Positions 1 to 64,000 of a stretch of DNA of 64,000 nt are shown piece after piece. The stretch comes from Rudaea sp. 3F27F6 (GTDB lineage Bacteria; Pseudomonadota; Gammaproteobacteria; Xanthomonadales; Rhodanobacteraceae), in assembly GCF_005503555.1 (NCBI RefSeq), contig NZ_SCNG01000002.1, positions 1,054,001 to 1,118,000 on the forward strand, written 5' to 3'. Positions within the stretch are counted from its first letter, which is position 1. The number at the start of each line of letters is the position of its first letter. Both the position numbers and the translations under genes were made by a program. The notes under the pieces were generated by a model. It searched no databases. It was not told the origin of the DNA and saw nothing but the letters and a program-made list of their open reading frames with translations.

Positions 1-247
1 GCTGCGCCTGCTCACGCTCGTCCTTTTCCTGCTTCGCGCGCAACGCGTAGGCATGCGCAAGATTCGGCTCTTGCGACGCAGCGGCCGGTTTCTTCGGTTG
101 CGCCACCGCAGGCTGGGGCTTCGCCGGCACCTGCGGTTTCGGGTGTTTATGGTGCTTGTGCTGCTGCTCTTTCGCAGGCTTCGTCTCGGCCTTGAACTTT
201 GCGGCGAGACCGGATTTCAGCAGTTGGTCGCGTAGGGATTCGGACAT
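1..247 (-). CDS. DUF2058 (YaiL-like) protein, C-terminus cut by window
   Basis: Partial gene: the reverse strand from the ATG at 247 reads into the window edge without a stop, giving 82 residues. It opens with MSESLRDQLLKSGLAAKF, the typical start of DUF2058/YaiL nucleoid- or polynucleotide-associated proteins. A long Lys/His/Pro/Gln-rich low-complexity stretch follows at about residues 20-60, then a charged helix (AYALRAKQEKDERE), as in that family. The biochemical role of the family is poorly defined. No clear Shine-Dalgarno precedes the start, but the family match fixes it. Recognised by N-terminal similarity only, because the rest lies outside the window. Confidence 0.75.
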   Translation of the reverse strand, partial: MSESLRDQLLKSGLAAKFKAETKPAKEQQHKHHKHPKPQVPAKPQPAVAQPKKPAAASQEPNLAHAYALRAKQEKDEREQAQ

Positions 248-356
248 GGGAACGGATAACGCACTTTGCCTTCGTCTAGGCGGTGATTCTATTTGAAAGT
301 GCGGCCCGTGGATGACCGCTTCGTGACCTTCAGATTCGCGGTAGCCGCACTATGCG

Positions 357-590
357 CTAGTAATGCGGCGGCGGCGGTTCGTCGCGCGGGTCGTGGCTCA
401 GCGTCGCCGAGATTCCGCCGAGCTCGTCGCGCAGTTTTTGAAGCTCGCGCCGCAGGTCGACGAGGAGGCGGTCCTGCGCGGCCACGGTCGCATCGAGGCT
501 TTGCACCGTGCCGTCGAGGAACGACAGGCGCACCTCCAGCTCGGTCAACCGCTGCTCGATGGACGTCGTATTCGTGTCGGCCTCGCTCAT
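357..590 (-). CDS. slyX: SlyX family protein
   Basis: This 77-residue protein has the SlyX architecture. An N-terminal heptad-rich helix ([19 protein letters not shown], about residues 11-29) and a second helix ([16 protein letters not shown]) predict a short coiled coil, and the C-terminus is the family-typical acidic and proline-rich tail ending PPPPHY. SlyX is widespread in gammaproteobacteria and its function is unknown. The ATG at 590 overlaps the stop of the upstream ugd gene by 4 bp (ATGA), so the two are probably translationally coupled. Confidence is high for the family and none is claimed for a function. Confidence 0.85.
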
Positions 591-1951
591 TTCGGGCCTT
601 CGCTGTGCGCTTTGCGGGCTTCCACGCTGCGTCCACGGCCGATGCCGTAGTATGCGATGCCGGCCGCTTCCACCGTGGCCGGCTCATAGATATTGCGCCC
701 GTCGAAGATCGCCGGCGTCTTCAGACTTGCCTTGATACGCGCGAAATCGGGACTCCAGAACGCCTTCCATTCGGTGACGATCGCAAGCACGTCGGCGCCT
801 TCGAGCGCAGCGTCGGCCTCCTCGCACAGCACCAGGTCTTCACGCGCGCCGAACAGGCGCTGCGCTTCCTCGCGCGCCTCGGGGTCGTAAGCGCGCACCT
901 TCGCACCGGCGGTCCAGAGCTGTTCGAGCAGGCGTCGGCTCGACGCCTCGCGCATATCGTCGGTATTCGGTTTGAACGCGAGCCCCCAGACCGCGACGGT
1001 CTTGCCCTTCGGCTCGCCGCCAAAGTAGCGCACGATCAGTTCGTAGAGCTTTTCCTTCTGCGCGTCGTTCACCGCTTCGACCATGCCGAGCAGGCGCGCC
1101 TCGTAGCCGTGGCCGCGCGCCGTGTGTTCGAGCGCACGCACGTCTTTCGGGAAACACGAACCACCGTAGCCCGCGCCCGGATAGATAAACGAGTAGCCGA
1201 TGCGCGGATCCGAACCGATGCCGTGGCGCACCAGTTCGATGTCGGCACCGACGCGCTCGGCGATGTTCGCCATCTCATTCATGAAACTGATCTTGGTCGC
1301 GAGCATCGCGTTCGCCGCATACTTGGTCAGCTCGGCGGAACGCACGTCCATCAGCACGATGCGCTCGTGATTGCGGTTGAACGGGGCGTAGAGGGCTTTC
1401 ATCTGCTCGATCGCGCGCGCGCTGTTCGAGCCGATCACGATGCGGTCGGGGCGCATGCAGTCCTTGACCGCATCGCCTTCCTTGAGGAATTCGGGATTGG
1501 AGACGACGTCGAACGCGATCTCGGTTTTGCGCGCGCCGAGTTCGGCGGCGATGGCCTCGCGCACGCGGTCGGCCGTACCGACCGGCACGGTGGACTTGTT
1601 GACGATCACCGCGGGCCGGTCGAGATGCCGGCCGATCGTGCGCGCCACGGCGAGCACGTGCGAAAGATCCGCGCTGCCGTCCTCGTCGGGCGGCGTGCCG
1701 ACGGCGATGAAGATGATCGCGGCATGAGCGATCGCAGCTTGCGCATCGGTGGTGAAGCGCAGGCGCTTTTTCGCGCGGTTGGCGGCGACGATATCTTCGA
1801 GGCCCGGCTCGAAAATCGGAATCTCGCCAGCGTCGAGGCGCGCGACCTTGGCCGCATCGATATCGACGCAGACGACATCATTGCCGACGTCCGCCATGCA
1901 GGCACCGGTGACGAGGCCGACGTATCCTGTGCCGAAAATACTGATTTTCAT
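587..1951 (-). CDS. ugd: UDP-glucose 6-dehydrogenase
   Basis: This 454-residue cytoplasmic enzyme oxidises UDP-glucose to UDP-glucuronate with two NAD+, supplying polysaccharide and LPS precursors. The N-terminal Rossmann fold begins [19 protein letters not shown] (GxGxxG near residues 6-11). The catalytic cysteine lies in [13 protein letters not shown] (about Cys266), followed by the C-terminal UDP-binding domain with [17 protein letters not shown]. Length is normal for the family. The ATG at 1951 is preferred over an in-frame TTG one codon upstream. The gene is upstream of slyX with a 4-bp overlap. It is not next to other capsule genes here, though a glycan cluster lies about 23 kb away. 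Confidence 0.96.
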
Positions 1952-2068
1952 CAATCCAACCCAAGCTCGCTTCCGTCGAAGCCGCTATTGTATTGAAAAG
2001 TGCGACGGTACATGGCCGCGTCGCGATCTTGGCAGGCATGGCATGGGCAACGGCAAAACACGCCCATG

Positions 2069-2098
2069 AAAAAGGCGCGGATCGCTCCGCGCCTTTTT
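2069..2098. terminator. bidirectional intrinsic terminator
   Basis: A near-perfect stem (AAAAAGGCGCGG / CCGCGCCTTTTT) with a 6-nt loop. It is A-rich on one flank and T-rich on the other, so it reads as a GC stem plus U-tract on both strands. It lies just after the stop of the FKBP gene on the minus strand. Confidence 0.85.
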
Positions 2099-2120
2099 CG
2101 AACTCAAGCGTAACTCGAAC

Positions 2121-2939
2121 TTACTGCTTGGCTTCGGCAGGCTTGTCCGCGGGCTGCGGCGTCTTCGCGTTGCCAGCCGGCGCCGGCGGCTCGATGCCGA
2201 GCAGGGTGACTTCGAAGATCAGCGTCGCGTTCGGACCGATCGGGCCCGGGCCGTTCTCGCCGTAAGCGAGCTTGGCCGGCACGTAGAACTTGTACTTCGA
2301 ACCGGTCGACATGAGCTGCACGCCCTCGGTCCAGCCCGGGATCACGCCGTTGAGCGGGAACGTCGCCGCACCGCCGTGATCGGCCGAAGCGTCGAACTTG
2401 GTGCCGTCGATCTTGGTACCGACGTATTCGACCTTGACCGTATCGGTCGCCTTCGGCTTCGGACCCGTGCCTTCCTTGACGACTTCGTACTGCAGACCCG
2501 AGGCCGTGGTCTTCACGCCGGCCTTGGCCTTGTTCTTCGCGAGGAACGCATCGCCGTCGGCCTGGTTCTTCTTCGCTTCTTCAGCGCGCTTGGCCATCGC
2601 CACGGCCTGGTGCTTCTGCATGAATTCCTGGTTGACCTGGTTCAGTTCTTCCGGAGTCAGCTTCGGCTTCACACCCTTCAAGCTGTCCTGCAGAGCCGCG
2701 ATCAGCGCAGCCTGATCGACTTCATCCTTGATCTGCGAGAGGTTCTCACCGACCTTGGTGCCGACGAGATAGCCGTACTTTTCCTTTTCGCTCTTGAACT
2801 TCGCGTCGATCGCCTTGTTGGCGACCGGAGCCGCACCGGCCGCAGGCGCAGCCGGAGCCTGCGCGAACGCAGCGCCAGCCACGGTCATCGCGCCGGCCAC
2901 GGCGGAAGCAATCAGGGTTTTGCGCAAAAACTGAGTCAT
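2121..2939 (-). CDS. exported FKBP-type peptidyl-prolyl isomerase
   Basis: This 272-residue protein resembles FkpA/Mip proteins, periplasmic or outer-membrane foldases that isomerise Xaa-Pro bonds. It starts with a signal peptide (MTQFLRKTLIASAVAGAMTVAGAAFA). An N-terminal dimerisation region with KYGYLVGTKVGENLSQI follows, then a helical linker, then the FKBP domain at about residues 140-245 with VKVEYVGTKIDGTKFDAS, FPLNGVIPGWTEGVQLM and AYGENGPGPIGPNATLIFEV. A Pro/Ala/Lys tail ends the protein. The ATG at 2939 is set by AGGAGC 5 nt upstream and by the signal peptide; the open frame runs further upstream without a supportable start. It is a single-gene unit ending at the terminator at 2069-2098. 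Confidence 0.93.
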   Translation of the reverse strand: MTQFLRKTLIASAVAGAMTVAGAAFAQAPAAPAAGAAPVANKAIDAKFKSEKEKYGYLVGTKVGENLSQIKDEVDQAALIAALQDSLKGVKPKLTPEELNQVNQEFMQKHQAVAMAKRAEEAKKNQADGDAFLAKNKAKAGVKTTASGLQYEVVKEGTGPKPKATDTVKVEYVGTKIDGTKFDASADHGGAATFPLNGVIPGWTEGVQLMSTGSKYKFYVPAKLAYGENGPGPIGPNATLIFEVTLLGIEPPAPAGNAKTPQPADKPAEAKQ

Positions 2940-3165
2940 GTGTGCTCCTGAGTAATTCGAAAACTTTCTCGGTAAACGATCCGTGAGGACCGAAGAATGC
3001 CGTCCGCTCGGGGCGTAGGCGCAAAAAGGCGGTGTATTGTGCGGCTCCCACCCCGCGAAGGCAAATAACCGGTCAGTTCGACTCGATCGAGGCGACGGGG
3101 TTCCTTTTGATCTCGCCGACCGTTCAGTTTCGGACGAAACACGCCGCTTCGGGTAAAATCCGCGC

Positions 3166-5049
3166 ATGCTTCGTTTCGATGATCTCGCGCTGCGGCGCGG
3201 ACCCCTCCTTTTGTTCCAATCCATGACCCTGCAACTGCACGCCGGCTGGCGCTGCGGCATCAACGGGCGCAATGGCGCGGGCAAATCCAGCCTGCTCGCC
3301 CTCGTCGCGGGCGACTTGCAACCCGACTCCGGACATTTCGAGCGGCCGAAGAACTGGACCCTCGCCTGGGTCAAGCAGGAAGTCGAGGCGCTCGACATCA
3401 GCGCACTGGATTACGTGCTCGACGGCGACACCGAATTCCGCCAGATCGAACGTGACCTCGTCGCTGCCGAAGCGGCTCACGACGGTCTGCGTCAGGCGGC
3501 GCTGTACGAGCGCCTGCTTGCGATCGACGGCTACGCCGCGCACGCGCGCGCCGGCGCCCTGCTTCACGGTCTCGGCTTCGCCGCGGGCGACGAGGCGCGC
3601 AACGTGCGCGACTTCTCCGGCGGCTGGCGCATGCGCCTGAATCTCGCCCAGGCGCTGATGTGCCGCTCCGACCTGCTCTTGCTCGACGAGCCGACCAACC
3701 ACCTCGATCTCGATGCGGTGATCTGGCTCGAAGGCTGGCTGAAGAAATATCCGGGCACCCTGCTCGTGATCTCGCACGACCGCGAATTCCTCGATGCGGT
3801 CGCCACCCACATGCTCAGCATCGCCGAGCAGCGCGTGGAACTGTTCAGCGGCAACCTGACCGGCTACGAGCGCAAGCGCAGTGAACGCCTCGCCCAGCAA
3901 CAGTCGATGCAGGAGAAGCAGCGCCGTGAGCGCGCGCATCTGCAGAGTTTCGTCGACCGCTTCCGTGCGAAAGCGTCGAAAGCGCGCCAGGCGCAAAGCC
4001 GCATCAAGGCGCTGGAGCGCATGGTCGACATCGCGCCCGTGCGTGCGGCGTCGACGATCCGTTTCGAGTTCCGCAAACCCGCAGCGCTACCCGATCCGCT
4101 GCTGCGCCTCGACGAAGCGGCTGCGGGCTACGGCGAGCGCCGCATACTCGACCATATCAAGCTCAGTCTGGTGCCGGGCGACCGCATCGCCTTGCTCGGC
4201 GCGAACGGCGCCGGCAAATCGACTTTGATCAAGGTGCTGGCCGGCCAGATCGCACCGCTCGCGGGCGAATTGATTGCCGCGCGCGACCTCAAGATCGGTT
4301 ATTTCGCCCAGCATCAGCTCGAACAGCTCGACGCCAGAGCCACGGCGGTCGAGCACCTGCTCGAACTCGATCCTGCGCTCGGCGAACGCGGCGCGCGCGA
4401 TTTCCTCGGCGGCTTCGGCTTCCAGGGCGACCGCGCGCTCGAACCGGTGGCTCCGTTTTCGGGCGGTGAAAAAGCACGGCTGTGCTTGGCTCTAACCGTA
4501 TACCAAAAACCCAACCTGCTTCTGCTCGACGAGCCGACCAACCATCTCGACCTCGACATGCGCGAGGCGCTGACGGAAGCGCTCAACGACTATGAAGGCG
4601 CCTTGGTCCTCGTTTCGCATGACCGCGCGCTGATTCGCACCTGCTGCACGACTTTGCTGCATGTCGGCGGTGGTCGCGTCGCCGACTACGATGGCGATCT
4701 CGACGATTACGCCCGCATCGTCCAGCGCGCGAATGCCGAGGATACGAACACGACCGCAGCGCCGGCGAGCAAGCGTAAGGAAGACCGCCGCGGGCGCGCG
4801 GATACGCGTGCGAAAGTTGCGCCTTTGCGCAAAAAACTCGCCGACATCGAACAGCGCATGGCTGCACTCGACAAAGACAAGCGGGCCCTCGATGCCAAAT
4901 TGGCCAATGCCGAGTTCTACAGCGGCGCCGCAACGGCGCAAATGCTCGAACTGACCCAGAAATCGAACGCCATCGCTGCCGAAATCGGCTCTCTCGAAGA
5001 GACCTGGCTGGCCGTACAGCAGGAACTCGAGCAGGCAGAAGCCGCCTGA
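3166..5049 (+). CDS. yheS: ABC-F family ATPase, YheS type
   Basis: This 627-residue soluble protein has two tandem ABC ATPase domains and no membrane segment, the ABC-F layout of ribosome-associated translation factors. First domain: Walker A GRNGAGKSS (about 34-42), signature SGGW (151-154), Walker B LLLLDEPTNHLDLD (about 170-183). Second domain: Walker A GANGAGKST (about 345-353), signature FSGGEKARL, and a second LLLLDEPTNHLDLD. The linker is basic and helical, and a coiled-coil C-terminal extension (about 530-625) is present. The opening and the WTLAWVKQEVEAL motif match YheS rather than Uup or EttA. It is divergent from the FKBP gene. The precise role of YheS is not settled. Confidence 0.92.
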   Translation: MLRFDDLALRRGPLLLFQSMTLQLHAGWRCGINGRNGAGKSSLLALVAGDLQPDSGHFERPKNWTLAWVKQEVEALDISALDYVLDGDTEFRQIERDLVAAEAAHDGLRQAALYERLLAIDGYAAHARAGALLHGLGFAAGDEARNVRDFSGGWRMRLNLAQALMCRSDLLLLDEPTNHLDLDAVIWLEGWLKKYPGTLLVISHDREFLDAVATHMLSIAEQRVELFSGNLTGYERKRSERLAQQQSMQEKQRRERAHLQSFVDRFRAKASKARQAQSRIKALERMVDIAPVRAASTIRFEFRKPAALPDPLLRLDEAAAGYGERRILDHIKLSLVPGDRIALLGANGAGKSTLIKVLAGQIAPLAGELIAARDLKIGYFAQHQLEQLDARATAVEHLLELDPALGERGARDFLGGFGFQGDRALEPVAPFSGGEKARLCLALTVYQKPNLLLLDEPTNHLDLDMREALTEALNDYEGALVLVSHDRALIRTCCTTLLHVGGGRVADYDGDLDDYARIVQRANAEDTNTTAAPASKRKEDRRGRADTRAKVAPLRKKLADIEQRMAALDKDKRALDAKLANAEFYSGAATAQMLELTQKSNAIAAEIGSLEETWLAVQQELEQAEAA

Positions 5050-5169
5050 TAGCCTGCCGGGGCGCCGCTCACCGCGCCATCATTTCTAAAAATCTTCAGA
5101 AAAATCAACGCCAGGCGTGCTAACGCGCGCCTCGACGGGCGCGTGTTCGTCGGTTTTCTCAAAAACAAG

Positions 5170-5209
5170 TTGACATCTCGTGATTTAGTGTTATAGTTAC
5201 ATACAACAC
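5170..5209 (+). promoter_or_regulatory. sigma70 promoter with overlapping palindromic operator
   Basis: TTGACA at 5170-5175 and TATAGT at 5192-5197 are separated by 16 bp, giving a near-consensus promoter. An imperfect 22-bp palindrome (5188-5209, outer halves GTGTT and AACAC with symmetric TA steps inside) covers the -10 element. It lies about 40 bp before the first gene of an operon whose second gene encodes a GntR/YtrA repressor, so autoregulation is the simplest reading. The promoter and palindrome are seen directly; that the repressor binds there is inference. Confidence 0.75.
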
Positions 5210-5247
5210 CACCTCATTAGCTCACAGCTTCACCAACGGAGATGATC

Positions 5248-5736
5248 ATGAACACGTCCACCCCAGTAATTCGGCTCGGCTTGCTCGCGCTGACGGGCGC
5301 GATCATTCTCGGCACCGCGACCCTGTATTCGAACCCCAGCACGGCCCTTTCTTCTGCCGCCGCGTCGACGCTGCCGACCACCACGCTCGAAACCATCACG
5401 GTTCGCCCGAGCGCCGAAGACGACCTCGTCGCCGACGTTGTCGCTGCCGCGCTCCCCGTTCTGCCGACCGTCGCGGTCGGTGCGAGCGAGGAAGAAGTTC
5501 TCGCCGCACGCCTCGACCCGACCGACCGCATTCAGATCATGTCGGCCATCACCGTGCAGCCGAGTGCGGAAGAAGTCGCAGCGGCGTTGTCCAGCACGGC
5601 CGTCGTGCAGGTCGGCGGTGGTGACGACAACGGTTTCGGCGAAACCTTCGTCCGCGCCGTGGCCGAACCGCACCGCCTGCGCCTCGACATGCCCTACTAT
5701 TCGTTCGGCAAGATTCTGACCCACAGCAGCAAGTGA
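5248..5736 (+). CDS. small exported or membrane-anchored protein of unknown function
   Basis: This 162-residue protein is not assignable to a family I know. One hydrophobic segment near the N-terminus (LGLLALTGAIILGTATLY, about residues 9-26) predicts a signal anchor or signal peptide. The rest is acidic and Ala/Val/Thr-rich. A short motif occurs twice, ITVRPSAEDD and ITVQPSAEEV, about 60 residues apart, suggesting an internal duplication. The ATG at 5248 has ACGGAG 6 nt upstream; an ATG at 5242 is also in frame but too close to that site. It is the first gene after the operator-bearing promoter and is followed 17 bp later by the GntR regulator, so it probably belongs to the ABC transporter unit. 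Confidence 0.75.
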   Translation: MNTSTPVIRLGLLALTGAIILGTATLYSNPSTALSSAAASTLPTTTLETITVRPSAEDDLVADVVAAALPVLPTVAVGASEEEVLAARLDPTDRIQIMSAITVQPSAEEVAAALSSTAVVQVGGGDDNGFGETFVRAVAEPHRLRLDMPYYSFGKILTHSSK

Positions 5737-5753
5737 GAAATTAAGCCATCGCC

Positions 5754-6131
5754 ATGAGCGTTACCTGGAACGACAATGCCCCGATCTATCGCCAGTTGCG
5801 CGATAGAGTCGTGGCGATGATCCTCGACGGCGTGCTCAAGCACGGTGATGCACTACCGTCGGTACGCCAGGTTGCTGCGGACTTCCAGCTCAACCCGATC
5901 ACTGTGTCGAAGGCGTATCAGGAACTGGTCGACGATCACCTCGTCGAGAAGCGCCGCGGCCTCGGCATGTACGTCGCCGAAGGTGCGCGCGAAGCCCTGC
6001 TGCGCAGCGAGCGCGAGCGTTTTCTGCGCGAAGAATGGCCCACGCTGCGCGACCGCCTAACCCGTCTCGGCATCGATCTCACCACCCTCGTCGACACCGC
6101 GAAAAATACGAATGGATCCTCGCATGAATGA
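5754..6131 (+). CDS. GntR family repressor, YtrA subfamily
   Basis: This 125-residue regulator has the GntR winged helix at residues 8-75 (APIYRQLRDRVVAMILDG, ALPSVRQVAADFQLNPITV, VEKRRGLGMYV). Only a short helical tail of about 45 residues follows instead of a large effector domain, which defines the YtrA subfamily. YtrA-type proteins usually repress the ABC transporter operon that contains them. Here the gene is second in an operon and overlaps the start of the ABC ATPase gene. The palindrome over the upstream -10 (5188-5209) is a strong operator candidate. The effector is unknown; in related systems it is often cell-envelope or antibiotic stress. Confidence 0.9.
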   Translation: MSVTWNDNAPIYRQLRDRVVAMILDGVLKHGDALPSVRQVAADFQLNPITVSKAYQELVDDHLVEKRRGLGMYVAEGAREALLRSERERFLREEWPTLRDRLTRLGIDLTTLVDTAKNTNGSSHE

Positions 6132-7014
6132 TGCGGCCGCCAATACGACAAGTCCCGCCGCGAACATCGTCCGCGCACGCGGGCTGGCCAAGCGTTACGG
6201 CACCACGGTCGCGCTGGACAACGTCGATTTTGACATCGCCGCAGGCCGCATCGTCGGCCTTATCGGCCCGAACGGCGCCGGCAAGACCACGGCGCTCAAG
6301 GCAATCCTCGGGCTTGCCGAATATGAAGGCCAATTGTCCGTGCTCGGTCTCGACCCGCGCACGCAGCGCACGCAGTTGATGCAGCAAGTCTGCTTCATCG
6401 CCGACGTCGCGGTATTGCCGCGGTGGCTGCGTGTGAGCGAGGCGATCGATTTCGTTGCCGGCATCCACCCGCGTTTTTCGCGCGAAAAATGCCTCGCCTT
6501 CCTCGCCCGCACCAAACTGCAGCCGAGGCAACGTGTGCGCGAGCTGTCCAAGGGCATGATCGTGCAACTGCACCTCGCTCTCGTGATGGCGATCGACGCC
6601 AAGCTGCTCGTGCTCGACGAGCCGACGCTCGGGCTCGATATTCTTTATCGCAAAGAGTTCTACCAGAGCTTGCTCAACGACTATTTCGACGAAGAGAAAA
6701 CGATCCTCGTCACCACCCATCAAGTCGAAGAGATCGAACACATTCTCACCGACCTGATCTTCATCCAGAACGGCAGGCTCGTGATCAACGCGAGCATGGA
6801 GGAAATCGGCGAACGCTACTGCGAAGTGATGGTCGGCCCCGACAAGATCGAAGCCGCGCGTGCACTCAGGCCCCTCAACGAACGCGGCATCTTCGGCAAG
6901 ACCGTGTTCCTGTTCGACGGCATCGACCAGAAACGTCTCGCCGAGCTGGGTGAGCTGCACAAGCCGAGCGTCGCCGATCTGTTCGTGGCGACGATGAAGG
7001 GGACCTACGCATGA
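6112..7014 (+). CDS. ABC transporter ATP-binding protein
   Basis: This protein of about 300 residues has a single ABC domain. Walker A is IGPNGAGKTT (about 51-60), Walker B is KLLVLDEPTLGLD, and the switch region is TTHQVEEIEHI. The signature loop reads LSKGM rather than LSGGQ, a deviation also seen in other YtrA-linked ATPases, so it need not mean inactivity. The C-terminal region after the ABC fold (VMVGPDKIEAARAL...) is typical of ABC-2 exporters. The start is ambiguous: ATG 6112 has no good ribosome site, while ATG 6124 has a weak GGA 7 nt upstream and overlaps the GntR gene by only 8 bp. The stop overlaps the permease start by 4 bp, indicating coupled synthesis. Confidence 0.93.
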   Translation: MDPRMNDAAANTTSPAANIVRARGLAKRYGTTVALDNVDFDIAAGRIVGLIGPNGAGKTTALKAILGLAEYEGQLSVLGLDPRTQRTQLMQQVCFIADVAVLPRWLRVSEAIDFVAGIHPRFSREKCLAFLARTKLQPRQRVRELSKGMIVQLHLALVMAIDAKLLVLDEPTLGLDILYRKEFYQSLLNDYFDEEKTILVTTHQVEEIEHILTDLIFIQNGRLVINASMEEIGERYCEVMVGPDKIEAARALRPLNERGIFGKTVFLFDGIDQKRLAELGELHKPSVADLFVATMKGTYA

Positions 7015-8045
7015 ATACACAAATCGGCACCGCCAGATCGAATCCCACGCAGACCTTCGCCTGGCTGCTCAAGCGCGAATATTGGGAGCATCGCGGCGGC
7101 TTTTTCTGGGGACCGATGATCGCCGGCGGCGTGATGATCGTGATCGCCATGCTGACCCTCATCATCGCCGAGGCGACGGCGGCGCGTCACGGCATCAGCA
7201 TCAACGGCATGAATCTCGACGCCATCTCGCGCAACATGACGGCCGACCAGGTCAGGATCTTCAACAGCGGCGTGACCGCCGCGTTGATGGGCATCTCCGT
7301 CCCGGTCATGGTTACGCTGTTCTTCGTCGTATTCTTCTATCTGCTCGGCGCGCTCTACGACGACCGCCGCGACCGCAGCGTGCTGTTCTGGAAATCGCTG
7401 CCGATTTCCGACCTCGACACGGTGCTGTCCAAGGTCGCCACCGCCGTCGTCGTCGCGCCGTTGTTCGCGATCGCGGCGACGATCGTGCTGCATATCGTCT
7501 TTCTCTGCCTGATCAGCGTTTACGCCGCGTTCCACGGCGTCAATCCGCTGCCCTTGCTGTGGAACCCCGTGCCCCTGGTATCGATGTGGATCAAGCTCGT
7601 CTGCATGATCCCGCTCAACGCGCTCTGGGCACTGCCGACGGTCGGCTGGCTCCTGCTCTGTTCGAGCTTCGCGCGCTCCAAGCCTTTCCTCTGGGCGGTT
7701 GCCCTGCCGGTCGGTTTCGGCCTGATGGTCGGCTTCACCCAACTGCTGCGGCAGCTGTCGATTCCCGATTCGTGGTACTGGAAGAATATCGTCGCGCGCA
7801 TTCTGTTTGGCGTGTTTCCTGGAGGCTGGTTCAACATCGGCAACGGCAAGTTGTGGACGGCAGGCAGCGGAGATGATTTCAATTTTTCTCTGAGCCGGCT
7901 CGATCTGGTCAATTCCCTGCTCAACTGGAACCAGATCCTGAATGCACTCGGTTCGCTCGATCTCTGGCTCGGCGCCATCGCCGGCGTCGGGCTGATCGCC
8001 GCGGCGGTCTACTTCCGTCGCCGGCGCACCGAGGCTTACTCCTGA
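7011..8045 (+). CDS. ABC-2 type transporter permease
   Basis: This 344-residue integral membrane protein has about six hydrophobic spans: one near residues 38-62 (MIAGGVMIVIAMLTLIIAEA), one near 98-120 (VPVMVTLFFVVFFYLLGAL), one near 145-175, one near 200-222, one near 232-252 and a C-terminal one ending before RRRRTEAYS. A large soluble loop sits between the first two spans, as in ABC-2 permeases. It overlaps the ATPase gene by 4 bp (ATGA) and should pair with it as an exporter. The substrate cannot be read from the sequence. Confidence 0.88.
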   Translation: MNTQIGTARSNPTQTFAWLLKREYWEHRGGFFWGPMIAGGVMIVIAMLTLIIAEATAARHGISINGMNLDAISRNMTADQVRIFNSGVTAALMGISVPVMVTLFFVVFFYLLGALYDDRRDRSVLFWKSLPISDLDTVLSKVATAVVVAPLFAIAATIVLHIVFLCLISVYAAFHGVNPLPLLWNPVPLVSMWIKLVCMIPLNALWALPTVGWLLLCSSFARSKPFLWAVALPVGFGLMVGFTQLLRQLSIPDSWYWKNIVARILFGVFPGGWFNIGNGKLWTAGSGDDFNFSLSRLDLVNSLLNWNQILNALGSLDLWLGAIAGVGLIAAAVYFRRRRTEAYS

Positions 8046-8079
8046 GAACGCATCCGACCGCAATCGCCAAGGCCCGTCC

Positions 8080-8601
8080 ATGAAAAAGCGAAACTTGTTC
8101 CTTCTGCCCGCCATCGCATTGGCAACGCCGTGTTTTGCCCACAGTGAGACCCACTTGTCGACGAACTACTTCGACATCGACAACGGCAACGTGCATGTCC
8201 ACGCCGAGGCCGCGCCCGATGCGATCGTGACGCCCGATGGAAGCCTCAGCATCGCCGGCAAAGCAATCACCGTGACCGACGCACAGCAGAAGCTGCTCAG
8301 GCAATACCACAAGGGCGTGGTTGCGCTCCGCGATCATGCCTACGAGACCGGGATGGCCGGGGCCGACATCGCCGGCGACGCCATCGCCCTTGCCGTTTCT
8401 GCGATCGCCGGCGCCGATACGGACAAGGCCGACAAGAGGATCAATGCCAAGGCGGACAAGATCGAAGCCTCGGCAACGCGGCTCTGCGCCGACTTCGCCG
8501 GGATCCGCGCGACGCAGGATTCGATCACGCAGCAGTTGCCGGCCTTCCAGCCCTACGCAAGAATCGACGCCGACGCCGTGGCCAAGTGCCACAGCAAATA
8601 A
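8080..8601 (+). CDS. exported DUF2884-like (YggN-like) protein
   Basis: This 173-residue protein starts with a signal peptide (MKKRNLFLLPAIALATPCFA). The mature part reads YFDIDNGNVHVHAEAAPDA, then DGSLSIAGKAITVTDAQQKLL, then QYHKGVVALRDHAYETGMAGADIA, a pattern I associate with the DUF2884/YggN periplasmic family, with an Ala-rich helical second half. The function of that family is unknown. It begins 34 bp after the permease gene and 23 bp before a serine hydrolase gene on the same strand, so it is probably the fifth gene of the GntR-ABC operon. The family call is moderate. Confidence 0.7.
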   Translation: MKKRNLFLLPAIALATPCFAHSETHLSTNYFDIDNGNVHVHAEAAPDAIVTPDGSLSIAGKAITVTDAQQKLLRQYHKGVVALRDHAYETGMAGADIAGDAIALAVSAIAGADTDKADKRINAKADKIEASATRLCADFAGIRATQDSITQQLPAFQPYARIDADAVAKCHSK

Positions 8602-8624
8602 GCTTGGACCAATAGGGGAAATTC

Positions 8625-9869
8625 ATGCTGCGCTGGATTCTGGCGACAAGCTGCGTCGTTCTCGCCGCTGGCTGCGCAACCCAAACGTCGAAGAGCCTCG
8701 ACAAGCGGCCACTACGCGGCGCTGCGCTCGACGCGAAAGCGCAGCAGTTGATGGCTGCCGCACAGGTGCCCGGGCTTGCGCTCGCGGTGATCGAGAACGG
8801 CCGCATCGTCCATCTACGCGCCTACGGCGAGCGCAATGTCGCCGAACGTCTGCCGCTCGAAGCCGATACCACGATGTATGCCGCGTCGTTGACCAAGACG
8901 ATGTTCGCCTATGCGGTGATGACCCTGGTCGACGAAGGCCGCATCGATCTCGACCGCAGCATTGCCGACTATCTGCCGAAGCCACTGCCGGCCTACGACA
9001 AGTATGCCGACCTCGCCGGCGACGAACGCTGGCGCAAGCTGACCGTGCGCCGCCTGCTCGACCATACGTCCGGTTTCCCGAACTTTCGTTTTTTCACCGC
9101 CAAAGGCTACGAACCGAACGCCAAGCTCGACTTCAAGTTCGAACCCGGCAGCCGCTTCGCCTACTCCGGCGAAGGCATCAACCTCGTGCAATTCGTTATC
9201 GAGAACGGACTCGGCATCGACGTCGAGCAACTGGTCCGCGAGCGCGTCTTCGACCGCTTCGGCATGCGCCGCAGCGGCATGACTTGGCGCGAAGATTTCG
9301 CGACCAACGTCGCCCTTGGCTACGACGAAACCGGCAAAGCACTCGCCCACAAACAGCGCAGCAACGCTCGCGGTGCGGGTTCGCTCGACACCACGCCGGC
9401 CGACTTCGCCGGCTTTCTCGCCGGGTTCGCACGCTGCGAGGGCCTGAGCAAAAACAGTTGCGCCGAAATGCGGCGACCGCAGATCGCGATCCGCTCGGTC
9501 CAGCAGTTCCCGACTCTCGCCGAAGATACGACCACGGCCAACGACAGCATCAAGCTGGCCTACGGGCTCGGACTCGCGGTCTACGAATCGTCACGCGGGC
9601 CGGCCTGGTTCAAAGGCGGCCATGACGACGGCACCAACAATCTTGCGCTATGCCTCGCCGCGTCACGCGATTGCGTGCTGATCCTCAGCAACAGCTCGAA
9701 CGCGGAAAGCATATTCAAGTATCTCGTCGAAGCGGCCCTCGGCGAAACCTGCCTGCCGTGGTTCTGGGAAAACTACATTCCGTACGACCGCCCCGAACTG
9801 CGCGGGCCCGAGGCGCGCGCGCAAGCTCCTGTTGCCTGCGCACGAACCGCGGCGAACGTGTCGAATTAG
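8625..9869 (+). CDS. lipoprotein serine hydrolase, class C beta-lactamase fold
   Basis: This 414-residue protein starts with a lipoprotein signal peptide ending in the lipobox LAAGC (Cys17). The beta-lactamase/DD-peptidase fold follows, with SLTK as the SxxK catalytic motif (Ser88, Lys91) and YSG (Tyr180) at the YxN position, where Gly replaces Asn. A late KGGHDDGTNN segment fits the third, HxG-like motif. Such proteins include DD-peptidases, esterases and amidases; true beta-lactamase activity is not implied. AGGGGAA lies 8 nt before the ATG. It is the last gene of the GntR-ABC run, followed by a convergent gene 29 bp away. A cell-envelope role for the operon is inference. Confidence 0.87.
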   Translation: MLRWILATSCVVLAAGCATQTSKSLDKRPLRGAALDAKAQQLMAAAQVPGLALAVIENGRIVHLRAYGERNVAERLPLEADTTMYAASLTKTMFAYAVMTLVDEGRIDLDRSIADYLPKPLPAYDKYADLAGDERWRKLTVRRLLDHTSGFPNFRFFTAKGYEPNAKLDFKFEPGSRFAYSGEGINLVQFVIENGLGIDVEQLVRERVFDRFGMRRSGMTWREDFATNVALGYDETGKALAHKQRSNARGAGSLDTTPADFAGFLAGFARCEGLSKNSCAEMRRPQIAIRSVQQFPTLAEDTTTANDSIKLAYGLGLAVYESSRGPAWFKGGHDDGTNNLALCLAASRDCVLILSNSSNAESIFKYLVEAALGETCLPWFWENYIPYDRPELRGPEARAQAPVACARTAANVSN

Positions 9870-9897
9870 CGGGCGGCTCCGACGCCGCGCAGATGCT

Positions 9898-11127
9898 TTA
9901 CAGCTTTTCGCTGACGATGCGGTAGGCGTCGCCGTCTTTGATCACGCCGGCCTGATTCAAGTCGAGCTCGCCTTCGAGCCAGTAGCGGTCGAATCCGACT
10001 TCGGTGCGGCGGAACACGACCGCGTGCGTGCGATAGACGTAGAACAGGTCGCCGTAGCGCAGTTCGTCCGGACGCATGCGCGACGCGATCACCTTCGCGT
10101 CGTTGAAATGCCGCTCCATGTCGGTACGCACCTGCGCCGACGGCACATGAGCGGCAAACATCTTCGGCTCGCTGTGCATCGCCCTGAGGCTCGGGTTGGC
10201 CACGTCGCGGATCGGTTCGTCGACGCGGTAGCGGCTGGCATCGGTCTTCAACAGTTCGGCCCGATCGAGATTCAATTCTCCTTCGACCCAGAACAGCTCG
10301 ACGCGCGAACGTTCGCGCCTGACCACGGCGCGCACCGGACCGTGCACGAAAATCTCGTCGCCCTTCTGCAACTGCGCGGCGCGGATATCGCCGTTCGCCG
10401 GCCGGCCCAGGTTGAGCTGATTTTCGAAGCTGCGCTTGATTGCCGCGGTGTCGGCGCTCGCTGCCGGCTTCGCGTTCGAAGCGGCGACGGCAGGCGGCGG
10501 CGTGATCGACGCGATCTGCGGCGCAGGCGCCGGCGCCGGCGGCGCGGTCGCAGGAACGGACGGTGCGGACTCCGCGGCTGCCGGAGCAGCAGGCGCCGGC
10601 GTTTCAGACGCTATCGGTTTCGCATGCTGCACCGGCGCGGCACTTGCCAGCGCAACTTGCTGCGCAGGCTCGGGCTTCACCGCAGCGGCGGATTCCGGCT
10701 TCGCCGAATCGGCGGACGATACGGCTTCGGCGCGCGGCTCCGCACGCGGAACAGGCTTGGCCGTATTCGCGATTTCGACCGGCTTCGGCGCCGTTTCGGC
10801 CGCTTTTGCCGCCGCATCCGGCTTGGCCGTCTTATCCCCGTCGACGATGCGCACGAGCACGTTCTCGAAGAACGCGTCGCTGGTCTTCACTTGCAGGCCC
10901 GGCGCGGCCGCGCGCATCTTGCCGGCGACCTTGGACTGCCAGTACGGCGGCGTGGAGACGACGACGGTCTTGCCGCTCGCTGCGGCCTGGCGCGCGATCT
11001 CGGCGAGTTTGGCATCGGCGGCGCCCGATTCAAAATCCTTGCCGTCGATCGCCAGATCCTGTGCAAACAGCGCGCCCGAAGCGAGCGCGCACACTACTCC
11101 AAAGACGGAAAACCGCTTCGACAACAT
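9898..11127 (-). CDS. exported protein with Ala/Pro linker and tandem C-terminal modules
   Basis: This 409-residue protein is not recognised as a named family. A signal peptide (MLSKRFSVFGVVCALASGALFA) is followed by a compact domain at about residues 23-105, with SGKTVVVSTPPYWQ, that faintly recalls OmpA-like or BON folds. A long Ala/Pro/Lys/Glu-rich linker covers about 105-215. The C-terminal part holds two related modules of about 85 residues: one with GDEIFVHGPVRAVVRRE, FWVEGELNLDRAELL and YRV, the other with YGDLFYVYRTHAVVFRRTE, YWLEGELDLNQAGVI and YRIV. The ATG at 11127 has GGGG 7 nt upstream. It converges with the serine hydrolase gene. The linker suggests spanning the periplasm or wall. 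Confidence 0.75.
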   Translation of the reverse strand: MLSKRFSVFGVVCALASGALFAQDLAIDGKDFESGAADAKLAEIARQAAASGKTVVVSTPPYWQSKVAGKMRAAAPGLQVKTSDAFFENVLVRIVDGDKTAKPDAAAKAAETAPKPVEIANTAKPVPRAEPRAEAVSSADSAKPESAAAVKPEPAQQVALASAAPVQHAKPIASETPAPAAPAAAESAPSVPATAPPAPAPAPQIASITPPPAVAASNAKPAASADTAAIKRSFENQLNLGRPANGDIRAAQLQKGDEIFVHGPVRAVVRRERSRVELFWVEGELNLDRAELLKTDASRYRVDEPIRDVANPSLRAMHSEPKMFAAHVPSAQVRTDMERHFNDAKVIASRMRPDELRYGDLFYVYRTHAVVFRRTEVGFDRYWLEGELDLNQAGVIKDGDAYRIVSEKL

Positions 11128-11258
11128 CGCAGACCCCTGAATAAACGAATGCGGCAGCTGGAAAGCTGCCGCGCAGGCCGCTTGAATACGTTCGCGGCCC
11201 GGTCTATGCAAGGGCGAGAAACGGAATTTGTGACGTTCGTCAACAAATACCGAGACAA

Positions 11259-14169
<2,911 letters not shown>

Positions 14170-14200
14170 AATCGGCGCCGAACGCCGAACGCAGCTCCAT

Positions 14201-14231
14201 CTTTCCCCCGCGCGTTGCACGCGGGGGAAAG
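14201..14231. terminator. perfect 12-bp hairpin between convergent purB and GST genes
   Basis: CTTTCCCCCGCG at 14201-14212 pairs perfectly with CGCGGGGGAAAG at 14220-14231 around a 7-nt loop. It lies between the two stop codons of convergent genes. No clear U-tract follows on either strand, so termination or 3'-end protection is inferred from strength and position. Confidence 0.65.
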
Positions 14232-14244
14232 ACAGCGTAACGAA

Positions 14245-14868
14245 CTACGCGGCGACCTTGTTCTTGGTGAGACCTTCCGCCGCCATCGCCGCCTGCACCG
14301 CGGGACGCTCCGCGACGCGCTTCTGGAATGCCTGCAGCGCGGGGAAATCGGACAGATCGAACTTGATGCCCCTCGCCCAATTGGTGACGACGAACAAGTA
14401 GGCATCCGCCAGTCCGAACTTGTCGCCCATCAGCCACTCCTGCTTGGCCAGAATGTCTTCGACGAACTGATAGCGTTTGCGCAGGTAAGCCGTGCGCTCG
14501 GCCAAGGTCTCGGCCGGCGTGTCGGCCTTGAAGAACGGGCTGTAGGTCTTGTGGATTTCGGAGTTGATGTAGCCGAGCATCTCCTGCAGGCGTGAACGCG
14601 CGAGCGTGCCGTTCGGCGGCGCGATGCCGCTCTCGGGCTTCTGGTCGGCGACGTATTGAACGATCGCCGGGCCTTCGGTCAGCAGCTCGCCGTTGTCGAG
14701 TTCCAGCACCGGCACATAGCCTTTCGGGTTGATCGCGAGGAAGTCGCGGCCGGTCTCGGTGCGCTTGGCCTTCGTGTCGACCTTTTCCAGATCGAGCGGC
14801 AGGCCGATTTCGTGAGCGATGATGTTCGGCGACAACGAACAGACGCCGGGGGAATAGTAGAGCTTCAT
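14245..14868 (-). CDS. glutathione S-transferase, beta class
   Basis: This 207-residue two-domain GST conjugates or reduces electrophiles with glutathione in the cytosol. The thioredoxin-like N-domain begins MKLYYSPGVCSLSPNI, with Cys10 as in beta-class bacterial GSTs. The cis-Pro glutathione site GYVPVLELDNGELLTEGPAI is at about residues 50-70. The all-helical C-domain follows, with ADAYLFVVTNWA. The ATG at 14868 is preferred over an in-frame upstream start because AGGAGAA precedes it and homologues start at MKLYY. The gene is divergent from an HxlR regulator and shares with it a region containing a palindrome, so control by that regulator is likely but not shown. Confidence 0.93.
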   Translation of the reverse strand: MKLYYSPGVCSLSPNIIAHEIGLPLDLEKVDTKAKRTETGRDFLAINPKGYVPVLELDNGELLTEGPAIVQYVADQKPESGIAPPNGTLARSRLQEMLGYINSEIHKTYSPFFKADTPAETLAERTAYLRKRYQFVEDILAKQEWLMGDKFGLADAYLFVVTNWARGIKFDLSDFPALQAFQKRVAERPAVQAAMAAEGLTKNKVAA

Positions 14869-14937
14869 GGGCTTTTCTCCTGATGACAAACGATTCGTAC
14901 CGAAGCTGCGCGGCCGTCGCAGTCCGGATGCGGTATC

Positions 14938-14965
14938 GTATCCATACGTAGTTACTCTTGGATAC
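14938..14965. promoter_or_regulatory. palindrome in the GST-HxlR divergent region
   Basis: GTATCCA (14938-14944) and TGGATAC (14959-14965) form perfect 7-bp inverted arms around 14 bp that include TACGTA and AGTTACT. Related pieces, GTATCC and GAGTAAC, recur at about 14995-15029. The spacing suits a dimeric winged-helix protein, and the site lies between divergent promoters. Assignment to the adjacent HxlR protein is inference. Confidence 0.55.
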
Positions 14966-15036
14966 CATATAACCCGCGGTAATTGATAAAATGCGGTATC
15001 CGCCGAGTAACTTGCGGACTGCCGAGTAACCGCACC

Positions 15037-15429
15037 ATGGGCCTACCCCTGCGCAAAAGCAAAATCGAACCGCCACCGTTCTGCCCGCTGACCCGCAGCC
15101 TGCTGCTGTTGCGCGGCGCCTGGGCGCCGAACGTGATCTGGGCCCTGTCCGGCGAGCCGCGCCGCTTCGGCGAGCTGCGCCACGACATTCCGCTGATTTC
15201 CGCGCGCGTGCTCTCCGCGCGTCTGCGCGAACTCGAAGTGCGCGGCCTGGTTTCGCGCCATCTGCTCAACACCTCGCCGCCGTCGGCGGAGTACACGCTG
15301 ACCGAACTCGGCCGCGAGGTCATGCCGGCGATCAAGGCGCTGATCGCTGTCGGGCAAAAGCTGCCCGAAGTCGGCGAGCCGGAACGCAAGGCGGCGCGCA
15401 GAGCCACCGCCGTGCGGATCGCCGCATGA
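15037..15429 (+). CDS. HxlR family winged-helix regulator
   Basis: This 130-residue regulator has the HxlR core: CPLTRSLLLLRGAWAPNVIWALSGEPRRFGELRHDIPLISARVLSARLRELEVRGLVSR, at about residues 15-75. A wing (SAEYTLTELGREV) and a helical tail follow. HxlR proteins sense redox or aldehyde stress or aromatic ligands and often control a divergent enzyme gene, here a GST. A Cys is present near residue 16, at the position where HypR-like members have a redox Cys; whether it senses oxidants is unknown. The ATG at 15037 is chosen because the longer frame runs through the likely operator region. Its stop overlaps the roxA start by 4 bp. Confidence 0.88.
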   Translation: MGLPLRKSKIEPPPFCPLTRSLLLLRGAWAPNVIWALSGEPRRFGELRHDIPLISARVLSARLRELEVRGLVSRHLLNTSPPSAEYTLTELGREVMPAIKALIAVGQKLPEVGEPERKAARRATAVRIAA

Positions 15430-16640
15430 AGCGCGCGAACGCATCGCGGCAAGCCGCCGCGCCGATCGAAGTCCACGCAACAGCGAAGCAGCCGCTCGGC
15501 ATGCCGGCGCGGCAATTTCTGCGCGACTACTGGCAGAAACAGCCGCTGCTGATCCGCGGCTTGTTCGCCGGCGGCGTCGATGCAGTTGCGCCCGAAGACC
15601 TCGCCGGCCTCGCCTGCGAGGAAGCCGCGCTCTCGCGCATCGTCGTGCGCGATGCGCAACACGAGCGCTGGCGCGTGCGCAACGGGCCGTTCCGCGAAAG
15701 CGAATTCCCCAGACTCGGCCGCAAGAACTGGACCCTGCTCGTGCAGGATGTCGACAAGTGGGACATGGACGTCGCCGCGTTGCTTGAGCGTTTCGCTTTC
15801 ATTCCCTCGTGGCGCATCGACGACGTGATGGTCAGCTACGCGACCGACGGCGGCGGTGTCGGCGCGCACGTCGATCATTACGACGTGTTTCTCGTCCAGG
15901 GCGCGGGCTACCGCCGTTGGAGCATCGACGCGCATACGCGCGAATATTCGCCTGACGCATTTCGCGACGACACCGAACTGAAACTCCTGCGCGAATTCAC
16001 GCCGACCCACGAATGGCTGCTCGATCCCGGCGACGCACTCTACCTGCCACCCGGCGTGCCGCACGACGGCGTCGCGCTCGGCGAGTGCACGACGTATTCG
16101 ATCGGTATGCGCGCGCCGTCGCGCGCGGAACTGCTGTTCGATTTCGTCGAATTCCTTGCCGAGCCGCTGACCGAAGACCGGCGCTATAGCGATCCGGACC
16201 TCGTCCCGGCGAACGACAGCGCAGAGATCGACGACGCGGCGCTGGCCCGCGTCGTCCGCGCGATGCCGCATTTCGCCGAAGTGGACAAAGCTACCTTGGC
16301 GCGCTGGTTCGGCCGTTTCATCACGCGCTACCGCAGCGCGCAGGTCGTCGCCGCACCGGCGCGCGAGATCGGCATCCCGGCGCTGACCCGACGCCTGCCT
16401 GGCTCCACAGTCCTGCGCAACCCGTTCAGCCGCTACGCCTGGCGGCGCAGCGGCCGCGATGCGGAACTGTACGTGGCCGGAGAAGTCTGGCGCTGCCCAC
16501 TGCCGCTGGCGCAGATGCTCGCATCGCGGCGCGAAATCGACGGGCCCAAGCTTGCCGCGCTGGCGCAGGGAGCATCGGTCCTGCAGACGCTGAAATCCTT
16601 GCTCGATGCGGGCCATCTGCGCTTGATTCGCCGCGGATGA
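15426..16640 (+). CDS. roxA: ribosomal protein uL16 arginine 3-hydroxylase (RoxA/YcfD), JmjC-type cupin
   Basis: This 404-residue Fe(II)/2-oxoglutarate oxygenase matches YcfD, which hydroxylates an arginine of ribosomal protein L16. The iron ligands are visible as HVD (His148, Asp150) in GGGVGAHVDHYDVFLVQGAGYRRW and His213 in LPPGVPHDGVAL. After the cupin come the dimerisation and winged-helix C-domains typical of RoxA. The N-terminal part contains the family block QFLRDYWQKQPLLIRGLF. It overlaps the HxlR gene upstream and the Smr gene downstream by 4 bp each (ATGA both times), so the three are probably co-translated. Confidence 0.93.
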   Translation: MKRANASRQAAAPIEVHATAKQPLGMPARQFLRDYWQKQPLLIRGLFAGGVDAVAPEDLAGLACEEAALSRIVVRDAQHERWRVRNGPFRESEFPRLGRKNWTLLVQDVDKWDMDVAALLERFAFIPSWRIDDVMVSYATDGGGVGAHVDHYDVFLVQGAGYRRWSIDAHTREYSPDAFRDDTELKLLREFTPTHEWLLDPGDALYLPPGVPHDGVALGECTTYSIGMRAPSRAELLFDFVEFLAEPLTEDRRYSDPDLVPANDSAEIDDAALARVVRAMPHFAEVDKATLARWFGRFITRYRSAQVVAAPAREIGIPALTRRLPGSTVLRNPFSRYAWRRSGRDAELYVAGEVWRCPLPLAQMLASRREIDGPKLAALAQGASVLQTLKSLLDAGHLRLIRRG

Positions 16641-17182
16641 CGAAGCGGCGCGCGACCGGCGTCAGCGCGGAAGACCGCGAGCTGTTCGCGCAATCGATCG
16701 GCGCGGTGCGTCCGGTCAAGCAGCAGGTCGTCGTCAGCGATAAGCCGCGTCCTCCGCCCGAACCGCTGCAGTCACAGCTCGACGAAGCGCGCGTGCCGGG
16801 CGAGTTGATCGATTCCGACATCGATCCCGCCTTGGTCGAAGTCGGCGAAGAATTGAGCTATCTGAAGGATGGCCATTCGCCTCTGCTGTTGCGCAAGCTC
16901 AAACGCGGGCAGTTCAGCGTCGCCGACGAGATCGATCTGCACCAGATGACCGCGGCCGTGGCGCGCGAGGCCGTCGCGCAGTTCCTCGCCGAGAGCCGGC
17001 GCGAACGCCGCCTCTGCGTGAAAATCATTCACGGCAAGGGATTGCGCTCGCGCAACGAGGGTCCGGTGCTCAAGCGTTTGGTCGACAGCCTGCTGCGCCG
17101 ACGCGCCGACGTGCTCGCCTTCGCCTCGGCGAAAGCGAATCAGGGTGGCACCGGCGCGGTGATCGTGCTGTTGGCTAGTTGA
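16637..17182 (+). CDS. Smr-domain endonuclease-like protein (SmrA/SmrB type)
   Basis: This 181-residue protein has a charged N-terminal half and an Smr domain at about residues 95-180. The motifs EIDLHQMT (LDLHG-like) and IIHGKGLRS (HGxG) are followed by AKANQGGTGAVIVLL, the closing strand of the domain. Stand-alone Smr proteins of gammaproteobacteria include SmrB, which cleaves mRNA between collided ribosomes, and SmrA; the sequence alone does not decide between them. The DLH and HGKG catalytic motifs are intact. It overlaps roxA by 4 bp, placing two ribosome-linked functions in one transcript, and its 3' end overlaps the convergent lipoprotein gene by 8 bp. Confidence 0.9.
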   Translation: MTKRRATGVSAEDRELFAQSIGAVRPVKQQVVVSDKPRPPPEPLQSQLDEARVPGELIDSDIDPALVEVGEELSYLKDGHSPLLLRKLKRGQFSVADEIDLHQMTAAVAREAVAQFLAESRRERRLCVKIIHGKGLRSRNEGPVLKRLVDSLLRRRADVLAFASAKANQGGTGAVIVLLAS

Positions 17183-17396
17183 CGGTGCTGGCCGATTCCG
17201 CGGCCTTCAGCTTCTGCGGAAAGTTTATCCAGACGACCGTCGCGCCTTTCGTCTGCGCCCATTGATTGACGATCAGCACCTTTTCCGTGTCGACGTCCGC
17301 GCCATAGTGGCTGGCGACACGCGGACCGCCGGTCGACGCGCACCCGGCAAGCGCTAGGAACGTGACCGCAACTGCAAGTAGAGTGGAGCGCTTCAT
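17175..17396 (-). CDS. small lipoprotein of unknown function
   Basis: This 73-residue protein begins with a short lipoprotein signal, MKRSTLLAVAVTFLALAGC, ending in a lipobox (LALAGC, Cys19). The mature chain of about 55 residues contains GADVDTEKVLIVNQWAQTKGATVVWINFPQK and belongs to no family I can name, although small lipoproteins with this VNQWA...VVWINFP pattern occur in Xanthomonadales. The ATG at 17396 has a strong GGAGG 6 nt upstream, which sets the start. It converges on the Smr gene with an 8-bp overlap. Confidence 0.78.
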   Translation of the reverse strand: MKRSTLLAVAVTFLALAGCASTGGPRVASHYGADVDTEKVLIVNQWAQTKGATVVWINFPQKLKAAESASTVN

Positions 17397-17492
17397 GGCA
17401 ACCTCCGATGGAATCTGCCAAGGCGAACGGCGACGCGCCGCCGCCAACTCCACTATAGGCGAGCGCGCAAGGTCCGGATGTGCCGAAATTGC

Positions 17493-18539
17493 CTATTCGG
17501 CCTGGGCGGCCGGCGTCGGAGCTGGCGACGACCAACTGCAGATTTCACGCAGGACCGCGGTGGCATAAGCACCGGCCGGCAGAGAAAAGCCCAGTTCCAG
17601 GTCGCGGTCAGTCAACCAATTCGTCGAAAAGTCGGCCGGACGCAGCGCCAGGGCGCGGCGCTCCTGGTTCAGACCGTTCGCTTCGAGGCCCGCTGCGAGC
17701 GCAGCATGCTGCGCTATAGCGGCACTTTCGATGAGCGCCACGTCGTCGCCGCTGCGTAGAACGCCCTTGCCCCACAGCGGTCCGGTCAGGCCGATATCGC
17801 CCGCGGCGAAGCGCTGCGTCAGCTCCGGCGTCAGCGGCTCCGGCCCGAAAATGCTGTGGGTGCCGGCCAGCATCCACACCTCGCCGGGCAGCGGGCTGCA
17901 CCAATTGCCGCGTTCGACACGCTCGGCGAGCACGGCATTGAACAGATGCGAGCGCGCGGCCGAGAGCAGCAGGCTGCGTTCATGGCGTTGCACGCGCCGG
18001 CCCTGAAACATCGCGTGCGCGCGGTCCACGTTTGCGCCGCCACGGCCGAAGCGCTGCTCGCCGAAATAATTCGGCACGCCCGCAGCGGCGATCGCGGCGA
18101 TGCGTTCCTGCGTCGCGTCGCGATCACCGGCGACCTCGCGCAGCACGATGCGGAAGCGATTGCCCTTGAGCGCGCCGCGCTTGAGCTTGCGGCTGTGCCG
18201 CTCGGCGTCGAGTATGCGGAATTCGTCGTGCGCCAACGCATGCCAGTCCGGGGCGGCCGACTTTCCCGGCATATGCAGCGAGAAGGTCTGCCGCGTCAGC
18301 GCATGCCGATCCTTGAGCCCGGCGTAACTGACCGCATCGGGCGCGATGCCCGCATAGCGCGCCAGCTCGCGCGCAACGAAATCGGTGTTCGCACCGCGCT
18401 TCTCCACGCGCAGGAACACATGCTCGCCCGCGCCGTCGGCGGCGAAGCCGAGATCCTCTTCGACGAAGAAATCCTCGGGCGTCGAACGCAGCACGCCGGT
18501 CAGCGGCGGGCCGCCGTACGCATAGGTAAGCTCATTCAC
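17493..18539 (-). CDS. truD: tRNA pseudouridine(13) synthase
   Basis: This 348-residue enzyme isomerises U13 of tRNA-Glu. The catalytic aspartate is in SYAGLKDRHALTRQTFSL (Asp77), and the N-terminal substrate-binding segment has STPEDFFVEEDLGF. The TruD-specific insertion domain is present (GNRFRIVLREV, FGEQRFGRGG) and length is normal. It is the last gene of the ftsB-ispD-ispF-truD run, 12 bp after ispF. Confidence 0.96.
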   Translation of the reverse strand: MNELTYAYGGPPLTGVLRSTPEDFFVEEDLGFAADGAGEHVFLRVEKRGANTDFVARELARYAGIAPDAVSYAGLKDRHALTRQTFSLHMPGKSAAPDWHALAHDEFRILDAERHSRKLKRGALKGNRFRIVLREVAGDRDATQERIAAIAAAGVPNYFGEQRFGRGGANVDRAHAMFQGRRVQRHERSLLLSAARSHLFNAVLAERVERGNWCSPLPGEVWMLAGTHSIFGPEPLTPELTQRFAAGDIGLTGPLWGKGVLRSGDDVALIESAAIAQHAALAAGLEANGLNQERRALALRPADFSTNWLTDRDLELGFSLPAGAYATAVLREICSWSSPAPTPAAQAE

Positions 18540-18551
18540 GTTCGCGGGCCT

Positions 18552-19076
18552 TCAGTTCGGCACGAGCAGGACCACGGCGCTCGCCGCGATGCCTTCACCG
18601 CGCCCGGTGAAGCCGAGCTTCTCGCTCGTCGTCGCCTTGATGCCGATCTGTCCGGCGCCGACGCCGAGGTCGACCGCGAGATGCTCGCGCATCGCCTGCG
18701 CATGCGGCGCGATCTTCGGCCGCTCGCAGACGAGAGTGATGTCGGCATTGCCGAGCGCATAGCCGTGTTCGCGCATCAGTTCCGCGCAGCGGCGCAGGAA
18801 CACGCGGCTGTCGGCGCCGCGCCAGCGCTCCTCGGACGGCGGAAAATGCGTGCCGATATCGCCGAGCGCGAGCGCACCGAGGATCGCATCGCACAGCGCG
18901 TGAATCGCCACGTCGCCGTCCGAGTGCGCGACGAGACCTTGCGTATGCGCAATGCGCACACCGCCGAGGACGATGTGGTCGCCGGGCCCGAAGGCGTGGA
19001 CGTCGAGGCCCTGTCCGATGCGCGGGAACCGCGATTCGGGATTCGAGACTCGGGATTCGGGGGAAGAGCCAGCCAC
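18552..19076 (-). CDS. ispF: 2-C-methyl-D-erythritol 2,4-cyclodiphosphate synthase
   Basis: This MEP-pathway enzyme forms MEcPP as a homotrimer. Zinc ligands are visible in GQGLDVHAF (Asp and His), with the third His in the segment before [28 protein letters not shown]. The C-terminus has [23 protein letters not shown]. Family members normally start right at the RIGQG motif, but no ATG exists there. The best start is GTG 19076, with GGAG 6 nt upstream, giving 174 residues. About 16 extra N-terminal residues ([15 protein letters not shown] and neighbours) are encoded by the GATTCGGG repeat. GTG 19103 is an alternative. The repeat appears to have replaced the native start region. Confidence 0.93.
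19033..19062 (+). repeat. GATTCGGG short repeat, left copy
   Basis: Degenerate tandem of GATTCGGG units (GATTCGGGATTCGAGAC then GGGATTCGGG). It lies inside the N-terminal coding region of ispF and is inverted relative to the copy at 19174-19203. I know this kind of repeat as frequent in Xanthomonadales genomes. Confidence 0.8.
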
Positions 19077-19167
19077 TCGCAACTCCAATCGTTGAAGAAA
19101 CACGCAAACGGGAAAACGTCATGCACAGCGTGGACGGAGCACGTGCACGCACACTCGGGAGCCCGTT

Positions 19168-19908
19168 CTAGATCGAATCCCGAATCCCGAATCCCGAATC
19201 CCGGCCCAACAAAAACTCCGCCAACTCCATATCCGCCGGCGTCGTCACCTTGATATTGCTTTCCGCGCCCTCGACGAGCAAGGGCTTATGGCCGGCGCGC
19301 TCCATCGCCATCGCCTCGTCGGTCGCGAGGATGCCCGCCGCGTGCGCGGCTTCGAGCGCGGCGACCAGCTCGCCGTAACGGAACAACTGCGGCGTCAGTG
19401 CGCGCCAGCGCGCCTCGCGCGGCTCGGTCGCCACCGAGTGTCCCTGCGCATCGGCACGCTTCAAGGTGTCGCGCAGCGGTGCGGCAAGCAGCGCCCCGCC
19501 TGCGGGCAGGCCGAGTTCGATCAGGCGTGAAATGTCGTCCGCGCGCACGCAAGGCCGCGCCGCGTCGTGCACGAGGACGAAATGATCTTTCTGCACCCGA
19601 TCGTGCAGGGCATGCAGACCGGCCAGCACCGATTCGGCACGCTCGCCGCCGCCGATGCAGGCCGATACGGGCTTGTCGTGCAGCGAGGAAATACCCGGCC
19701 AATGCGCATCGTCCGCGGCAAGCGCAATCATCAATCCCGCGATGTCCGCATGCGCGGCAAGCCGCTCCAAGGTGCGCAGCAGCAGCGGCCTGCCGGCCAG
19801 CGGCAAATATTGTTTGGGAACGCCGCCGCCGAAACGCGCTCCGCGCCCCGCGGCCGGTACGACGCACCAGAGCCGCACACCGCCGGCCACGCGGTCAGTG
19901 CTTGGCAT
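19168..19908 (-). CDS. ispD: 2-C-methyl-D-erythritol 4-phosphate cytidylyltransferase
   Basis: This 246-residue MEP-pathway enzyme transfers CMP to MEP. The nucleotide-binding loop VVPAAGRGARFGGGVPKQYLPLAGRPLL is at about residues 16-44, and VLVHDAARPCVRADDI and TDEAMAMERAGHKPLLVEGAESNIKVTTPADMELAE are the other conserved blocks. The normal C-terminus would lie near AEFLLG; the last residues GRDSGFGIRDSI come from the GATTCGGG repeat and are an acquired tail. The start at 19908 overlaps ftsB by 14 bp. Confidence 0.95.
   Translation of the reverse strand: MPSTDRVAGGVRLWCVVPAAGRGARFGGGVPKQYLPLAGRPLLLRTLERLAAHADIAGLMIALAADDAHWPGISSLHDKPVSACIGGGERAESVLAGLHALHDRVQKDHFVLVHDAARPCVRADDISRLIELGLPAGGALLAAPLRDTLKRADAQGHSVATEPREARWRALTPQLFRYGELVAALEAAHAAGILATDEAMAMERAGHKPLLVEGAESNIKVTTPADMELAEFLLGRDSGFGIRDSI
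19174..19203 (-). repeat. GATTCGGG short repeat, right inverted copy
   Basis: Four tandem units of GAATCCC on the plus strand, the reverse complement of the copy at 19033-19062. They encode the C-terminal GRDSGFGIRDS of IspD. The two copies bracket about 110 bp at the ispD/ispF junction and could form a hairpin. Confidence 0.85.
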
Positions 19909-20224
19909 CGTTCTTCTTTTCGGGCGGCGCCGTCTTGTCTTCGCCCGGCGCGGGCTCGACGACCTGATAGAAAATCTCGTCCGGCTTCATCAGGCCAAGC
20001 TCGGTGCGCGCGCGCTCTTCGATCGCGTCCTTGCCGCTGCGCAGGTCGTCGACGTCGGCGGAAAGCTGGTCGTTGCGCTGCTTGAGCTTGGCGTTCTCGG
20101 CCTTTTGCTCGTCGATCTGCGCCTTGAGCCGCGCGACCTCGCGAAAGCCCCACTCGCCGGCCCAGAGCTGCACGCCCAAGGCCAGGAGCAAAGCCAACAG
20201 TATCAGCGCAACCCAACGCAGCAC
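19895..20224 (-). CDS. ftsB: cell division protein FtsB
   Basis: This 109-residue bitopic inner-membrane protein joins FtsL and FtsQ in the divisome. A single TM helix near the N-terminus (WVALILLALLLALGVQLW) is followed by a coiled coil at about residues 28-70 (LKAQIDEQKAENAKLKQRN). The conserved block EERARTELGLMKPDEIFYQVV comes next, then a charged tail. It has the standard position between eno and ispD, 13 bp after eno, with a 14-bp overlap into ispD. Confidence 0.95.
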   Translation of the reverse strand: MLRWVALILLALLLALGVQLWAGEWGFREVARLKAQIDEQKAENAKLKQRNDQLSADVDDLRSGKDAIEERARTELGLMKPDEIFYQVVEPAPGEDKTAPPEKKNDAKH

Positions 20225-20237
20225 TTACAACGGCCCG

Positions 20238-21551
<1,314 letters not shown>

Positions 21552-21561
21552 TTATACCCTA

Positions 21562-22203
21562 TCAATGTTGCTCGCTGAGCGCGAGTTTCAAACCCAAACC
21601 GACAAACAGTCCGCCGACGGCACGGTTGAACCACGCCGAAAGCACGCCGCTGGCCTTGAAGCGGCGGCTCAGCGCAGCCGCGGACAGCGCGAGCAGGCAG
21701 GTCCAGATCAACGCGTTCACGTTGAACAAGGTACCGAGGAACAGGAACGCAAGCGCTTTGTCGGGCGCGTCGGGAACGATGAACTGCGGCACGAACGCGA
21801 GAAAGAACAGCGCCACCTTCGGGTTGAGCACGTTGGTCAGAAAACCCTGGGCGAAAATCCGCCACGGCGACAGCGCTTTCACGACCGGCGCGGACGATTG
21901 CGTCGCCGCCCCGCGAATCTTGGTGAGCAGCATGCCGACGCCGATGTAGATCAGATACGCGGCACCGGCCAGTTTGACCACGGTGAAGGCCGCAGCCGAC
22001 GTCGCCAGGATCGCCGAGAGACCGAATGCCGCCGCGAACACATGCACGAAGCAGCCGCAGGCGATGCCCAAGGCCGCGAGCAACCCGGCGCGCGCGCCCT
22101 GGCTCGTGCTGCGGCCGATGATCAGCAGATTGTCGGGACCCGGCGTGATGTTCAACAGCAGGCCGGAGACAACGAACAGCGCCAGGTCGTGGATGCCGAA
22201 CAT
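21562..22203 (-). CDS. LysE/RhtB family amino-acid exporter
   Basis: This 213-residue inner-membrane protein has five to six hydrophobic helices. The family motif LLLNITPGPDNLLIIGRSTSQG lies in the first loop at about residues 15-36, and ACGCFVHVFAAAFGLSAIL and FLTNVLNPKVALFFLAFVPQF are further conserved blocks. Members export amino acids such as homoserine, threonine or leucine; the substrate here is not determinable. It lies between a small exported protein gene (6 bp away) and eno (19 bp away) on the same strand. Confidence 0.92.
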   Translation of the reverse strand: MFGIHDLALFVVSGLLLNITPGPDNLLIIGRSTSQGARAGLLAALGIACGCFVHVFAAAFGLSAILATSAAAFTVVKLAGAAYLIYIGVGMLLTKIRGAATQSSAPVVKALSPWRIFAQGFLTNVLNPKVALFFLAFVPQFIVPDAPDKALAFLFLGTLFNVNALIWTCLLALSAAALSRRFKASGVLSAWFNRAVGGLFVGLGLKLALSEQH

Positions 22204-22209
22204 AAAGTT

Positions 22210-22635
22210 CTATTTGACCTCGTCCCAAAACAATGAAATTTGATTCTCATCGACAAGTACATGCTCAAGCCTTTTGTAAACCAACTTGTCGTAGCGGTGC
22301 GCTCGCACTCTGAAACAAGAAATTTTCTGCTCGCTCTTTAGCTGGTGGAGTCGAGCCAGCAGCTCGTCCGTAGTAAATTTCTCGCCATCGGACGAAAAAA
22401 CCGTGCCGTCGAAATCCGCACCGCCCGTCCCGTTTTTGCACGCCGGCTTGCCTTTGGTTACGACCGCAAGAATTTCGTCCTTAGCAAATGCAGCCACCGG
22501 TTGCCCTTGATCAAGCTCATCCTTGGTTACGGCCTTGCCCCTTACGACGATATCTGGCTTCGAGTCCTTCTGGTCGGCAGCATAAGCCGCAAAACCAAGG
22601 CACAGCAAAATAGCCACGCTTGTCGATCGCATCAT
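22210..22635 (-). CDS. small exported protein of unknown function
   Basis: This 141-residue protein has a cleavable signal peptide (MMRSTSVAILLCLGFAAYA). The mature domain of about 120 residues is charged, with two Cys (in KPACKNGTGG and KISCFRVRAH) that could form a disulfide, and ends HVLVDENQISLFWDEVK. No family recognised. The start at 22635 is an ATG-ATG pair with AGGGA upstream. It lies 11 bp after kdsA and 6 bp before the LysE gene; its base composition is visibly more AT-rich than its neighbours, which hints at a different evolutionary history. Confidence 0.72.
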   Translation of the reverse strand: MMRSTSVAILLCLGFAAYAADQKDSKPDIVVRGKAVTKDELDQGQPVAAFAKDEILAVVTKGKPACKNGTGGADFDGTVFSSDGEKFTTDELLARLHQLKSEQKISCFRVRAHRYDKLVYKRLEHVLVDENQISLFWDEVK

Positions 22636-22646
22636 GCGGTCTATCC

Positions 22647-23459
22647 CTAGTTCGATTTGGCGACGCGATCCAATGCGATGAGAGTTTCCAGCAGCGCTTC
22701 CATCTTGCCGAGCGGCCACGCATTCGGCCCGTCGCTGAGCGCCTTGTCCGGATCGGGATGCGTTTCCATGAACACGCCGGCGACGCCGACTGCGACTGCC
22801 GCGCGCGCGAGCACGGGCACGAATTCGCGCTGGCCGCCCGATTTGCCGCCGAGACCGCCCGGCAACTGCACCGAATGGGTCGCGTCGAACACGACCGGGC
22901 AGCCGGTATCGCGCATCACCGCGAGGCTGCGCGGATCGGAAACGAGATTGTTGTAGCCGAAGCTCGCGCCGCGTTCGCAGACGAGGATGTCGTCGTTGCC
23001 GACCGCCTTGGCCTTGTCAACGACGTGCTGCATGTCCCAGGGCGCGAGGAACTGGCCCTTCTTGATGTTGACCGGCCTGCCGGCGCGCGCGACGTTCTGG
23101 ATGAAGTCGGTCTGGCGGCAGAGAAAGGCCGGCGTCTGCAGCACGTCGACGACGGCGGCGACTTCGTGCATCGGCGTGTATTCGTGCACATCGGTCAGTA
23201 ACGGCACGCCGATCTGGCGCTTGACCTCGCCGAGAATGCGCAGGCCTTCTTCCATGCCCGGGCCGCGAAAGCTCGCGGTCGACGTGCGATTGGCCTTGTC
23301 GAAGCTCGACTTGAAGATGAAGGGAATGCCGAGCTTGCCGGTGATTTCCTTGAGCTTGCCGGCCGTGTCGATCTGCAATTGCATCGACTCGACCACACAG
23401 GGACCGGCGATCAGGAACAGCGGCCGGTCGGCGCCGACTTCGAATCCGCACAAATTCAT
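22647..23459 (-). CDS. kdsA: 3-deoxy-8-phosphooctulonate synthase
   Basis: This 270-residue enzyme condenses PEP with arabinose 5-phosphate to KDO-8-phosphate, the first step towards the inner core of LPS. Conserved blocks: [62 protein letters not shown], and [11 protein letters not shown]. The ATG at 23459 follows AAGGTGA at proper distance; an upstream in-frame ATG would add an unconserved 24-residue leader. It lies 109 bp downstream of pyrG. Confidence 0.97.
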
Positions 23460-23568
23460 GGGTTCACCTTGGCGTTCGTCCGTGATCGTGAAATCGAAAA
23501 GCGGCCGCCCGTGGCCGCACTTTTCATGCAAAGCTCAGCGCCGCTCCGGCGGCTAGAAATCCGTTCGC

Positions 23569-25284
<1,716 letters not shown>

Positions 25285-25396
25285 CTAGCGAGACACGCGG
25301 GCGCCTGGCGCCCGGCTCCAGGTGAAAAAAAATCGTCCAAACCTGCGTCGTTCGGGCACTTTTTTGTCATTTTTCGATGTAATAATATGTGAAGAG

Positions 25397-26596
25397 ATGT
25401 GCAAAAAATCCGCAGGGGGATACCAATTGGGGAGGCATAATCGAATTCGCCAGCCGCGGATTGGGTTGGTCGTGGGTACGCGCCCGGAATGCCTGAAGCT
25501 CGCGAGCGTGGCCAAGGCTCTGCACGCCTACGGCCGTCGCGCGGCAGTGCTGGTCAACAGCGGCCAGCACCGCGCTATGGTCGAGCGCAGTCTGACACAG
25601 CTCGGGCTCAGCGCAGATGACAGTGCCGCACAGTGCGAAAGCGGCTCGCTCTCGGCCACGCTGCAACGCCTGCGCGGATCGATCCGCGACCGCTTGCGTG
25701 ACTCCGGCGTGACTTTGCTCGTCGCCCAGGGCGACACGAGCACCGCCTACGCGACTGCGCTCGCCGCGCGCGACCTGAACCTGCCTCTCGCCCACGTCGA
25801 GGCAGGCCTGCGCACTAACCACCCGCTGCGTCCGTTCCCCGAAGAACACTTCCGCCGGCGCATCGCGCGCCTGGCCGAGTTCCACTTCGCCCCGACCGCA
25901 AGCGCCGAACGCAACCTGCTCATCGAAGGCATAGCGCCGACGCGCATCCACCGCGTCGGCCAGACCTCGATCGACTTGCTGCGCGAAGCCGTGCTGAATC
26001 CGTGTGCGCCGTCCGAACTGCCGCCGCTATCGCCGACGCGCCACCTGATCGTGCTGACCCTGCATCGCCGTGAGAACTACGGCCGCGGCCTCGATACGGT
26101 ATGCACCGCCGTGCGCAGCCTGCTCGACGCACGCGAGGACGTCGGCGTGCTCTGTCCCGTGCACCCGAATCCCGCGGTCGGCTCGCGCATCCGTCAGCAT
26201 CTTTCCGCGCATCCGCGCATCGCGCTGACCGAACCGCTCGACTTCCGCCCGTTCGTCAGCCTGCTTGCACGCGCCACGCTCGCGATCACCGACTCGGGCG
26301 GCATCCAGGAGGAAGCGCCCTATCTCGGCACGCCGATCCTGATCGCTCGCGAGAACACCGAGCGTCCCGAAAGTATCGCCCTCGGCGGCGCCAACCTCGT
26401 CGCCGTCGACGCGCCGAGCATCGTCGCCGCGGCGCAGCGCCTGCTCGACGCGCCGCGCCCGCCCAAACTTCCCTTCGATGCGCAGGCGCCCTACGGCGAC
26501 GGCCGTGCCGGCATTCGCATCGCCCGACATCTCATCGCTTTTCACGAAACGGCCGACGCGCACGAGGCGCCCGGCTTGATTCCTCAGATCGCCTGA
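25397..26596 (+). CDS. wecB: UDP-N-acetylglucosamine 2-epimerase (non-hydrolysing)
   Basis: This protein of about 400 residues interconverts UDP-GlcNAc and UDP-ManNAc for surface polysaccharide synthesis. Motifs: IGLVVGTRPECLKLASVAKAL, AQGDTSTAYATALAA, HVEAGLRTNHPLRPFPEE (catalytic Glu residues), LTLHRRENYG (catalytic His) and ITDSGGIQEEAPYLGTPILIARENTERPE. The start is uncertain: ATG 25397 lies in an AT-rich stretch, with an alternative GTG at 25322; homologues start only a few residues before IGLVVGTRPE. It is first in a plus-strand run of four genes spaced by 4 bp, 4 bp and a 4-bp overlap. Confidence 0.92.
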   Translation: MCKKSAGGYQLGRHNRIRQPRIGLVVGTRPECLKLASVAKALHAYGRRAAVLVNSGQHRAMVERSLTQLGLSADDSAAQCESGSLSATLQRLRGSIRDRLRDSGVTLLVAQGDTSTAYATALAARDLNLPLAHVEAGLRTNHPLRPFPEEHFRRRIARLAEFHFAPTASAERNLLIEGIAPTRIHRVGQTSIDLLREAVLNPCAPSELPPLSPTRHLIVLTLHRRENYGRGLDTVCTAVRSLLDAREDVGVLCPVHPNPAVGSRIRQHLSAHPRIALTEPLDFRPFVSLLARATLAITDSGGIQEEAPYLGTPILIARENTERPESIALGGANLVAVDAPSIVAAAQRLLDAPRPPKLPFDAQAPYGDGRAGIRIARHLIAFHETADAHEAPGLIPQIA

Positions 26597-26600
26597 CTCT

Positions 26601-27716
26601 ATGAACGCCTTCACTACTTCGTCGGTCGCCGTGACCGATAGTTTTCTACCGATCCAAACCGCCGGCGCCACCGCCGAACTGCTGCGTCAATGGCTACTGC
26701 ACGGCCCCGCCCAACTGCGTGAAGGCGACCAGGCCGGCGGCGTCGCCGGAACGATCGGCGCGGACGGCAGGCCGCTCTATGTCTACGCGGAAATCACCGG
26801 CTACTACCTGAGCTGGCTTGCCGATGTCGCCGGCGATCACGACGACGCTCTCGTACGTGAGCGCGCGCAGCTTGCGCTCGACTGGTCGGCGCGCAGTTTT
26901 CCACTGCCCGGCCACGCGCCGCAGACACGCATCTATCTCGAAGCGACCGAGCCCGACTGGCGCAACGACGCCGCGTTCTTCTTCGATTTCGCCATGCTGC
27001 TGCGCGGCATCGATGCGGTGACAGAGGCCGCCATCGCACGGCCCGCACCAACATTGCGCGCGTCGCTGCACGAGCAATTTCTGCAATTTGTGCAAAAAGA
27101 TACTTTGTTGCCTGCGGTGCAAATTCGCGGTACGCGTGCCTTGCCGCCGCGCTGGTCGACCCTCGGTGGTCCATTCCTGGTCAAGGCGTCTTCGCGCGTC
27201 GCCTGGAGCGCACGTCACGCAGCGCTGCCCCACTCTCTCGAAGAGGCGTGTGAGAACGAAAGCCTGCGCTGGGCGAATCAGGCGGCCGACATCGATCTCG
27301 GCATGCTGCATCCGACACTGTACTTCGCCGAGGGCCTGCTGCTCTCGCGCCCGCAATGCGCCGATGCGATCGCGGCCTTGCTTCAGCGCTGCCTTGCGCT
27401 ACAGCACGCGGATGGCTCACTGCCCGAAACCGCCGGCGAAGCAAACGGCAAAGTGCGCAACGACATCCTCGCCCAGGCACTGCGCGTCGGCCTGTTGCTG
27501 CGCGAACTCGGCGCCGCACAGGCACCTACGCAGGACGAACTCGATCGGCTCGCGGCCATACTGATCTCGCGCATCGACGCACGCGGCTTCCTGCCGTTCA
27601 ACGCCGACACCGCAGCGCAGGCGAATGTCTGGGGAACGATGTTCACCGAACAGGCCTTGCGCTGGTACGCCGATCCGGCCGCATCGCCGCGCCTTAGCGC
27701 CGCCGCCCTGGTCTGA
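26601..27716 (+). CDS. putative helical-toroid protein in glycan cluster, function unknown
   Basis: This 371-residue soluble protein has no signal peptide and no family I can name. It is rich in repeated amphipathic helices, with GGVAGTIGADGRPLYVYAEITGYYLSWLADVAG near the N-terminus, DIDLGMLHPTLYFAEGLLL mid-chain, QHADGSLPET later and NVWGTMFTEQALRWYADP at the C-terminus. This pattern resembles alpha/alpha-toroid proteins such as prenyltransferase-like or six-hairpin glycosidase-like folds. It starts 4 bp after the epimerase gene and ends 4 bp before a glycosyltransferase gene, so a role in making or trimming the same glycan is likely but unproven. Confidence 0.75.
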   Translation: MNAFTTSSVAVTDSFLPIQTAGATAELLRQWLLHGPAQLREGDQAGGVAGTIGADGRPLYVYAEITGYYLSWLADVAGDHDDALVRERAQLALDWSARSFPLPGHAPQTRIYLEATEPDWRNDAAFFFDFAMLLRGIDAVTEAAIARPAPTLRASLHEQFLQFVQKDTLLPAVQIRGTRALPPRWSTLGGPFLVKASSRVAWSARHAALPHSLEEACENESLRWANQAADIDLGMLHPTLYFAEGLLLSRPQCADAIAALLQRCLALQHADGSLPETAGEANGKVRNDILAQALRVGLLLRELGAAQAPTQDELDRLAAILISRIDARGFLPFNADTAAQANVWGTMFTEQALRWYADPAASPRLSAAALV

Positions 27717-27720
27717 GCGC

Positions 27721-29976
27721 ATGCCCGTGAGCGACGACGCACGCCGAATTTCACCACTCGCCCGCGCGCAGTTCCTGCTGCGCTTTCTGCCGCTGTATGC
27801 GGCCATGCACGCGGCGGACTGGCTCGCGCCGAAGCTGCCGCGGCGTTGGCCGCAGCCGAAACGTGCGTTCTCGTTTGCGAAAGGCATCAGCGTGATCGTG
27901 CCCGAACGCGGCACGCCGAGCACGCTCGCCGTCACGCTCGATGCGCTCGCTGCCGCCTGCGCGAAGCTCGATGAGCCGGTGCAGATTATCGTTGTCGTCA
28001 ACGGCGCGAACCCGGCCGCTTACTCGGAACTCGTCCACAAACACCAGAATCATGAGCTGGCCGCGCAGAACCGCGCTATCGAAATACAGTGGGAATGGGA
28101 ATTCCACGACAAGCCGCTCGGCTACGACGGTGCAATCGCCGCCGGCCTCGCCAAGGCGAAGTACGCGTGGACTTATCTGCTCAACAGCGACATGCGCCTC
28201 GCCCCTGACGCGCTCGCCGAGCTGCTGCCGTATCGGCAGTCGCAGGTATTCGCCGTCACCTCGCAGATCTTCTTCGAAGACGCGAGCCGGCGACGCGAGG
28301 AAACCGGCTGGTCCGACTTCGAGCCGCATCACGACAAGCCCGTTGTCTATGAACGCACGCCCGAACCGGGCACGCTTGCGCGCGGCAATCTCTATCCGGG
28401 CGGCGGCTCCTCGCTGTGCCGCACCGATCTGCTGCGCCGCTACGTCGCTGACGCGCACGAATACCACCCGTTTTATTGGGAAGACGCCGATTTCGGCGTG
28501 CGCGCCTGGAACGAAGGTTGGGAAGTGCTGTTCTGCCCGACCTCGCACGCCTGGCACGGGCACCGCGGCACGGTGAACCGCTTCTATGCGCACGAGGAAA
28601 TCGAACGCGTCATCGCGCGCAACGCCCAATGGTTCGACATGCGCCATGCGTGGACCACGACCGCGCCGATCGAACAGATCCGCCGTATCGCTGCGCGCGC
28701 GCCCGAGCACTGGCACGAATTCACCGGCCTTGCGCGCGCCGTGCGCACGTTTCGCCTGCGCCTGTCGGCGCAGCGCATGCGACTCAAAGGCCTCGCCTAC
28801 GCCAAGATCACCCAGGACAGCTTCCACGGCCCGCATCCGAGTTACGCCGAACGGCCGCGCGTGCTGCTCGTCACCCCGTTCGCGCTGTTTCCGCCCGCGC
28901 ATGGCGGCGCGCGACGCATCGCGGAACTCGTTACGCGGCTCGCCGACCGGGTCGATTTCATTCTGCTCGGCGACGAGCGTTCGCTCTATTCGCTTGCCTC
29001 TGAACCCTGGCTCCGGCTCGTGCGCGCGACCCATTTGATCGAAGGCCGCGGCGATCGCTCGACCGACGGCCCGATGACTTTGATCGAACGCATGCAGCGC
29101 CATGCGTGGCCGGGCCTGCGGCAGAAACTCGAGCGCATGATCGCGCTCTACGATCCCGACATCGTGCAAGTCGAGTTCATGGAACTGGCCCTGCTCGCCG
29201 ACGAACGCTCCGGGCGCGCACGCTGGCTGCTCGCCCTGCACGATGTCTATCTCAACGGCAATGGCGGCGCGAACGACGCAGAGCAAATTGCGGCGCTGCA
29301 ACGCTTCGATGCGGTCAGCGCCTGCTCGAACGAAGACGTTGCCTTGCTGCCGAACGCCGACGCCTATCTGATCGGCAACGGCGCGACCGATCGCCGCGCC
29401 GATGCGTCACTGTCGCCGCAAAGTCCGACGCGGCTGCTGTTCATGGGGCCGTTCCGCTACACACAAAATCGCGAAGGCATCCTCGCCTTTATCGACCAGG
29501 CGTGGCCTGTTTTGAAACGCGACTTTCCCGATCTGCGCCTGACCATACTCGGCGGCGTTGAATCGAAAGCGGTTGCCGAAACCGACCCGCGCCTGAGCCA
29601 GGACGGCATCGACCTCGTCTCCGCTTTCGTCGATCCGGCGCCGCATCTCGCCGACTGCACCCTGAGCATCAATCCGCAGCACGACATCCGCGGCTCGTCG
29701 ATCAAGCTGATCGAATCCCTGCTCGCGCGCCGCGTCTGCGTGAGCACGGCCGCGGGCACGCGCGGTTTCGCCGGCGACGGTCTGCAGGGCCTCGTAGCCG
29801 CCGACGACATTGCCGGCATGGCCGCGCCGATTGCGCGCCTGCTCGCCGATCCCGAACTCCGCCATCGTCTCGAAAACGCCGACGACGAGAGACTCGAAGC
29901 ACATACCTGGAACGCGATCGCCGAACGCCAGCTCGCGCTCTATCGCCATTTGCAACAGAACCATCGAAACCTATGA
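27721..29976 (+). CDS. bifunctional glycosyltransferase, GT2-GT4 fusion
   Basis: This 751-residue protein has two glycosyltransferase domains. The N-terminal GT-A domain (about residues 55-330) has SVIVPERGTPSTLAVTLDAL, LNSDMRLAPDAL (a DxD-like position) and YPGGGSSLCRTDLL with FYWEDADFGVRAW (the ED acceptor/base region of GT2). The C-terminal GT-B domain (about 375-745) has VLLVTPFALFPPAHGGARRIAELV, LLFMGPFRYTQNREGI and SSIKLIESLLARRVCVST, typical of GT4. ATG 27721 starts 4 bp after the previous stop. The fusion suggests sequential addition of two sugars. The stop overlaps the methyltransferase start by 4 bp. Donors and acceptor are unknown. Confidence 0.9.
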   Translation: MPVSDDARRISPLARAQFLLRFLPLYAAMHAADWLAPKLPRRWPQPKRAFSFAKGISVIVPERGTPSTLAVTLDALAAACAKLDEPVQIIVVVNGANPAAYSELVHKHQNHELAAQNRAIEIQWEWEFHDKPLGYDGAIAAGLAKAKYAWTYLLNSDMRLAPDALAELLPYRQSQVFAVTSQIFFEDASRRREETGWSDFEPHHDKPVVYERTPEPGTLARGNLYPGGGSSLCRTDLLRRYVADAHEYHPFYWEDADFGVRAWNEGWEVLFCPTSHAWHGHRGTVNRFYAHEEIERVIARNAQWFDMRHAWTTTAPIEQIRRIAARAPEHWHEFTGLARAVRTFRLRLSAQRMRLKGLAYAKITQDSFHGPHPSYAERPRVLLVTPFALFPPAHGGARRIAELVTRLADRVDFILLGDERSLYSLASEPWLRLVRATHLIEGRGDRSTDGPMTLIERMQRHAWPGLRQKLERMIALYDPDIVQVEFMELALLADERSGRARWLLALHDVYLNGNGGANDAEQIAALQRFDAVSACSNEDVALLPNADAYLIGNGATDRRADASLSPQSPTRLLFMGPFRYTQNREGILAFIDQAWPVLKRDFPDLRLTILGGVESKAVAETDPRLSQDGIDLVSAFVDPAPHLADCTLSINPQHDIRGSSIKLIESLLARRVCVSTAAGTRGFAGDGLQGLVAADDIAGMAAPIARLLADPELRHRLENADDERLEAHTWNAIAERQLALYRHLQQNHRNL

Positions 29977-30752
29977 ACGAAAATCTCGATCATGCGAGCA
30001 CCGGGGTCTGGTCGTACGATGCGATCGCCGACGTCTATGCGACCGATATGGGCAGGAGCATGCCGTTCGACGACGTCGGCTGGTATCGCCGGCTGTGTCT
30101 GCGCGAGGGCGGCAAAGTGCTCGAACTCGGCTGCGGCACGGGCCGCATCCTGATCGAACTGCTGCGTGCCGGCATCGACGCGACTGGAGCAGATCGTTCC
30201 CTGCCGATGCTCGCGCGCCTGCGCGAGGACGGTCAAAGGCACACTCTGTCGCCGCGCGTCGCGCAGATGGATATTGCCGCGCCAGCCCTGCGCGGGTTGT
30301 TCCGCGTCGTGCTGATGCCGTACTCGCTGATCACCTATTTGCGCAGCGCGGCGCTCGCGCAGCAAACCGTGGGTACGCTCGCAACCTTGCTGGAACCGGG
30401 CGGCTGCCTAGTTCTCGACGCATTCGTGCCGCAACCAGTGACAAGCTTCGCTGATTTCCGCCGCGACTACCGGCGCGAGCACGACGGCGGTTTCCTCGAA
30501 CGCCACAAGCGCATCACCGCGAACGCGGACCACACGAACCGCATCGAACGCCGCTACATCCTGCTCGACGAGACCGGCAACGCCACCTCGGAATTTTCCA
30601 CCGACGAGACGATACGACCTTATCGGGTCGACGAACTCGCCGAATTCGGCGAGTCGGCTGGCCTCAGCGTCGAATCGACGACCTGGGACTACGGCGCTCA
30701 TGCGGAAGCTGCCGCAGCTCGCTTCGCCACGGTCGTGTTGCGTAACCACTAG
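29973..30752 (+). CDS. class I SAM-dependent methyltransferase
   Basis: This 259-residue methyltransferase has motif I VLELGCGTGRILIELL at about residues 49-64, followed by the acidic DATGADRSLPML and VVLMPYSLITYL as later motifs. It overlaps the glycosyltransferase gene by 4 bp (ATGA), so it probably methylates the glycan or a precursor made by that cluster; O-methylation of a sugar is the natural guess. Its TAG stop shares a CTAG tetranucleotide with the stop of the convergent sulfotransferase gene. Confidence 0.9.
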   Translation: MNENLDHASTGVWSYDAIADVYATDMGRSMPFDDVGWYRRLCLREGGKVLELGCGTGRILIELLRAGIDATGADRSLPMLARLREDGQRHTLSPRVAQMDIAAPALRGLFRVVLMPYSLITYLRSAALAQQTVGTLATLLEPGGCLVLDAFVPQPVTSFADFRRDYRREHDGGFLERHKRITANADHTNRIERRYILLDETGNATSEFSTDETIRPYRVDELAEFGESAGLSVESTTWDYGAHAEAAAARFATVVLRNH

Positions 30753-31696
30753 GCAGTGCTCAGCATAGGCCGTGTGCTCGCCGTCGCTCCGTTTTGCACG
30801 GCCATGTTCCAACCGCCGCGCATACAACTGCGCCGCACGCTCTCGAGTTCGAGCAGCGCCGAATCGGGGCACTCGATCGTAGGGATGTCGGCAATCTCCA
30901 CCACGCCTTCGCTCTCGCAGCGATCCAGGAGCCACGCGTACAGACGCTGCTGATCGTCACTCAATCGCGCATGCCCGCTTGGCGCGCTGCGATCGAAGCG
31001 GCCGTCGATCACGCTGCGCAGGCGCCGTGCGTCGAAGCGCGGAAGCCTTGCGCAACCTTGCGCATTGAGACCGAGCCACAGACGACGCTGTTCCGCTTCA
31101 GGCTCTTCGAGCAAACGCGCATAGGAAACGAACAAGGCGCGTTTGCCGGCAAGAGCCGCGAGTGCGCATCGCAAATATTTCTGCCATAGCGCCAGCAGAA
31201 AATCGGTCGTGAACGATTCGGGAAAGGCCGCCATCAGCGAAGCGGCAATCTTGCGCGGATCACGCACGATCACGACATGCGCCGGCGCGGCGACGAACTC
31301 GTGCCATACGGGCAAGGTCAGGCAAAGTCGCGGATCTTTGATCGCGAGCGTCGAATCGTGACGCCGCATCGTGCCGACGATACTGCGCAGATTTCCCGCG
31401 AGATTATGCCGGCGGCTTTCTGCCACTTTTTCCAGAGAGAAGTTGGCAATCGTGGCCCAACTGCAACCGCTATCCTTCAGAAAACGATCATGCTCAGCAA
31501 TGACGTCCGTACGTTCCCAGAAACCAGTCGGATTGATGCTCGGATGCGGAGGCACCAATTCGCGTTCTTCGCCGACGAAAGCCCCCATCAGACTGATCGC
31601 GTGCGCCAATACTGACGTACCTGAGCGATGCATGCCGACGACGAGAATGATTTTCGAATCCAGCGAAGAAGATGTTTTTGCTTCTGGATGGTCCAT
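30749..31696 (-). CDS. sulfotransferase family protein
   Basis: This 315-residue PAPS-dependent sulfotransferase-like protein carries the 5'-phosphosulfate loop IILVVGMHRSGTSVLAHAISLMGAF at about residues 16-40. The 3'-phosphate site appears around HVVIVRDPRKIAASLMAAF (about 140-158). It has no signal peptide or membrane span, so it acts in the cytosol. ATG 31696 is preferred; a longer frame begins at 31765 without a better ribosome site. It converges on the glycan operon and may add sulfate to that glycan, although many members of this fold have unproven activity. Confidence 0.85.
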   Translation of the reverse strand: MDHPEAKTSSSLDSKIILVVGMHRSGTSVLAHAISLMGAFVGEERELVPPHPSINPTGFWERTDVIAEHDRFLKDSGCSWATIANFSLEKVAESRRHNLAGNLRSIVGTMRRHDSTLAIKDPRLCLTLPVWHEFVAAPAHVVIVRDPRKIAASLMAAFPESFTTDFLLALWQKYLRCALAALAGKRALFVSYARLLEEPEAEQRRLWLGLNAQGCARLPRFDARRLRSVIDGRFDRSAPSGHARLSDDQQRLYAWLLDRCESEGVVEIADIPTIECPDSALLELESVRRSCMRGGWNMAVQNGATASTRPMLSTA

Positions 31697-32017
31697 CGCT
31701 CTGTTTTTCCAGGGATCGTATGGATCGGCAATCGTCACGCGAGCCCGCCGGCTGGACCCGCGCAACCATCACCCAGGGGTAGTCAACGGCGTCAAATACG
31801 TTTGGTTGACACCCAGCAGGCGCGCGATCGCGGAATTGATGTAAAACTCTGTTAGCGTGCGAACTCTGCGACCCCGCGGCCGAATCTGCGGATCGACTTG
31901 ATCGAACAGCGCACAATCGTCACTATTCGCGGCTTGTTTTCGCGCCCTGCGGCAAGCGCGGAGAACCCGCCGGCATTCATGCCGGACTTGTCAACAAAAA
32001 CAAACGAAACAATCAGG

Positions 32018-33934
32018 ATGAGCAGCAAATACAACGCAGCGGATATCGAAGTCCTCTCCGGCCTCGATCCGGTCAAGCGCCGGCCCGGCATGTACACCGA
32101 CACCTCGCGGCCGAACCATCTGGCCCAGGAAGTCATCGACAACTCGGTCGACGAAGCGGTCAACGGCCACGCCTCGACGGTCGAAGTGATCGTGCACGCC
32201 GACGGCTCGGTCGAAGTCAGCGACGACGGCCGCGGCATGCCGGTCGACATCCATCCGGACGAAGGCCGTCCCGGTGTCGAGGTGATCCTGACCAAGCTGC
32301 ACGCAGGCGGCAAATTCTCCGGCAAGAACTACAAATTCTCCGGCGGCCTGCACGGCGTCGGCGTGTCGGTCGTCAACGCGCTGTCGCAGCGCGTCGAGGT
32401 GACAATCCGCCGCGACGGCCAGATCCATCGCATGGACTTCAAGGACGGCGAGCGCGCGAGCAATCTCTCTGTCGTCGGCACCGTGGCGAAGAAGCAGACC
32501 GGCACGACAGTGCGCTTCTGGCCCGATCCGAAGTACTTCGATTCGCCGAAGATCAGCCTGTCCAAGCTCAAGCACGTGTTGCGTGCGAAAGCGGTGCTCT
32601 GTGCCGGCCTCAGCGTCCGCTTCAGCGACGAGGCCAGCGGCGAAAAGGAAGAGTGGCATTACGAGGACGGCCTTTCCGACTATCTCAAGTCGATGCTCGG
32701 CGGGAATGAGTATCTGCCTTCCGATCTCTATCAAGTCTCGCTCAAGCGCGACAAGCACGAGGTCGATTTCGCCCTCGCGTGGCTGCCCGAGGGCGAGCTG
32801 ACCCAGGAAAGTTACGTCAACCTGATCCCGACCGCGCAGGGCGGCACCCACGTCAACGGCCTGCGCACCGGCCTCACCGACGCGCTGCGCGAATTCTGCG
32901 ATATCCGCAATCTGTTGCCGCGCGGGGTGAAGCTCGCCCCCGAAGACGTCTGGGACCGGTTGTGCTTCGTGCTTTCGCTCAAGATGGAAGAGCCGCAGTT
33001 CTCCGGCCAGACCAAGGAACGCCTGTCTTCGCGCGACGCCGCGGGCCATGTCGAGAACGCAGCGCACGACGGCTTCTCGCTGTATCTCAACCAGCACACC
33101 GACATCGGCGAGAAGATCGCCCAGCTCGCGATCGAACGCGCGGCGCTCAGGCTCAAGGCCGAGAAGCAGATCGTGCGCAAGAAGATCACCCAGGGCCCGG
33201 CGTTGCCCGGCAAGCTCGCCGACTGCGCGGCCAGCGATCTGACGCGCACCGAGTTGTTCCTCGTGGAAGGCGATTCCGCCGGCGGCAGCGCCAAGCAGGC
33301 GCGCGACAAGGACTTCCAGGCGATCCTGCCGTTGCGCGGCAAGATCCTCAACACCTGGGAAGTCGAGTCGGGCCAGGTGCTGTCTTCGCAGGAAGTGCAC
33401 GATCTCGCCGTCGCGATCGGCTGCGATCCGGGCAAGGACGACATCTCCGGCCTGCGCTACGGCAAGGTCGTCATCCTCGCCGACGCGGACTCCGACGGCC
33501 TGCACATCGCCACCCTGCTCTCCGCCTTGTTCGTGCGCCATTTTCCCAAGCTCGTGCGCGAAGGCCATGTCTTCGTCGCAATGCCGCCGCTGTTCCGCGT
33601 CGACGTCGGCAAGCAGGTGTTCTACTGCCTTGACGAAGCCGAGCGCGATGCGATGCTCGAAAAGATTCAGCGCGACAAACTCAAGGGCGCGGTCAACGTC
33701 ACGCGCTTCAAGGGCCTCGGCGAGATGAACCCGTCGCAGTTGCGCGAATCGACGATCGATCCCGACACGCGCCGCCTGGTCCAGCTCACCGTCGGCCTCA
33801 GCGTCGACGGCAGCGCGATCGAGGGCGACGACGGCACCAGCAAGGTCATGGACATGCTGCTGTCGAAGAAGCGCGCGGCGGATCGCAAGGAGTGGCTGGA
33901 AACCAAGGGCGACCTGGCTTCGTTGGAAGTGTAG
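32018..33934 (+). CDS. parE: DNA topoisomerase IV subunit B
   Basis: This 638-residue GHKL ATPase subunit works with ParC to decatenate chromosomes. The ATPase domain has EVIDNSVDEA, DDGRGMPVDIH and GGLHGVGVSVVNALS. The transducer domain follows, then the TOPRIM domain with FLVEGDSAGGSAKQARD and LADADSDGLHIATLL, and the C-terminal block RFKGLGEMNPSQLRESTID. Length and motifs match ParE rather than GyrB. ATG 32018 (MSSKYNAADIEVLSGLDPV) matches homologues; ATG 31979 is in frame but adds an unconserved leader. No parC is nearby. Confidence 0.97.
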   Translation: MSSKYNAADIEVLSGLDPVKRRPGMYTDTSRPNHLAQEVIDNSVDEAVNGHASTVEVIVHADGSVEVSDDGRGMPVDIHPDEGRPGVEVILTKLHAGGKFSGKNYKFSGGLHGVGVSVVNALSQRVEVTIRRDGQIHRMDFKDGERASNLSVVGTVAKKQTGTTVRFWPDPKYFDSPKISLSKLKHVLRAKAVLCAGLSVRFSDEASGEKEEWHYEDGLSDYLKSMLGGNEYLPSDLYQVSLKRDKHEVDFALAWLPEGELTQESYVNLIPTAQGGTHVNGLRTGLTDALREFCDIRNLLPRGVKLAPEDVWDRLCFVLSLKMEEPQFSGQTKERLSSRDAAGHVENAAHDGFSLYLNQHTDIGEKIAQLAIERAALRLKAEKQIVRKKITQGPALPGKLADCAASDLTRTELFLVEGDSAGGSAKQARDKDFQAILPLRGKILNTWEVESGQVLSSQEVHDLAVAIGCDPGKDDISGLRYGKVVILADADSDGLHIATLLSALFVRHFPKLVREGHVFVAMPPLFRVDVGKQVFYCLDEAERDAMLEKIQRDKLKGAVNVTRFKGLGEMNPSQLRESTIDPDTRRLVQLTVGLSVDGSAIEGDDGTSKVMDMLLSKKRAADRKEWLETKGDLASLEV

Positions 33935-34295
33935 ACGCGGAGGAATGCCGTCGTGCGCCCATCGGTGCATGACGCTCCCTCTCGTTGCCCGCTTCGTCAT
34001 TCCAACCTCGCGCGCGCCGCCCACGCGCGCGAAATCGCTTCGGCAACTCTCTTTGCACTTTTCGACCTCATCGCGTGCGATGGCTTGCTCGGCCGTACGC
34101 TTGCCGCGCCAAATGCCAAGCACGTGCTTAAAGCAACGCCGCTTTGCAGAGCCGCTCTGCGCCTATCGATGCGCCGGATGACCGGCCGCTAAACCGCGCC
34201 CGCGCGCGAATCAACGCTTTGCAATTCTTTACGCGCGCTGGCTGCGCGCCGTGATATCAAGGCGCCGTCGCTTTCCACAGCACAAGGAGTGTTTC
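33935..34295. other. 361-bp gap without a recognised gene
   Basis: Between parE and a small exported protein gene. Two overlapping 78-79 codon frames on the plus strand have unconserved, Arg/Ala/Ser-rich translations and no ribosome sites, so I do not call them. The last 90 bp hold an AT-richer stretch (around 34212-34260) that may contain the promoter of the next gene. Nothing else is seen. Confidence 0.6.
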
Positions 34296-34796
34296 ATGTT
34301 GATTCGACACCTGCGCGCACGCCTCGCCACCCTCGCCTTCTGCGCTTTCGTGCCGTTCTTCGCATCGACCGATGCGGCGGCGGAGAATCTTGTGGGGTCG
34401 CCCGTGATTTTCCGCAGCGGCGACTGGACCGTGCATCGCACGAAGGACGCGATGACCGACAAGAACCTCTGCACGGCGATCTACAAGAACGACTACGGCA
34501 TCCAGCTCGGTTCGCACTCGCTGGCCATCGCCGTTGCGGACGGCCTAAAAAGCGTGACCTTGCGCTTCGATGACGATTCGGCGCGCGAAATGCGCCTGCC
34601 CAAACGCTCCGAGCATGCGGTGAGCGCGATCAATATCGAAGGCGCAGACTTCGAGCGCGTACAGCAGTCCTCGCGCCTGCGCTATCGCGTGCTGACCGGC
34701 ACCGACAACGTCGTCGAAGGCGACATCGATCTCAGCGGCGCAAAAGACGCCTACCGCAACATCGAGAGCGGCTGCCTCGGCGAGCCGATCTCCTGA
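34296..34796 (+). CDS. small exported protein of unknown function
   Basis: This 166-residue protein has a signal peptide (MLIRHLRARLATLAFCAFVPFFASTDAAA). The mature part reads GSPVIFRSGDWTVHRTKDAMTDKNLCTAIYKNDYGIQLGSHSLAIAV, with a second Cys near the C-terminus (ESGCLGEP), so one disulfide is possible. The WTV...D..T....CTAIYK pattern recalls small beta-sheet periplasmic proteins of the IalB or DUF type, but I cannot assign it. AAGGAG 9 nt upstream sets the ATG at 34296. It converges on hutG. Confidence 0.75.
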   Translation: MLIRHLRARLATLAFCAFVPFFASTDAAAENLVGSPVIFRSGDWTVHRTKDAMTDKNLCTAIYKNDYGIQLGSHSLAIAVADGLKSVTLRFDDDSAREMRLPKRSEHAVSAINIEGADFERVQQSSRLRYRVLTGTDNVVEGDIDLSGAKDAYRNIESGCLGEPIS

Positions 34797-34811
34797 ATTC
34801 TCGCGTCGGCG

Positions 34812-35597
34812 CTACTCGGTCGCCAAGGTGGTTTCGAGCAGACGGCGGATCAGCGCCTGAGTCGGCGCGGCGAGATCCTCGCGATACGCGAACGAGTCTT
34901 CGTCCATGTAGTTGAGCTGGGCGAGTTCGAGCTGCACCGCATCGACGCCGTGCGCGGGATCGGCGTAATGGCGCGTGATGTAGCCGCCCTTGAAGCGGCC
35001 GTTGACGACAAAAGTATAGTTTTTCTGCGCGGCCAGCACCGCTTCGAGCCGGCGCTGCAGTGCCGGCGAACAGCTCGCTCCGGCCGCGGTGCCGAGATTG
35101 AAATCGGGCAGGCGGCCGTCGAACAGGAACGGCACGACCGAGCGGATCGAATGCCCTTCCCAAAGCACGGCGCGGCCGTGAATCGATTTGATCCGCACGA
35201 TCTCTTCGGCCAGCGCCGCGTGGTACGGCCGCCAGTAGCGTTCGATGCGTTGCGCGATTTCTTCGGGCGACGGTTCCTGTCCCGCCAGATAGACCGGCTC
35301 GCCCGAGAACTGGACGGTCGGACAGAGCCCCGTCGTGTTCTGCCCCGGGTACAACGAGACGTCGTCGGGCGGCCGGTTGAGATCGACGACGTAGCGTGAA
35401 TACGTCGGCGCGATCACCGATGCGCCCAGTTCGCGCGCGAAGGCGTACAGGCGCGAGACGTGCCAGTCCGTATCGGGCACGCGCCGCGCTTCGGGCACGA
35501 GACGCGCGGCGATGTCGTCGGGCAACGCCGTGCCGTCGTGCGGCAGGGAAACCAGCAGCGGCGCCGTGCCGCGCTGCAAAGAATATGTTTCGCTCAT
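34812..35597 (-). CDS. hutG: N-formylglutamate amidohydrolase
   Basis: This 261-residue enzyme releases formate from N-formylglutamate, the last step of one histidine degradation route. Conserved blocks: PLLVSLPHDGTALPDDI, PDTDWHVSRLYAFARELGASVIAPTYSRYVVDLNR, GLCPTVQFSGEPVYL and VLWEGHSIRSVVPFLF. No other hut gene is present. ATG 35597 overlaps the stop of the upstream SPINDLY-type gene by 4 bp, an unexpected pairing. A family member with another N-formyl amino acid substrate is possible. Confidence 0.9.
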   Translation of the reverse strand: MSETYSLQRGTAPLLVSLPHDGTALPDDIAARLVPEARRVPDTDWHVSRLYAFARELGASVIAPTYSRYVVDLNRPPDDVSLYPGQNTTGLCPTVQFSGEPVYLAGQEPSPEEIAQRIERYWRPYHAALAEEIVRIKSIHGRAVLWEGHSIRSVVPFLFDGRLPDFNLGTAAGASCSPALQRRLEAVLAAQKNYTFVVNGRFKGGYITRHYADPAHGVDAVQLELAQLNYMDEDSFAYREDLAAPTQALIRRLLETTLATE

Positions 35598-37720
35598 TCC
35601 GCTTGTTCCTTTCTCAATTCGTCGCGGCACCATCGCCGCCAGGCTTCGCGCAGCGCCGCGCTCAATTCGCGCGCATGCCGGTCAGCGTCGCAGAGCGTCG
35701 TCCGCATGCGTTCGCGCAAACCGGAGCGCAGCTCGCTGAGCCTCGCGCGATCGTTGGCCAGACCGAGCGCACGGCCCACGTAATCGTCGGCATTTTCGGC
35801 GATCAGGTCTTCGAGGCCAAGCGCCGTCAGCAAGCTGGCGCTCTGCCGGCTTACCATCGTCTCGCCGATCCGCGTGACGACCGGCACGCCCATCCACAAG
35901 GCATCGAGGCTGGTCGCGCAGCCCGAAAACGGAAACGGGTCGAGCGCGATGTCGACCTCGGCATACGCCGCCAACGCCTGCGCCGGCGAGCCGTAGCCGA
36001 GCAGTTCGAGACGCTCGCCAGCGATGCCGTGCTTTGCACAGCGCGTGAGGAAATGCGCTCGCTCATCGTCAATGTCGAAGGCGCGTGCTTTCAGGCGCAG
36101 AGTGCTGCCCGTCGCGCCCGCGAGAATGCGTGACCACGCCGCGAGAACCTCGTCGTTGACCTTGTTGATGCGATTGAAACCGGCGAAACGCAAAGCGCCG
36201 CCGGCGCGAGCCGAGACGGCCGGCGCGTCGGCCGGCGGCGTTTGGCAGAGGCGCCCCGACGGCAAGGTCAATACGTGCTCGCTGTAGTGCTGTGCGAGCG
36301 AGGGCGGGCTCAGCACCGCATCGCTGATCAGCACGTCGACGGCAGCGCTGCCGCTGCTGTGGAAATAATCGAGCCAGGTCACCTGCACCGGTGCCGGTCG
36401 CCGCGCCAACGCGCGCAGGCGATTGCCGGGGCTGTGCCCGCTCAGTTCGACGAGCACGTCGATGCGGTCGGCGCGGATCGCCTCGCACAGCGCTGCGTCA
36501 TCGAGTTCGTCGACGCGGCGCCACTCATCGGCCGCGGCGCGGAAACGCGCGGTGCACGCATCGTCCACGCCGCCCGAATCGTAGAGCACGTGCTGCGCTT
36601 CGCTGCGGTCGAACTTCTCGAGCGCGGAGAGAAAAAAGTTCGCGACCAACCCCGTGAAGAACCGCGGCGACAACCAACCGATGCGCAGCGGCCGATGCGG
36701 ATCGGCATGCGGCGTCCGCGCCGGCCAGCACGGCGCCAGCGCCGGCATATGCCGCGCCGCCCAGGCGCGATGTGCCTCGGCCACAGCAGCGGCAGACGCG
36801 GTCGGATCGTGCTGCATCGCAATCAACGCAGCTTCCCCGGCAACCGCATCATCGGGCACGATTTCACCGATACGCCGATACTCTGAAATGGCTGCCACTG
36901 CTTCGCCGCGCTCGGCGAAGATGCCGGCACGCAGCATGCGCGTGGCGCGATGCCAGGGTACCGCCTGCAGCAACGTATCGGCCGCCGCGAGCGCACGGTC
37001 GGTCTCACCCTTCTGGTCGAGCAGACCCGCGGCACCGTAGCTTCGTTCGATATCGTGGCGATAGCGCACCTCTTCGTCGTCGGGCAGTTCCCGACGCAAC
37101 TGCGAGAGTACGCGGAAGGCCAATGTGGACTGTCCGTGTTGGCCCAGCAGCCACGCCGCATTCAGCGCCAACGACCGCTCGCCGGCGAGAGCCGGCAACG
37201 ACGCACTTGCGCGCACCTCGAGTGCACCGAACTGACCGAATGCCGCCGCCGCAGAAAACCACTCCAGCAGCGCGCGCGCGTGTTGAGGCCGCAGGGCGCT
37301 TGCGCGCGCGAAAGCCGATGCCGCGCCGGCCATATCGCGTTGCGCGCGCAGCGCGAGGCCGAGATTGAACCAGGCACCGAATGCCTGCGGATCGGCTGCC
37401 GCCGCGGCGCGCGCATCCTGTTCGGCCGCCACATAGTCTTCATGCGCCAGGTGAATCGTCGCGCGATTCGCCAGCACGGCCGCAGCACGCGGCGCGTCGA
37501 CCGCGCCGAGTGCGCGCCCGAGGAAGTACAGCGCCCGCGCCGCATCGCCACGCTGATGGTGGAGCATACCGAGCATGTGCAGAGCGTCGACGTGCCGCGC
37601 GTCGATCTGCAGCACGTTCTCATACGCCGCTGCCGCCGCGTCGAGATCGCCGCGCCGGTGTGCGGCGAGGGCCGACTCGAACTGGCCGCGCAGTGCGTCG
37701 TCCGACTGAGGCAAATTCAT
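35594..37720 (-). CDS. TPR-GT41 (SPINDLY/OGT-like) glycosyltransferase
   Basis: This 708-residue cytosolic protein has N-terminal tetratricopeptide repeats (about residues 8-325, for example AHRRGDLDAAAAAYENVLQI and NLGLALRAQRDMAGAASAFARA). The C-terminal GT41 domain (about 345-695) has RIGWLSPRFFTGLVANFFL, ELSGHSPGNRLRALARRPAP, GFNRINKVNDEVLAAW and IALDPFPFSGCATSLDALW. GT41 enzymes attach GlcNAc or other sugars to Ser/Thr of proteins; bacterial members modify surface proteins or unknown targets. The acceptor is unknown here. It overlaps hutG by 4 bp, so the two are co-translated. Confidence 0.92.
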   Translation of the reverse strand: MNLPQSDDALRGQFESALAAHRRGDLDAAAAAYENVLQIDARHVDALHMLGMLHHQRGDAARALYFLGRALGAVDAPRAAAVLANRATIHLAHEDYVAAEQDARAAAAADPQAFGAWFNLGLALRAQRDMAGAASAFARASALRPQHARALLEWFSAAAAFGQFGALEVRASASLPALAGERSLALNAAWLLGQHGQSTLAFRVLSQLRRELPDDEEVRYRHDIERSYGAAGLLDQKGETDRALAAADTLLQAVPWHRATRMLRAGIFAERGEAVAAISEYRRIGEIVPDDAVAGEAALIAMQHDPTASAAAVAEAHRAWAARHMPALAPCWPARTPHADPHRPLRIGWLSPRFFTGLVANFFLSALEKFDRSEAQHVLYDSGGVDDACTARFRAAADEWRRVDELDDAALCEAIRADRIDVLVELSGHSPGNRLRALARRPAPVQVTWLDYFHSSGSAAVDVLISDAVLSPPSLAQHYSEHVLTLPSGRLCQTPPADAPAVSARAGGALRFAGFNRINKVNDEVLAAWSRILAGATGSTLRLKARAFDIDDERAHFLTRCAKHGIAGERLELLGYGSPAQALAAYAEVDIALDPFPFSGCATSLDALWMGVPVVTRIGETMVSRQSASLLTALGLEDLIAENADDYVGRALGLANDRARLSELRSGLRERMRTTLCDADRHARELSAALREAWRRWCRDELRKEQAE

Positions 37721-37747
37721 GCGAAAGCCAACCTCGCGCAGGAAAGC

Positions 37748-39004
37748 CTAGAGACCGAAGCGCGCCGGCGAGAACGTCGCAGCATTGAGCGCCGTTTCGC
37801 CGCCGGCGAACAGTTGCGCGACGAGTTCGCCGGTCGCCGCCGACATGGTGACGCCGAGCATGCTGTGGCCGGTCGCGAGGGTCAGATTCTTAATTTTTGC
37901 GGTGCGTCCGATGATCGGCAGATCGTCGTACGTCATCGGCCGCCAGCCGTACCATTCTTCGACCACGGCCGGCCCTTCGGGCTCGATCAGATATTCCGCG
38001 GCAGCGCGCTTGAGCGCATCGAGCCGCGCGCGGTTGAGCGACGTGTCATAGCCGGCGAACTCCATCGTACTGCCGAGACGATAGCCCGAACCCCAGCTCG
38101 TCACGCAGACGCTGCGTTCCTTCAAGGTAAGCGGAATACGCGGCGCGCGCGGCGATTGCGTGTAGGTTATCGAATAGCCCTTGCCGGGTTGGATCGGAAT
38201 GCGCAGGCCGAGTTGCTTCGCCGTGTGCGGCGACCACGAGCCGAGCGCGAAGACGATTTCGTCCGCCGCGAACTCGCCACGATCGGTCAGCACCGCACCG
38301 ATACGCTCGCCTTCGTTACGGAAACCGTTGACCTTCGTGGATTCGTGAATTTCCGCGCCGTTCGCCTTGACCACGCGCGCGAGTTCGGCCGCGTAGCGGT
38401 CGGGGCGCAGGCGCGCATCGCCCGGATTCCAGTAGCCGCCGACGATGCTGCCATTGAGTGCGGGCTCCATCGCGCGGCAACTCGCGGCGTCGATACGTTC
38501 CATGGCGATGCCGCAGTCGGCGAGCGTCTTCGGCAGATCGCGTGCTTCCTCGAACGCGGCCGCGTCGCGGTGTACATAGAGCGTGCCGCTCTCAGCGAAT
38601 TCGCAGTCGAGTCCTTCCGCGCGCACCAGGCCGCCGATCAGTTCTCGCGAGCGCAGCAGCAGCGGCCCTTTCGCGCGCGCGAGACGGTGGTAGTCGCTCC
38701 AGTTGCAGCGCCGCGCGAACTGCAGCATCCACTCGAACAGTTCGAAGTCGAGCCGCGGCGCGACGCGGAACGGCGCATCGGGCGTGAGCATCCACTTGAG
38801 GGCCTTGAACACCATGCCCGGCTGCGACAGCGGCGGCGCGTGGCTCGGCGTGAGCGTGCCGCAGTTGCCGTGCGAGGAGCCGCTCGCCAGCGTGTTCTGT
38901 TCGAGAATCGTCACGCCGCGCCCCGCCTTGAGCAGATAGTAGGCGCAGGCGAGGCCGATGATGCCGCCGCCGAGAATCAGAACGTCTTTCTTGTTCGAGG
39001 TCAT
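37748..39004 (-). CDS. dadA: D-amino acid dehydrogenase, DadA type
   Basis: This 418-residue FAD-dependent DAO-fold enzyme oxidises D-amino acids to 2-oxo acids and passes electrons to the respiratory chain. The FAD-binding N-terminus is DVLILGGGIIGLACAYYLLKAGRGVTILEQN (about residues 7-37). GSSHGNCGTLTPSHAPPL is the characteristic second block, and YGWRPMTYDDLPIIGR and GHSMLGVTMSAATGELVAQLF are the C-terminal FAD contacts. Its neighbour across a 118-bp gap encodes a D-aminoacylase-like lipoprotein on the same strand, which supports a D-amino acid salvage role. A hydroxyproline- or other D-imino acid-specific member cannot be excluded. Confidence 0.88.
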   Translation of the reverse strand: MTSNKKDVLILGGGIIGLACAYYLLKAGRGVTILEQNTLASGSSHGNCGTLTPSHAPPLSQPGMVFKALKWMLTPDAPFRVAPRLDFELFEWMLQFARRCNWSDYHRLARAKGPLLLRSRELIGGLVRAEGLDCEFAESGTLYVHRDAAAFEEARDLPKTLADCGIAMERIDAASCRAMEPALNGSIVGGYWNPGDARLRPDRYAAELARVVKANGAEIHESTKVNGFRNEGERIGAVLTDRGEFAADEIVFALGSWSPHTAKQLGLRIPIQPGKGYSITYTQSPRAPRIPLTLKERSVCVTSWGSGYRLGSTMEFAGYDTSLNRARLDALKRAAAEYLIEPEGPAVVEEWYGWRPMTYDDLPIIGRTAKIKNLTLATGHSMLGVTMSAATGELVAQLFAGGETALNAATFSPARFGL

Positions 39005-39122
39005 TTCAGCTCAAAAGAAACGTTGGACACGAATCAACGCGGACATACACGAATGAAAGAAAACCAAATCGTCATCCATTCTTGTGCGTGCTCATCCGTG
39101 CAGGCCCGTGTCGAAACCGCTT

Positions 39123-40832
39123 CTATTTCCATCCCGACCAACCGGGCCCGCGCACGAACTGCCCAGGCTTGGCACCCGTATGCTCGCCGTCTTTCAGCAC
39201 CTGCACGCCGTTGACGAACACATCGCGCATGCCGGTCGCGTACTGCTGCGGCCGATCAAACGTCGCGCGGTCGCCGACCGTCGCCGGATCGAAGATCACG
39301 ATGTCGGCAAAATTGCCCGGCTTCAGCTCGCCGCGATCGCGCAGTTTGAGGTTCTTCGCCGACAGCGAGGTCAGGCGCCGCACCGCTTCGGGCAGAGTGA
39401 TGACGTGTTCCTCGCGCACGTACTTGCCGAGCACGCGCGCGAAATTGCCGTAGGCGCGCGGATGCGGCTGGAACTTGAGGAAATCGCCCTCGGGCGCGTA
39501 CGAACCTTCGTCGGAACCGAAGGTCATCCACGGCAGCGCGACCGCCTGCTTGACGTTGTCCTCGGACATCAAAAAATACACTGTGCCGACGCGGCTGCCG
39601 TCCTCGATCACGAGGTCGATCGCCGTTTCCGCTGGCGATTTTCCGCGCATCTTCGCGACTTCGGCGAGGCTCTTGCCGGTCAGCGGTTTCAGCTCGGGAT
39701 TCTTGAACTGAACCAACAGGATGTTCTCCGGCTTGCCCGAAGCGAGGTACAAGTTCTCCCAGGCATCGGTCGGCGTATTCATCTCCTTGACCACGCGCTT
39801 GCGTGTCTTCGCGTCCTTGAGGCGCTTGATCCACTCGTCGAGCCCGCCCTCCTGCACCCACGGCGGCATCGCCGCATCGAGGCCGGTGGCGCCCGCGGCG
39901 TAGACGTACATGTTCGCCGAGATATCGAGACCTTGTTTGCGCGCGGCTTCGATGCGCGCGATCGCCTGCGCCTGCTTCGGCCAGTTGTCTTTGCCGCCGG
40001 CCTTGAAGTGATAGAACTCGCCGTGCACGCCCGCCGCGCTGGCGATGCGGATCAGCTCGTCGGCGCTCTGCAGCAGGCGCGCGCCCTCGCTGCGGATGTG
40101 CGAGATATAGCCGCCGCCGAATTCGCCGGCGGCCTTGGTGATCGCGATCAATTCGTCGGTCTTGGCATAGAACGCCGGCGCGTAAATCAGCGACGAGCCG
40201 ACGCCGAGCGCGCCTTCGCGCATCGCCGTGCGCGTCAACTCCTGCATATTGGCCAGCTCCTGCGCGGTCGGCGCGCGATCGGCATAGCCGACCTCGTGGA
40301 TGCGCAGCGTGGTCGCGCCGACGAAAGAAGCGATGTTCGGCGCGATGCCGTGTGCGGCGAGCGTCTCCATGCCCTCGCCGAAGCCGCTCCAGGTGATCGG
40401 ATATTTCAGATCGGCCTGTTGCTTCTGCGCGGTCTCGCGCATCGTCGGGGTGAGCGGGCCGAGCGATTCGCCTTCGCCGAACACTTCGAGGGTCACGCCC
40501 TGCTTGAGGTCCGACATCGAGCGATAGTCGACGAACAGCGAGTCCGGTGCCCACGACAGCATATTGATGAAGCCGGGCGCGACGGCGAGGCCCTTCGCAT
40601 CGACCTCGCGCGCCGCATGCGCCTTCGACAGATCGCCGACCGCGACGATGCGCTGGCCGCGCACGCCGACGTCGGCCGCAAGCGGCGCGCCGCCGCTGCC
40701 GTCGTAGACGCTGCCGTGGCGGATGATCAGATCGTAGTCGGGCGCGACGGGTTTCGGCGTCGCGGCCGGCGGCGTCTGGCAGGCGGTAAGGAGAACTACA
40801 GAAACAGCGGCAAGACCAAGAAGTCGACGCAT
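39123..40832 (-). CDS. D-aminoacylase-like amidohydrolase lipoprotein with altered metal site
   Basis: This 569-residue protein has a lipoprotein signal (MRRLLGLAAVSVVLLTAC, lipobox LLTAC). It follows the N-acyl-D-amino-acid deacylase fold: DYDLIIRHGSVYDGSGGAPLAADVGVRGQRIVAVGDL, YISHIRSEGARLLQSADEL, GEFYHFKAGGKDNW, TFGSDEGSYAPEG, and a C-terminal NFADIVIFDPATVGD. The usual HxH after PGFID is replaced by PGFINMLSWAPDSL, and the usual Cys zinc ligand (GNCG) reads FGEGES. The His of SHIRSEG, the His of YHFKA and the Asp of GSDEG remain. It lies beside dadA. The activity is probably a deacylase, but the metal chemistry must differ from the Alcaligenes enzyme. Confidence 0.85.
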   Translation of the reverse strand: MRRLLGLAAVSVVLLTACQTPPAATPKPVAPDYDLIIRHGSVYDGSGGAPLAADVGVRGQRIVAVGDLSKAHAAREVDAKGLAVAPGFINMLSWAPDSLFVDYRSMSDLKQGVTLEVFGEGESLGPLTPTMRETAQKQQADLKYPITWSGFGEGMETLAAHGIAPNIASFVGATTLRIHEVGYADRAPTAQELANMQELTRTAMREGALGVGSSLIYAPAFYAKTDELIAITKAAGEFGGGYISHIRSEGARLLQSADELIRIASAAGVHGEFYHFKAGGKDNWPKQAQAIARIEAARKQGLDISANMYVYAAGATGLDAAMPPWVQEGGLDEWIKRLKDAKTRKRVVKEMNTPTDAWENLYLASGKPENILLVQFKNPELKPLTGKSLAEVAKMRGKSPAETAIDLVIEDGSRVGTVYFLMSEDNVKQAVALPWMTFGSDEGSYAPEGDFLKFQPHPRAYGNFARVLGKYVREEHVITLPEAVRRLTSLSAKNLKLRDRGELKPGNFADIVIFDPATVGDRATFDRPQQYATGMRDVFVNGVQVLKDGEHTGAKPGQFVRGPGWSGWK

Positions 40833-41020
40833 GATTCACTCCGCAACGGCGGGCTCATTGTTCGCTTCCCCCGTTGGCGGAAGAAGGCGGCGCTCAGCGC
40901 CGCGCGAAGGCAATCCCGGTCCGCCGCAGGGACTTCCCTCGACCGGAGCCGCCTGGGCAGCTCCGGTCCCGGATCGACTCCGGACAAACTCTCTCCCGCA
41001 AGCGGAAAAGAGAAAACCGC

Positions 41021-41506
41021 TCAGTGATGGTGACCGCCGTCGCCGTGCACGTGTCCGTGCTCGACTTCCTCGGGCGTGGCATCGCGCACATCGGTGATCT
41101 CGATGTCGAAATTCAGCGTCTTGCCGGCCATCGGATGATTGAGGTCTACGTCGATCACGCTCGATCCGACCTTGAGCACCACGACCTGGCGATAGCCGCC
41201 GCCCTGCACGCTGAGCACGGTCGGGTCGCCGGCCTTCAAATGATCGGCGTCGCGGAAATACTTCTTCGGCACGCGCTGGGTGAAATCGTCGCGACGCTCG
41301 CCGTAGCCCTGCTCGGGCGGCACGCGCACGTCGAACTTGTCGCCGGGCTCGTGGCCTTCCATCGCCTGCTCAAGGCCCGGGATGATCTGGCCGTGGCCGA
41401 ACAGAATCGTCAACGGCGCGGCTTCGCGCGAGGAATCGAGCTGCGCGCCGGCCTCGTCGGTGAGGTGATAGTGGAAGGTCACGACCTTGTTTTTCTCTGC
41501 TTTCAT
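41021..41506 (-). CDS. slyD: FKBP-type peptidyl-prolyl isomerase SlyD
   Basis: This 161-residue cytosolic foldase combines prolyl isomerase and chaperone activity. The FKBP domain is split by the inserted IF chaperone flap: VVTFHYHLTDEAGAQLDSS, LFGHGQIIPGLEQAMEGHEPGDKFDV, then the flap (PEQGYGERRDDFTQRVPKKYF), then DLNHPMAGKTLNFDIEITDV. The C-terminal tail (EEVEHGHVHGDGGHHH) is short and His-rich without Cys, enough for Ni/Zn binding but far smaller than in E. coli SlyD. It is divergent from an NlpC/P60 gene. Confidence 0.95.
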   Translation of the reverse strand: MKAEKNKVVTFHYHLTDEAGAQLDSSREAAPLTILFGHGQIIPGLEQAMEGHEPGDKFDVRVPPEQGYGERRDDFTQRVPKKYFRDADHLKAGDPTVLSVQGGGYRQVVVLKVGSSVIDVDLNHPMAGKTLNFDIEITDVRDATPEEVEHGHVHGDGGHHH

Positions 41507-41779
41507 TCCGGTTGTCCATGACGCCGGCGGTCGCCGGGCTGGGCGGAATTATAGAGAAAAACCGGTCCCGACCGCCCGCCGCGGCGACTTCCGTAGCGGC
41601 CGGAAACGAAATCTCGGGCGCCGGTGGCGGCGTGCTTGGCATCGGAGACGCTGGTACGAACACTGCACCGCCGCGATCAGCTTCGCTGGACCGACAGCCC
41701 GACGAAACACTCGCCCCCCACGCGATCCATGACGAAGCGCCGTTGACAGCACCGCGCATTTGCCCGAACGTTCAGGGCG

Positions 41780-42277
41780 ATGCGCTGCCCTCGTCTTCTA
41801 TTCGTACTCCTCGCCATCGCGTTGCTCGCGGCCTGCTCCGGGCCACGTCCACGGCCGCAGCGCGAACCGCTGCCGCCGCCCGCGCCGCGCGGGATCGCGA
41901 AGCCGAACGACATCCTGTTCCGCGCGATCGGCCTCGTCGGCACGCCGTATCACTGGGGCGGCAACACGCCGCAGAGCGGTTTCGACTGCTCGGGCCTGGT
42001 CGTCTACGTGTTCCGCGAAATCGCCGGAGTCAACCTGCCGCGCACGACGCAGGACATGTACGCGCTCGATCTCGCCGAAGTGCGTCGCGACCGCCTGCAG
42101 AGCGGCGATCTGGTTTTCTTCAACACGGCGGGACGCGACGTGAGCCATGTCGGCATCTATGTCGGCGAGGATCGTTTCGTCCATGCGCCGAACGAAGGCG
42201 GTACGGTGCGCCTCGACTATCTGAGCAATGTTTACTGGAACGCGCACTATCGCGGCGCGAAGCGCGTGCGTTTGTAG
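41780..42277 (+). CDS. NlpC/P60 family lipoprotein
   Basis: This 165-residue protein has a lipoprotein signal (MRCPRLLFVLLAIALLAAC, lipobox LLAAC) and a proline-rich spacer. The NlpC/P60 cysteine peptidase domain follows: GTPYHWGGNTPQSGFDCSGLVVYVF with the catalytic Cys, SHVGIYVGEDRFVHAPNEGG with the catalytic His and third residue, and closing YWNAHYRGAKRV. Such Spr/NlpC proteins cleave peptidoglycan stem peptides in the periplasm from the inner leaflet of the outer membrane. An ATG at 41780 fits the signal peptide; an alternative upstream frame is noise. It converges on an MFS gene, with a hairpin repeat between. Confidence 0.93.
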   Translation: MRCPRLLFVLLAIALLAACSGPRPRPQREPLPPPAPRGIAKPNDILFRAIGLVGTPYHWGGNTPQSGFDCSGLVVYVFREIAGVNLPRTTQDMYALDLAEVRRDRLQSGDLVFFNTAGRDVSHVGIYVGEDRFVHAPNEGGTVRLDYLSNVYWNAHYRGAKRVRL

Positions 42278-42300
42278 CCGCAGTCGGATCTTCTCGCAGG

Positions 42301-42350
42301 GGCGCGATTTATCGCGCCTGCTCGCAAGCCGACGAGATAAATCGCGCGCC
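42301..42350. repeat. hairpin repeat (GGCGCGAT-TT-ATCGCGCC type)
   Basis: Between convergent NlpC and MFS genes. The 18-bp unit at 42301-42318 is self-complementary (8-bp arms around TT). An inverted partial copy, GATAAATCGCGCGCC, lies at 42336-42350, so either a small hairpin or a long stem can form. A related unit occurs at 49489-49506. It could act as a bidirectional terminator or 3'-end protector. Confidence 0.7.
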
Positions 42351-42357
42351 TAAGCAG

Positions 42358-43605
42358 CTAGATCGGATTTTTCGCCGCTTCCAAATCGCTGCCGAACTTC
42401 TTGCCCTTCGCTTCGGGCCCAAACCAAGCAACGGCGGCAAGCGCAACTGCAACGCCGGCGATGAAGATCGCCATCACGAGCCCGTACTGTTTGTTGTTCT
42501 GCTCGGCGAGCAAGGTCAGAAACCATGGCGTGCCCGCGGAAATGAAATTGCCGATCTGGTAGGTCAGCCCCGGCAGGGTCGCGCGCACGGCGTCCGGCGA
42601 CAGCTCGTTCAGATGCACGGGCACCACGCCCCATGCGCCCTGCACCATGAACTGCACGGCGAACGCGCCGGCGCCGAGCAGCAGCACCTCGTCGCTGAAT
42701 GCCCACAACTTGAGCACCGGCAGCACGAGCAAGGCCGCGATCACGATCGCGCGCCGGCGCCCGATGCGCTCGGACAAGGCGCCGAAGAACAGGCCGCCGC
42801 AGATCGCGCCGATCGGCCCGACGATGGCGAGCTTCGCGGTCAGGTCGGTACCGAAACCTTTCTCGGCCTGCAGGAACAGCGGATACAGATCCTGAGTGCC
42901 GTGGCTGAAGCAGTTGAACAGCGCCATCATCACGATCATGAACAACGCGCGGCCCCAGAGCCCGCGCATCACTTCGAGCGGATTGCGCTTCTCTGGCGCC
43001 TGCTTGCGCACCTGTTCCCATACCGGCGACTCGGGCACCTTGCTGCGGATGTAGAGCACGAGCAGCGCCGGCACGAAGCCGACGATGAACATGCCGCGCC
43101 AGCCGACGTAATCGAACACCGCCCAGAACAGCAGCCCGGCGAGCAGGTTGCCGCAGGCATAGCCTTCCTGCAGCAAGCCGGAGACGAGACCGCGCGTCTT
43201 CTCCGGAATCATCTCCATCGTCAGCGATGCGCCGAGCCCCCACTCGCCGCCCATCGCGAAACCGAACAGCGCGCGCAGGATCAGCAGCACCGTCAGCGAC
43301 GGCGCGAACGCGGAGGCTAGCTCGAACACCGAAAACAGGAACACATCGAGCATGAGGATCGGGCGCCGGCCGAACTTGTCGGCGAGGCGGCCGAAGACCA
43401 GCGCGCCGAACGGCCGCGCGGCCAGCGTGAGCGTGATCGCGAGGGCGACGCGCTCGGGCGATTCGTGGAAGTCGGTCGCGATCGCCTTGACCGCGAAAAT
43501 CAGGATGAAGTAGTCGAACGCGTCGAGCGTCCAGCCGAGAAAACCCGCGACGACGACGTTGCGCTGCGCCGAATTCATTGCGCGCAGCTCGGACCACAAA
43601 GACAT
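42358..43605 (-). CDS. MFS transporter, carboxylate/sialate-type
   Basis: This 415-residue inner-membrane protein has 12 predicted spans. The N-terminus NVVVAGFLGWTLDAFDYFILIFAVKAIA has the FxxD motif of the metabolite:H+ symporter group (NanT, ShiA and lactate-type carriers). RPFGALVFGRLADKFGRRPILMLDV is the MFS loop 2-3 signature, repeated as GGLFFGALSERIGRRRAIVIAAL in the second half. The substrate is unknown; small organic acids are the usual cargo. Its stop is 80 bp from the convergent NlpC gene. Confidence 0.9.
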   Translation of the reverse strand: MSLWSELRAMNSAQRNVVVAGFLGWTLDAFDYFILIFAVKAIATDFHESPERVALAITLTLAARPFGALVFGRLADKFGRRPILMLDVFLFSVFELASAFAPSLTVLLILRALFGFAMGGEWGLGASLTMEMIPEKTRGLVSGLLQEGYACGNLLAGLLFWAVFDYVGWRGMFIVGFVPALLVLYIRSKVPESPVWEQVRKQAPEKRNPLEVMRGLWGRALFMIVMMALFNCFSHGTQDLYPLFLQAEKGFGTDLTAKLAIVGPIGAICGGLFFGALSERIGRRRAIVIAALLVLPVLKLWAFSDEVLLLGAGAFAVQFMVQGAWGVVPVHLNELSPDAVRATLPGLTYQIGNFISAGTPWFLTLLAEQNNKQYGLVMAIFIAGVAVALAAVAWFGPEAKGKKFGSDLEAAKNPI

Positions 43606-43671
43606 GCCTAGCCTCCCGTTGTGATGCGCAAGCCGTTGCGCGCGGATGCGCCCGCTCCGCTCGAATCGCGC

Positions 43672-44253
43672 TTATCTGCGTTTGTTCGCGTCGTTTCGCG
43701 GCGGAGAAACTTCTCGCGTCGCGCTCCCCTCGGCCGCGGCAGCGAGTGTGCGCTTCGCAAGTCTCGCGCGCAACGCGTCGCGCTTGCGCGCGAGGCTCGT
43801 GGCGTATTCGTGCCGTGCATCGGGCAGTTGCGGCGCGGCGCCGAGGGCGTCGCGGTAGTCGCAGAAGTCGGTGTAGGCGCGCAGTACGGGCGCGAGCTTG
43901 CGCAACAACATTTCGAGCATGATCGCGTCATCGAGCAAGCCGATCACTTCGATGTCGTCGGGGATCAGATCTTCCGGATCGCTGAAGTAGACCAGCGCTT
44001 CGAGCACGTCCACGCGCTGCGCGGAAGGCAGCGCCCAGGCCTCGTCTTCGAGCATGACGATCAGCCGCTGCACGCCACCGATGCGCTTGCGCACGTAGCT
44101 CGGCGCGGTCGAGATCGGCAGCGAATCGAGCGCCTGTTTGGCCGCTTCGAGAATGTCGGCCTCGTCCGCCTCCTGGGCGACGCGGCGCGAGCGGACGAGT
44201 GCTTCGGCGAAACGTGTGATGTCGCCGGGTTCGAGTTCTATGGTGATGCGCAT
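43672..44253 (-). CDS. YkvA/DUF1232-like protein
   Basis: This 193-residue soluble protein has a helical N-terminal half (MRITIELEPGDITRFAEALVRSRRVAQEADEADI...). The central block ALVYFSDPEDLIPDDIEVIGLLDDAIMLEMLLRKL is the hallmark of the DUF1232/YkvA family. The second half is helical, basic at the very end and poorly conserved. Function unknown. ATG 44253 has a weak ribosome site. It lies 66 bp before the MFS gene on the same strand. Confidence 0.8.
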   Translation of the reverse strand: MRITIELEPGDITRFAEALVRSRRVAQEADEADILEAAKQALDSLPISTAPSYVRKRIGGVQRLIVMLEDEAWALPSAQRVDVLEALVYFSDPEDLIPDDIEVIGLLDDAIMLEMLLRKLAPVLRAYTDFCDYRDALGAAPQLPDARHEYATSLARKRDALRARLAKRTLAAAAEGSATREVSPPRNDANKRR

Positions 44254-44362
44254 GAGAAGAAAGATTAGACCGCGAAGCCCGGTCCAGAGGCCGCACGCGG
44301 AAAAAGTGTTATCGCGGCGAACGGTACCGTTCGCACGATGCTCTCACGAATCCTTGGAGGCG

Positions 44363-44956
44363 ATGATGAGTAGCGAAAAATATGTGATCGTTTTCGCATT
44401 ACTCGCATTTGTAAATCCATTGCCGGCCGGCGCGGAACCCGAAAAAACGGCTGTCGCGCCCGCGCCTGCTTCGTCGCAAGCCGTCTCGCCCGGTGGTCAG
44501 CACGACTTCGACTGGGAGATCGGCAATTGGAAAACCCGGCTCAAGCGCCGCCTGCATCCGCTGACCGGCTCGAACGACTGGGTCGAATACGAAGGCACGA
44601 CCACGGTGCGCAAGGTCTGGGACGGCGCGGCCAATCTGGTCGAACTCGACGTGAAAGGCCCTGCCGGCCGCATCGAAGGCCTGGCGCTGCGCCTGTACAA
44701 CCCGCAATCGCGGCAGTGGAGTCTCAACTTCGCCAATCGCGCCGGCGGCACCTTGTTCGTGCCGACCATCGGCGAATTCAAGAACGGCCGCGGCGAGTTC
44801 TACAGTCACGAGACCTTGAACGAGCGCGCCATCCTGGTGCGCTTCGTCATGTCCGACATCACCCGCGATTCGGCGCGATTCGAGCAGTCGTTTTCCGATG
44901 ACGGCGGCAAAACCTGGGAAGCGAACTGGATCGCGGTCGATACGCGCATCCCCTAG
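44363..44956 (+). CDS. exported DUF1579-like protein
   Basis: This protein of about 197 residues has a signal peptide (MSSEKYVIVFALLAFVNPLPAGA). The mature domain begins HDFDWEIGNWKTRLKRRLHPLTGSNDWVEYEGTTTVRKVWDG and continues GLALRLYNPQSRQWSLNFANRAGG, a lipocalin-like beta pattern that I associate with DUF1579-type proteins. Function is unknown; fold relatives bind small hydrophobic ligands. GGAGG lies 5 nt before the second ATG (44366), which may be the real start. It is a single gene upstream of the rhlE leader. Confidence 0.78.
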   Translation: MMSSEKYVIVFALLAFVNPLPAGAEPEKTAVAPAPASSQAVSPGGQHDFDWEIGNWKTRLKRRLHPLTGSNDWVEYEGTTTVRKVWDGAANLVELDVKGPAGRIEGLALRLYNPQSRQWSLNFANRAGGTLFVPTIGEFKNGRGEFYSHETLNERAILVRFVMSDITRDSARFEQSFSDDGGKTWEANWIAVDTRIP

Positions 44957-45019
44957 TCCGCTGCCTGCGCGCCGCCCCGGCGCACTCGCGGCGCACGCCT
45001 TGGCGCGAGACGGCCTGCA

Positions 45020-45050
45020 TTCACACCGCGCGCGGGAAGTACGGTATACT
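45020..45050 (+). promoter_or_regulatory. candidate rhlE promoter
   Basis: TATACT at 45045-45050 is a close -10 match. TTCACA at 45020-45025 is the nearest -35-like element, but the 19-bp spacer is long. Transcription from here would give a leader of about 250 nt before rhlE. Confidence 0.45.
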
Positions 45051-45154
45051 CCGCGCCGCTTCAATGCGTCGCACCGCCGTTTTTCCCTTCCGGTCGATTC
45101 GACTCGCGATTGCTCGCGGTCAGTTCTCCTGCACCACTCGGTCACGACGCCCCT

Positions 45155-45186
45155 GCGGTTTTACGCTTTACTAAAGCGAAAACCGC
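45155..45186 (+). promoter_or_regulatory. strong hairpin in the rhlE leader
   Basis: GCGGTTTT (45155-45162) pairs with AAAACCGC (45179-45186). Directly inside, CGCTTT (45164-45169) pairs with AAAGCG (45173-45178) around an ACT loop, with one bulged A. The result is a 14-bp stem about 125 nt before the start codon and well inside the presumed 5' UTR. Long structured leaders are known for cold-induced DEAD-box helicase mRNAs; attenuation or RNase E control are both possible. Confidence 0.65.
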
Positions 45187-45310
45187 CTTACGCCTGCGGC
45201 GCGGTTCATCGGGAACGCTCAAGGTTTTTTTGTACGTGCCGCATCGTGCAGCGCGTATGTCGCATGCGCCGGAATTCTGCGGCGCAGGCGCTTTGAAGGA
45301 GTTCTACATC

Positions 45311-46639
45311 ATGTCATTCGATACCCTCGGACTTTCGTCCAACATCCTGCGCGCCCTCGCCGACGCCGGCTACGACACGCCGACGCCGATCCAGGAAGCC
45401 GCCATTCCGCTCGTGCTCGAAGGCCGCGACCTGCTCGCCGGCGCGCAGACCGGCACCGGCAAGACCGCCGCGTTCTCCCTGCCGCTGCTCGAGCGCCTGT
45501 TCGCCAAGACCGCGCCGGTCGCCGGCAAGCGCCGTCCGCGCGCGCTGATCCTGACGCCGACGCGCGAACTGGCCGCGCAGATTCACGAAAACGTCCGCAC
45601 CTATGCCAAGCACCTGCGCGTCTACGCGACGACGATCTTCGGCGGCGTCGGCATGCAGCCGCAGATCGATGCGCTGCGCCGCGGCGTCGATATCGTCATC
45701 GCCACGCCGGGCCGCCTGATCGACCATCTCGAACGCCGCACGGTCGACGTCTCCGGCATCGAGATCCTCGTCCTCGACGAAGCCGACCGTATGCTCGACA
45801 TGGGCTTCCTGCCGCAGATGAAGCGCATCCTCAACACACTGCCGAAGCAGAATCGCCAGACCCTGCTGTTCTCTGCCACGTTCGCCGACCAGATCAAGGC
45901 GCTCGCGCGCGAATTCATGCGCGATCCGGCCGAAGTGCAGATCGCCGCGCGCAACAGTGTCGTCGCGACCGTCACGCATCGCGTGCATCCGGTCGACGCG
46001 GCGAAGAAGCGCGACCTCCTGCTCGAACTGCTGAGCCGTGACAGCCGCCGTCAGACGCTCGTGTTCGGCCGCACCAAGCACGGTGCCGACAAGCTCGTCA
46101 AGTTCCTCGATCAGCACGGTCTGCGCACCGCGGCGATCCACGGCAACAAGAGCCAGGGCGCGCGCACGCGCGCGCTTGCTGATTTCAAGAATGGAAAAAT
46201 CACTGTTCTGGTTGCGACCGATATCGCCGCGCGCGGCATCGACATCGACCAGCTACCTCTCGTGATCAACTTCGATCTGCCGATGGTCGCCGAGGATTAC
46301 GTGCACCGCATCGGCCGCACCGGCCGCGCGGGCGCCGAAGGCCTCGCCGTCTCGCTCGTCTCGCATGACGAAACCCGTTTGCTGCGCGACATTCGCCGCA
46401 TGCTCAAGCAGGACATCGCGATCGAGAACGTCGAAGGATTCGAGCCGAGCCAGCCGCTGCGCCTCGACGGCAACGGCGGCGGCGGCGGACAGCCGAAGCA
46501 GAACGCCCCGGCGCGCAAGCCGAACCACGCGCGCCGCCCGCACGCGAAGGCACCGAACGGTCAGCAGGCCAAGCCGCATGCAGCGGCGAACAAGCAGCCG
46601 CGCCATTGGCGTGGCGGGCGCGACGCGCGCAAAGCCTGA
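45311..46639 (+). CDS. rhlE: ATP-dependent RNA helicase, RhlE type
   Basis: This 442-residue DEAD-box helicase remodels rRNA and mRNA structure, often in ribosome assembly or the degradosome. Motifs in order: Q motif FDTLGLS...YDTPTPIQ, I AQTGTGKT, Ia PTRELAAQ, II DEADRMLDMGF, III SATF, then VATDIAARGID and HRIGRTGRAG. The C-terminal 60 residues are Gly/Gln/Lys/Arg-rich, as in RhlE RNA-binding tails. ATG 45311 is preceded by AAGGAG 10 nt upstream. The frame is open further upstream but lacks conservation. It is followed by a strong terminator. Confidence 0.94.
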   Translation: MSFDTLGLSSNILRALADAGYDTPTPIQEAAIPLVLEGRDLLAGAQTGTGKTAAFSLPLLERLFAKTAPVAGKRRPRALILTPTRELAAQIHENVRTYAKHLRVYATTIFGGVGMQPQIDALRRGVDIVIATPGRLIDHLERRTVDVSGIEILVLDEADRMLDMGFLPQMKRILNTLPKQNRQTLLFSATFADQIKALAREFMRDPAEVQIAARNSVVATVTHRVHPVDAAKKRDLLLELLSRDSRRQTLVFGRTKHGADKLVKFLDQHGLRTAAIHGNKSQGARTRALADFKNGKITVLVATDIAARGIDIDQLPLVINFDLPMVAEDYVHRIGRTGRAGAEGLAVSLVSHDETRLLRDIRRMLKQDIAIENVEGFEPSQPLRLDGNGGGGGQPKQNAPARKPNHARRPHAKAPNGQQAKPHAAANKQPRHWRGGRDARKA

Positions 46640-46648
46640 GCATCGACC

Positions 46649-46678
46649 GGGCGCAGCGGAAACAAAACCGCTGCGCCC
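46649..46678 (+). terminator. rhlE hairpin terminator
   Basis: GGGCGCAGCGG and CCGCTGCGCCC form a perfect 11-bp stem around an A-rich 8-nt loop, starting 10 bp after the rhlE stop. The T-tract after it is short, so efficiency is uncertain. Confidence 0.7.
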
Positions 46679-46679
46679 G

Positions 46680-47201
46680 CTTGCTGATCCGGAATGTTTC
46701 GGCATCCGGGCCCACATTCCTTGCACCTATGCCTTCGGGTTGACGGTCGACCTGCCGGGTCCGATCACGGCTACCGCGCGTGCCGATGTCGATCACTCAC
46801 CCCCGAGCCGCCGGCAAGAAAATCTGCCGGACTAGAAGGCGCACCGCTCTTACGGCCGTCCTGCCGCATCGCCCATTGAGACGATCGCCCCTCTTTTCGC
46901 AGCGGATCCATTCGAATCGTTCCCCGAGAACCGGCCGTCTGACCAGGCACCAAAGACAGCATTACATTTTTTGACAAAAAGTCACATTTTTTGGATAATT
47001 GGTAATGAGGTATTTCAAGGACAAGAGGCGCTTCGGAATTCGCCCACCGTCGTGCCGCTCCTTCGACAGCAGCGATTTCCGCAACCGCGAGAGCTTTCCC
47101 GCCGATGCGAGCGAGCCTCACGGTAGCCACCCAAGACTCGCCGTCGCCGCACTCTCTACCGCCTCGCCGTAATCGGATTTGCCGTTCGCCTTCGGATATC
47201 G
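46680..47201. other. 522-bp intergenic region with a promoter
   Basis: No gene is supported. The central AT-rich island (about 46955-47020) contains the promoter and palindrome described separately. Short frames on both strands (for example 46771-47130 minus) have no conserved sequence or ribosome site. Confidence 0.6.
46964..46999 (+). promoter_or_regulatory. strong sigma70 promoter with palindrome and direct repeat
   Basis: TTGACA (46971-46976), a 17-bp spacer and GATAAT (46994-46999). The -35 is embedded in the palindrome TGAC-AAAAA-GTCA (46972-46984). ACATTTTTTG is repeated directly at 46964-46973 and 46984-46993, exactly 20 bp (two helical turns) apart. It points at the AraC gene 200 bp downstream. 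Protein binding is inferred. Confidence 0.65.
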
Positions 47202-48191
47202 ATGCTCATGTCATCCCATTCCGTACCGCAGCCGAAAACCCCTCGCACCGAAGCGCTCGCGGCGCGGGCTGAATCGAATGCGCCGTTTCACACCGATCGC
47301 GCGCGCACGACCTATCAAAACCAGCGCCTGCTGAGCTGGCACGACGCGGATCTCTTCGTCAGCGCGTACGAGCCCGCGGCTTCGGTGCGCCTGTGGTCAA
47401 GGAATTCGATCGACGTGCTGACCATTTTTCTGCAGGGCGGCGCGCAAAAGCACGAGGGCGAAATCAACGGCAGCGGCTTCCGCTTCGGCGCGCATCGCCG
47501 CGGGCAGGTATCCGTCTATCCATGCGATGCCGGAATGGATTTCGACATGGCCCATTCGCGCCTGAAAACCTGCGATCTGCATTTTCCGAAGCAGTTCGCG
47601 ACGAACCAACTGGGCTTTCGCGAAGAGCGGCCGTTGACCTTGCAGCTGGCGAAGTCCGATCCATTCCTCTTCCATACGGCCGAGCAATTCGTCGCGCTGG
47701 AGAATCTGCACGACGATGTTTACGCCCTGCAGAAAGAAAGCCTGTTTCGCGTGCTGGCCCTGCATCTGTTCGCCAATTGCTGCGAAGGCCCCGCGCTACC
47801 ATTGCCGGTCAACCTGCACCAGCTTTCGGCCAAGCGCGCACGACAATTGCAGGACTATATCGACAGCGAACTGCACCGGCGTTTCAGCGTCGGCGAATTG
47901 GCCTTGCTGGCCGGATGCGACGCGCGCGAGTTCCACGCGGTTTTCCGCAATACTTTCGGCAACTCGCCGGCGCAATACATCATCGATCGGCGCCTGGAGC
48001 GCGCCTCACAGCTGATCCGCGATACGACGCTCGACATCACCGGCATCGCCCTCGACACCGGATTCTCGAGCCAGAGCCATCTGACGACGACGCTGCGAAA
48101 ACGTCGCGGCGTCACACCGTATCAATTGCGCAAGCGATCGGCGCGCGCTTTCCTCTTGCAGCGAGAGCCGCGCCGCGTCTTCACGCGGTAG
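47202..48191 (+). CDS. AraC family transcriptional regulator
   Basis: This 329-residue regulator has an N-terminal cupin-like sensing region (about residues 35-180, WHDADLFVSAYEPAASVRLWSRNSIDVLTIFLQ). The C-terminal double HTH lies at about residues 215-315, with HRRFSVGELALLAGCDAREFHAVFRNTFGNSPAQYIIDRRLERASQLI and TGFSSQSHLTTTLRKRRGVTPYQLRKR. The ligand is unknown. The start is ATG 47202 or ATG 47208; GGAT lies upstream. It converges on an I9-domain gene 14 bp away. The promoter at 46971-46999 probably drives it with a 200-nt leader. Confidence 0.9.
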   Translation: MLMSSHSVPQPKTPRTEALAARAESNAPFHTDRARTTYQNQRLLSWHDADLFVSAYEPAASVRLWSRNSIDVLTIFLQGGAQKHEGEINGSGFRFGAHRRGQVSVYPCDAGMDFDMAHSRLKTCDLHFPKQFATNQLGFREERPLTLQLAKSDPFLFHTAEQFVALENLHDDVYALQKESLFRVLALHLFANCCEGPALPLPVNLHQLSAKRARQLQDYIDSELHRRFSVGELALLAGCDAREFHAVFRNTFGNSPAQYIIDRRLERASQLIRDTTLDITGIALDTGFSSQSHLTTTLRKRRGVTPYQLRKRSARAFLLQREPRRVFTR

Positions 48192-48205
48192 CGGCGTAGG
48201 CAGCG

Positions 48206-48742
48206 CTACTTGGACGGCTGATCCATGAGCCGATTCTGCTTCGGCAGGTCAACCGACTGCACTTCGCTCATTTTCCTGACGGTCTCCGCCTCGGGTCCGG
48301 TCAGATTGAGGCTGAAACCGTTGATAGCGTAGTGATAGTCCTGCACGGGCTCGACGCGGCGATGCACGAGAGCGGCGATTTCGTCGAGGACACGTTGGTG
48401 TCGTTGTTGCGATTGCGCGAGCAGCTCTTGCGCTTCCGGCGAACGCGGATTCCATTTCACCGCCCGACGCTGTGCCGGAGGCAACTGCGCAGCGATCTCG
48501 TCCTGCTTTTTGCGCCACGCGCTCGCCACGCCGTCGCCGCGCAGCATAACGATATAGATGCGGCGGCCATTGGCGTCCGGCGCGGCGTCCCGCGCCGAGA
48601 TCGACGCCTCGTTCGGATCTTCATGGCCGGACTGCATGGGGGCGACCTGGTCCGACGAACCGCTCGCGCCGGTTGCTGCGCAAGTCCCTGCGGCCAGCAC
48701 GGCCATGCCGATTGCGGCGGCAAGAGTAAGGGATCGATCCAT
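48206..48742 (-). CDS. stand-alone peptidase inhibitor I9 (subtilase propeptide-like) protein
   Basis: This 178-residue protein has a signal peptide (MDRSLTLAAAIGMAVLAAGTCA) and a low-complexity region. An inhibitor-I9-like domain covers about residues 60-170: GRRIYIVMLRGDGVASAW, QQRHQRVLDEIAALVHRRVEPVQDYHYAINGFSLNLTGPEAETVRKMSEVQSVDLPKQNRL. In subtilases this propeptide is directly followed by the S8 catalytic domain, but here the frame stops and the convergent AraC gene begins 14 bp later. It is either a free inhibitor or foldase, or a relic of a subtilase gene. AGGAGA sets ATG 48742. Confidence 0.8.
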   Translation of the reverse strand: MDRSLTLAAAIGMAVLAAGTCAATGASGSSDQVAPMQSGHEDPNEASISARDAAPDANGRRIYIVMLRGDGVASAWRKKQDEIAAQLPPAQRRAVKWNPRSPEAQELLAQSQQRHQRVLDEIAALVHRRVEPVQDYHYAINGFSLNLTGPEAETVRKMSEVQSVDLPKQNRLMDQPSK

Positions 48743-48865
48743 TCGTACGTTCTCCTTATCGAACGGCACACCATACGCAGCATACGAGAACAGTCGCCGC
48801 GACGGTATCCGATCGTCCGCCACTCACCCAAGCAGACGGCGCTAGCGCCGCGATGCCGCGCTGGA

Positions 48866-49468
48866 TCAACTTCTAACCACTTCCAGTTCCGCGACGGAAG
48901 CCTGCAGCTTCGGTCCGAGGTAGCAATGCGAGCCGCACGCGATCAGTCCTGCTTGCGTAAAAGTGGACAAGTACCATTTTGGCGTGCGCGCAATAAAGCC
49001 GTGCTTGTCGCCGTCGAGCGCGTCCTTCGAGGTGAACAGTTCGAGGAACGCAACACCGGCGAGCATGTCGGCAACGCCGGCGAGACCGCGGCGCAGCTCG
49101 GCGGAAGGCAGATAGTGGATCACGTCGGAGCAGACGATCAGATCGAAGTCGGCGTCGAAGCGCAGTTCGGCGAGCTGGCCGAAGCCGACGAGGCGCAGGT
49201 TGCGCGCACGGCCGTAGCGCGCAATCGCATATTCGCTTGAATCAACGCCGAGATAGTCGATACGCGGGCGCAACTTCTTCAGCGGCGCACGCCACGCGCC
49301 CTCGCCGCAGCCGACGTCGAGCACGTTGCGCACGCGCCGGCCGAGGTAGTACTCGGCCACGGCGATCGCCAGCGCGGCCTTGCGTTCCAGCAGCGCCGGC
49401 GTGTTCACCGCATGCTGCGAATGGCGATACCAACGGTCGAAATAGGCGCGGTCGTAAGTTTTCTTCAT
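48866..49468 (-). CDS. class I SAM-dependent methyltransferase
   Basis: This 200-residue methyltransferase has motif I NVLDVGCGEGAWRAPLKKL at about residues 47-65, DYLGVDSSEYAI as the acidic loop, and DLIVCSDVIHYLPSAELRRGL as motif IV. The opening KKTYDRAYFDRWYRHSQ is shared by small methyltransferases of unknown substrate. ATG 49468 is chosen because the longer frame crosses a repeat; the ribosome site is weak. It follows korB on the same strand after a 193-bp repeat region. Confidence 0.87.
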   Translation of the reverse strand: MKKTYDRAYFDRWYRHSQHAVNTPALLERKAALAIAVAEYYLGRRVRNVLDVGCGEGAWRAPLKKLRPRIDYLGVDSSEYAIARYGRARNLRLVGFGQLAELRFDADFDLIVCSDVIHYLPSAELRRGLAGVADMLAGVAFLELFTSKDALDGDKHGFIARTPKWYLSTFTQAGLIACGSHCYLGPKLQASVAELEVVRS

Positions 49469-49488
49469 GCGCGCATTCTGAAGGCAGA

Positions 49489-49650
49489 GGCTCGATTTAT
49501 CGAGCCCGGCTTTGCCTCCCTTCTCCCGGCAGGAGAAGATGGCGGGAAGCACCGGATGAGAGGGAAGCATCAGGACGCAGAATTACTTTCCGTACTGCTA
49601 CGCCCTTCCCTCATCCGCCCTTCGGGCACCTTCTCCCGGTGGGAGAAGGA
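49489..49650. repeat. hairpin unit and CTTCTCCC/GGGAGAAG dispersed repeats
   Basis: At 49489-49506 a self-complementary unit (GGCTCGAT-TT-ATCGAGCC) resembles the one at 42301. From about 49516 come imperfect inverted copies of a repeat with TCTCCCGGCAGGAGA and, at about 49620-49650, CTTCTCCCGGTGGGAGAAGG preceded by CCCTCATCCGCCCTTCGGG. The last is a very common Xanthomonadales intergenic repeat. It separates korB from the methyltransferase gene. Confidence 0.75.
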
Positions 49651-49661
49651 AAGAAGAGCAT

Positions 49662-50717
49662 TCAGCGCAGCGAATTGTTGATCTTCGCCAAGTTGTCTGC
49701 GCCGGGACTAAGTTCCTTCGCGCCAAGACGGTTGATCGGCACTTCGGTCGTATTGAAGTGCTCGTGCAGGTCGTGCGCGTCGGGATCGACGTAGAGCAAT
49801 CCCGTGACGACTTCGCCCTTGGCTTGTTGCGCATGCACGTAGTTCATCGCTTTGATGCGGTCATGCGCATTGAAGTCGGCGCTGAGCTTGCGCAGGCGCA
49901 CGATGCTGCCGTCGTGCTGGGTCACGTCGACGATCTCGCCTTCGGCATAATCGACCGTGATCTCGGCGCGCACGTCGATGAAATCGAGCCGGTTCACCGC
50001 TTCGTTGTGCTCGCGCACATACTCGTAGCTCTTGGTGCTGCCGGCGTGATTGTTGAACGCCACGCACGGGCTGATCACGTCGATGAAGGCCGCGCCCCTG
50101 TGCGCGATTGCGCCCTTGATCAGCGGCACGAGTTGCTTCTTGTCGCCGGAGAATCCGCGCGCAACATAAGTGGCGCCGAGTTGCATCGCCAGGCCGACCA
50201 GATCGAGCGGGCTGTCGGTGTTGACGACGCCCTTCTTCGACTTCGAGCCCTGATCGGCCGTCGCGGAAAATTGGCCCTTGGTCAGGCCATAGACACCGTT
50301 GTTCTCGACGATGTAGACCATGTTGACGCCGCGCCGGATCGCGTGCACGAACTGGCCGATGCCGATCGAGGCCGAGTCGCCATCGCCCGACACGCCGAGA
50401 TAGAGCAGGTCGCGGTTGGCGAGGTTCGCGCCGGTCAGCACCGACGGCATGCGCCCGTGCACGGTGTTGAAGCCGTGCGACTGGCCGAGGAAATAATCCG
50501 GCGTCTTCGAGCTGCAGCCGATGCCGCTGAGTTTGGCGACGCGATGCGGTTCGATATCCAGTTCCCAGCAGGCCTGGATGATCGAGGCCGAAATCGAATC
50601 GTGGCCGCAGCCGGCGCAGAGCGTCGAAATCTTGCCTTCGTAGTCTCGGCGCGTGAAGCCGATCGCGTTGCAGGCCAGCGTCGGGTGATGCAGTTTGGGT
50701 TTGGCGATGTAGGTCAT
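49662..50717 (-). CDS. korB: 2-oxoacid:ferredoxin oxidoreductase, beta subunit
   Basis: This 351-residue thiamine-diphosphate-binding beta subunit is probably for 2-oxoglutarate. It has FTRRDYEGKISTLCAGCGHDSISASII (the CxxCGH cluster/TPP region), KLSGIGCSSKTPDYFLGQSHGFNTVHGRMP, VSGDGDSASIGIGQFVHAIRRGVNMVYIVENN (the GDGD...NN TPP motif), and a C-terminal cap. It is downstream of korA on the same strand across 170 bp of REP-like hairpins. It acts in the cytosol with ferredoxin as electron acceptor. Confidence 0.93.
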   Translation of the reverse strand: MTYIAKPKLHHPTLACNAIGFTRRDYEGKISTLCAGCGHDSISASIIQACWELDIEPHRVAKLSGIGCSSKTPDYFLGQSHGFNTVHGRMPSVLTGANLANRDLLYLGVSGDGDSASIGIGQFVHAIRRGVNMVYIVENNGVYGLTKGQFSATADQGSKSKKGVVNTDSPLDLVGLAMQLGATYVARGFSGDKKQLVPLIKGAIAHRGAAFIDVISPCVAFNNHAGSTKSYEYVREHNEAVNRLDFIDVRAEITVDYAEGEIVDVTQHDGSIVRLRKLSADFNAHDRIKAMNYVHAQQAKGEVVTGLLYVDPDAHDLHEHFNTTEVPINRLGAKELSPGADNLAKINNSLR

Positions 50718-50744
50718 TTAGAAGCGACTCACAGCAGTAGCTGT

Positions 50745-50878
50745 CATTCCAGCGCAAGCTGGAATGCAGCCTTTTGTTGTAATGCTTTCAGAGCAGGAGC
50801 CGGATTCCAGCTTGCGCAGGAATGACGAGCAAAAGCGAAGGCGCTGGATTCCCGCTAGACGCATGTGGGAATGACAAG
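50745..50878. repeat. three REP-like hairpins between korA and korB
   Basis: CATTCCAGC-GCAA-GCTGGAATG (50745-50766) is a perfect 9-bp stem with a GCAA loop. Two looser copies follow: ATTCCAGCTTGCGCAGGAAT (about 50804-50823) and a third (about 50848-50875) with ATTCCC and GGGAAT arms. They lie in the intercistronic gap and would be transcribed with korA. Confidence 0.8.
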
Positions 50879-50887
50879 CAAGAGCAG

Positions 50888-52741
50888 TCACGCCGCATTC
50901 TCCTTCACCTTGGCTGGCCGCATCCGCGCGGCAATCGCACCCGCGATAAACCGCGCCGTGATCGGCGTGCCGTCGTAGTGCAGAACCGCGACGAGGCGCG
51001 CCGGGTCGATGCCGAATTCGTTGATCAGGAGTGTGCGCAATTGCCCGTCGCGATTCTGCTCGACGACGAAGACGCGCTCGTGCTGACGGATGAATTCGCC
51101 GACGCTGTCGGGGAACGGGAATGCACGCACGCGCAGCGTGTCGAGCACGAGGCTTTGCTTGCCGAGCAACTCGATCGCTTCGGCCATCGACGGGCTGGTC
51201 GAACCGTAATAGATCACGCCGTCGTGCGCCTCACCGCCGGTGCCGCGCAGGATCGGCTGCGGCACCAGCGATTTCGCCGTGTCCCATTTCCGCAGCAGGC
51301 GCTCCATGTTGTAGACGTAGTCGGGACCCTTTTCCGAGTAGCGCGCGTACGGGTCGCGCGAAGTGCCGCGCGTGAAGTAAGCACCGCGCTCGGCGTGCGT
51401 GCCGGGATAGGTGCGGTACGGAATGCCGTCGCCGTCGACGTCCTTGTAGCGGCCGAAATCCTTGCCCGCTTCGAGTTCCTCGGCCGTCATCACCTTGCCG
51501 CGGTCGTAGTCGCGCCGGTCGTCCCATTGAAACGGCGCGGTCAGGCGCTGGTTCATGCCGATGTCGAGATCGGTCAGCACAAAAATCGGCGTCTGCAGGC
51601 GATCGGCAAGATCGAGCGCCTGCGCCGAAAATTCGAAACACTCGTGCGGGTCTTCGGGCAACAGCAGCACGTGCTTGGTGTCGCCGTGCGAGGCGTACGC
51701 GCAGGCGAGCACGTCGGACTGCTGCGTGCGCGTCGGCATGCCGGTCGACGGGCCGCCGCGCTGCACGTCGATGATCGTCACCGGAATCTCGGCGAAGTAC
51801 GCGAGACCGATGAATTCGTTCATCAGCGAGATGCCCGGCCCCGCCGTCGTAGTGAATGCGCGCGCGCCGTTCCAGCCCGCGCCAACGCACATGCCGATCG
51901 AAGCGATCTCGTCTTCAGCCTGCACGATGGCGAAACGGTTGCGTCCGCTTTCGGCATCGACGCGGTACTTCATGCAGTACTTCTGGAATGCTTCGGCCAG
52001 CGAAGACGACGGCGTGATCGGATACCACGCACAGACCGTAGCGCCGCCGTAGACGCAGCCGAGTGCGGCGGCGACGTTGCCGTCGACGAAAATCTTCTCG
52101 CCGACGTTGTCGGCACGCTGCACATGCAGGCCGATCGGGTCGAGATGCTGCGCAGCGTGTTCACGCCCCAGCTCCAGCGCCTGCATGTTGGAATCGAGCA
52201 GCTTTTCCTTGCCCTTGTACTGCTCGGCGAACAAGCGCTTGATCTCGCGCGCGTCGATGCCGAGCAGCACGGACAAGGCGCCGAGATACATGATGTTCTT
52301 GAACAGTTGGCGCTGGCGCGCGTCGGCGTAAGTGCTATTGCAGATCGCCGTCAGCGGCATGCCGATGATATTGACGTCGTCGCGGAACTTCGACGCCGGC
52401 AGCGGACGCGTCGAGTCGTAAAACAAGTAGCCGCCCGGTTCGATTTCCTTGATGTCGGCATCCCAGGTCTGCGGATTCATTGCAACCATCAGATCGACAC
52501 CGCCGCGCCGGCCGAGCCAGCCACGCTCGCTGACGCGCACCTCGTACCAGGTCGGCAGGCCCTGGATGTTCGACGGAAAAATATTGCGCGGACTGACCGG
52601 CACGCCCATGCGCAGGATCGAGCGCGCGAACAGTTCGTTTGCCGACGCCGAACCCGAGCCGTTGACGTTGGCGAATTTGACGACGAAGTCGTTGGTGGCG
52701 GAAAGACGGTGAGCGGGAAGCGGTGAGCGGTGAGCGGTCAT
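50888..52741 (-). CDS. korA: 2-oxoacid:ferredoxin oxidoreductase, fused gamma-alpha subunit
   Basis: This 617-residue protein has an N-terminal gamma domain (about residues 15-190, FVVKFANVNGSGSASANELFARSILRMG) fused to the pyrimidine-binding alpha domain (about 205-590, AAALGCVYGGATVCAWYPITPSSSLAEAF, GPGISLMNEFIGLAYFAEIPVTIIDVQRGGPSTGMPTRTQQSDVL). The first residues MTAHRSPLPAHRL are encoded by the left inverted repeat of the neighbouring element, so the original start has been replaced. The ATG overlaps the stop of the four-helix gene (ATGA) and has GAGGTG upstream inside that gene. Confidence 0.94.
   Translation of the reverse strand: MTAHRSPLPAHRLSATNDFVVKFANVNGSGSASANELFARSILRMGVPVSPRNIFPSNIQGLPTWYEVRVSERGWLGRRGGVDLMVAMNPQTWDADIKEIEPGGYLFYDSTRPLPASKFRDDVNIIGMPLTAICNSTYADARQRQLFKNIMYLGALSVLLGIDAREIKRLFAEQYKGKEKLLDSNMQALELGREHAAQHLDPIGLHVQRADNVGEKIFVDGNVAAALGCVYGGATVCAWYPITPSSSLAEAFQKYCMKYRVDAESGRNRFAIVQAEDEIASIGMCVGAGWNGARAFTTTAGPGISLMNEFIGLAYFAEIPVTIIDVQRGGPSTGMPTRTQQSDVLACAYASHGDTKHVLLLPEDPHECFEFSAQALDLADRLQTPIFVLTDLDIGMNQRLTAPFQWDDRRDYDRGKVMTAEELEAGKDFGRYKDVDGDGIPYRTYPGTHAERGAYFTRGTSRDPYARYSEKGPDYVYNMERLLRKWDTAKSLVPQPILRGTGGEAHDGVIYYGSTSPSMAEAIELLGKQSLVLDTLRVRAFPFPDSVGEFIRQHERVFVVEQNRDGQLRTLLINEFGIDPARLVAVLHYDGTPITARFIAGAIAARMRPAKVKENAA
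52708..52737 (+). repeat. inverted repeat, left end of four-helix-bundle element
   Basis: About 30 bp made of GGTGAGCGG-type units (GGTGAGCGGGAAGCGGTGAG and on). It is the inverse of 53119-53149 apart from one extra G in the right copy. It lies in the 5' coding region of korA. Confidence 0.9.
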
Positions 52742-53163
52742 GGCGACACCTCGGCACGCGCACGCTTGACGTTGATCAGCGCATTGAGGCGTGCATTCAG
52801 AAGTTGCAGCGCGGATTGAAGCGGCTGGGCGTCGTCAAGAAAACCCAAATCACGCGCAATCCACAACTGCGTATCAAGCTCCGCGAGCGATCCTCTCGCA
52901 ATGGTCAGAAAGCGAATCAGCTCGACCCTGCCTCCTCTGCCCGCGCCTTCGGCGATATTGGAGGGAATGCTAACCGCGGCGCGGCGCATCTGACCGGTGA
53001 GACCGAAGCGCTCCTGCTCGGGAAATGCCGCGGTAGCGTGATAAATTTCTCGAACGAGACGCATCGCGTCCTTCCACACGTCAAGATCATAGTGCCTGGG
53101 ATGTTGACGCGGCTTTTCCCGCTCACCGCTCACCGCTTCCCCGCTCACCACTTTCAACTTCAC
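52738..53163 (-). CDS. four-helix bundle protein (S23/23S rRNA intervening-sequence type)
   Basis: This 141-residue protein matches the four-helix bundle (S23, IVP) family: DLDVWKDAMRLVREIYHAT, FPEQERFGLTGQMRRAAVSI, PSNIAEGAGRGGRVELIRFL, ARGSLAELDTQLWIARDLGFL. Family members are best known from ORFs within intervening sequences of 23S rRNA and as homologues of the Avd accessory proteins of diversity-generating retroelements. GTG 53163 is chosen: GGGAGG lies just upstream, and it overlaps the upstream stop (GTGA). The first residues VKLKVVSGEAVSGER come from the right inverted repeat. Its stop overlaps the korA ATG. The function here is unknown. Confidence 0.88.
   Translation of the reverse strand: MKLKVVSGEAVSGEREKPRQHPRHYDLDVWKDAMRLVREIYHATAAFPEQERFGLTGQMRRAAVSIPSNIAEGAGRGGRVELIRFLTIARGSLAELDTQLWIARDLGFLDDAQPLQSALQLLNARLNALINVKRARAEVSP
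53119..53149 (-). repeat. inverted repeat, right end of four-helix-bundle element
   Basis: The reverse complement of 52708-52737 with a one-base length difference. It encodes the N-terminal VVSGEAVSGER of the four-helix protein. Together the pair brackets about 440 bp. Confidence 0.9.
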
Positions 53164-54980
53164 GCGACCTCCCGTCTGCGTGCACGGCACCCCGGCCCAG
53201 CCTGCGTCGTTTCGAGCAGAAACTTGCGCATGTCCCAAGCGCCGGTCGGGCAGCGTTCGGCGCAGAGTCCGCAGTGCAGGCAGACGTCTTCGTCCTTGAC
53301 CATCACCCTGCCCGTCTTCAACGCATCGGACACGTATAGCGACTGAGTAAGGTTCAGCGCCGGCGCAGTCAGATGCGTGCGCAGCTCGGCTTCTTCACCG
53401 TTTTCGGTGAAGCTGATGCAGTCCATCGGACAGATATCGACGCAGGCATCGCATTCGATGCAGGCGTCCTTGGTGAACACGGTTTGCACGTCGCAGTTGA
53501 GACAGCGCTGCGCTTCCTGCACCGCGGTCACCGCATCGAAACCGAGTTCGACCTCGACCTTGATGCTTTTCAAGGTCGCCGCTTTCTCGCGCCACGGCAC
53601 GACGTAGCGCTGGTCATTGGAGATGTCGTTGTCGTAACTCCACTCGTGGATGCCCATCTTCTGCGAGATCAGGCTGACCGCGGGTTCGGGGCGTTCGTGG
53701 ATGTCCTCGCCGCTCAGCATCTTGTCGATCGACACGGCGGCCTCGTGCCCGTGCGCGACCGCCCAGATGATGTTCTTCGGCCCGAACGCTGCGTCGCCGC
53801 CGAAGAAGACGTTCGCCAAGGTCGATTGCATCGTCGCCTTGTCGACCTTGGGCAGACCCCACTCGTCGAAGTCGATGCCGACGTCGCGCTCGATCCACGG
53901 AAACGCATTTTCCTGACCGACCGCGATCAGCACTTCGTCGCATTCGAAAAATGCGTAGGGCTCGCCGGTCGGCACCAGCTGGCGACGGCCTTTCACGTCG
54001 CGCTCGGCGCGCACTTTCTCGAAGGTCATGCCGATCAGTTTGCCGTCGCGATGCTCGAAGGTTTTCGGTACGAGGTAGTTGAGGATCGGGATGCCTTCGT
54101 GCATCGCGTCCTCTTTCTCCCACGGACTCGCCTTCATTTCCTCGAAGCCGGAACGCACGATCACCTTCACGTCCTCGCCGCCGAGCCGGCGCGAGGAACG
54201 GCAGCAGTCCATCGCGGTGTTGCCGCCGCCGAGCACGATCACGCGCTTGCCGATGCTCTTGATGTGCTCGAAGTAGACCGACGCGAGCCAGTCCAGACCG
54301 ATGTGAATATTCGCCGCGGCCTCGCTGCGTCCCGGCAGATCGAGATCGCGGCCGCGCGGCGCGCCGCTGCCGACGAAAACCGCGTCGAAATTCTGTGCGA
54401 GCAGATCGCGCATCGAATCGATGCGCGCGCCGCCGCGGAATTCGACGCCGAGATCGAGCACGTGGCCGACTTCCTCGTCGATCACTTCTTCGGGCAGGCG
54501 AAAGCGCGGCACCTGGGTGCGCATGAAGCCGCCGCCCTTTTGCTCGGCTTCGAACACGGTGACGTGATAGCCGAGCGGCGCGAGATCGCGCGCGACGGTC
54601 AGCGCCGAAGGCCCTGCGCCGACGCAGGCGATGCGCTTGCCGTTTTTCTTCGCGGCCGGTTTCGGCATGCGTGCACGCACCGCGGCATGGTCTTTGTTGT
54701 CGGCCGCCACACGTTTCAGGCGGCAGATCGCCACCGGTTCGGGCTTGTCCGCATCTTCGACGCGTCCGCGCCGGCAGGCCGGCTCGCAGGGGCGGTCGCA
54801 GGTGCGGCCGAGGATGCCGGGGAAGACGTTCGATTTCCAATTGACGAGATAAGCATCGTCATACCGCCCCGCGGCGATCAGCCGGATGTATTCGGGGACC
54901 GGAGTGTGAGCCGGACAGGCCCACTGGCAATCGACGACTTTGTGGAAATAGTCAGGTACGCGAATATCGGTAGCTTTCAC
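53160..54980 (-). CDS. GltD-like FAD/NAD(P) oxidoreductase with C-terminal 2x[4Fe-4S] ferredoxin domain
   Basis: This protein of about 606 residues starts with the GltD cluster domain (CQWACPAHTPVPEYIRLI, GRTCDRPCEPACRRG). Next come the FAD-binding segment RIACVGAGPSALTVARDLAPLGYHVTVFEAE, the NAD(P)-binding segment RVIVLGGGNTAMDCCRSSRR and FFGGDAAFGPKNIIWAVAHG. The C-terminal region has CIECDACVDICPMDCI and CLHCGLCAERCPTGAW, two [4Fe-4S] sites. GTG 54980 has GGAGGG about 7 nt upstream; ATG 55082 is a longer alternative. It is first in the run with the four-helix gene, korA and korB, so it probably links ferredoxin from the KorAB reaction to NAD(P)H. Confidence 0.9.
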   Translation of the reverse strand: MKATDIRVPDYFHKVVDCQWACPAHTPVPEYIRLIAAGRYDDAYLVNWKSNVFPGILGRTCDRPCEPACRRGRVEDADKPEPVAICRLKRVAADNKDHAAVRARMPKPAAKKNGKRIACVGAGPSALTVARDLAPLGYHVTVFEAEQKGGGFMRTQVPRFRLPEEVIDEEVGHVLDLGVEFRGGARIDSMRDLLAQNFDAVFVGSGAPRGRDLDLPGRSEAAANIHIGLDWLASVYFEHIKSIGKRVIVLGGGNTAMDCCRSSRRLGGEDVKVIVRSGFEEMKASPWEKEDAMHEGIPILNYLVPKTFEHRDGKLIGMTFEKVRAERDVKGRRQLVPTGEPYAFFECDEVLIAVGQENAFPWIERDVGIDFDEWGLPKVDKATMQSTLANVFFGGDAAFGPKNIIWAVAHGHEAAVSIDKMLSGEDIHERPEPAVSLISQKMGIHEWSYDNDISNDQRYVVPWREKAATLKSIKVEVELGFDAVTAVQEAQRCLNCDVQTVFTKDACIECDACVDICPMDCISFTENGEEAELRTHLTAPALNLTQSLYVSDALKTGRVMVKDEDVCLHCGLCAERCPTGAWDMRKFLLETTQAGPGCRARRREVA

Positions 54981-55206
54981 CAACGCCCTCCGCGATGCGG
55001 TCTTGACCCGGTCGGGGTTCCGGATTGCCGCTTGGCCCGAGTCTACTCTCGCGCGGCGGGGCTCCGCAAAGGCATGCCGCATTAATCGATCTTCATGCGA
55101 CGGAGTGCACGATTTGTTGCGATGCAGCGTGATGGCGACTAGCATACGGAGGTTCTGCCCCGTGCAGAATTTGTTCGAATTCTTCCGCACGCCGGGAACC
55201 CACGCT

Positions 55207-56457
55207 ATGACGATGTTTTTGTACCAGCTGCATGAGCTCAACCGCGCTCTGCTCAATCCGCTGATCACCTTCTCCGAGAGCAGCGCGCGCATGTTCTCCT
55301 CGAAGGAGAGCTGGCTGTCGAAGCTGCCCGGTGCGCCGCGCGTGGCGGCCAACTACGAGTTACTCTACCGTCTCGGCAAAGACTACGAAAAGCCGGCGTT
55401 CAACATCCACTCGGTGCAGGCGCACGGCAATGCCGTACCGATCGTCGAACAGGTCGCGCTGGCCAAGCCGTTCTGCAACCTGATCCGCTTCAAGCGTTAC
55501 AGCGACGAGATCGACACGCTGCAGCAGCTGAAGAGCGATCCGGCCGTGCTCGTCGTCGCGCCGCTGTCCGGACATCACGCCACCCTGCTGCGCGACACCG
55601 TGCGCACGCTGCTGCAGGACCACAAGGTCTACATCACCGACTGGGTCGACGCGCGCATGGTGCCGGTCGAGCAGGGTCCGTTCCATCTCGACGACTATGT
55701 CGCCTACGTGCAGGAGTTCATCCGCCATATCGGCGCGAAGGATTTGCACGTGATCTCGGTCTGCCAGCCGACCGTGCCCGTGCTCGCCGCGATTTCGCTG
55801 ATGGCCTCGGCCGGCGAAGTGACGCCGCGCACGATGACGATGATGGGCGGCCCGATCGACACGCGCAAGAATCCGACCAAGGTCAACGATCTCGCGACGA
55901 CGCAGCCGATCGAGTGGTTCCAGGCCAACGTCATCAATGCGGTGCCGACGAATTATCCGGGCAAGGGCCGCGAGGTCTATCCGGGCTTCCTCCAGCATGC
56001 GGGCTTCGTCGCGATGAACCCGAGCCGGCATTTCTCCTCGCACTGGGATTTCTACCAGGACCTGCTGCGCGGCGATCTGCAGGACGCCGATGCGCACCGC
56101 GAGTTCTACAACGAGTACAACGCCGTACTCGACATGCCCGCCGAGTACTACCTCGACACGGTGAAGACCGTGTTCCAGGAGCATGCCCTGCCGCGCGGCA
56201 CCTGGAAGGTGAAGAACAAGCCGGTCAAGCCAGCCGACATCAAGGGTACCGCCCTCTTCACGATCGAAGGCGAACTCGACGATATCTCCGGCCTCGGCCA
56301 GACCGAAGCCGCACACGAGCTGTGCAAAGGCATCCGCGTGACGAGCCGTCAGCACCTCACCGTCAAGGGCGCTGGCCACTACGGCATCTTCTCGGGACGC
56401 CGCTGGCGCGAAAACGTCTATCCCGAAGTGCGCGCGTTCATCCGCAAGTTCTCGTAA
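55207..56457 (+). CDS. phaZ: intracellular polyhydroxyalkanoate depolymerase
   Basis: This 416-residue cytosolic enzyme mobilises PHB granules. The N-terminus MFLYQLHELNRALLNPLITFSE is the typical PhaZ opening. The nucleophile region VISVCQPTVPVLAAISLMAS holds Cys186, as in Ralstonia PhaZ1 (Cys183). GELDDISGLGQT carries the Asp and GAGHYGIFSGRRWR the His. ATG 55207 is chosen with ATG 55213 as alternative; the ribosome site is poor. It is divergent from the GltD-like gene and converges on tgt 18 bp away. No PHA synthase lies in the window. Confidence 0.93.
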   Translation: MTMFLYQLHELNRALLNPLITFSESSARMFSSKESWLSKLPGAPRVAANYELLYRLGKDYEKPAFNIHSVQAHGNAVPIVEQVALAKPFCNLIRFKRYSDEIDTLQQLKSDPAVLVVAPLSGHHATLLRDTVRTLLQDHKVYITDWVDARMVPVEQGPFHLDDYVAYVQEFIRHIGAKDLHVISVCQPTVPVLAAISLMASAGEVTPRTMTMMGGPIDTRKNPTKVNDLATTQPIEWFQANVINAVPTNYPGKGREVYPGFLQHAGFVAMNPSRHFSSHWDFYQDLLRGDLQDADAHREFYNEYNAVLDMPAEYYLDTVKTVFQEHALPRGTWKVKNKPVKPADIKGTALFTIEGELDDISGLGQTEAAHELCKGIRVTSRQHLTVKGAGHYGIFSGRRWRENVYPEVRAFIRKFS

Positions 56458-56475
56458 GCGCGACCGCCGTCGCGC

Positions 56476-57603
<1,128 letters not shown>

Positions 57604-57809
57604 TTAAGACGCAAAGTATACGTGCTTGCCGGCGCCAACTCCCCTGTAGCGCATGACCGGAGCCGCCGACGTATGATCCGCGCGATCGACCATCCGCTGC
57701 TGCAGCCGCCTTCGACGCATGCCACGGCGATACAGCATCGCCGTCACGCCCCGGCATCGATTTACGAAGACGGACGCGCCGCGGAAGAAGGTCGTACGAA
57801 GCGAACAGC

Positions 57810-58220
57810 ATGAGTATCGCCATGAGCCCCTTGTTTCGGTTCCCCGATTCGGTCAAGCGAGAGCCCGCCATCGAGGCCTGGATGCGTGAGTATCCGGACG
57901 CACTGAGCACGATCGCGCGGCATTGGTTCGGCGTCATGCGCGCCTGCGGCGACGACGTCCGCGAGCTGCTGCACGACGGCCACCCGACCGCATGCGTCGG
58001 CGATGCGGCGTTTGCTTATGTCGATGCGTTCAAGAACCACGTCAATGTCGGCTTCTTCCGCGGAGCCGACCTCCCCGATCCAAGCGGCTTGCTCGAAGGC
58101 ACGGGCAAGTCGATGCGGCACGTCAAACTGATGCCCGGCCGCAAGATCGACGAGGCTGCTTTGAGAAAACTTATCCATGCTGCCTACGCCGACATGCAAC
58201 GGTGTCTCACGACGCGTTAA
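57810..58220 (+). CDS. DUF1801 domain protein
   Basis: This 136-residue soluble protein resembles the DUF1801 (YdhG-like) family: HWFGVMRACGDDVRELLHDGHPTACVGDAAFAYVDAFKNHVNVGFFRGADLPDPSGLLEGTGKSMRHVKL is the conserved core, and the C-terminus is helical (EAALRKLIHAAYADM). Function unknown. The start is ATG 57810 or, 12 nt later, 57822. It is the first of four small plus-strand genes between tgt and queA. Confidence 0.8.
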   Translation: MSIAMSPLFRFPDSVKREPAIEAWMREYPDALSTIARHWFGVMRACGDDVRELLHDGHPTACVGDAAFAYVDAFKNHVNVGFFRGADLPDPSGLLEGTGKSMRHVKLMPGRKIDEAALRKLIHAAYADMQRCLTTR

Positions 58221-58343
58221 CCTTTGCACATCACACGCAATCCCATCGATCGAGCGGATTGCGGCGATGCGGCCCCGCTAGACTAACGCCTACTGCGGCA
58301 GCGCCCGCCTGCTTGCTTTGCCAGATATTGTCGAGAGGAATTC

Positions 58344-58787
58344 ATGTCGACGTCTCCCGCTTACAGCATCGTGTACGAAACGCCCTCGGTGGAGACCTAT
58401 CGGCATCTGCGCCAGGCCGCAGGATTGAGCCCGAAGACGCGCGAGGCCGCCGAACGCGGCCTGCCGAACACGCTATTCGCCGTGCAGGTACGTTGCGACG
58501 ATCAAACGGTCGCGATGGGTCGCGTGATCGGCGACGGCGGCAATCACTATCAAGTGGTGGACATTGCCGTGCTGCCGGAGCACCAGGGCCGTGGACTCGG
58601 CAAGACCGTCATGCGCGAGATCGCCGGCTATATCGAGCGGGAAGTCCCCGAATCCGGCTACGTCAGCCTGCTCGCCGACGGTGAAGCATACCGGCTCTAC
58701 CAGCAATACGGTTTCTCTCTTACCGCGCCGGCTAGCGTCGGCATGGCGCGCAGAAAAACTGCGCCAGCGGCGACGGACGATGCGTGA
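58344..58787 (+). CDS. GNAT family N-acetyltransferase
   Basis: This 147-residue acetyl-CoA-dependent acetyltransferase has the acetyl-CoA pocket VVDIAVLPEHQGRGLGKTVMREIAGYIERE (Q/RxxGxG/A) and a closing SGYVSLLADGEAYRLYQQYGFSLTAP. The substrate is not deducible; the short form is close to small-molecule or protein N-acetyltransferases. AGAGG lies 8-9 nt before ATG 58344. Confidence 0.92.
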   Translation: MSTSPAYSIVYETPSVETYRHLRQAAGLSPKTREAAERGLPNTLFAVQVRCDDQTVAMGRVIGDGGNHYQVVDIAVLPEHQGRGLGKTVMREIAGYIEREVPESGYVSLLADGEAYRLYQQYGFSLTAPASVGMARRKTAPAATDDA

Positions 58788-58959
58788 CTATTCGCTCTGC
58801 AGCCGATGCCACGCTTTGCGCCTTCTTCCGGCATAGGCCCATGCCATCCCGTCCAAAGCGCATGCGCACTCTGCGAACGAATCGGTCGATGTTCACATCC
58901 GTCCACGGCGGCGCCGATCTTCCCTGCATGTTTGCCGATCATCTTCCGAAGAAAAGATC

Positions 58960-59355
58960 ATGCAGAACGATGAACAGGAAATACGTCAATTGGTTTCGAC
59001 CTGGATATCGGCGAGCAAGTCCGGCGACGTCGATACCGTCCTCTCGCTGACGACGGACGATGTCGTCTTTCTGGTCACCGGCCATCCCGTCATGCGCAAG
59101 GCCGAGTTCGCCGCGGCGTCGCGGGCGCAGGCGACCGCGGACGCACCGCAATTCGATGGCGCCAGCAATATTCAGGAGATCAAGATCGTCGGGGATTGGG
59201 CGTTTATGTGGAGCGAGCTTACCGTCGTCGTGACTCCGCCCGGCGGCGCCAAGCCGATGAAACGCGCGGGACACACATTGACCATCCTGCAGAAGCGCAA
59301 CGGCAAGTGGCTGCTCGCGCGCGATGCCAATATGCTGGCGCCGGTGGAACAGTAA
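58960..59355 (+). CDS. SnoaL-like/DUF4440 protein (SgcJ/EcaC type)
   Basis: This 131-residue protein has an NTF2-like cone fold. Its family pattern is EIRQLVSTWISASKSGDVDTVLSLTTDDVVFLVTGHPVMRKAEFAAAS, then IVGDWAFMWSELTVVVTPPGG and HTLTILQKRNGKWLLARDANML. Members are often called SgcJ/EcaC oxidoreductases, but enzymatic roles are rarely shown. A likely alternative is a ligand-binding or steroid-isomerase-like protein. Confidence 0.87.
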   Translation: MQNDEQEIRQLVSTWISASKSGDVDTVLSLTTDDVVFLVTGHPVMRKAEFAAASRAQATADAPQFDGASNIQEIKIVGDWAFMWSELTVVVTPPGGAKPMKRAGHTLTILQKRNGKWLLARDANMLAPVEQ

Positions 59356-59508
59356 GGTCGCACACCACGTTCCGAACGTGCGGCGAAGACCGGCTTGTCC
59401 TTCGGGGTATCGCCGCAGGTTTGCGACGCTTAGACCAAGCGGAAGATGCCATCGTCGCGCGCACCGGCGCTACAATCCGGTCGCCAAAACTTCGCTGCGA
59501 CGGGGAAT

Positions 59509-60150
59509 ATGGAAAACAATCTCACGGACATCTACACCGAGCCGCGCGACATCGACGTGCACACGCTGTCGAATCTGGGACCGCTGCGGCCAATGGCGGG
59601 CATCTGGCAGGGAACGCGTGGACTCGACGTGAAGCCCAAAGCCGCGGGGCCGAAGCAGCAGGCATTCGTCGAACGCATCGAGTTGCAGCCGATCGATCCG
59701 TTCACCAACGGCCCGCAATTGCTCTACGGGCTGCGCTATCACACGCACATCACCAAGCCCGGAATGGTCAAGACTTATCACGACCAGGTCGGTTACTGGC
59801 TCTGGGATGCGGCGAACGGCACGGTCATCCACACCCTGACGATTCCGCGCGGGATGATCGCAATGGCCGCGGGACAAGCGGCGGCCGACGCGACGCACTT
59901 CGAACTTAGCGCGACGCAAGGGTTGGACACCTGGGGCATCTGCTCGTCGCCGTTCCTCGATCAGGCGTTCAAGACGATCGAGTTCAAAATCGCGGTGACG
60001 ATTCTCCCCGACGGCAGTTGGCAATACGACGAAGACACCGTTCTGCAGATTCACGGCCAGAACGAGCCGTTCCATCACACCGACCGCAACGTGTTGACCA
60101 AGATCGGCGAGCCGACGCCGAATCCGCTCGCGCGCGATACGCAAAGCTGA
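59509..60150 (+). CDS. FABP-like heme-binding (nitrobindin/DUF1794) family protein
   Basis: This 213-residue protein has the beta-barrel pattern LGPLRPMAGIWQGTRGLDVKPKA...QAFVERIELQPIDPFTNGPQLLYGLRYHTHI and KTYHDQVGYWLWDAANGTVIHTLTIPRGM. It ends FHHTDRNVLTKIGEP, resembling the DUF1794/nitrobindin group of fatty-acid-binding-protein-like barrels. A His near the C-terminus could ligate heme, but heme binding is not evident from motifs alone. ATG 59509 is preceded by GGGGAA. It converges on queA. Confidence 0.8.
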   Translation: MENNLTDIYTEPRDIDVHTLSNLGPLRPMAGIWQGTRGLDVKPKAAGPKQQAFVERIELQPIDPFTNGPQLLYGLRYHTHITKPGMVKTYHDQVGYWLWDAANGTVIHTLTIPRGMIAMAAGQAAADATHFELSATQGLDTWGICSSPFLDQAFKTIEFKIAVTILPDGSWQYDEDTVLQIHGQNEPFHHTDRNVLTKIGEPTPNPLARDTQS

Positions 60151-60192
60151 GGCCGGCCGCGGCACCGGATCGCGCCGCGCGGCTTGTTTCGA

Positions 60193-61233
60193 TCAGACAC
60201 CCGCCGGCAGAATCAGCATCGCGTCGCCATAGGAAAAGAATCGATAGCGCTGCTCGACTGCGTGCCGATACGCATCGAGCATCAGCTCGCGCCCCACATA
60301 CGCCGACACGAGCATCAGCAAGGTCGACTCGGGCAAATGGAAGTTCGTGATCAGCGCATCGATGCTGTCGATCTTGTAGCCCGGGAAGATGAAGATCTGG
60401 GTTTCGCCCGCGAACGGTTCGACGACGCCGTCGTGCTTGGCCGATTCGAGCGCGCGCACCACCGTGGTGCCGACCGCGACTACCCGCCCGCCGCGCGCGC
60501 GCGTGCGCCGCATCTTCTCGACCAGTTCGGCGCCGACATTCAGCCATTCGCGGTGCATGACATGGTCTTCGAGCCGTTCGCGCCGTATGGGCTGGAAGGT
60601 ACCGGCGCCGACGTGCAGGGTAACGTAGCCGAAATCGATGCCGCGGCCGCGCAGAGCTTCGAGCAGCGGCGCATCGAAGTGCAGGCCGGCGGTCGGCGCG
60701 GCGACCGCGCCGGGCGTGTGCGCGAACACGGTCTGATAACGCACCTCGTCGTCGATGTCGATCGACGACGCGCCGCGCTCGATGTACGGCGGCAGCGGCA
60801 TGCGCCCGAGTTTCGGCAGCAGCTTCTCGAGCGGTTCGGACGACTCGAAGCGCAGGCGGTAGAACTCCCCTTCGCGCCCGAGCACGAGCACGCTGCTGTC
60901 ATCGCCGAGGCGGATGCGCGACCCTTCGCGCGGCTTCTTCGACACGCCGAGCTGAGCGAGCACTTCGTGCGTGCCGGTGATGCGCTCGATGAGAATTTCG
61001 ACCGCGCCGCCGGTTTCCTTATGTCCGTACAGGCGCGCATGCAGCACGCGCGTGTCGTTGAACACGAGCAGGTCGCCCTCGCGCAGATACTCGCTCAGGT
61101 CGGTGAACCGCCGGTCGGCGAAAGAGCGAGCCGCGGCGTCGACGACGAGCAGGCGGCTCGCCGAACGCTGCGGCAGCGGTGCCTGCGCGATCAACTCGCG
61201 CGGCAGGTCGTAGTGGAAATCGGCTTTTTTCAA
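60193..61233 (-). CDS. queA: S-adenosylmethionine:tRNA ribosyltransferase-isomerase
   Basis: This 346-residue enzyme converts preQ1 in tRNA to epoxyqueuosine using SAM. It begins KKADFHYDLPRELIAQAPLPQRSASRLLVVD and has LVFNDTRVLHARLYG, QTVFAHTPGAVAAPTAGLHFD, VGAGTFQPIRRERLEDHVMHREW and TNFHLPESTLLMLVSAY. Length is normal. It is upstream of tgt on the same strand; the usual queA-tgt adjacency is broken here. Confidence 0.97.
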   Translation of the reverse strand: MKKADFHYDLPRELIAQAPLPQRSASRLLVVDAAARSFADRRFTDLSEYLREGDLLVFNDTRVLHARLYGHKETGGAVEILIERITGTHEVLAQLGVSKKPREGSRIRLGDDSSVLVLGREGEFYRLRFESSEPLEKLLPKLGRMPLPPYIERGASSIDIDDEVRYQTVFAHTPGAVAAPTAGLHFDAPLLEALRGRGIDFGYVTLHVGAGTFQPIRRERLEDHVMHREWLNVGAELVEKMRRTRARGGRVVAVGTTVVRALESAKHDGVVEPFAGETQIFIFPGYKIDSIDALITNFHLPESTLLMLVSAYVGRELMLDAYRHAVEQRYRFFSYGDAMLILPAGV

Positions 61234-61333
61234 CGCGGCTCGGAGATCGTGACGGAAAGCCGATTATCGCCGATGCTGCGGCCGATGACGTCCAGTCGCC
61301 GGACCGGCCGCGACGATGCCGTCCCGCCGCGCG

Positions 61334-61498
61334 CTATTTCCCGCTCGACTGCCAGCGCTGCACGCCGATCGCGATGAGGATCAGCGGCCACCATTTCGCG
61401 ATCAGATGGCCGACGTCGGGAATCAGATTGAAATTGGCGAGCAGGAAAAAGATGCCCAGGCCGATCAGGATCAAACCCGTGGTCTTGTTGGCGGACAT
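61334..61498 (-). CDS. 54-residue membrane protein, LiaF-like TM domain (DUF5668-like)
   Basis: ATG at 61498, stop at 61334. The short sequence has two hydrophobic helices: GLILIGLGIFFLLANFNLIP and WWPLILIAIGVQRWQ, with a connecting VGHLIAKW. This matches the small two-helix LiaF-type transmembrane domain (GLxLIxxGxxFLLxN...WPxxLIxxG). Function unknown. It lies between queA and the large exported repeat protein on the same strand. Confidence 0.8.
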   Translation of the reverse strand: MSANKTTGLILIGLGIFFLLANFNLIPDVGHLIAKWWPLILIAIGVQRWQSSGK

Positions 61499-61594
61499 GG
61501 AGATTCTCGAAGAAGGCGATGCGCGCGCCGTTCAGAAATGACGCGCGCCGGCATTGTTGGCATGAATAGATGAATTGCCGCTGTCCGCCGCAGG

Positions 61595-63820
61595 TCAGCG
61601 GGCCGCGGCGGCACGCTTGCGCCGCAGCCACCAGACGCCGAGCGCCAGCAGGACGACGATACCGAGCACGTAGGGCGCGCTGTGCCGGATCGTACGCTTC
61701 CACCAGGCCACGCGTTCGGCCTGCACGCGCGCCTCGGCGGCGGCGAAATCGGGTTCGGGACAGGCGCGGCCGAAATCCGCTCCCCAGGGCACGTAGGGAC
61801 CTTGCTTGAGATAGCGCAGGTAGAGTTTTTCCGCGACCGGCGGATCGCGGTCGATCAGCCAGGCCGTCGCATGACAGAGCACGGCGGCGAATGCCTGCGT
61901 CCGCGGCGGCAGCAGGTCGGCGGACTTCGACGCGAGATCGACCGCGTTGTAGCGATAGTGGAAACGTTCGAGCGGCTGCGCGCGGCTCGCGGCAACGCGC
62001 GCGGCTTCGTCGGGACCGGCGAGCTTGCCCGGCACGATGATGTCCTTGCGCTTGAGCGGTGCCGCTCCGGGCTTGTCCGCAGCGGCCGCGGCAGCGGTGA
62101 AATCGGCATTGGTCCAGCCGCCGCCGAGATCGTAGTTGCCGCCGTAGATTTGATAATCCGGGTCGAGTTCGTAGCCGATCAAGTCGATGCCGTCGAAGCG
62201 CGCCGAATGCGCCGCGGCGTACCGGGCTTTGGCCTGGTCGATGCGTCCGCCCTGCGTGGCGGCGCGGCGCGCGTCGACATAGGCCTGCGCTTTCTCTTTC
62301 AATTCGGCGGCGTCGAAGTAACCGAGCGCCTCGTCGTAGCGCTCGGCGCGCAGCAGGCGGCGCGCGAGCAGGGTGCGCAAGGCCGTTGCCGTCTGCGCGG
62401 GATTGCCGTAGCCGTTGCCGCCTTCGTCGGCTGCTGTGCCGGGCTTCGCAGCCGCGGCCTTCGGCACATGGGCGTCGACGAAGGACTTCAGCTCGTCGAC
62501 GCTGAGCACGCGCTCCGCGACGTAGGCCGCATCGTTCCAGTAAAACGATGCGGCATTGTATAAATGTTCCATCGCCGCGAGATATTCGCCGCGCGACAGC
62601 GCGAGCGTGCCGCGCTCGCCCTCGACGCGGCACTGCGGCCGGATCGTCTCGCCGCCGAACTCGCCCGCATCCCAGTTCTCGCCCCATTCTTCGCCGGCCG
62701 GAAACGCTTTCGCCGCCTGCGCGTAGGCTTGCGCGGCCTCGTCAGCCTTGCCGGCGCGCAATGCGAGTTTGGCGCGCACCCACCAGGCGAGTCCGCTCGT
62801 ATCCCGCTGCGCGAGCTGGGCGGCGAGATCGTACTTGCCGCTGCGATACGCGAGCGCGGCGACGCGGTCGGCGCCGGCGACCTTGTCGATGCCTGCGCGC
62901 GTGACCGCATCGAGGAACTTCTGCATGCGCGCCTCGCCGTCGGCCTTCGACTTGGCTACGTCGGCCGGCGAACTTTCGCCGTCGATCTCGGTGTCGGCGA
63001 GTTCGCTGCTGCGCGTGAAAAGATACGCCGTGATCAAGCGCTGCCCGAGATCGTCGCGGACAAGGCGATCGAGCGCGGGCGGTTCCTTGATCGCCTTGCG
63101 CGCGATCTGCAGCAGCGAATCGCGCCCCGACCGCGAGCCAAGCGCGGTCTGCTGCGCATACAGCGCGATCGCGGCGGCGTCTTCGTTGTCATCGAGATGC
63201 AGGCGTGCTTCTTCGCCGAGACTCGCCACGGCCAGGCCGAGTGGATCGGCGGCGCCCTTGGCGACTTCGTCGCGCAGCGCCCCATACAGCGGCGCCGCGG
63301 CGGCGGCATTGGCGCTATCGTCGCCGGCAATGCGCGCAAGCATGTACTGCGCCCAGAGTCCGTAATGCGTGCGCTCTGCGGCCGCCAGATCGAGCACACT
63401 CTTGAAGCGCCGCTGCGCCTCGTCGCCGTCGTGCTTTGCCCACGCTGCCGCACCGGCAAGATAGCGCCGCGCCTCTTCGGGCAGACCCTGCGCGGCTGCG
63501 TAGGCCGCCGCCGCATCGCCCGCGGCGCGTGCCGCGGCAACGCGATCGTATTTGTCGCCGAACCATCCGCGTTCGATGTTCTCGCGCAGCGGCCGCATCT
63601 GCCCGTCGACGTATTCTTCGCCGCCTTCGACCGCCTTGAACGCATAAGCCGGCTTCACCAGATGCGCGGCTTCGTAGTCGAATCCGCCTTCGGGCAACTT
63701 GTCCAGCGTCCAGGCGCGGTCATGCAGCAGATCGACCGGGAAGTTCGGCCCGCAGGCCAGGGCGGACATAGGCAGCGCGACGGCGAGCGCCGCGCAGAGC
63801 AGGCTGCTACGGATAGACAT
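61595..63820 (-). CDS. large exported TPR-like protein with C-terminal membrane anchor
   Basis: This 741-residue protein is not assigned to a named family. A signal peptide (MSIRSSLLCAALAVALPMSALA) is followed by CGPNFPVDLLHDRAWTL. The chain is Ala-rich and helical, with TPR-like units such as AYRSGKYDLAAQLAQRD, ALRAGKADEAAQAYAQAAKAF and LLRAERYDEALGYFDAAELKEKAQAYVDARRA. A single TM helix near the end (YVLGIVVLLALGVWWL) is followed by RRKRAAAAR, so the bulk is periplasmic and anchored in the inner membrane. ATG 63820 has AAGG upstream. It overlaps the upstream partial gene by 14 bp. Confidence 0.82.
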   Translation of the reverse strand: MSIRSSLLCAALAVALPMSALACGPNFPVDLLHDRAWTLDKLPEGGFDYEAAHLVKPAYAFKAVEGGEEYVDGQMRPLRENIERGWFGDKYDRVAAARAAGDAAAAYAAAQGLPEEARRYLAGAAAWAKHDGDEAQRRFKSVLDLAAAERTHYGLWAQYMLARIAGDDSANAAAAAPLYGALRDEVAKGAADPLGLAVASLGEEARLHLDDNEDAAAIALYAQQTALGSRSGRDSLLQIARKAIKEPPALDRLVRDDLGQRLITAYLFTRSSELADTEIDGESSPADVAKSKADGEARMQKFLDAVTRAGIDKVAGADRVAALAYRSGKYDLAAQLAQRDTSGLAWWVRAKLALRAGKADEAAQAYAQAAKAFPAGEEWGENWDAGEFGGETIRPQCRVEGERGTLALSRGEYLAAMEHLYNAASFYWNDAAYVAERVLSVDELKSFVDAHVPKAAAAKPGTAADEGGNGYGNPAQTATALRTLLARRLLRAERYDEALGYFDAAELKEKAQAYVDARRAATQGGRIDQAKARYAAAHSARFDGIDLIGYELDPDYQIYGGNYDLGGGWTNADFTAAAAAADKPGAAPLKRKDIIVPGKLAGPDEAARVAASRAQPLERFHYRYNAVDLASKSADLLPPRTQAFAAVLCHATAWLIDRDPPVAEKLYLRYLKQGPYVPWGADFGRACPEPDFAAAEARVQAERVAWWKRTIRHSAPYVLGIVVLLALGVWWLRRKRAAAAR

Positions 63821-64000
63821 GTACGGATACCTTCTCGATCGACGCGCAACGCATCCAGCCGATGCGCCGCTCGCGCCCCGCGCGCAGTATCGCATCGGAT
63901 GTCGGAAAAAACTGCCAGCCCTGCCCTGCCTTTTCCAGGCGGAAGCCGGCCAGCGCGTCCGCCGCTGCGCAATCTTTCGCGACGACGTCGATCGAGGCCG
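63807..64000 (-). CDS. C-terminal part of an unidentified gene
   Basis: A frame open from the window end to a TAG at 63807-63809 encodes about 63 residues: ASIDVVAKDCAAADALAGFR, LEKAGQGWQFFPTSDAILRA, then RRIGWMRCASIEKVSVHVYP. It overlaps the next gene by 14 bp on the same strand, as co-transcribed genes often do. Composition looks coding, but no family is recognised and the N-terminus is outside the window. Called with limited confidence. Confidence 0.5.
   Translation of the reverse strand, partial: ASIDVVAKDCAAADALAGFRLEKAGQGWQFFPTSDAILRAGRERRIGWMRCASIEKVSVHVYP

Follow-up and report, generated by a model that had tools for sequence, protein, structure and literature searches.

Why does a gene of the S23/IVP family, a family known from rRNA intervening sequences, lie within a metabolic operon of Rudaea sp. 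3F27F6, and what are the repeats that enclose it? In the window (the whole stretch of 64,000 nucleotides that was analysed), this four-helix gene (52738..53163, minus strand) encodes 141 amino acids from a GTG start and matches PF05635 (E=2.6e-34; 118 bits against a cut-off of 33.8 in the profile search); PDB 2gsc is a further profile match (E=1.7e-48). The gene does not lie inside a 23S rRNA gene: its site is the joint between a gene for a GltD-like NAD(P)-binding Fe-S protein upstream (53160..54983, minus strand; start putative) and korA downstream (50888..52741, minus strand), which encodes the alpha subunit of a 2-oxoacid:acceptor oxidoreductase; the beta subunit is encoded next in the operon (49662..50717, minus strand). 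Four bases are shared at either end: GTGA (53160..53163, minus strand) combines the stop of the GltD-like gene with the start of the four-helix gene, and ATGA (52738..52741, minus strand) combines the stop of the four-helix gene with the start of korA. A domain search finds only PF05635 in the open reading frame of the unit, with no recognisable transposase and no catalytic domain; scans for promoters and terminators yield nothing beyond shuffles, and PADLOC reports no match.

The repeats are inverted arrays of a 7-bp unit, GTGAGCG, that flank the four-helix gene. In the sense of the operon, the 5' arm (GGTGAGCGGGGAAGCGGTGAGCGGTGAGCGG; 53119..53149, minus strand, 31 nt) falls in the part of the four-helix gene that encodes the N-terminus, and the 3' arm (the reverse complement of GGTGAGCGGGAAGCGGTGAGCGGTGAGCGG; 52708..52737, minus strand, 30 nt) in the corresponding part of korA; the first residues of both proteins, VKLKVVSGEAVSGERE in the four-helix protein and MTAHRSPLPAHRL in KorA, are arm-encoded. 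The longest exact inverted match between the arms is 23 nt, and TRF reports period-7 arrays at both. The sequence GGTGAGCGG occurs eight times in the window, six of them in the two arms, against an expectation of 1.07 and a shuffle maximum of 5 (n=100). In the predicted RNA, the arms are paired into a long stem in both the MFE and the centroid structure, and the predicted fold of -222.9 kcal/mol (z -4.5) is equalled in stability by none of 100 shuffles. These data bear out the initial annotation, which had described a four-helix gene within inverted repeats one base apart in length, 4-bp overlaps at both joints, and repeats that supply both N-termini.

Comparison of the gltD|korA joint in 21 genomes places the four-helix gene in that of 3F27F6 only: the joint is empty in 12, among them close relatives with KorA 96% and 94% identical, carries other repeats in six, and holds a gene-less heptad pair in two. 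No target-site duplication is evident in these joints, which were compared by eye and have diverged flanks. The two gene-less pairs belong to the more distant relatives G046 and G055 and are built of GGGGCAC, and the sole S23 gene of G046 has GGGGCAC arms; doubled GGGGCAC occurs in three of 60 genomes, a count whose control pattern reads the same backwards and is hence uninformative.

The framing recurs around other members of the family. In an inverted-repeat census (score at least 14; 350-bp flanks), 90 of 136 PF05635 loci are flanked by an inverted repeat, against 8 of 1062 displaced controls; the armed loci, about two thirds of those examined, are spread over many bacterial phyla. The 136 loci are not independent, because the S23 unit that 13 of them carry at the accB|accC joint (accB being presumed from its sequence ending) is probably inherited vertically; after thinning at 60% protein identity, 49 of 72 loci are armed, against 4 of 578 controls. 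Arrays of period 7 stand on both sides in 67 of the 136 loci, of period 8 in six, and of periods 5, 6 and 9 in none; of the 46 loci without a repeat of score at least 14, 30 are flanked by a period-7 array on one or both sides. Family matches confirm the identities of carB, glyA, nrdR, accC, argG, ispD, ispF and N-acetylornithine carbamoyltransferase, and the open reading frame chosen as carA beside locus L043 has no family match. Both neighbours are co-directional in 53 of 81 armed loci, an uncontrolled count from a crude ORF caller with visible errors in G+C-rich loci. None of the loci matches either of two short words of 23S rRNA, which is too little to prove absence from such genes. The literature searches made here turned up no publication that connects heptad arms with S23 genes as a whole. 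The recurrence of the framing suggests a little-recognised kind of hairpin element.

The heptad unit varies from genome to genome, and the architecture of the arms is shared. Pooled arms match themselves at 73% of positions at a lag of 7 and at 74% at a lag of 14, against 25-33% at the remaining lags from 3 to 13, and the inward strand is richer in G than in C at 88 of the 90 armed loci. The arms are mirror copies of each other: when the heptads of one arm are permuted, the match becomes poorer at 51 loci and better at four (p=1e-9; test run on 59 of the 90 loci). The mismatches between arms have no G-U skew (40 of 233 are G-U and 65 of the opposite kind), so RNA pairing is not established as what keeps the arms alike; the absence of this signature, which was sought, speaks against selection for RNA pairing. 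Likeness of the unit tracks likeness of the S23 protein mainly above 55-60% identity; the correlation is weak at 45-60% (rho 0.105), and deep co-evolution of unit and protein was rejected since it is absent below 50%. Such weak co-variation lends little support to recognition of the unit by its protein.

Arrays of this kind also stand without a gene. The genome of 3F27F6 has 21 GTGAGCG places, one with the four-helix gene and 20 without; the latter, ten of which are inward pairs (score at least 13), are read as gene-less versions of the unit's hairpin, and their existence means that arms can occur independently of the four-helix gene. Among 102 classified gene-less arrays (three were dropped at contig edges), 66 are inward, none is outward and 36 are unpaired. 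The window itself contains a second, gene-less heptad pair with the unit GGGATTC, of which one arm lies at the 3' end of ispD (19173..19203, minus strand) and its partner in the 5' end of ispF (19031..19060, plus strand; G-rich strand plus, antisense to ispF). At argF'|argG, a gene-less pair has a leader and a start codon between its arms, an arrangement that one simple insertion does not explain. Gene-less arrays are common and also occur where the genome has no PF05635 match (G011, G002, G029 and G026); G003 has 112 GTGAGCG matches, yet its own S23 arms are GGGAGTG-like; and GGGAATC arrays are found in 9 of 21 genomes with PF05635 versus 4 of 39 without (p=0.007). An AAAGC-like motif occurs at the inner edge of 14 of 26 array ends in the genome of 3F27F6, an uncontrolled count that is given no weight as evidence. 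The initial annotation, silent on the membership of the repeats in a genome-wide family of period-7 arrays, had regarded the unit as an inserted element and advised looking for empty sites and for flanked four-helix genes elsewhere; both exist (12 of 21 joints; 90 of 136 loci) and, together with the IVS-type anatomy, partly support its idea, but the repeats are widespread without the gene (20 further places), which it had taken to tell against it.

Several known systems resemble the unit or its arms. The Coxiella 23S rRNA IVS is reported to consist of an S23 ORF with a 28-bp stem and tandem GACAGAT heptamers and to be cut by RNase III (PMC4990558). In both this IVS and the unit in the window, the loop carries an S23/PF05635 ORF, the stem has tandem heptamers, the terminal inverted repeats measure about 28-31 nt and the total length is about 0.45 kb; the unit in the window differs in that it lies at a protein-coding operon joint and its ORF overlaps the neighbours by four bases. 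The S23 protein is a pentamer (Lin 2006, cited in PMC4990558), and five chains are present in each of PDB 2gsc and 2rld; the function and origin of S23-bearing IVSs have been called unclear for more than 25 years (PMC4990558). The heptamers GGGAATC and GGGGA(C/T)T of Xanthomonas and Nostoc (Rehm et al. 2015, PMC4692102), which that study regards as G-quadruplex repeats without an assigned role, represent a class described as the commonest long repeats in several bacteria. They form 70 convergent pairs in Xcc and 75 in Xac and favour positions between aligned ORFs. The arms in the window have in common with them period-7 G-rich arrays and convergent pairs, and the arrays analysed here likewise are often convergent pairs between aligned ORFs, neighbour orientation having been read at few gene-less sites; the available main text of PMC4692102 never uses the terms S23, four helix or intervening. 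A heptad-built stem is also found in P6b of the Nostoc trnL intron, a group I intron, where complementary seven-nucleotide repeats have switched class repeatedly at one site (PMC4476775). Beggiatoaceae TAACTGA repeats are intergenic heptamer arrays near start codons, as the arms in the window are close to start codons, with one inverted pair reported; MacGregor proposed a TAACTGA repeat-binding protein, possibly the mobile part (PMC4679880), and the available main text of that article mentions neither S23 nor four helix. Avd, an accessory protein of diversity-generating retroelements, is a homologous four-helix protein (PMC10053308; phrog_3206, E=1.6e-5); unlike Avd loci, the gene in the window has no reverse transcriptase beside it, the only PF00078 match of the genome being on contig C13.

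On balance, we favour the view that the unit is an IVS-type, heptad-armed S23 hairpin element in the mRNA of a metabolic operon. It would comprise the S23/IVP gene in a loop and arms of mirror-image 7-nt tandem arrays whose G-rich strand faces inward; once transcribed with the operon, the arms would fold into a stem that, by analogy with 23S IVSs, RNase III may cut, and the pentameric S23 protein may bind the heptad arrays, possibly with each subunit holding one heptad. The unit may have taken over the start region of korA: the old overlapping start of korA would have become that of the four-helix gene, and the terminal ATGA of the unit with its 3' arm would have become the new start of KorA, so that translation stayed coupled. 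The unit presumably spread by some form of movement or copying. It is conceivable, and is put forward here tentatively, that heptad-armed hairpins are a bacteria-wide class of elements, marked by mirrored arms of G-rich 7-nt arrays that face inward and recognised by pentameric S23, with S23-bearing units as the complete form and with 23S rRNA IVSs, Xanthomonas GGGAATC-type heptamers, Nostoc trnL P6b stems and similar arrays as gene-bearing and gene-less descendants. All arrays of a genome might then change their unit together, which would explain differing units at one joint in sister species.

Heptad pairs at operon joints might instead be operators, in RNA or DNA, for S23 as a nucleic-acid-binding regulator; the pair at its own gene would serve autoregulation, nothing would move as a unit, and slippage and recombination would create and spread the arrays, which selection would maintain. 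The extension of arms at gene joints into coding ends (KorA, ArgG, IspD, IspF), a pentamer alongside repeated heptads and the binding protein proposed for TAACTGA arrays (PMC4679880) agree with such regulation, but we consider it unlikely: arrays persist in the four genomes without a PF05635 match (G011, G002, G029 and G026), the observed joints come from unrelated pathways, and the available text of Rehm et al. reports no functional class and no regulatory role (PMC4692102). Ordinary simple-sequence repeats are an improbable basis. Polymerase slippage would lengthen heptamer arrays where a joint tolerates them, a fold-back template switch would copy an array across, and S23 genes would merely settle there; mirrored arms without G-U skew would fit such DNA-level copying, and the unrelated repeats at the gltD|korA joint in six of 21 genomes and the 36 partnerless arrays among the 102 are as expected. 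Set against these are the armed S23 loci (90 of 136, versus 8 of 1062 displaced windows), the 66 inward gene-less pairs with none outward, and the occurrence of heptamers in the Coxiella 23S IVS (PMC4990558); as sole explanation, ordinary repeats plus an unrelated gene are rejected by the locus statistics.

Many copies of the unit in the genome and empty joints in relatives form a copy pattern like that of transposons or MITEs, and the Avd homology could point the same way, to S23 as a transposition protein that works on heptad ends, either unaided or helped in trans by a reverse transcriptase or Y1 transposase. That the unit is such a DNA transposon is very improbable, given that it has no catalytic domain and that no target-site duplication was seen in the joints compared by eye across diverged flanks. 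PF00078 is present in 7 of 21 genomes with PF05635 versus 9 of 39 without (p=0.54), and both PF00078 and PF01797 are missing from G003, which has 112 GTGAGCG matches; the idea that the unit requires a reverse transcriptase or Y1 transposase was rejected on these grounds, and the repeat-associated Y1 (PF01797) that marks REP/RAYT systems has no match in G003.

If the S23 gene and the heptad arms are indeed both parts of one hairpin element, as we favour, two old puzzles, the S23-bearing IVS and the heptamer repeats, may be one. The pentameric protein would gain a testable candidate ligand in the heptad arrays, many 'hypothetical four helix bundle proteins' would acquire a context, and the array-encoded ends of proteins such as KorA, ArgG, IspD and IspF would be explained.

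The four-helix ORF at 52738-53163 of the window (minus strand) matches PF05635 with E=2.6e-34 in a profile search, and its profile also matches PDB entries 2gsc (XCC0516; E=1.7e-48) and 2rld, both of them five-chain structures; the Xanthomonas S23-type protein is described as a homopentamer ring (PMC4990558, citing Lin 2006). Gene order on the minus strand is GltD-like gene, four-helix gene, korA and beta subunit. As the initial annotation had claimed, the four-helix gene joins the GltD-like gene and korA by 4-base overlaps and is flanked by inverted repeats; these are arrays of GTGAGCG heptads, and the arms pair in predicted RNA. Both this anatomy and its recurrence around PF05635 genes can be regarded as firm.

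Flanking inverted repeats were sought at PF05635 genes in three sets: 27 genes from the genome containing the window (G000; 5.70 Mb, 16 contigs) together with 21 genomes out of 60; the 80 best of 588 named relatives, ranked by similarity to the query; and 30 of the PF05635 genes present in 52 genomes, out of 299, in the phylum. One of these 137 loci, at a contig edge, was left out, and two of them (L048 and L075) are probably one gene. The arm score, defined as the best ungapped inverted match between 350-bp flanks, was at least 14 in 90 of 136 loci (18/27, 53/79 for the best 80 of 588, and 19/30, by set) versus 8 of 1062 control windows displaced within those loci, and at least 20 in 46 of 136 versus none of 1062. 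After thinning to 60% protein identity, 49 of 72 loci were armed (4 of 578 control windows), and after thinning to 50%, 18 of 26 (0 of 156). Arrays on both sides have period 7 in 67 of the 136 loci and period 8 in six; periods 5, 6 and 9 occur in none. Arms are a general feature of PF05635 genes, with armed examples from Lysobacterales, Bacteroidota, Acidobacteriota, Planctomycetes, Cloacimonadota, Chloroflexi and Desulfuromonadales. The unit varies between loci (GGGAATC, GGGACCG, GGTGACG, GGCGAAT, GGTTTCA, GTAGGCA, GTGAACA and others), its likeness tracking that of the S23 protein mainly above 55-60% identity, and G exceeds C on the inward strand in 88 of 90 armed loci (exceptions L083 and L132). 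At one locus (L051; G039:C117) the S23 gene lies between long inverted arrays of a non-heptad unit, a small hairpin of ~26 bp consisting of GGGGAACG and a variable palindrome.

Each arm is a copy of its partner. Identity between partner arms is 92%, a value raised by best-match selection, and between adjacent units in one arm 73%. When heptads were shuffled in one arm and the best register retaken (59 of 90 armed loci usable), the match fell in 51 loci and rose in four (p=1e-9), and deviant bases were concordant at the mirrored place in 54% of cases versus 45% in shuffles. Arm mismatches show no skew to the G-U-preserving kind (40 of 233, versus 65 of the opposite kind). These results indicate that the arms are kept alike, and are equally compatible with copying at the DNA level and with selection for an RNA stem.

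Heptad arrays and the S23 gene are tied only loosely. GGTGAGCGGTGAGCGG occurs 81 times in 21 places of G000 (reversed pattern, 0), which has one PF05635 gene, so that 20 places lack the gene; ten of these form inward pairs with a short spacer (score threshold 13), and a further three scored 10-12. Among arrays fetched from nine groups of relatives, 66 have an inward partner, none an outward partner and 36 no partner, three arrays at contig edges being left out. Four long single GTGAGCG arrays of G000 (L019, L033, L037 and L042; 8-13 exact units) have no inverted partner within 260 bp; in L019, GTGAGCG units grade into GTGAACG units. Across 60 genomes, hits to GTGAGCG arrays number 81 in G000, 112 in G003 of the same genus, 48 in G011, six in G002 and one in G037; PF05635 has no match in G011 or G002, and the S23 gene of G003 has arms of another unit. 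Of the 21 genomes with PF05635, 9 contain GGGAATC arrays, versus 4 of the 39 without (p=0.007). Reverse transcriptase (PF00078) is not associated with PF05635 (present in 7 of 21 genomes that have PF05635 and in 9 of 39 that lack it), and G003 has neither a PF00078 nor a Y1 transposase (PF01797) match. The sole PF01797 and PF00078 matches of G000 (C13:324627-327122 and C13:330809) are less than 3 kb apart, with a GTGAGCG array a few kb away.

The proposal that an element entered the operon is supported by empty sites. KorA was identified in 30 of the 60 genomes; the gltD/korA joint was read in 21, of which 12 have a direct overlap, including G008 (KorA 96% identical) and G002 (94%). Six others carry short, interspersed repeats, mostly of CCTCTCCCC type (L181 in G011, KorA 95%; L183 in G003; L185 in G009; L186 in G012; L188 in G010; L194 in G038), indicating that small elements in general are either tolerated at this joint or drawn to it. 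A gene-less inverted GGGGCAC pair occupies the joint in two genomes from a different family, G055 (L198) and G046 (L199), and the sole PF05635 gene of G046, elsewhere in its genome, has GGGGCAC arms. The doubled unit occurs in three of 60 genomes (27 in G046, 19 in G055, three in G022), counts for which the reversed pattern is its own mirror and hence uninformative as a control. Comparison by eye of diverged sequences suggests that the former overlapping korA start would have become the start codon of the four-helix gene, whose own ATGA, with the 3' arm, would provide the new KorA start.

Heptad pairs lie at other joints as well. At the ispD/ispF joint (window 19031-19060 and 19173-19203), the arms of a second, gene-less pair of the window, with unit GGGATTC, code for the 12 C-terminal residues of IspD and for the first residues of IspF, covering part of an N-terminal extension of ~27 residues. 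At the joint of N-acetylornithine carbamoyltransferase (argF') and argG, a gene-less GTGAGCG pair (G000:C14:14764-14877; ~1440-1600 of locus L039) encloses the leader and start codon; the same joint has GGGACTC in G002, GGGAATC-like arms in G001, in G003 a GGGCTGA array whose left partner is weak, and no heptads in G008 and G011. The accB/accC joint has a gene-less GTGAGCG pair in both G000 and G003, and 13 other loci that share the neighbour gene, nine of them read in sequence, contain an S23 gene there with GGGAATC- or GGGATTC-like arms. Unlike units at one joint reflect either recurrent insertion into tolerant joints or a concerted switch of unit at old sites.

Rehm et al. described GGGAATC arrays with 70-75 convergent pairs per genome, for which they found neither a function nor an association with mobile elements (PMC4692102); the words S23, four helix and intervening are absent from the main text of that paper. 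The trnL P6b stems of Nostoc consist of seven-nucleotide repeats that are complementary and have repeatedly changed class (PMC4476775). The 23S rRNA IVS of Coxiella is reported to have an S23 ORF and a 28-bp stem with tandem GACAGAT heptamers, and to be cut by RNase III (PMC4990558); the arms of a Lewinella S23 gene in the present set (L116) are built of this GACAGAT unit. A literature search confined largely to openly available journal articles yielded no paper connecting S23 genes at large to heptad arms. Cutting of the operon message by RNase III, as initially suggested, is a doubtful guess, and binding of the heptads by the S23 pentamer a somewhat better, still tentative one. Although by location the window unit is no 23S IVS, it is likely to be akin in kind to the S23-bearing IVSs.
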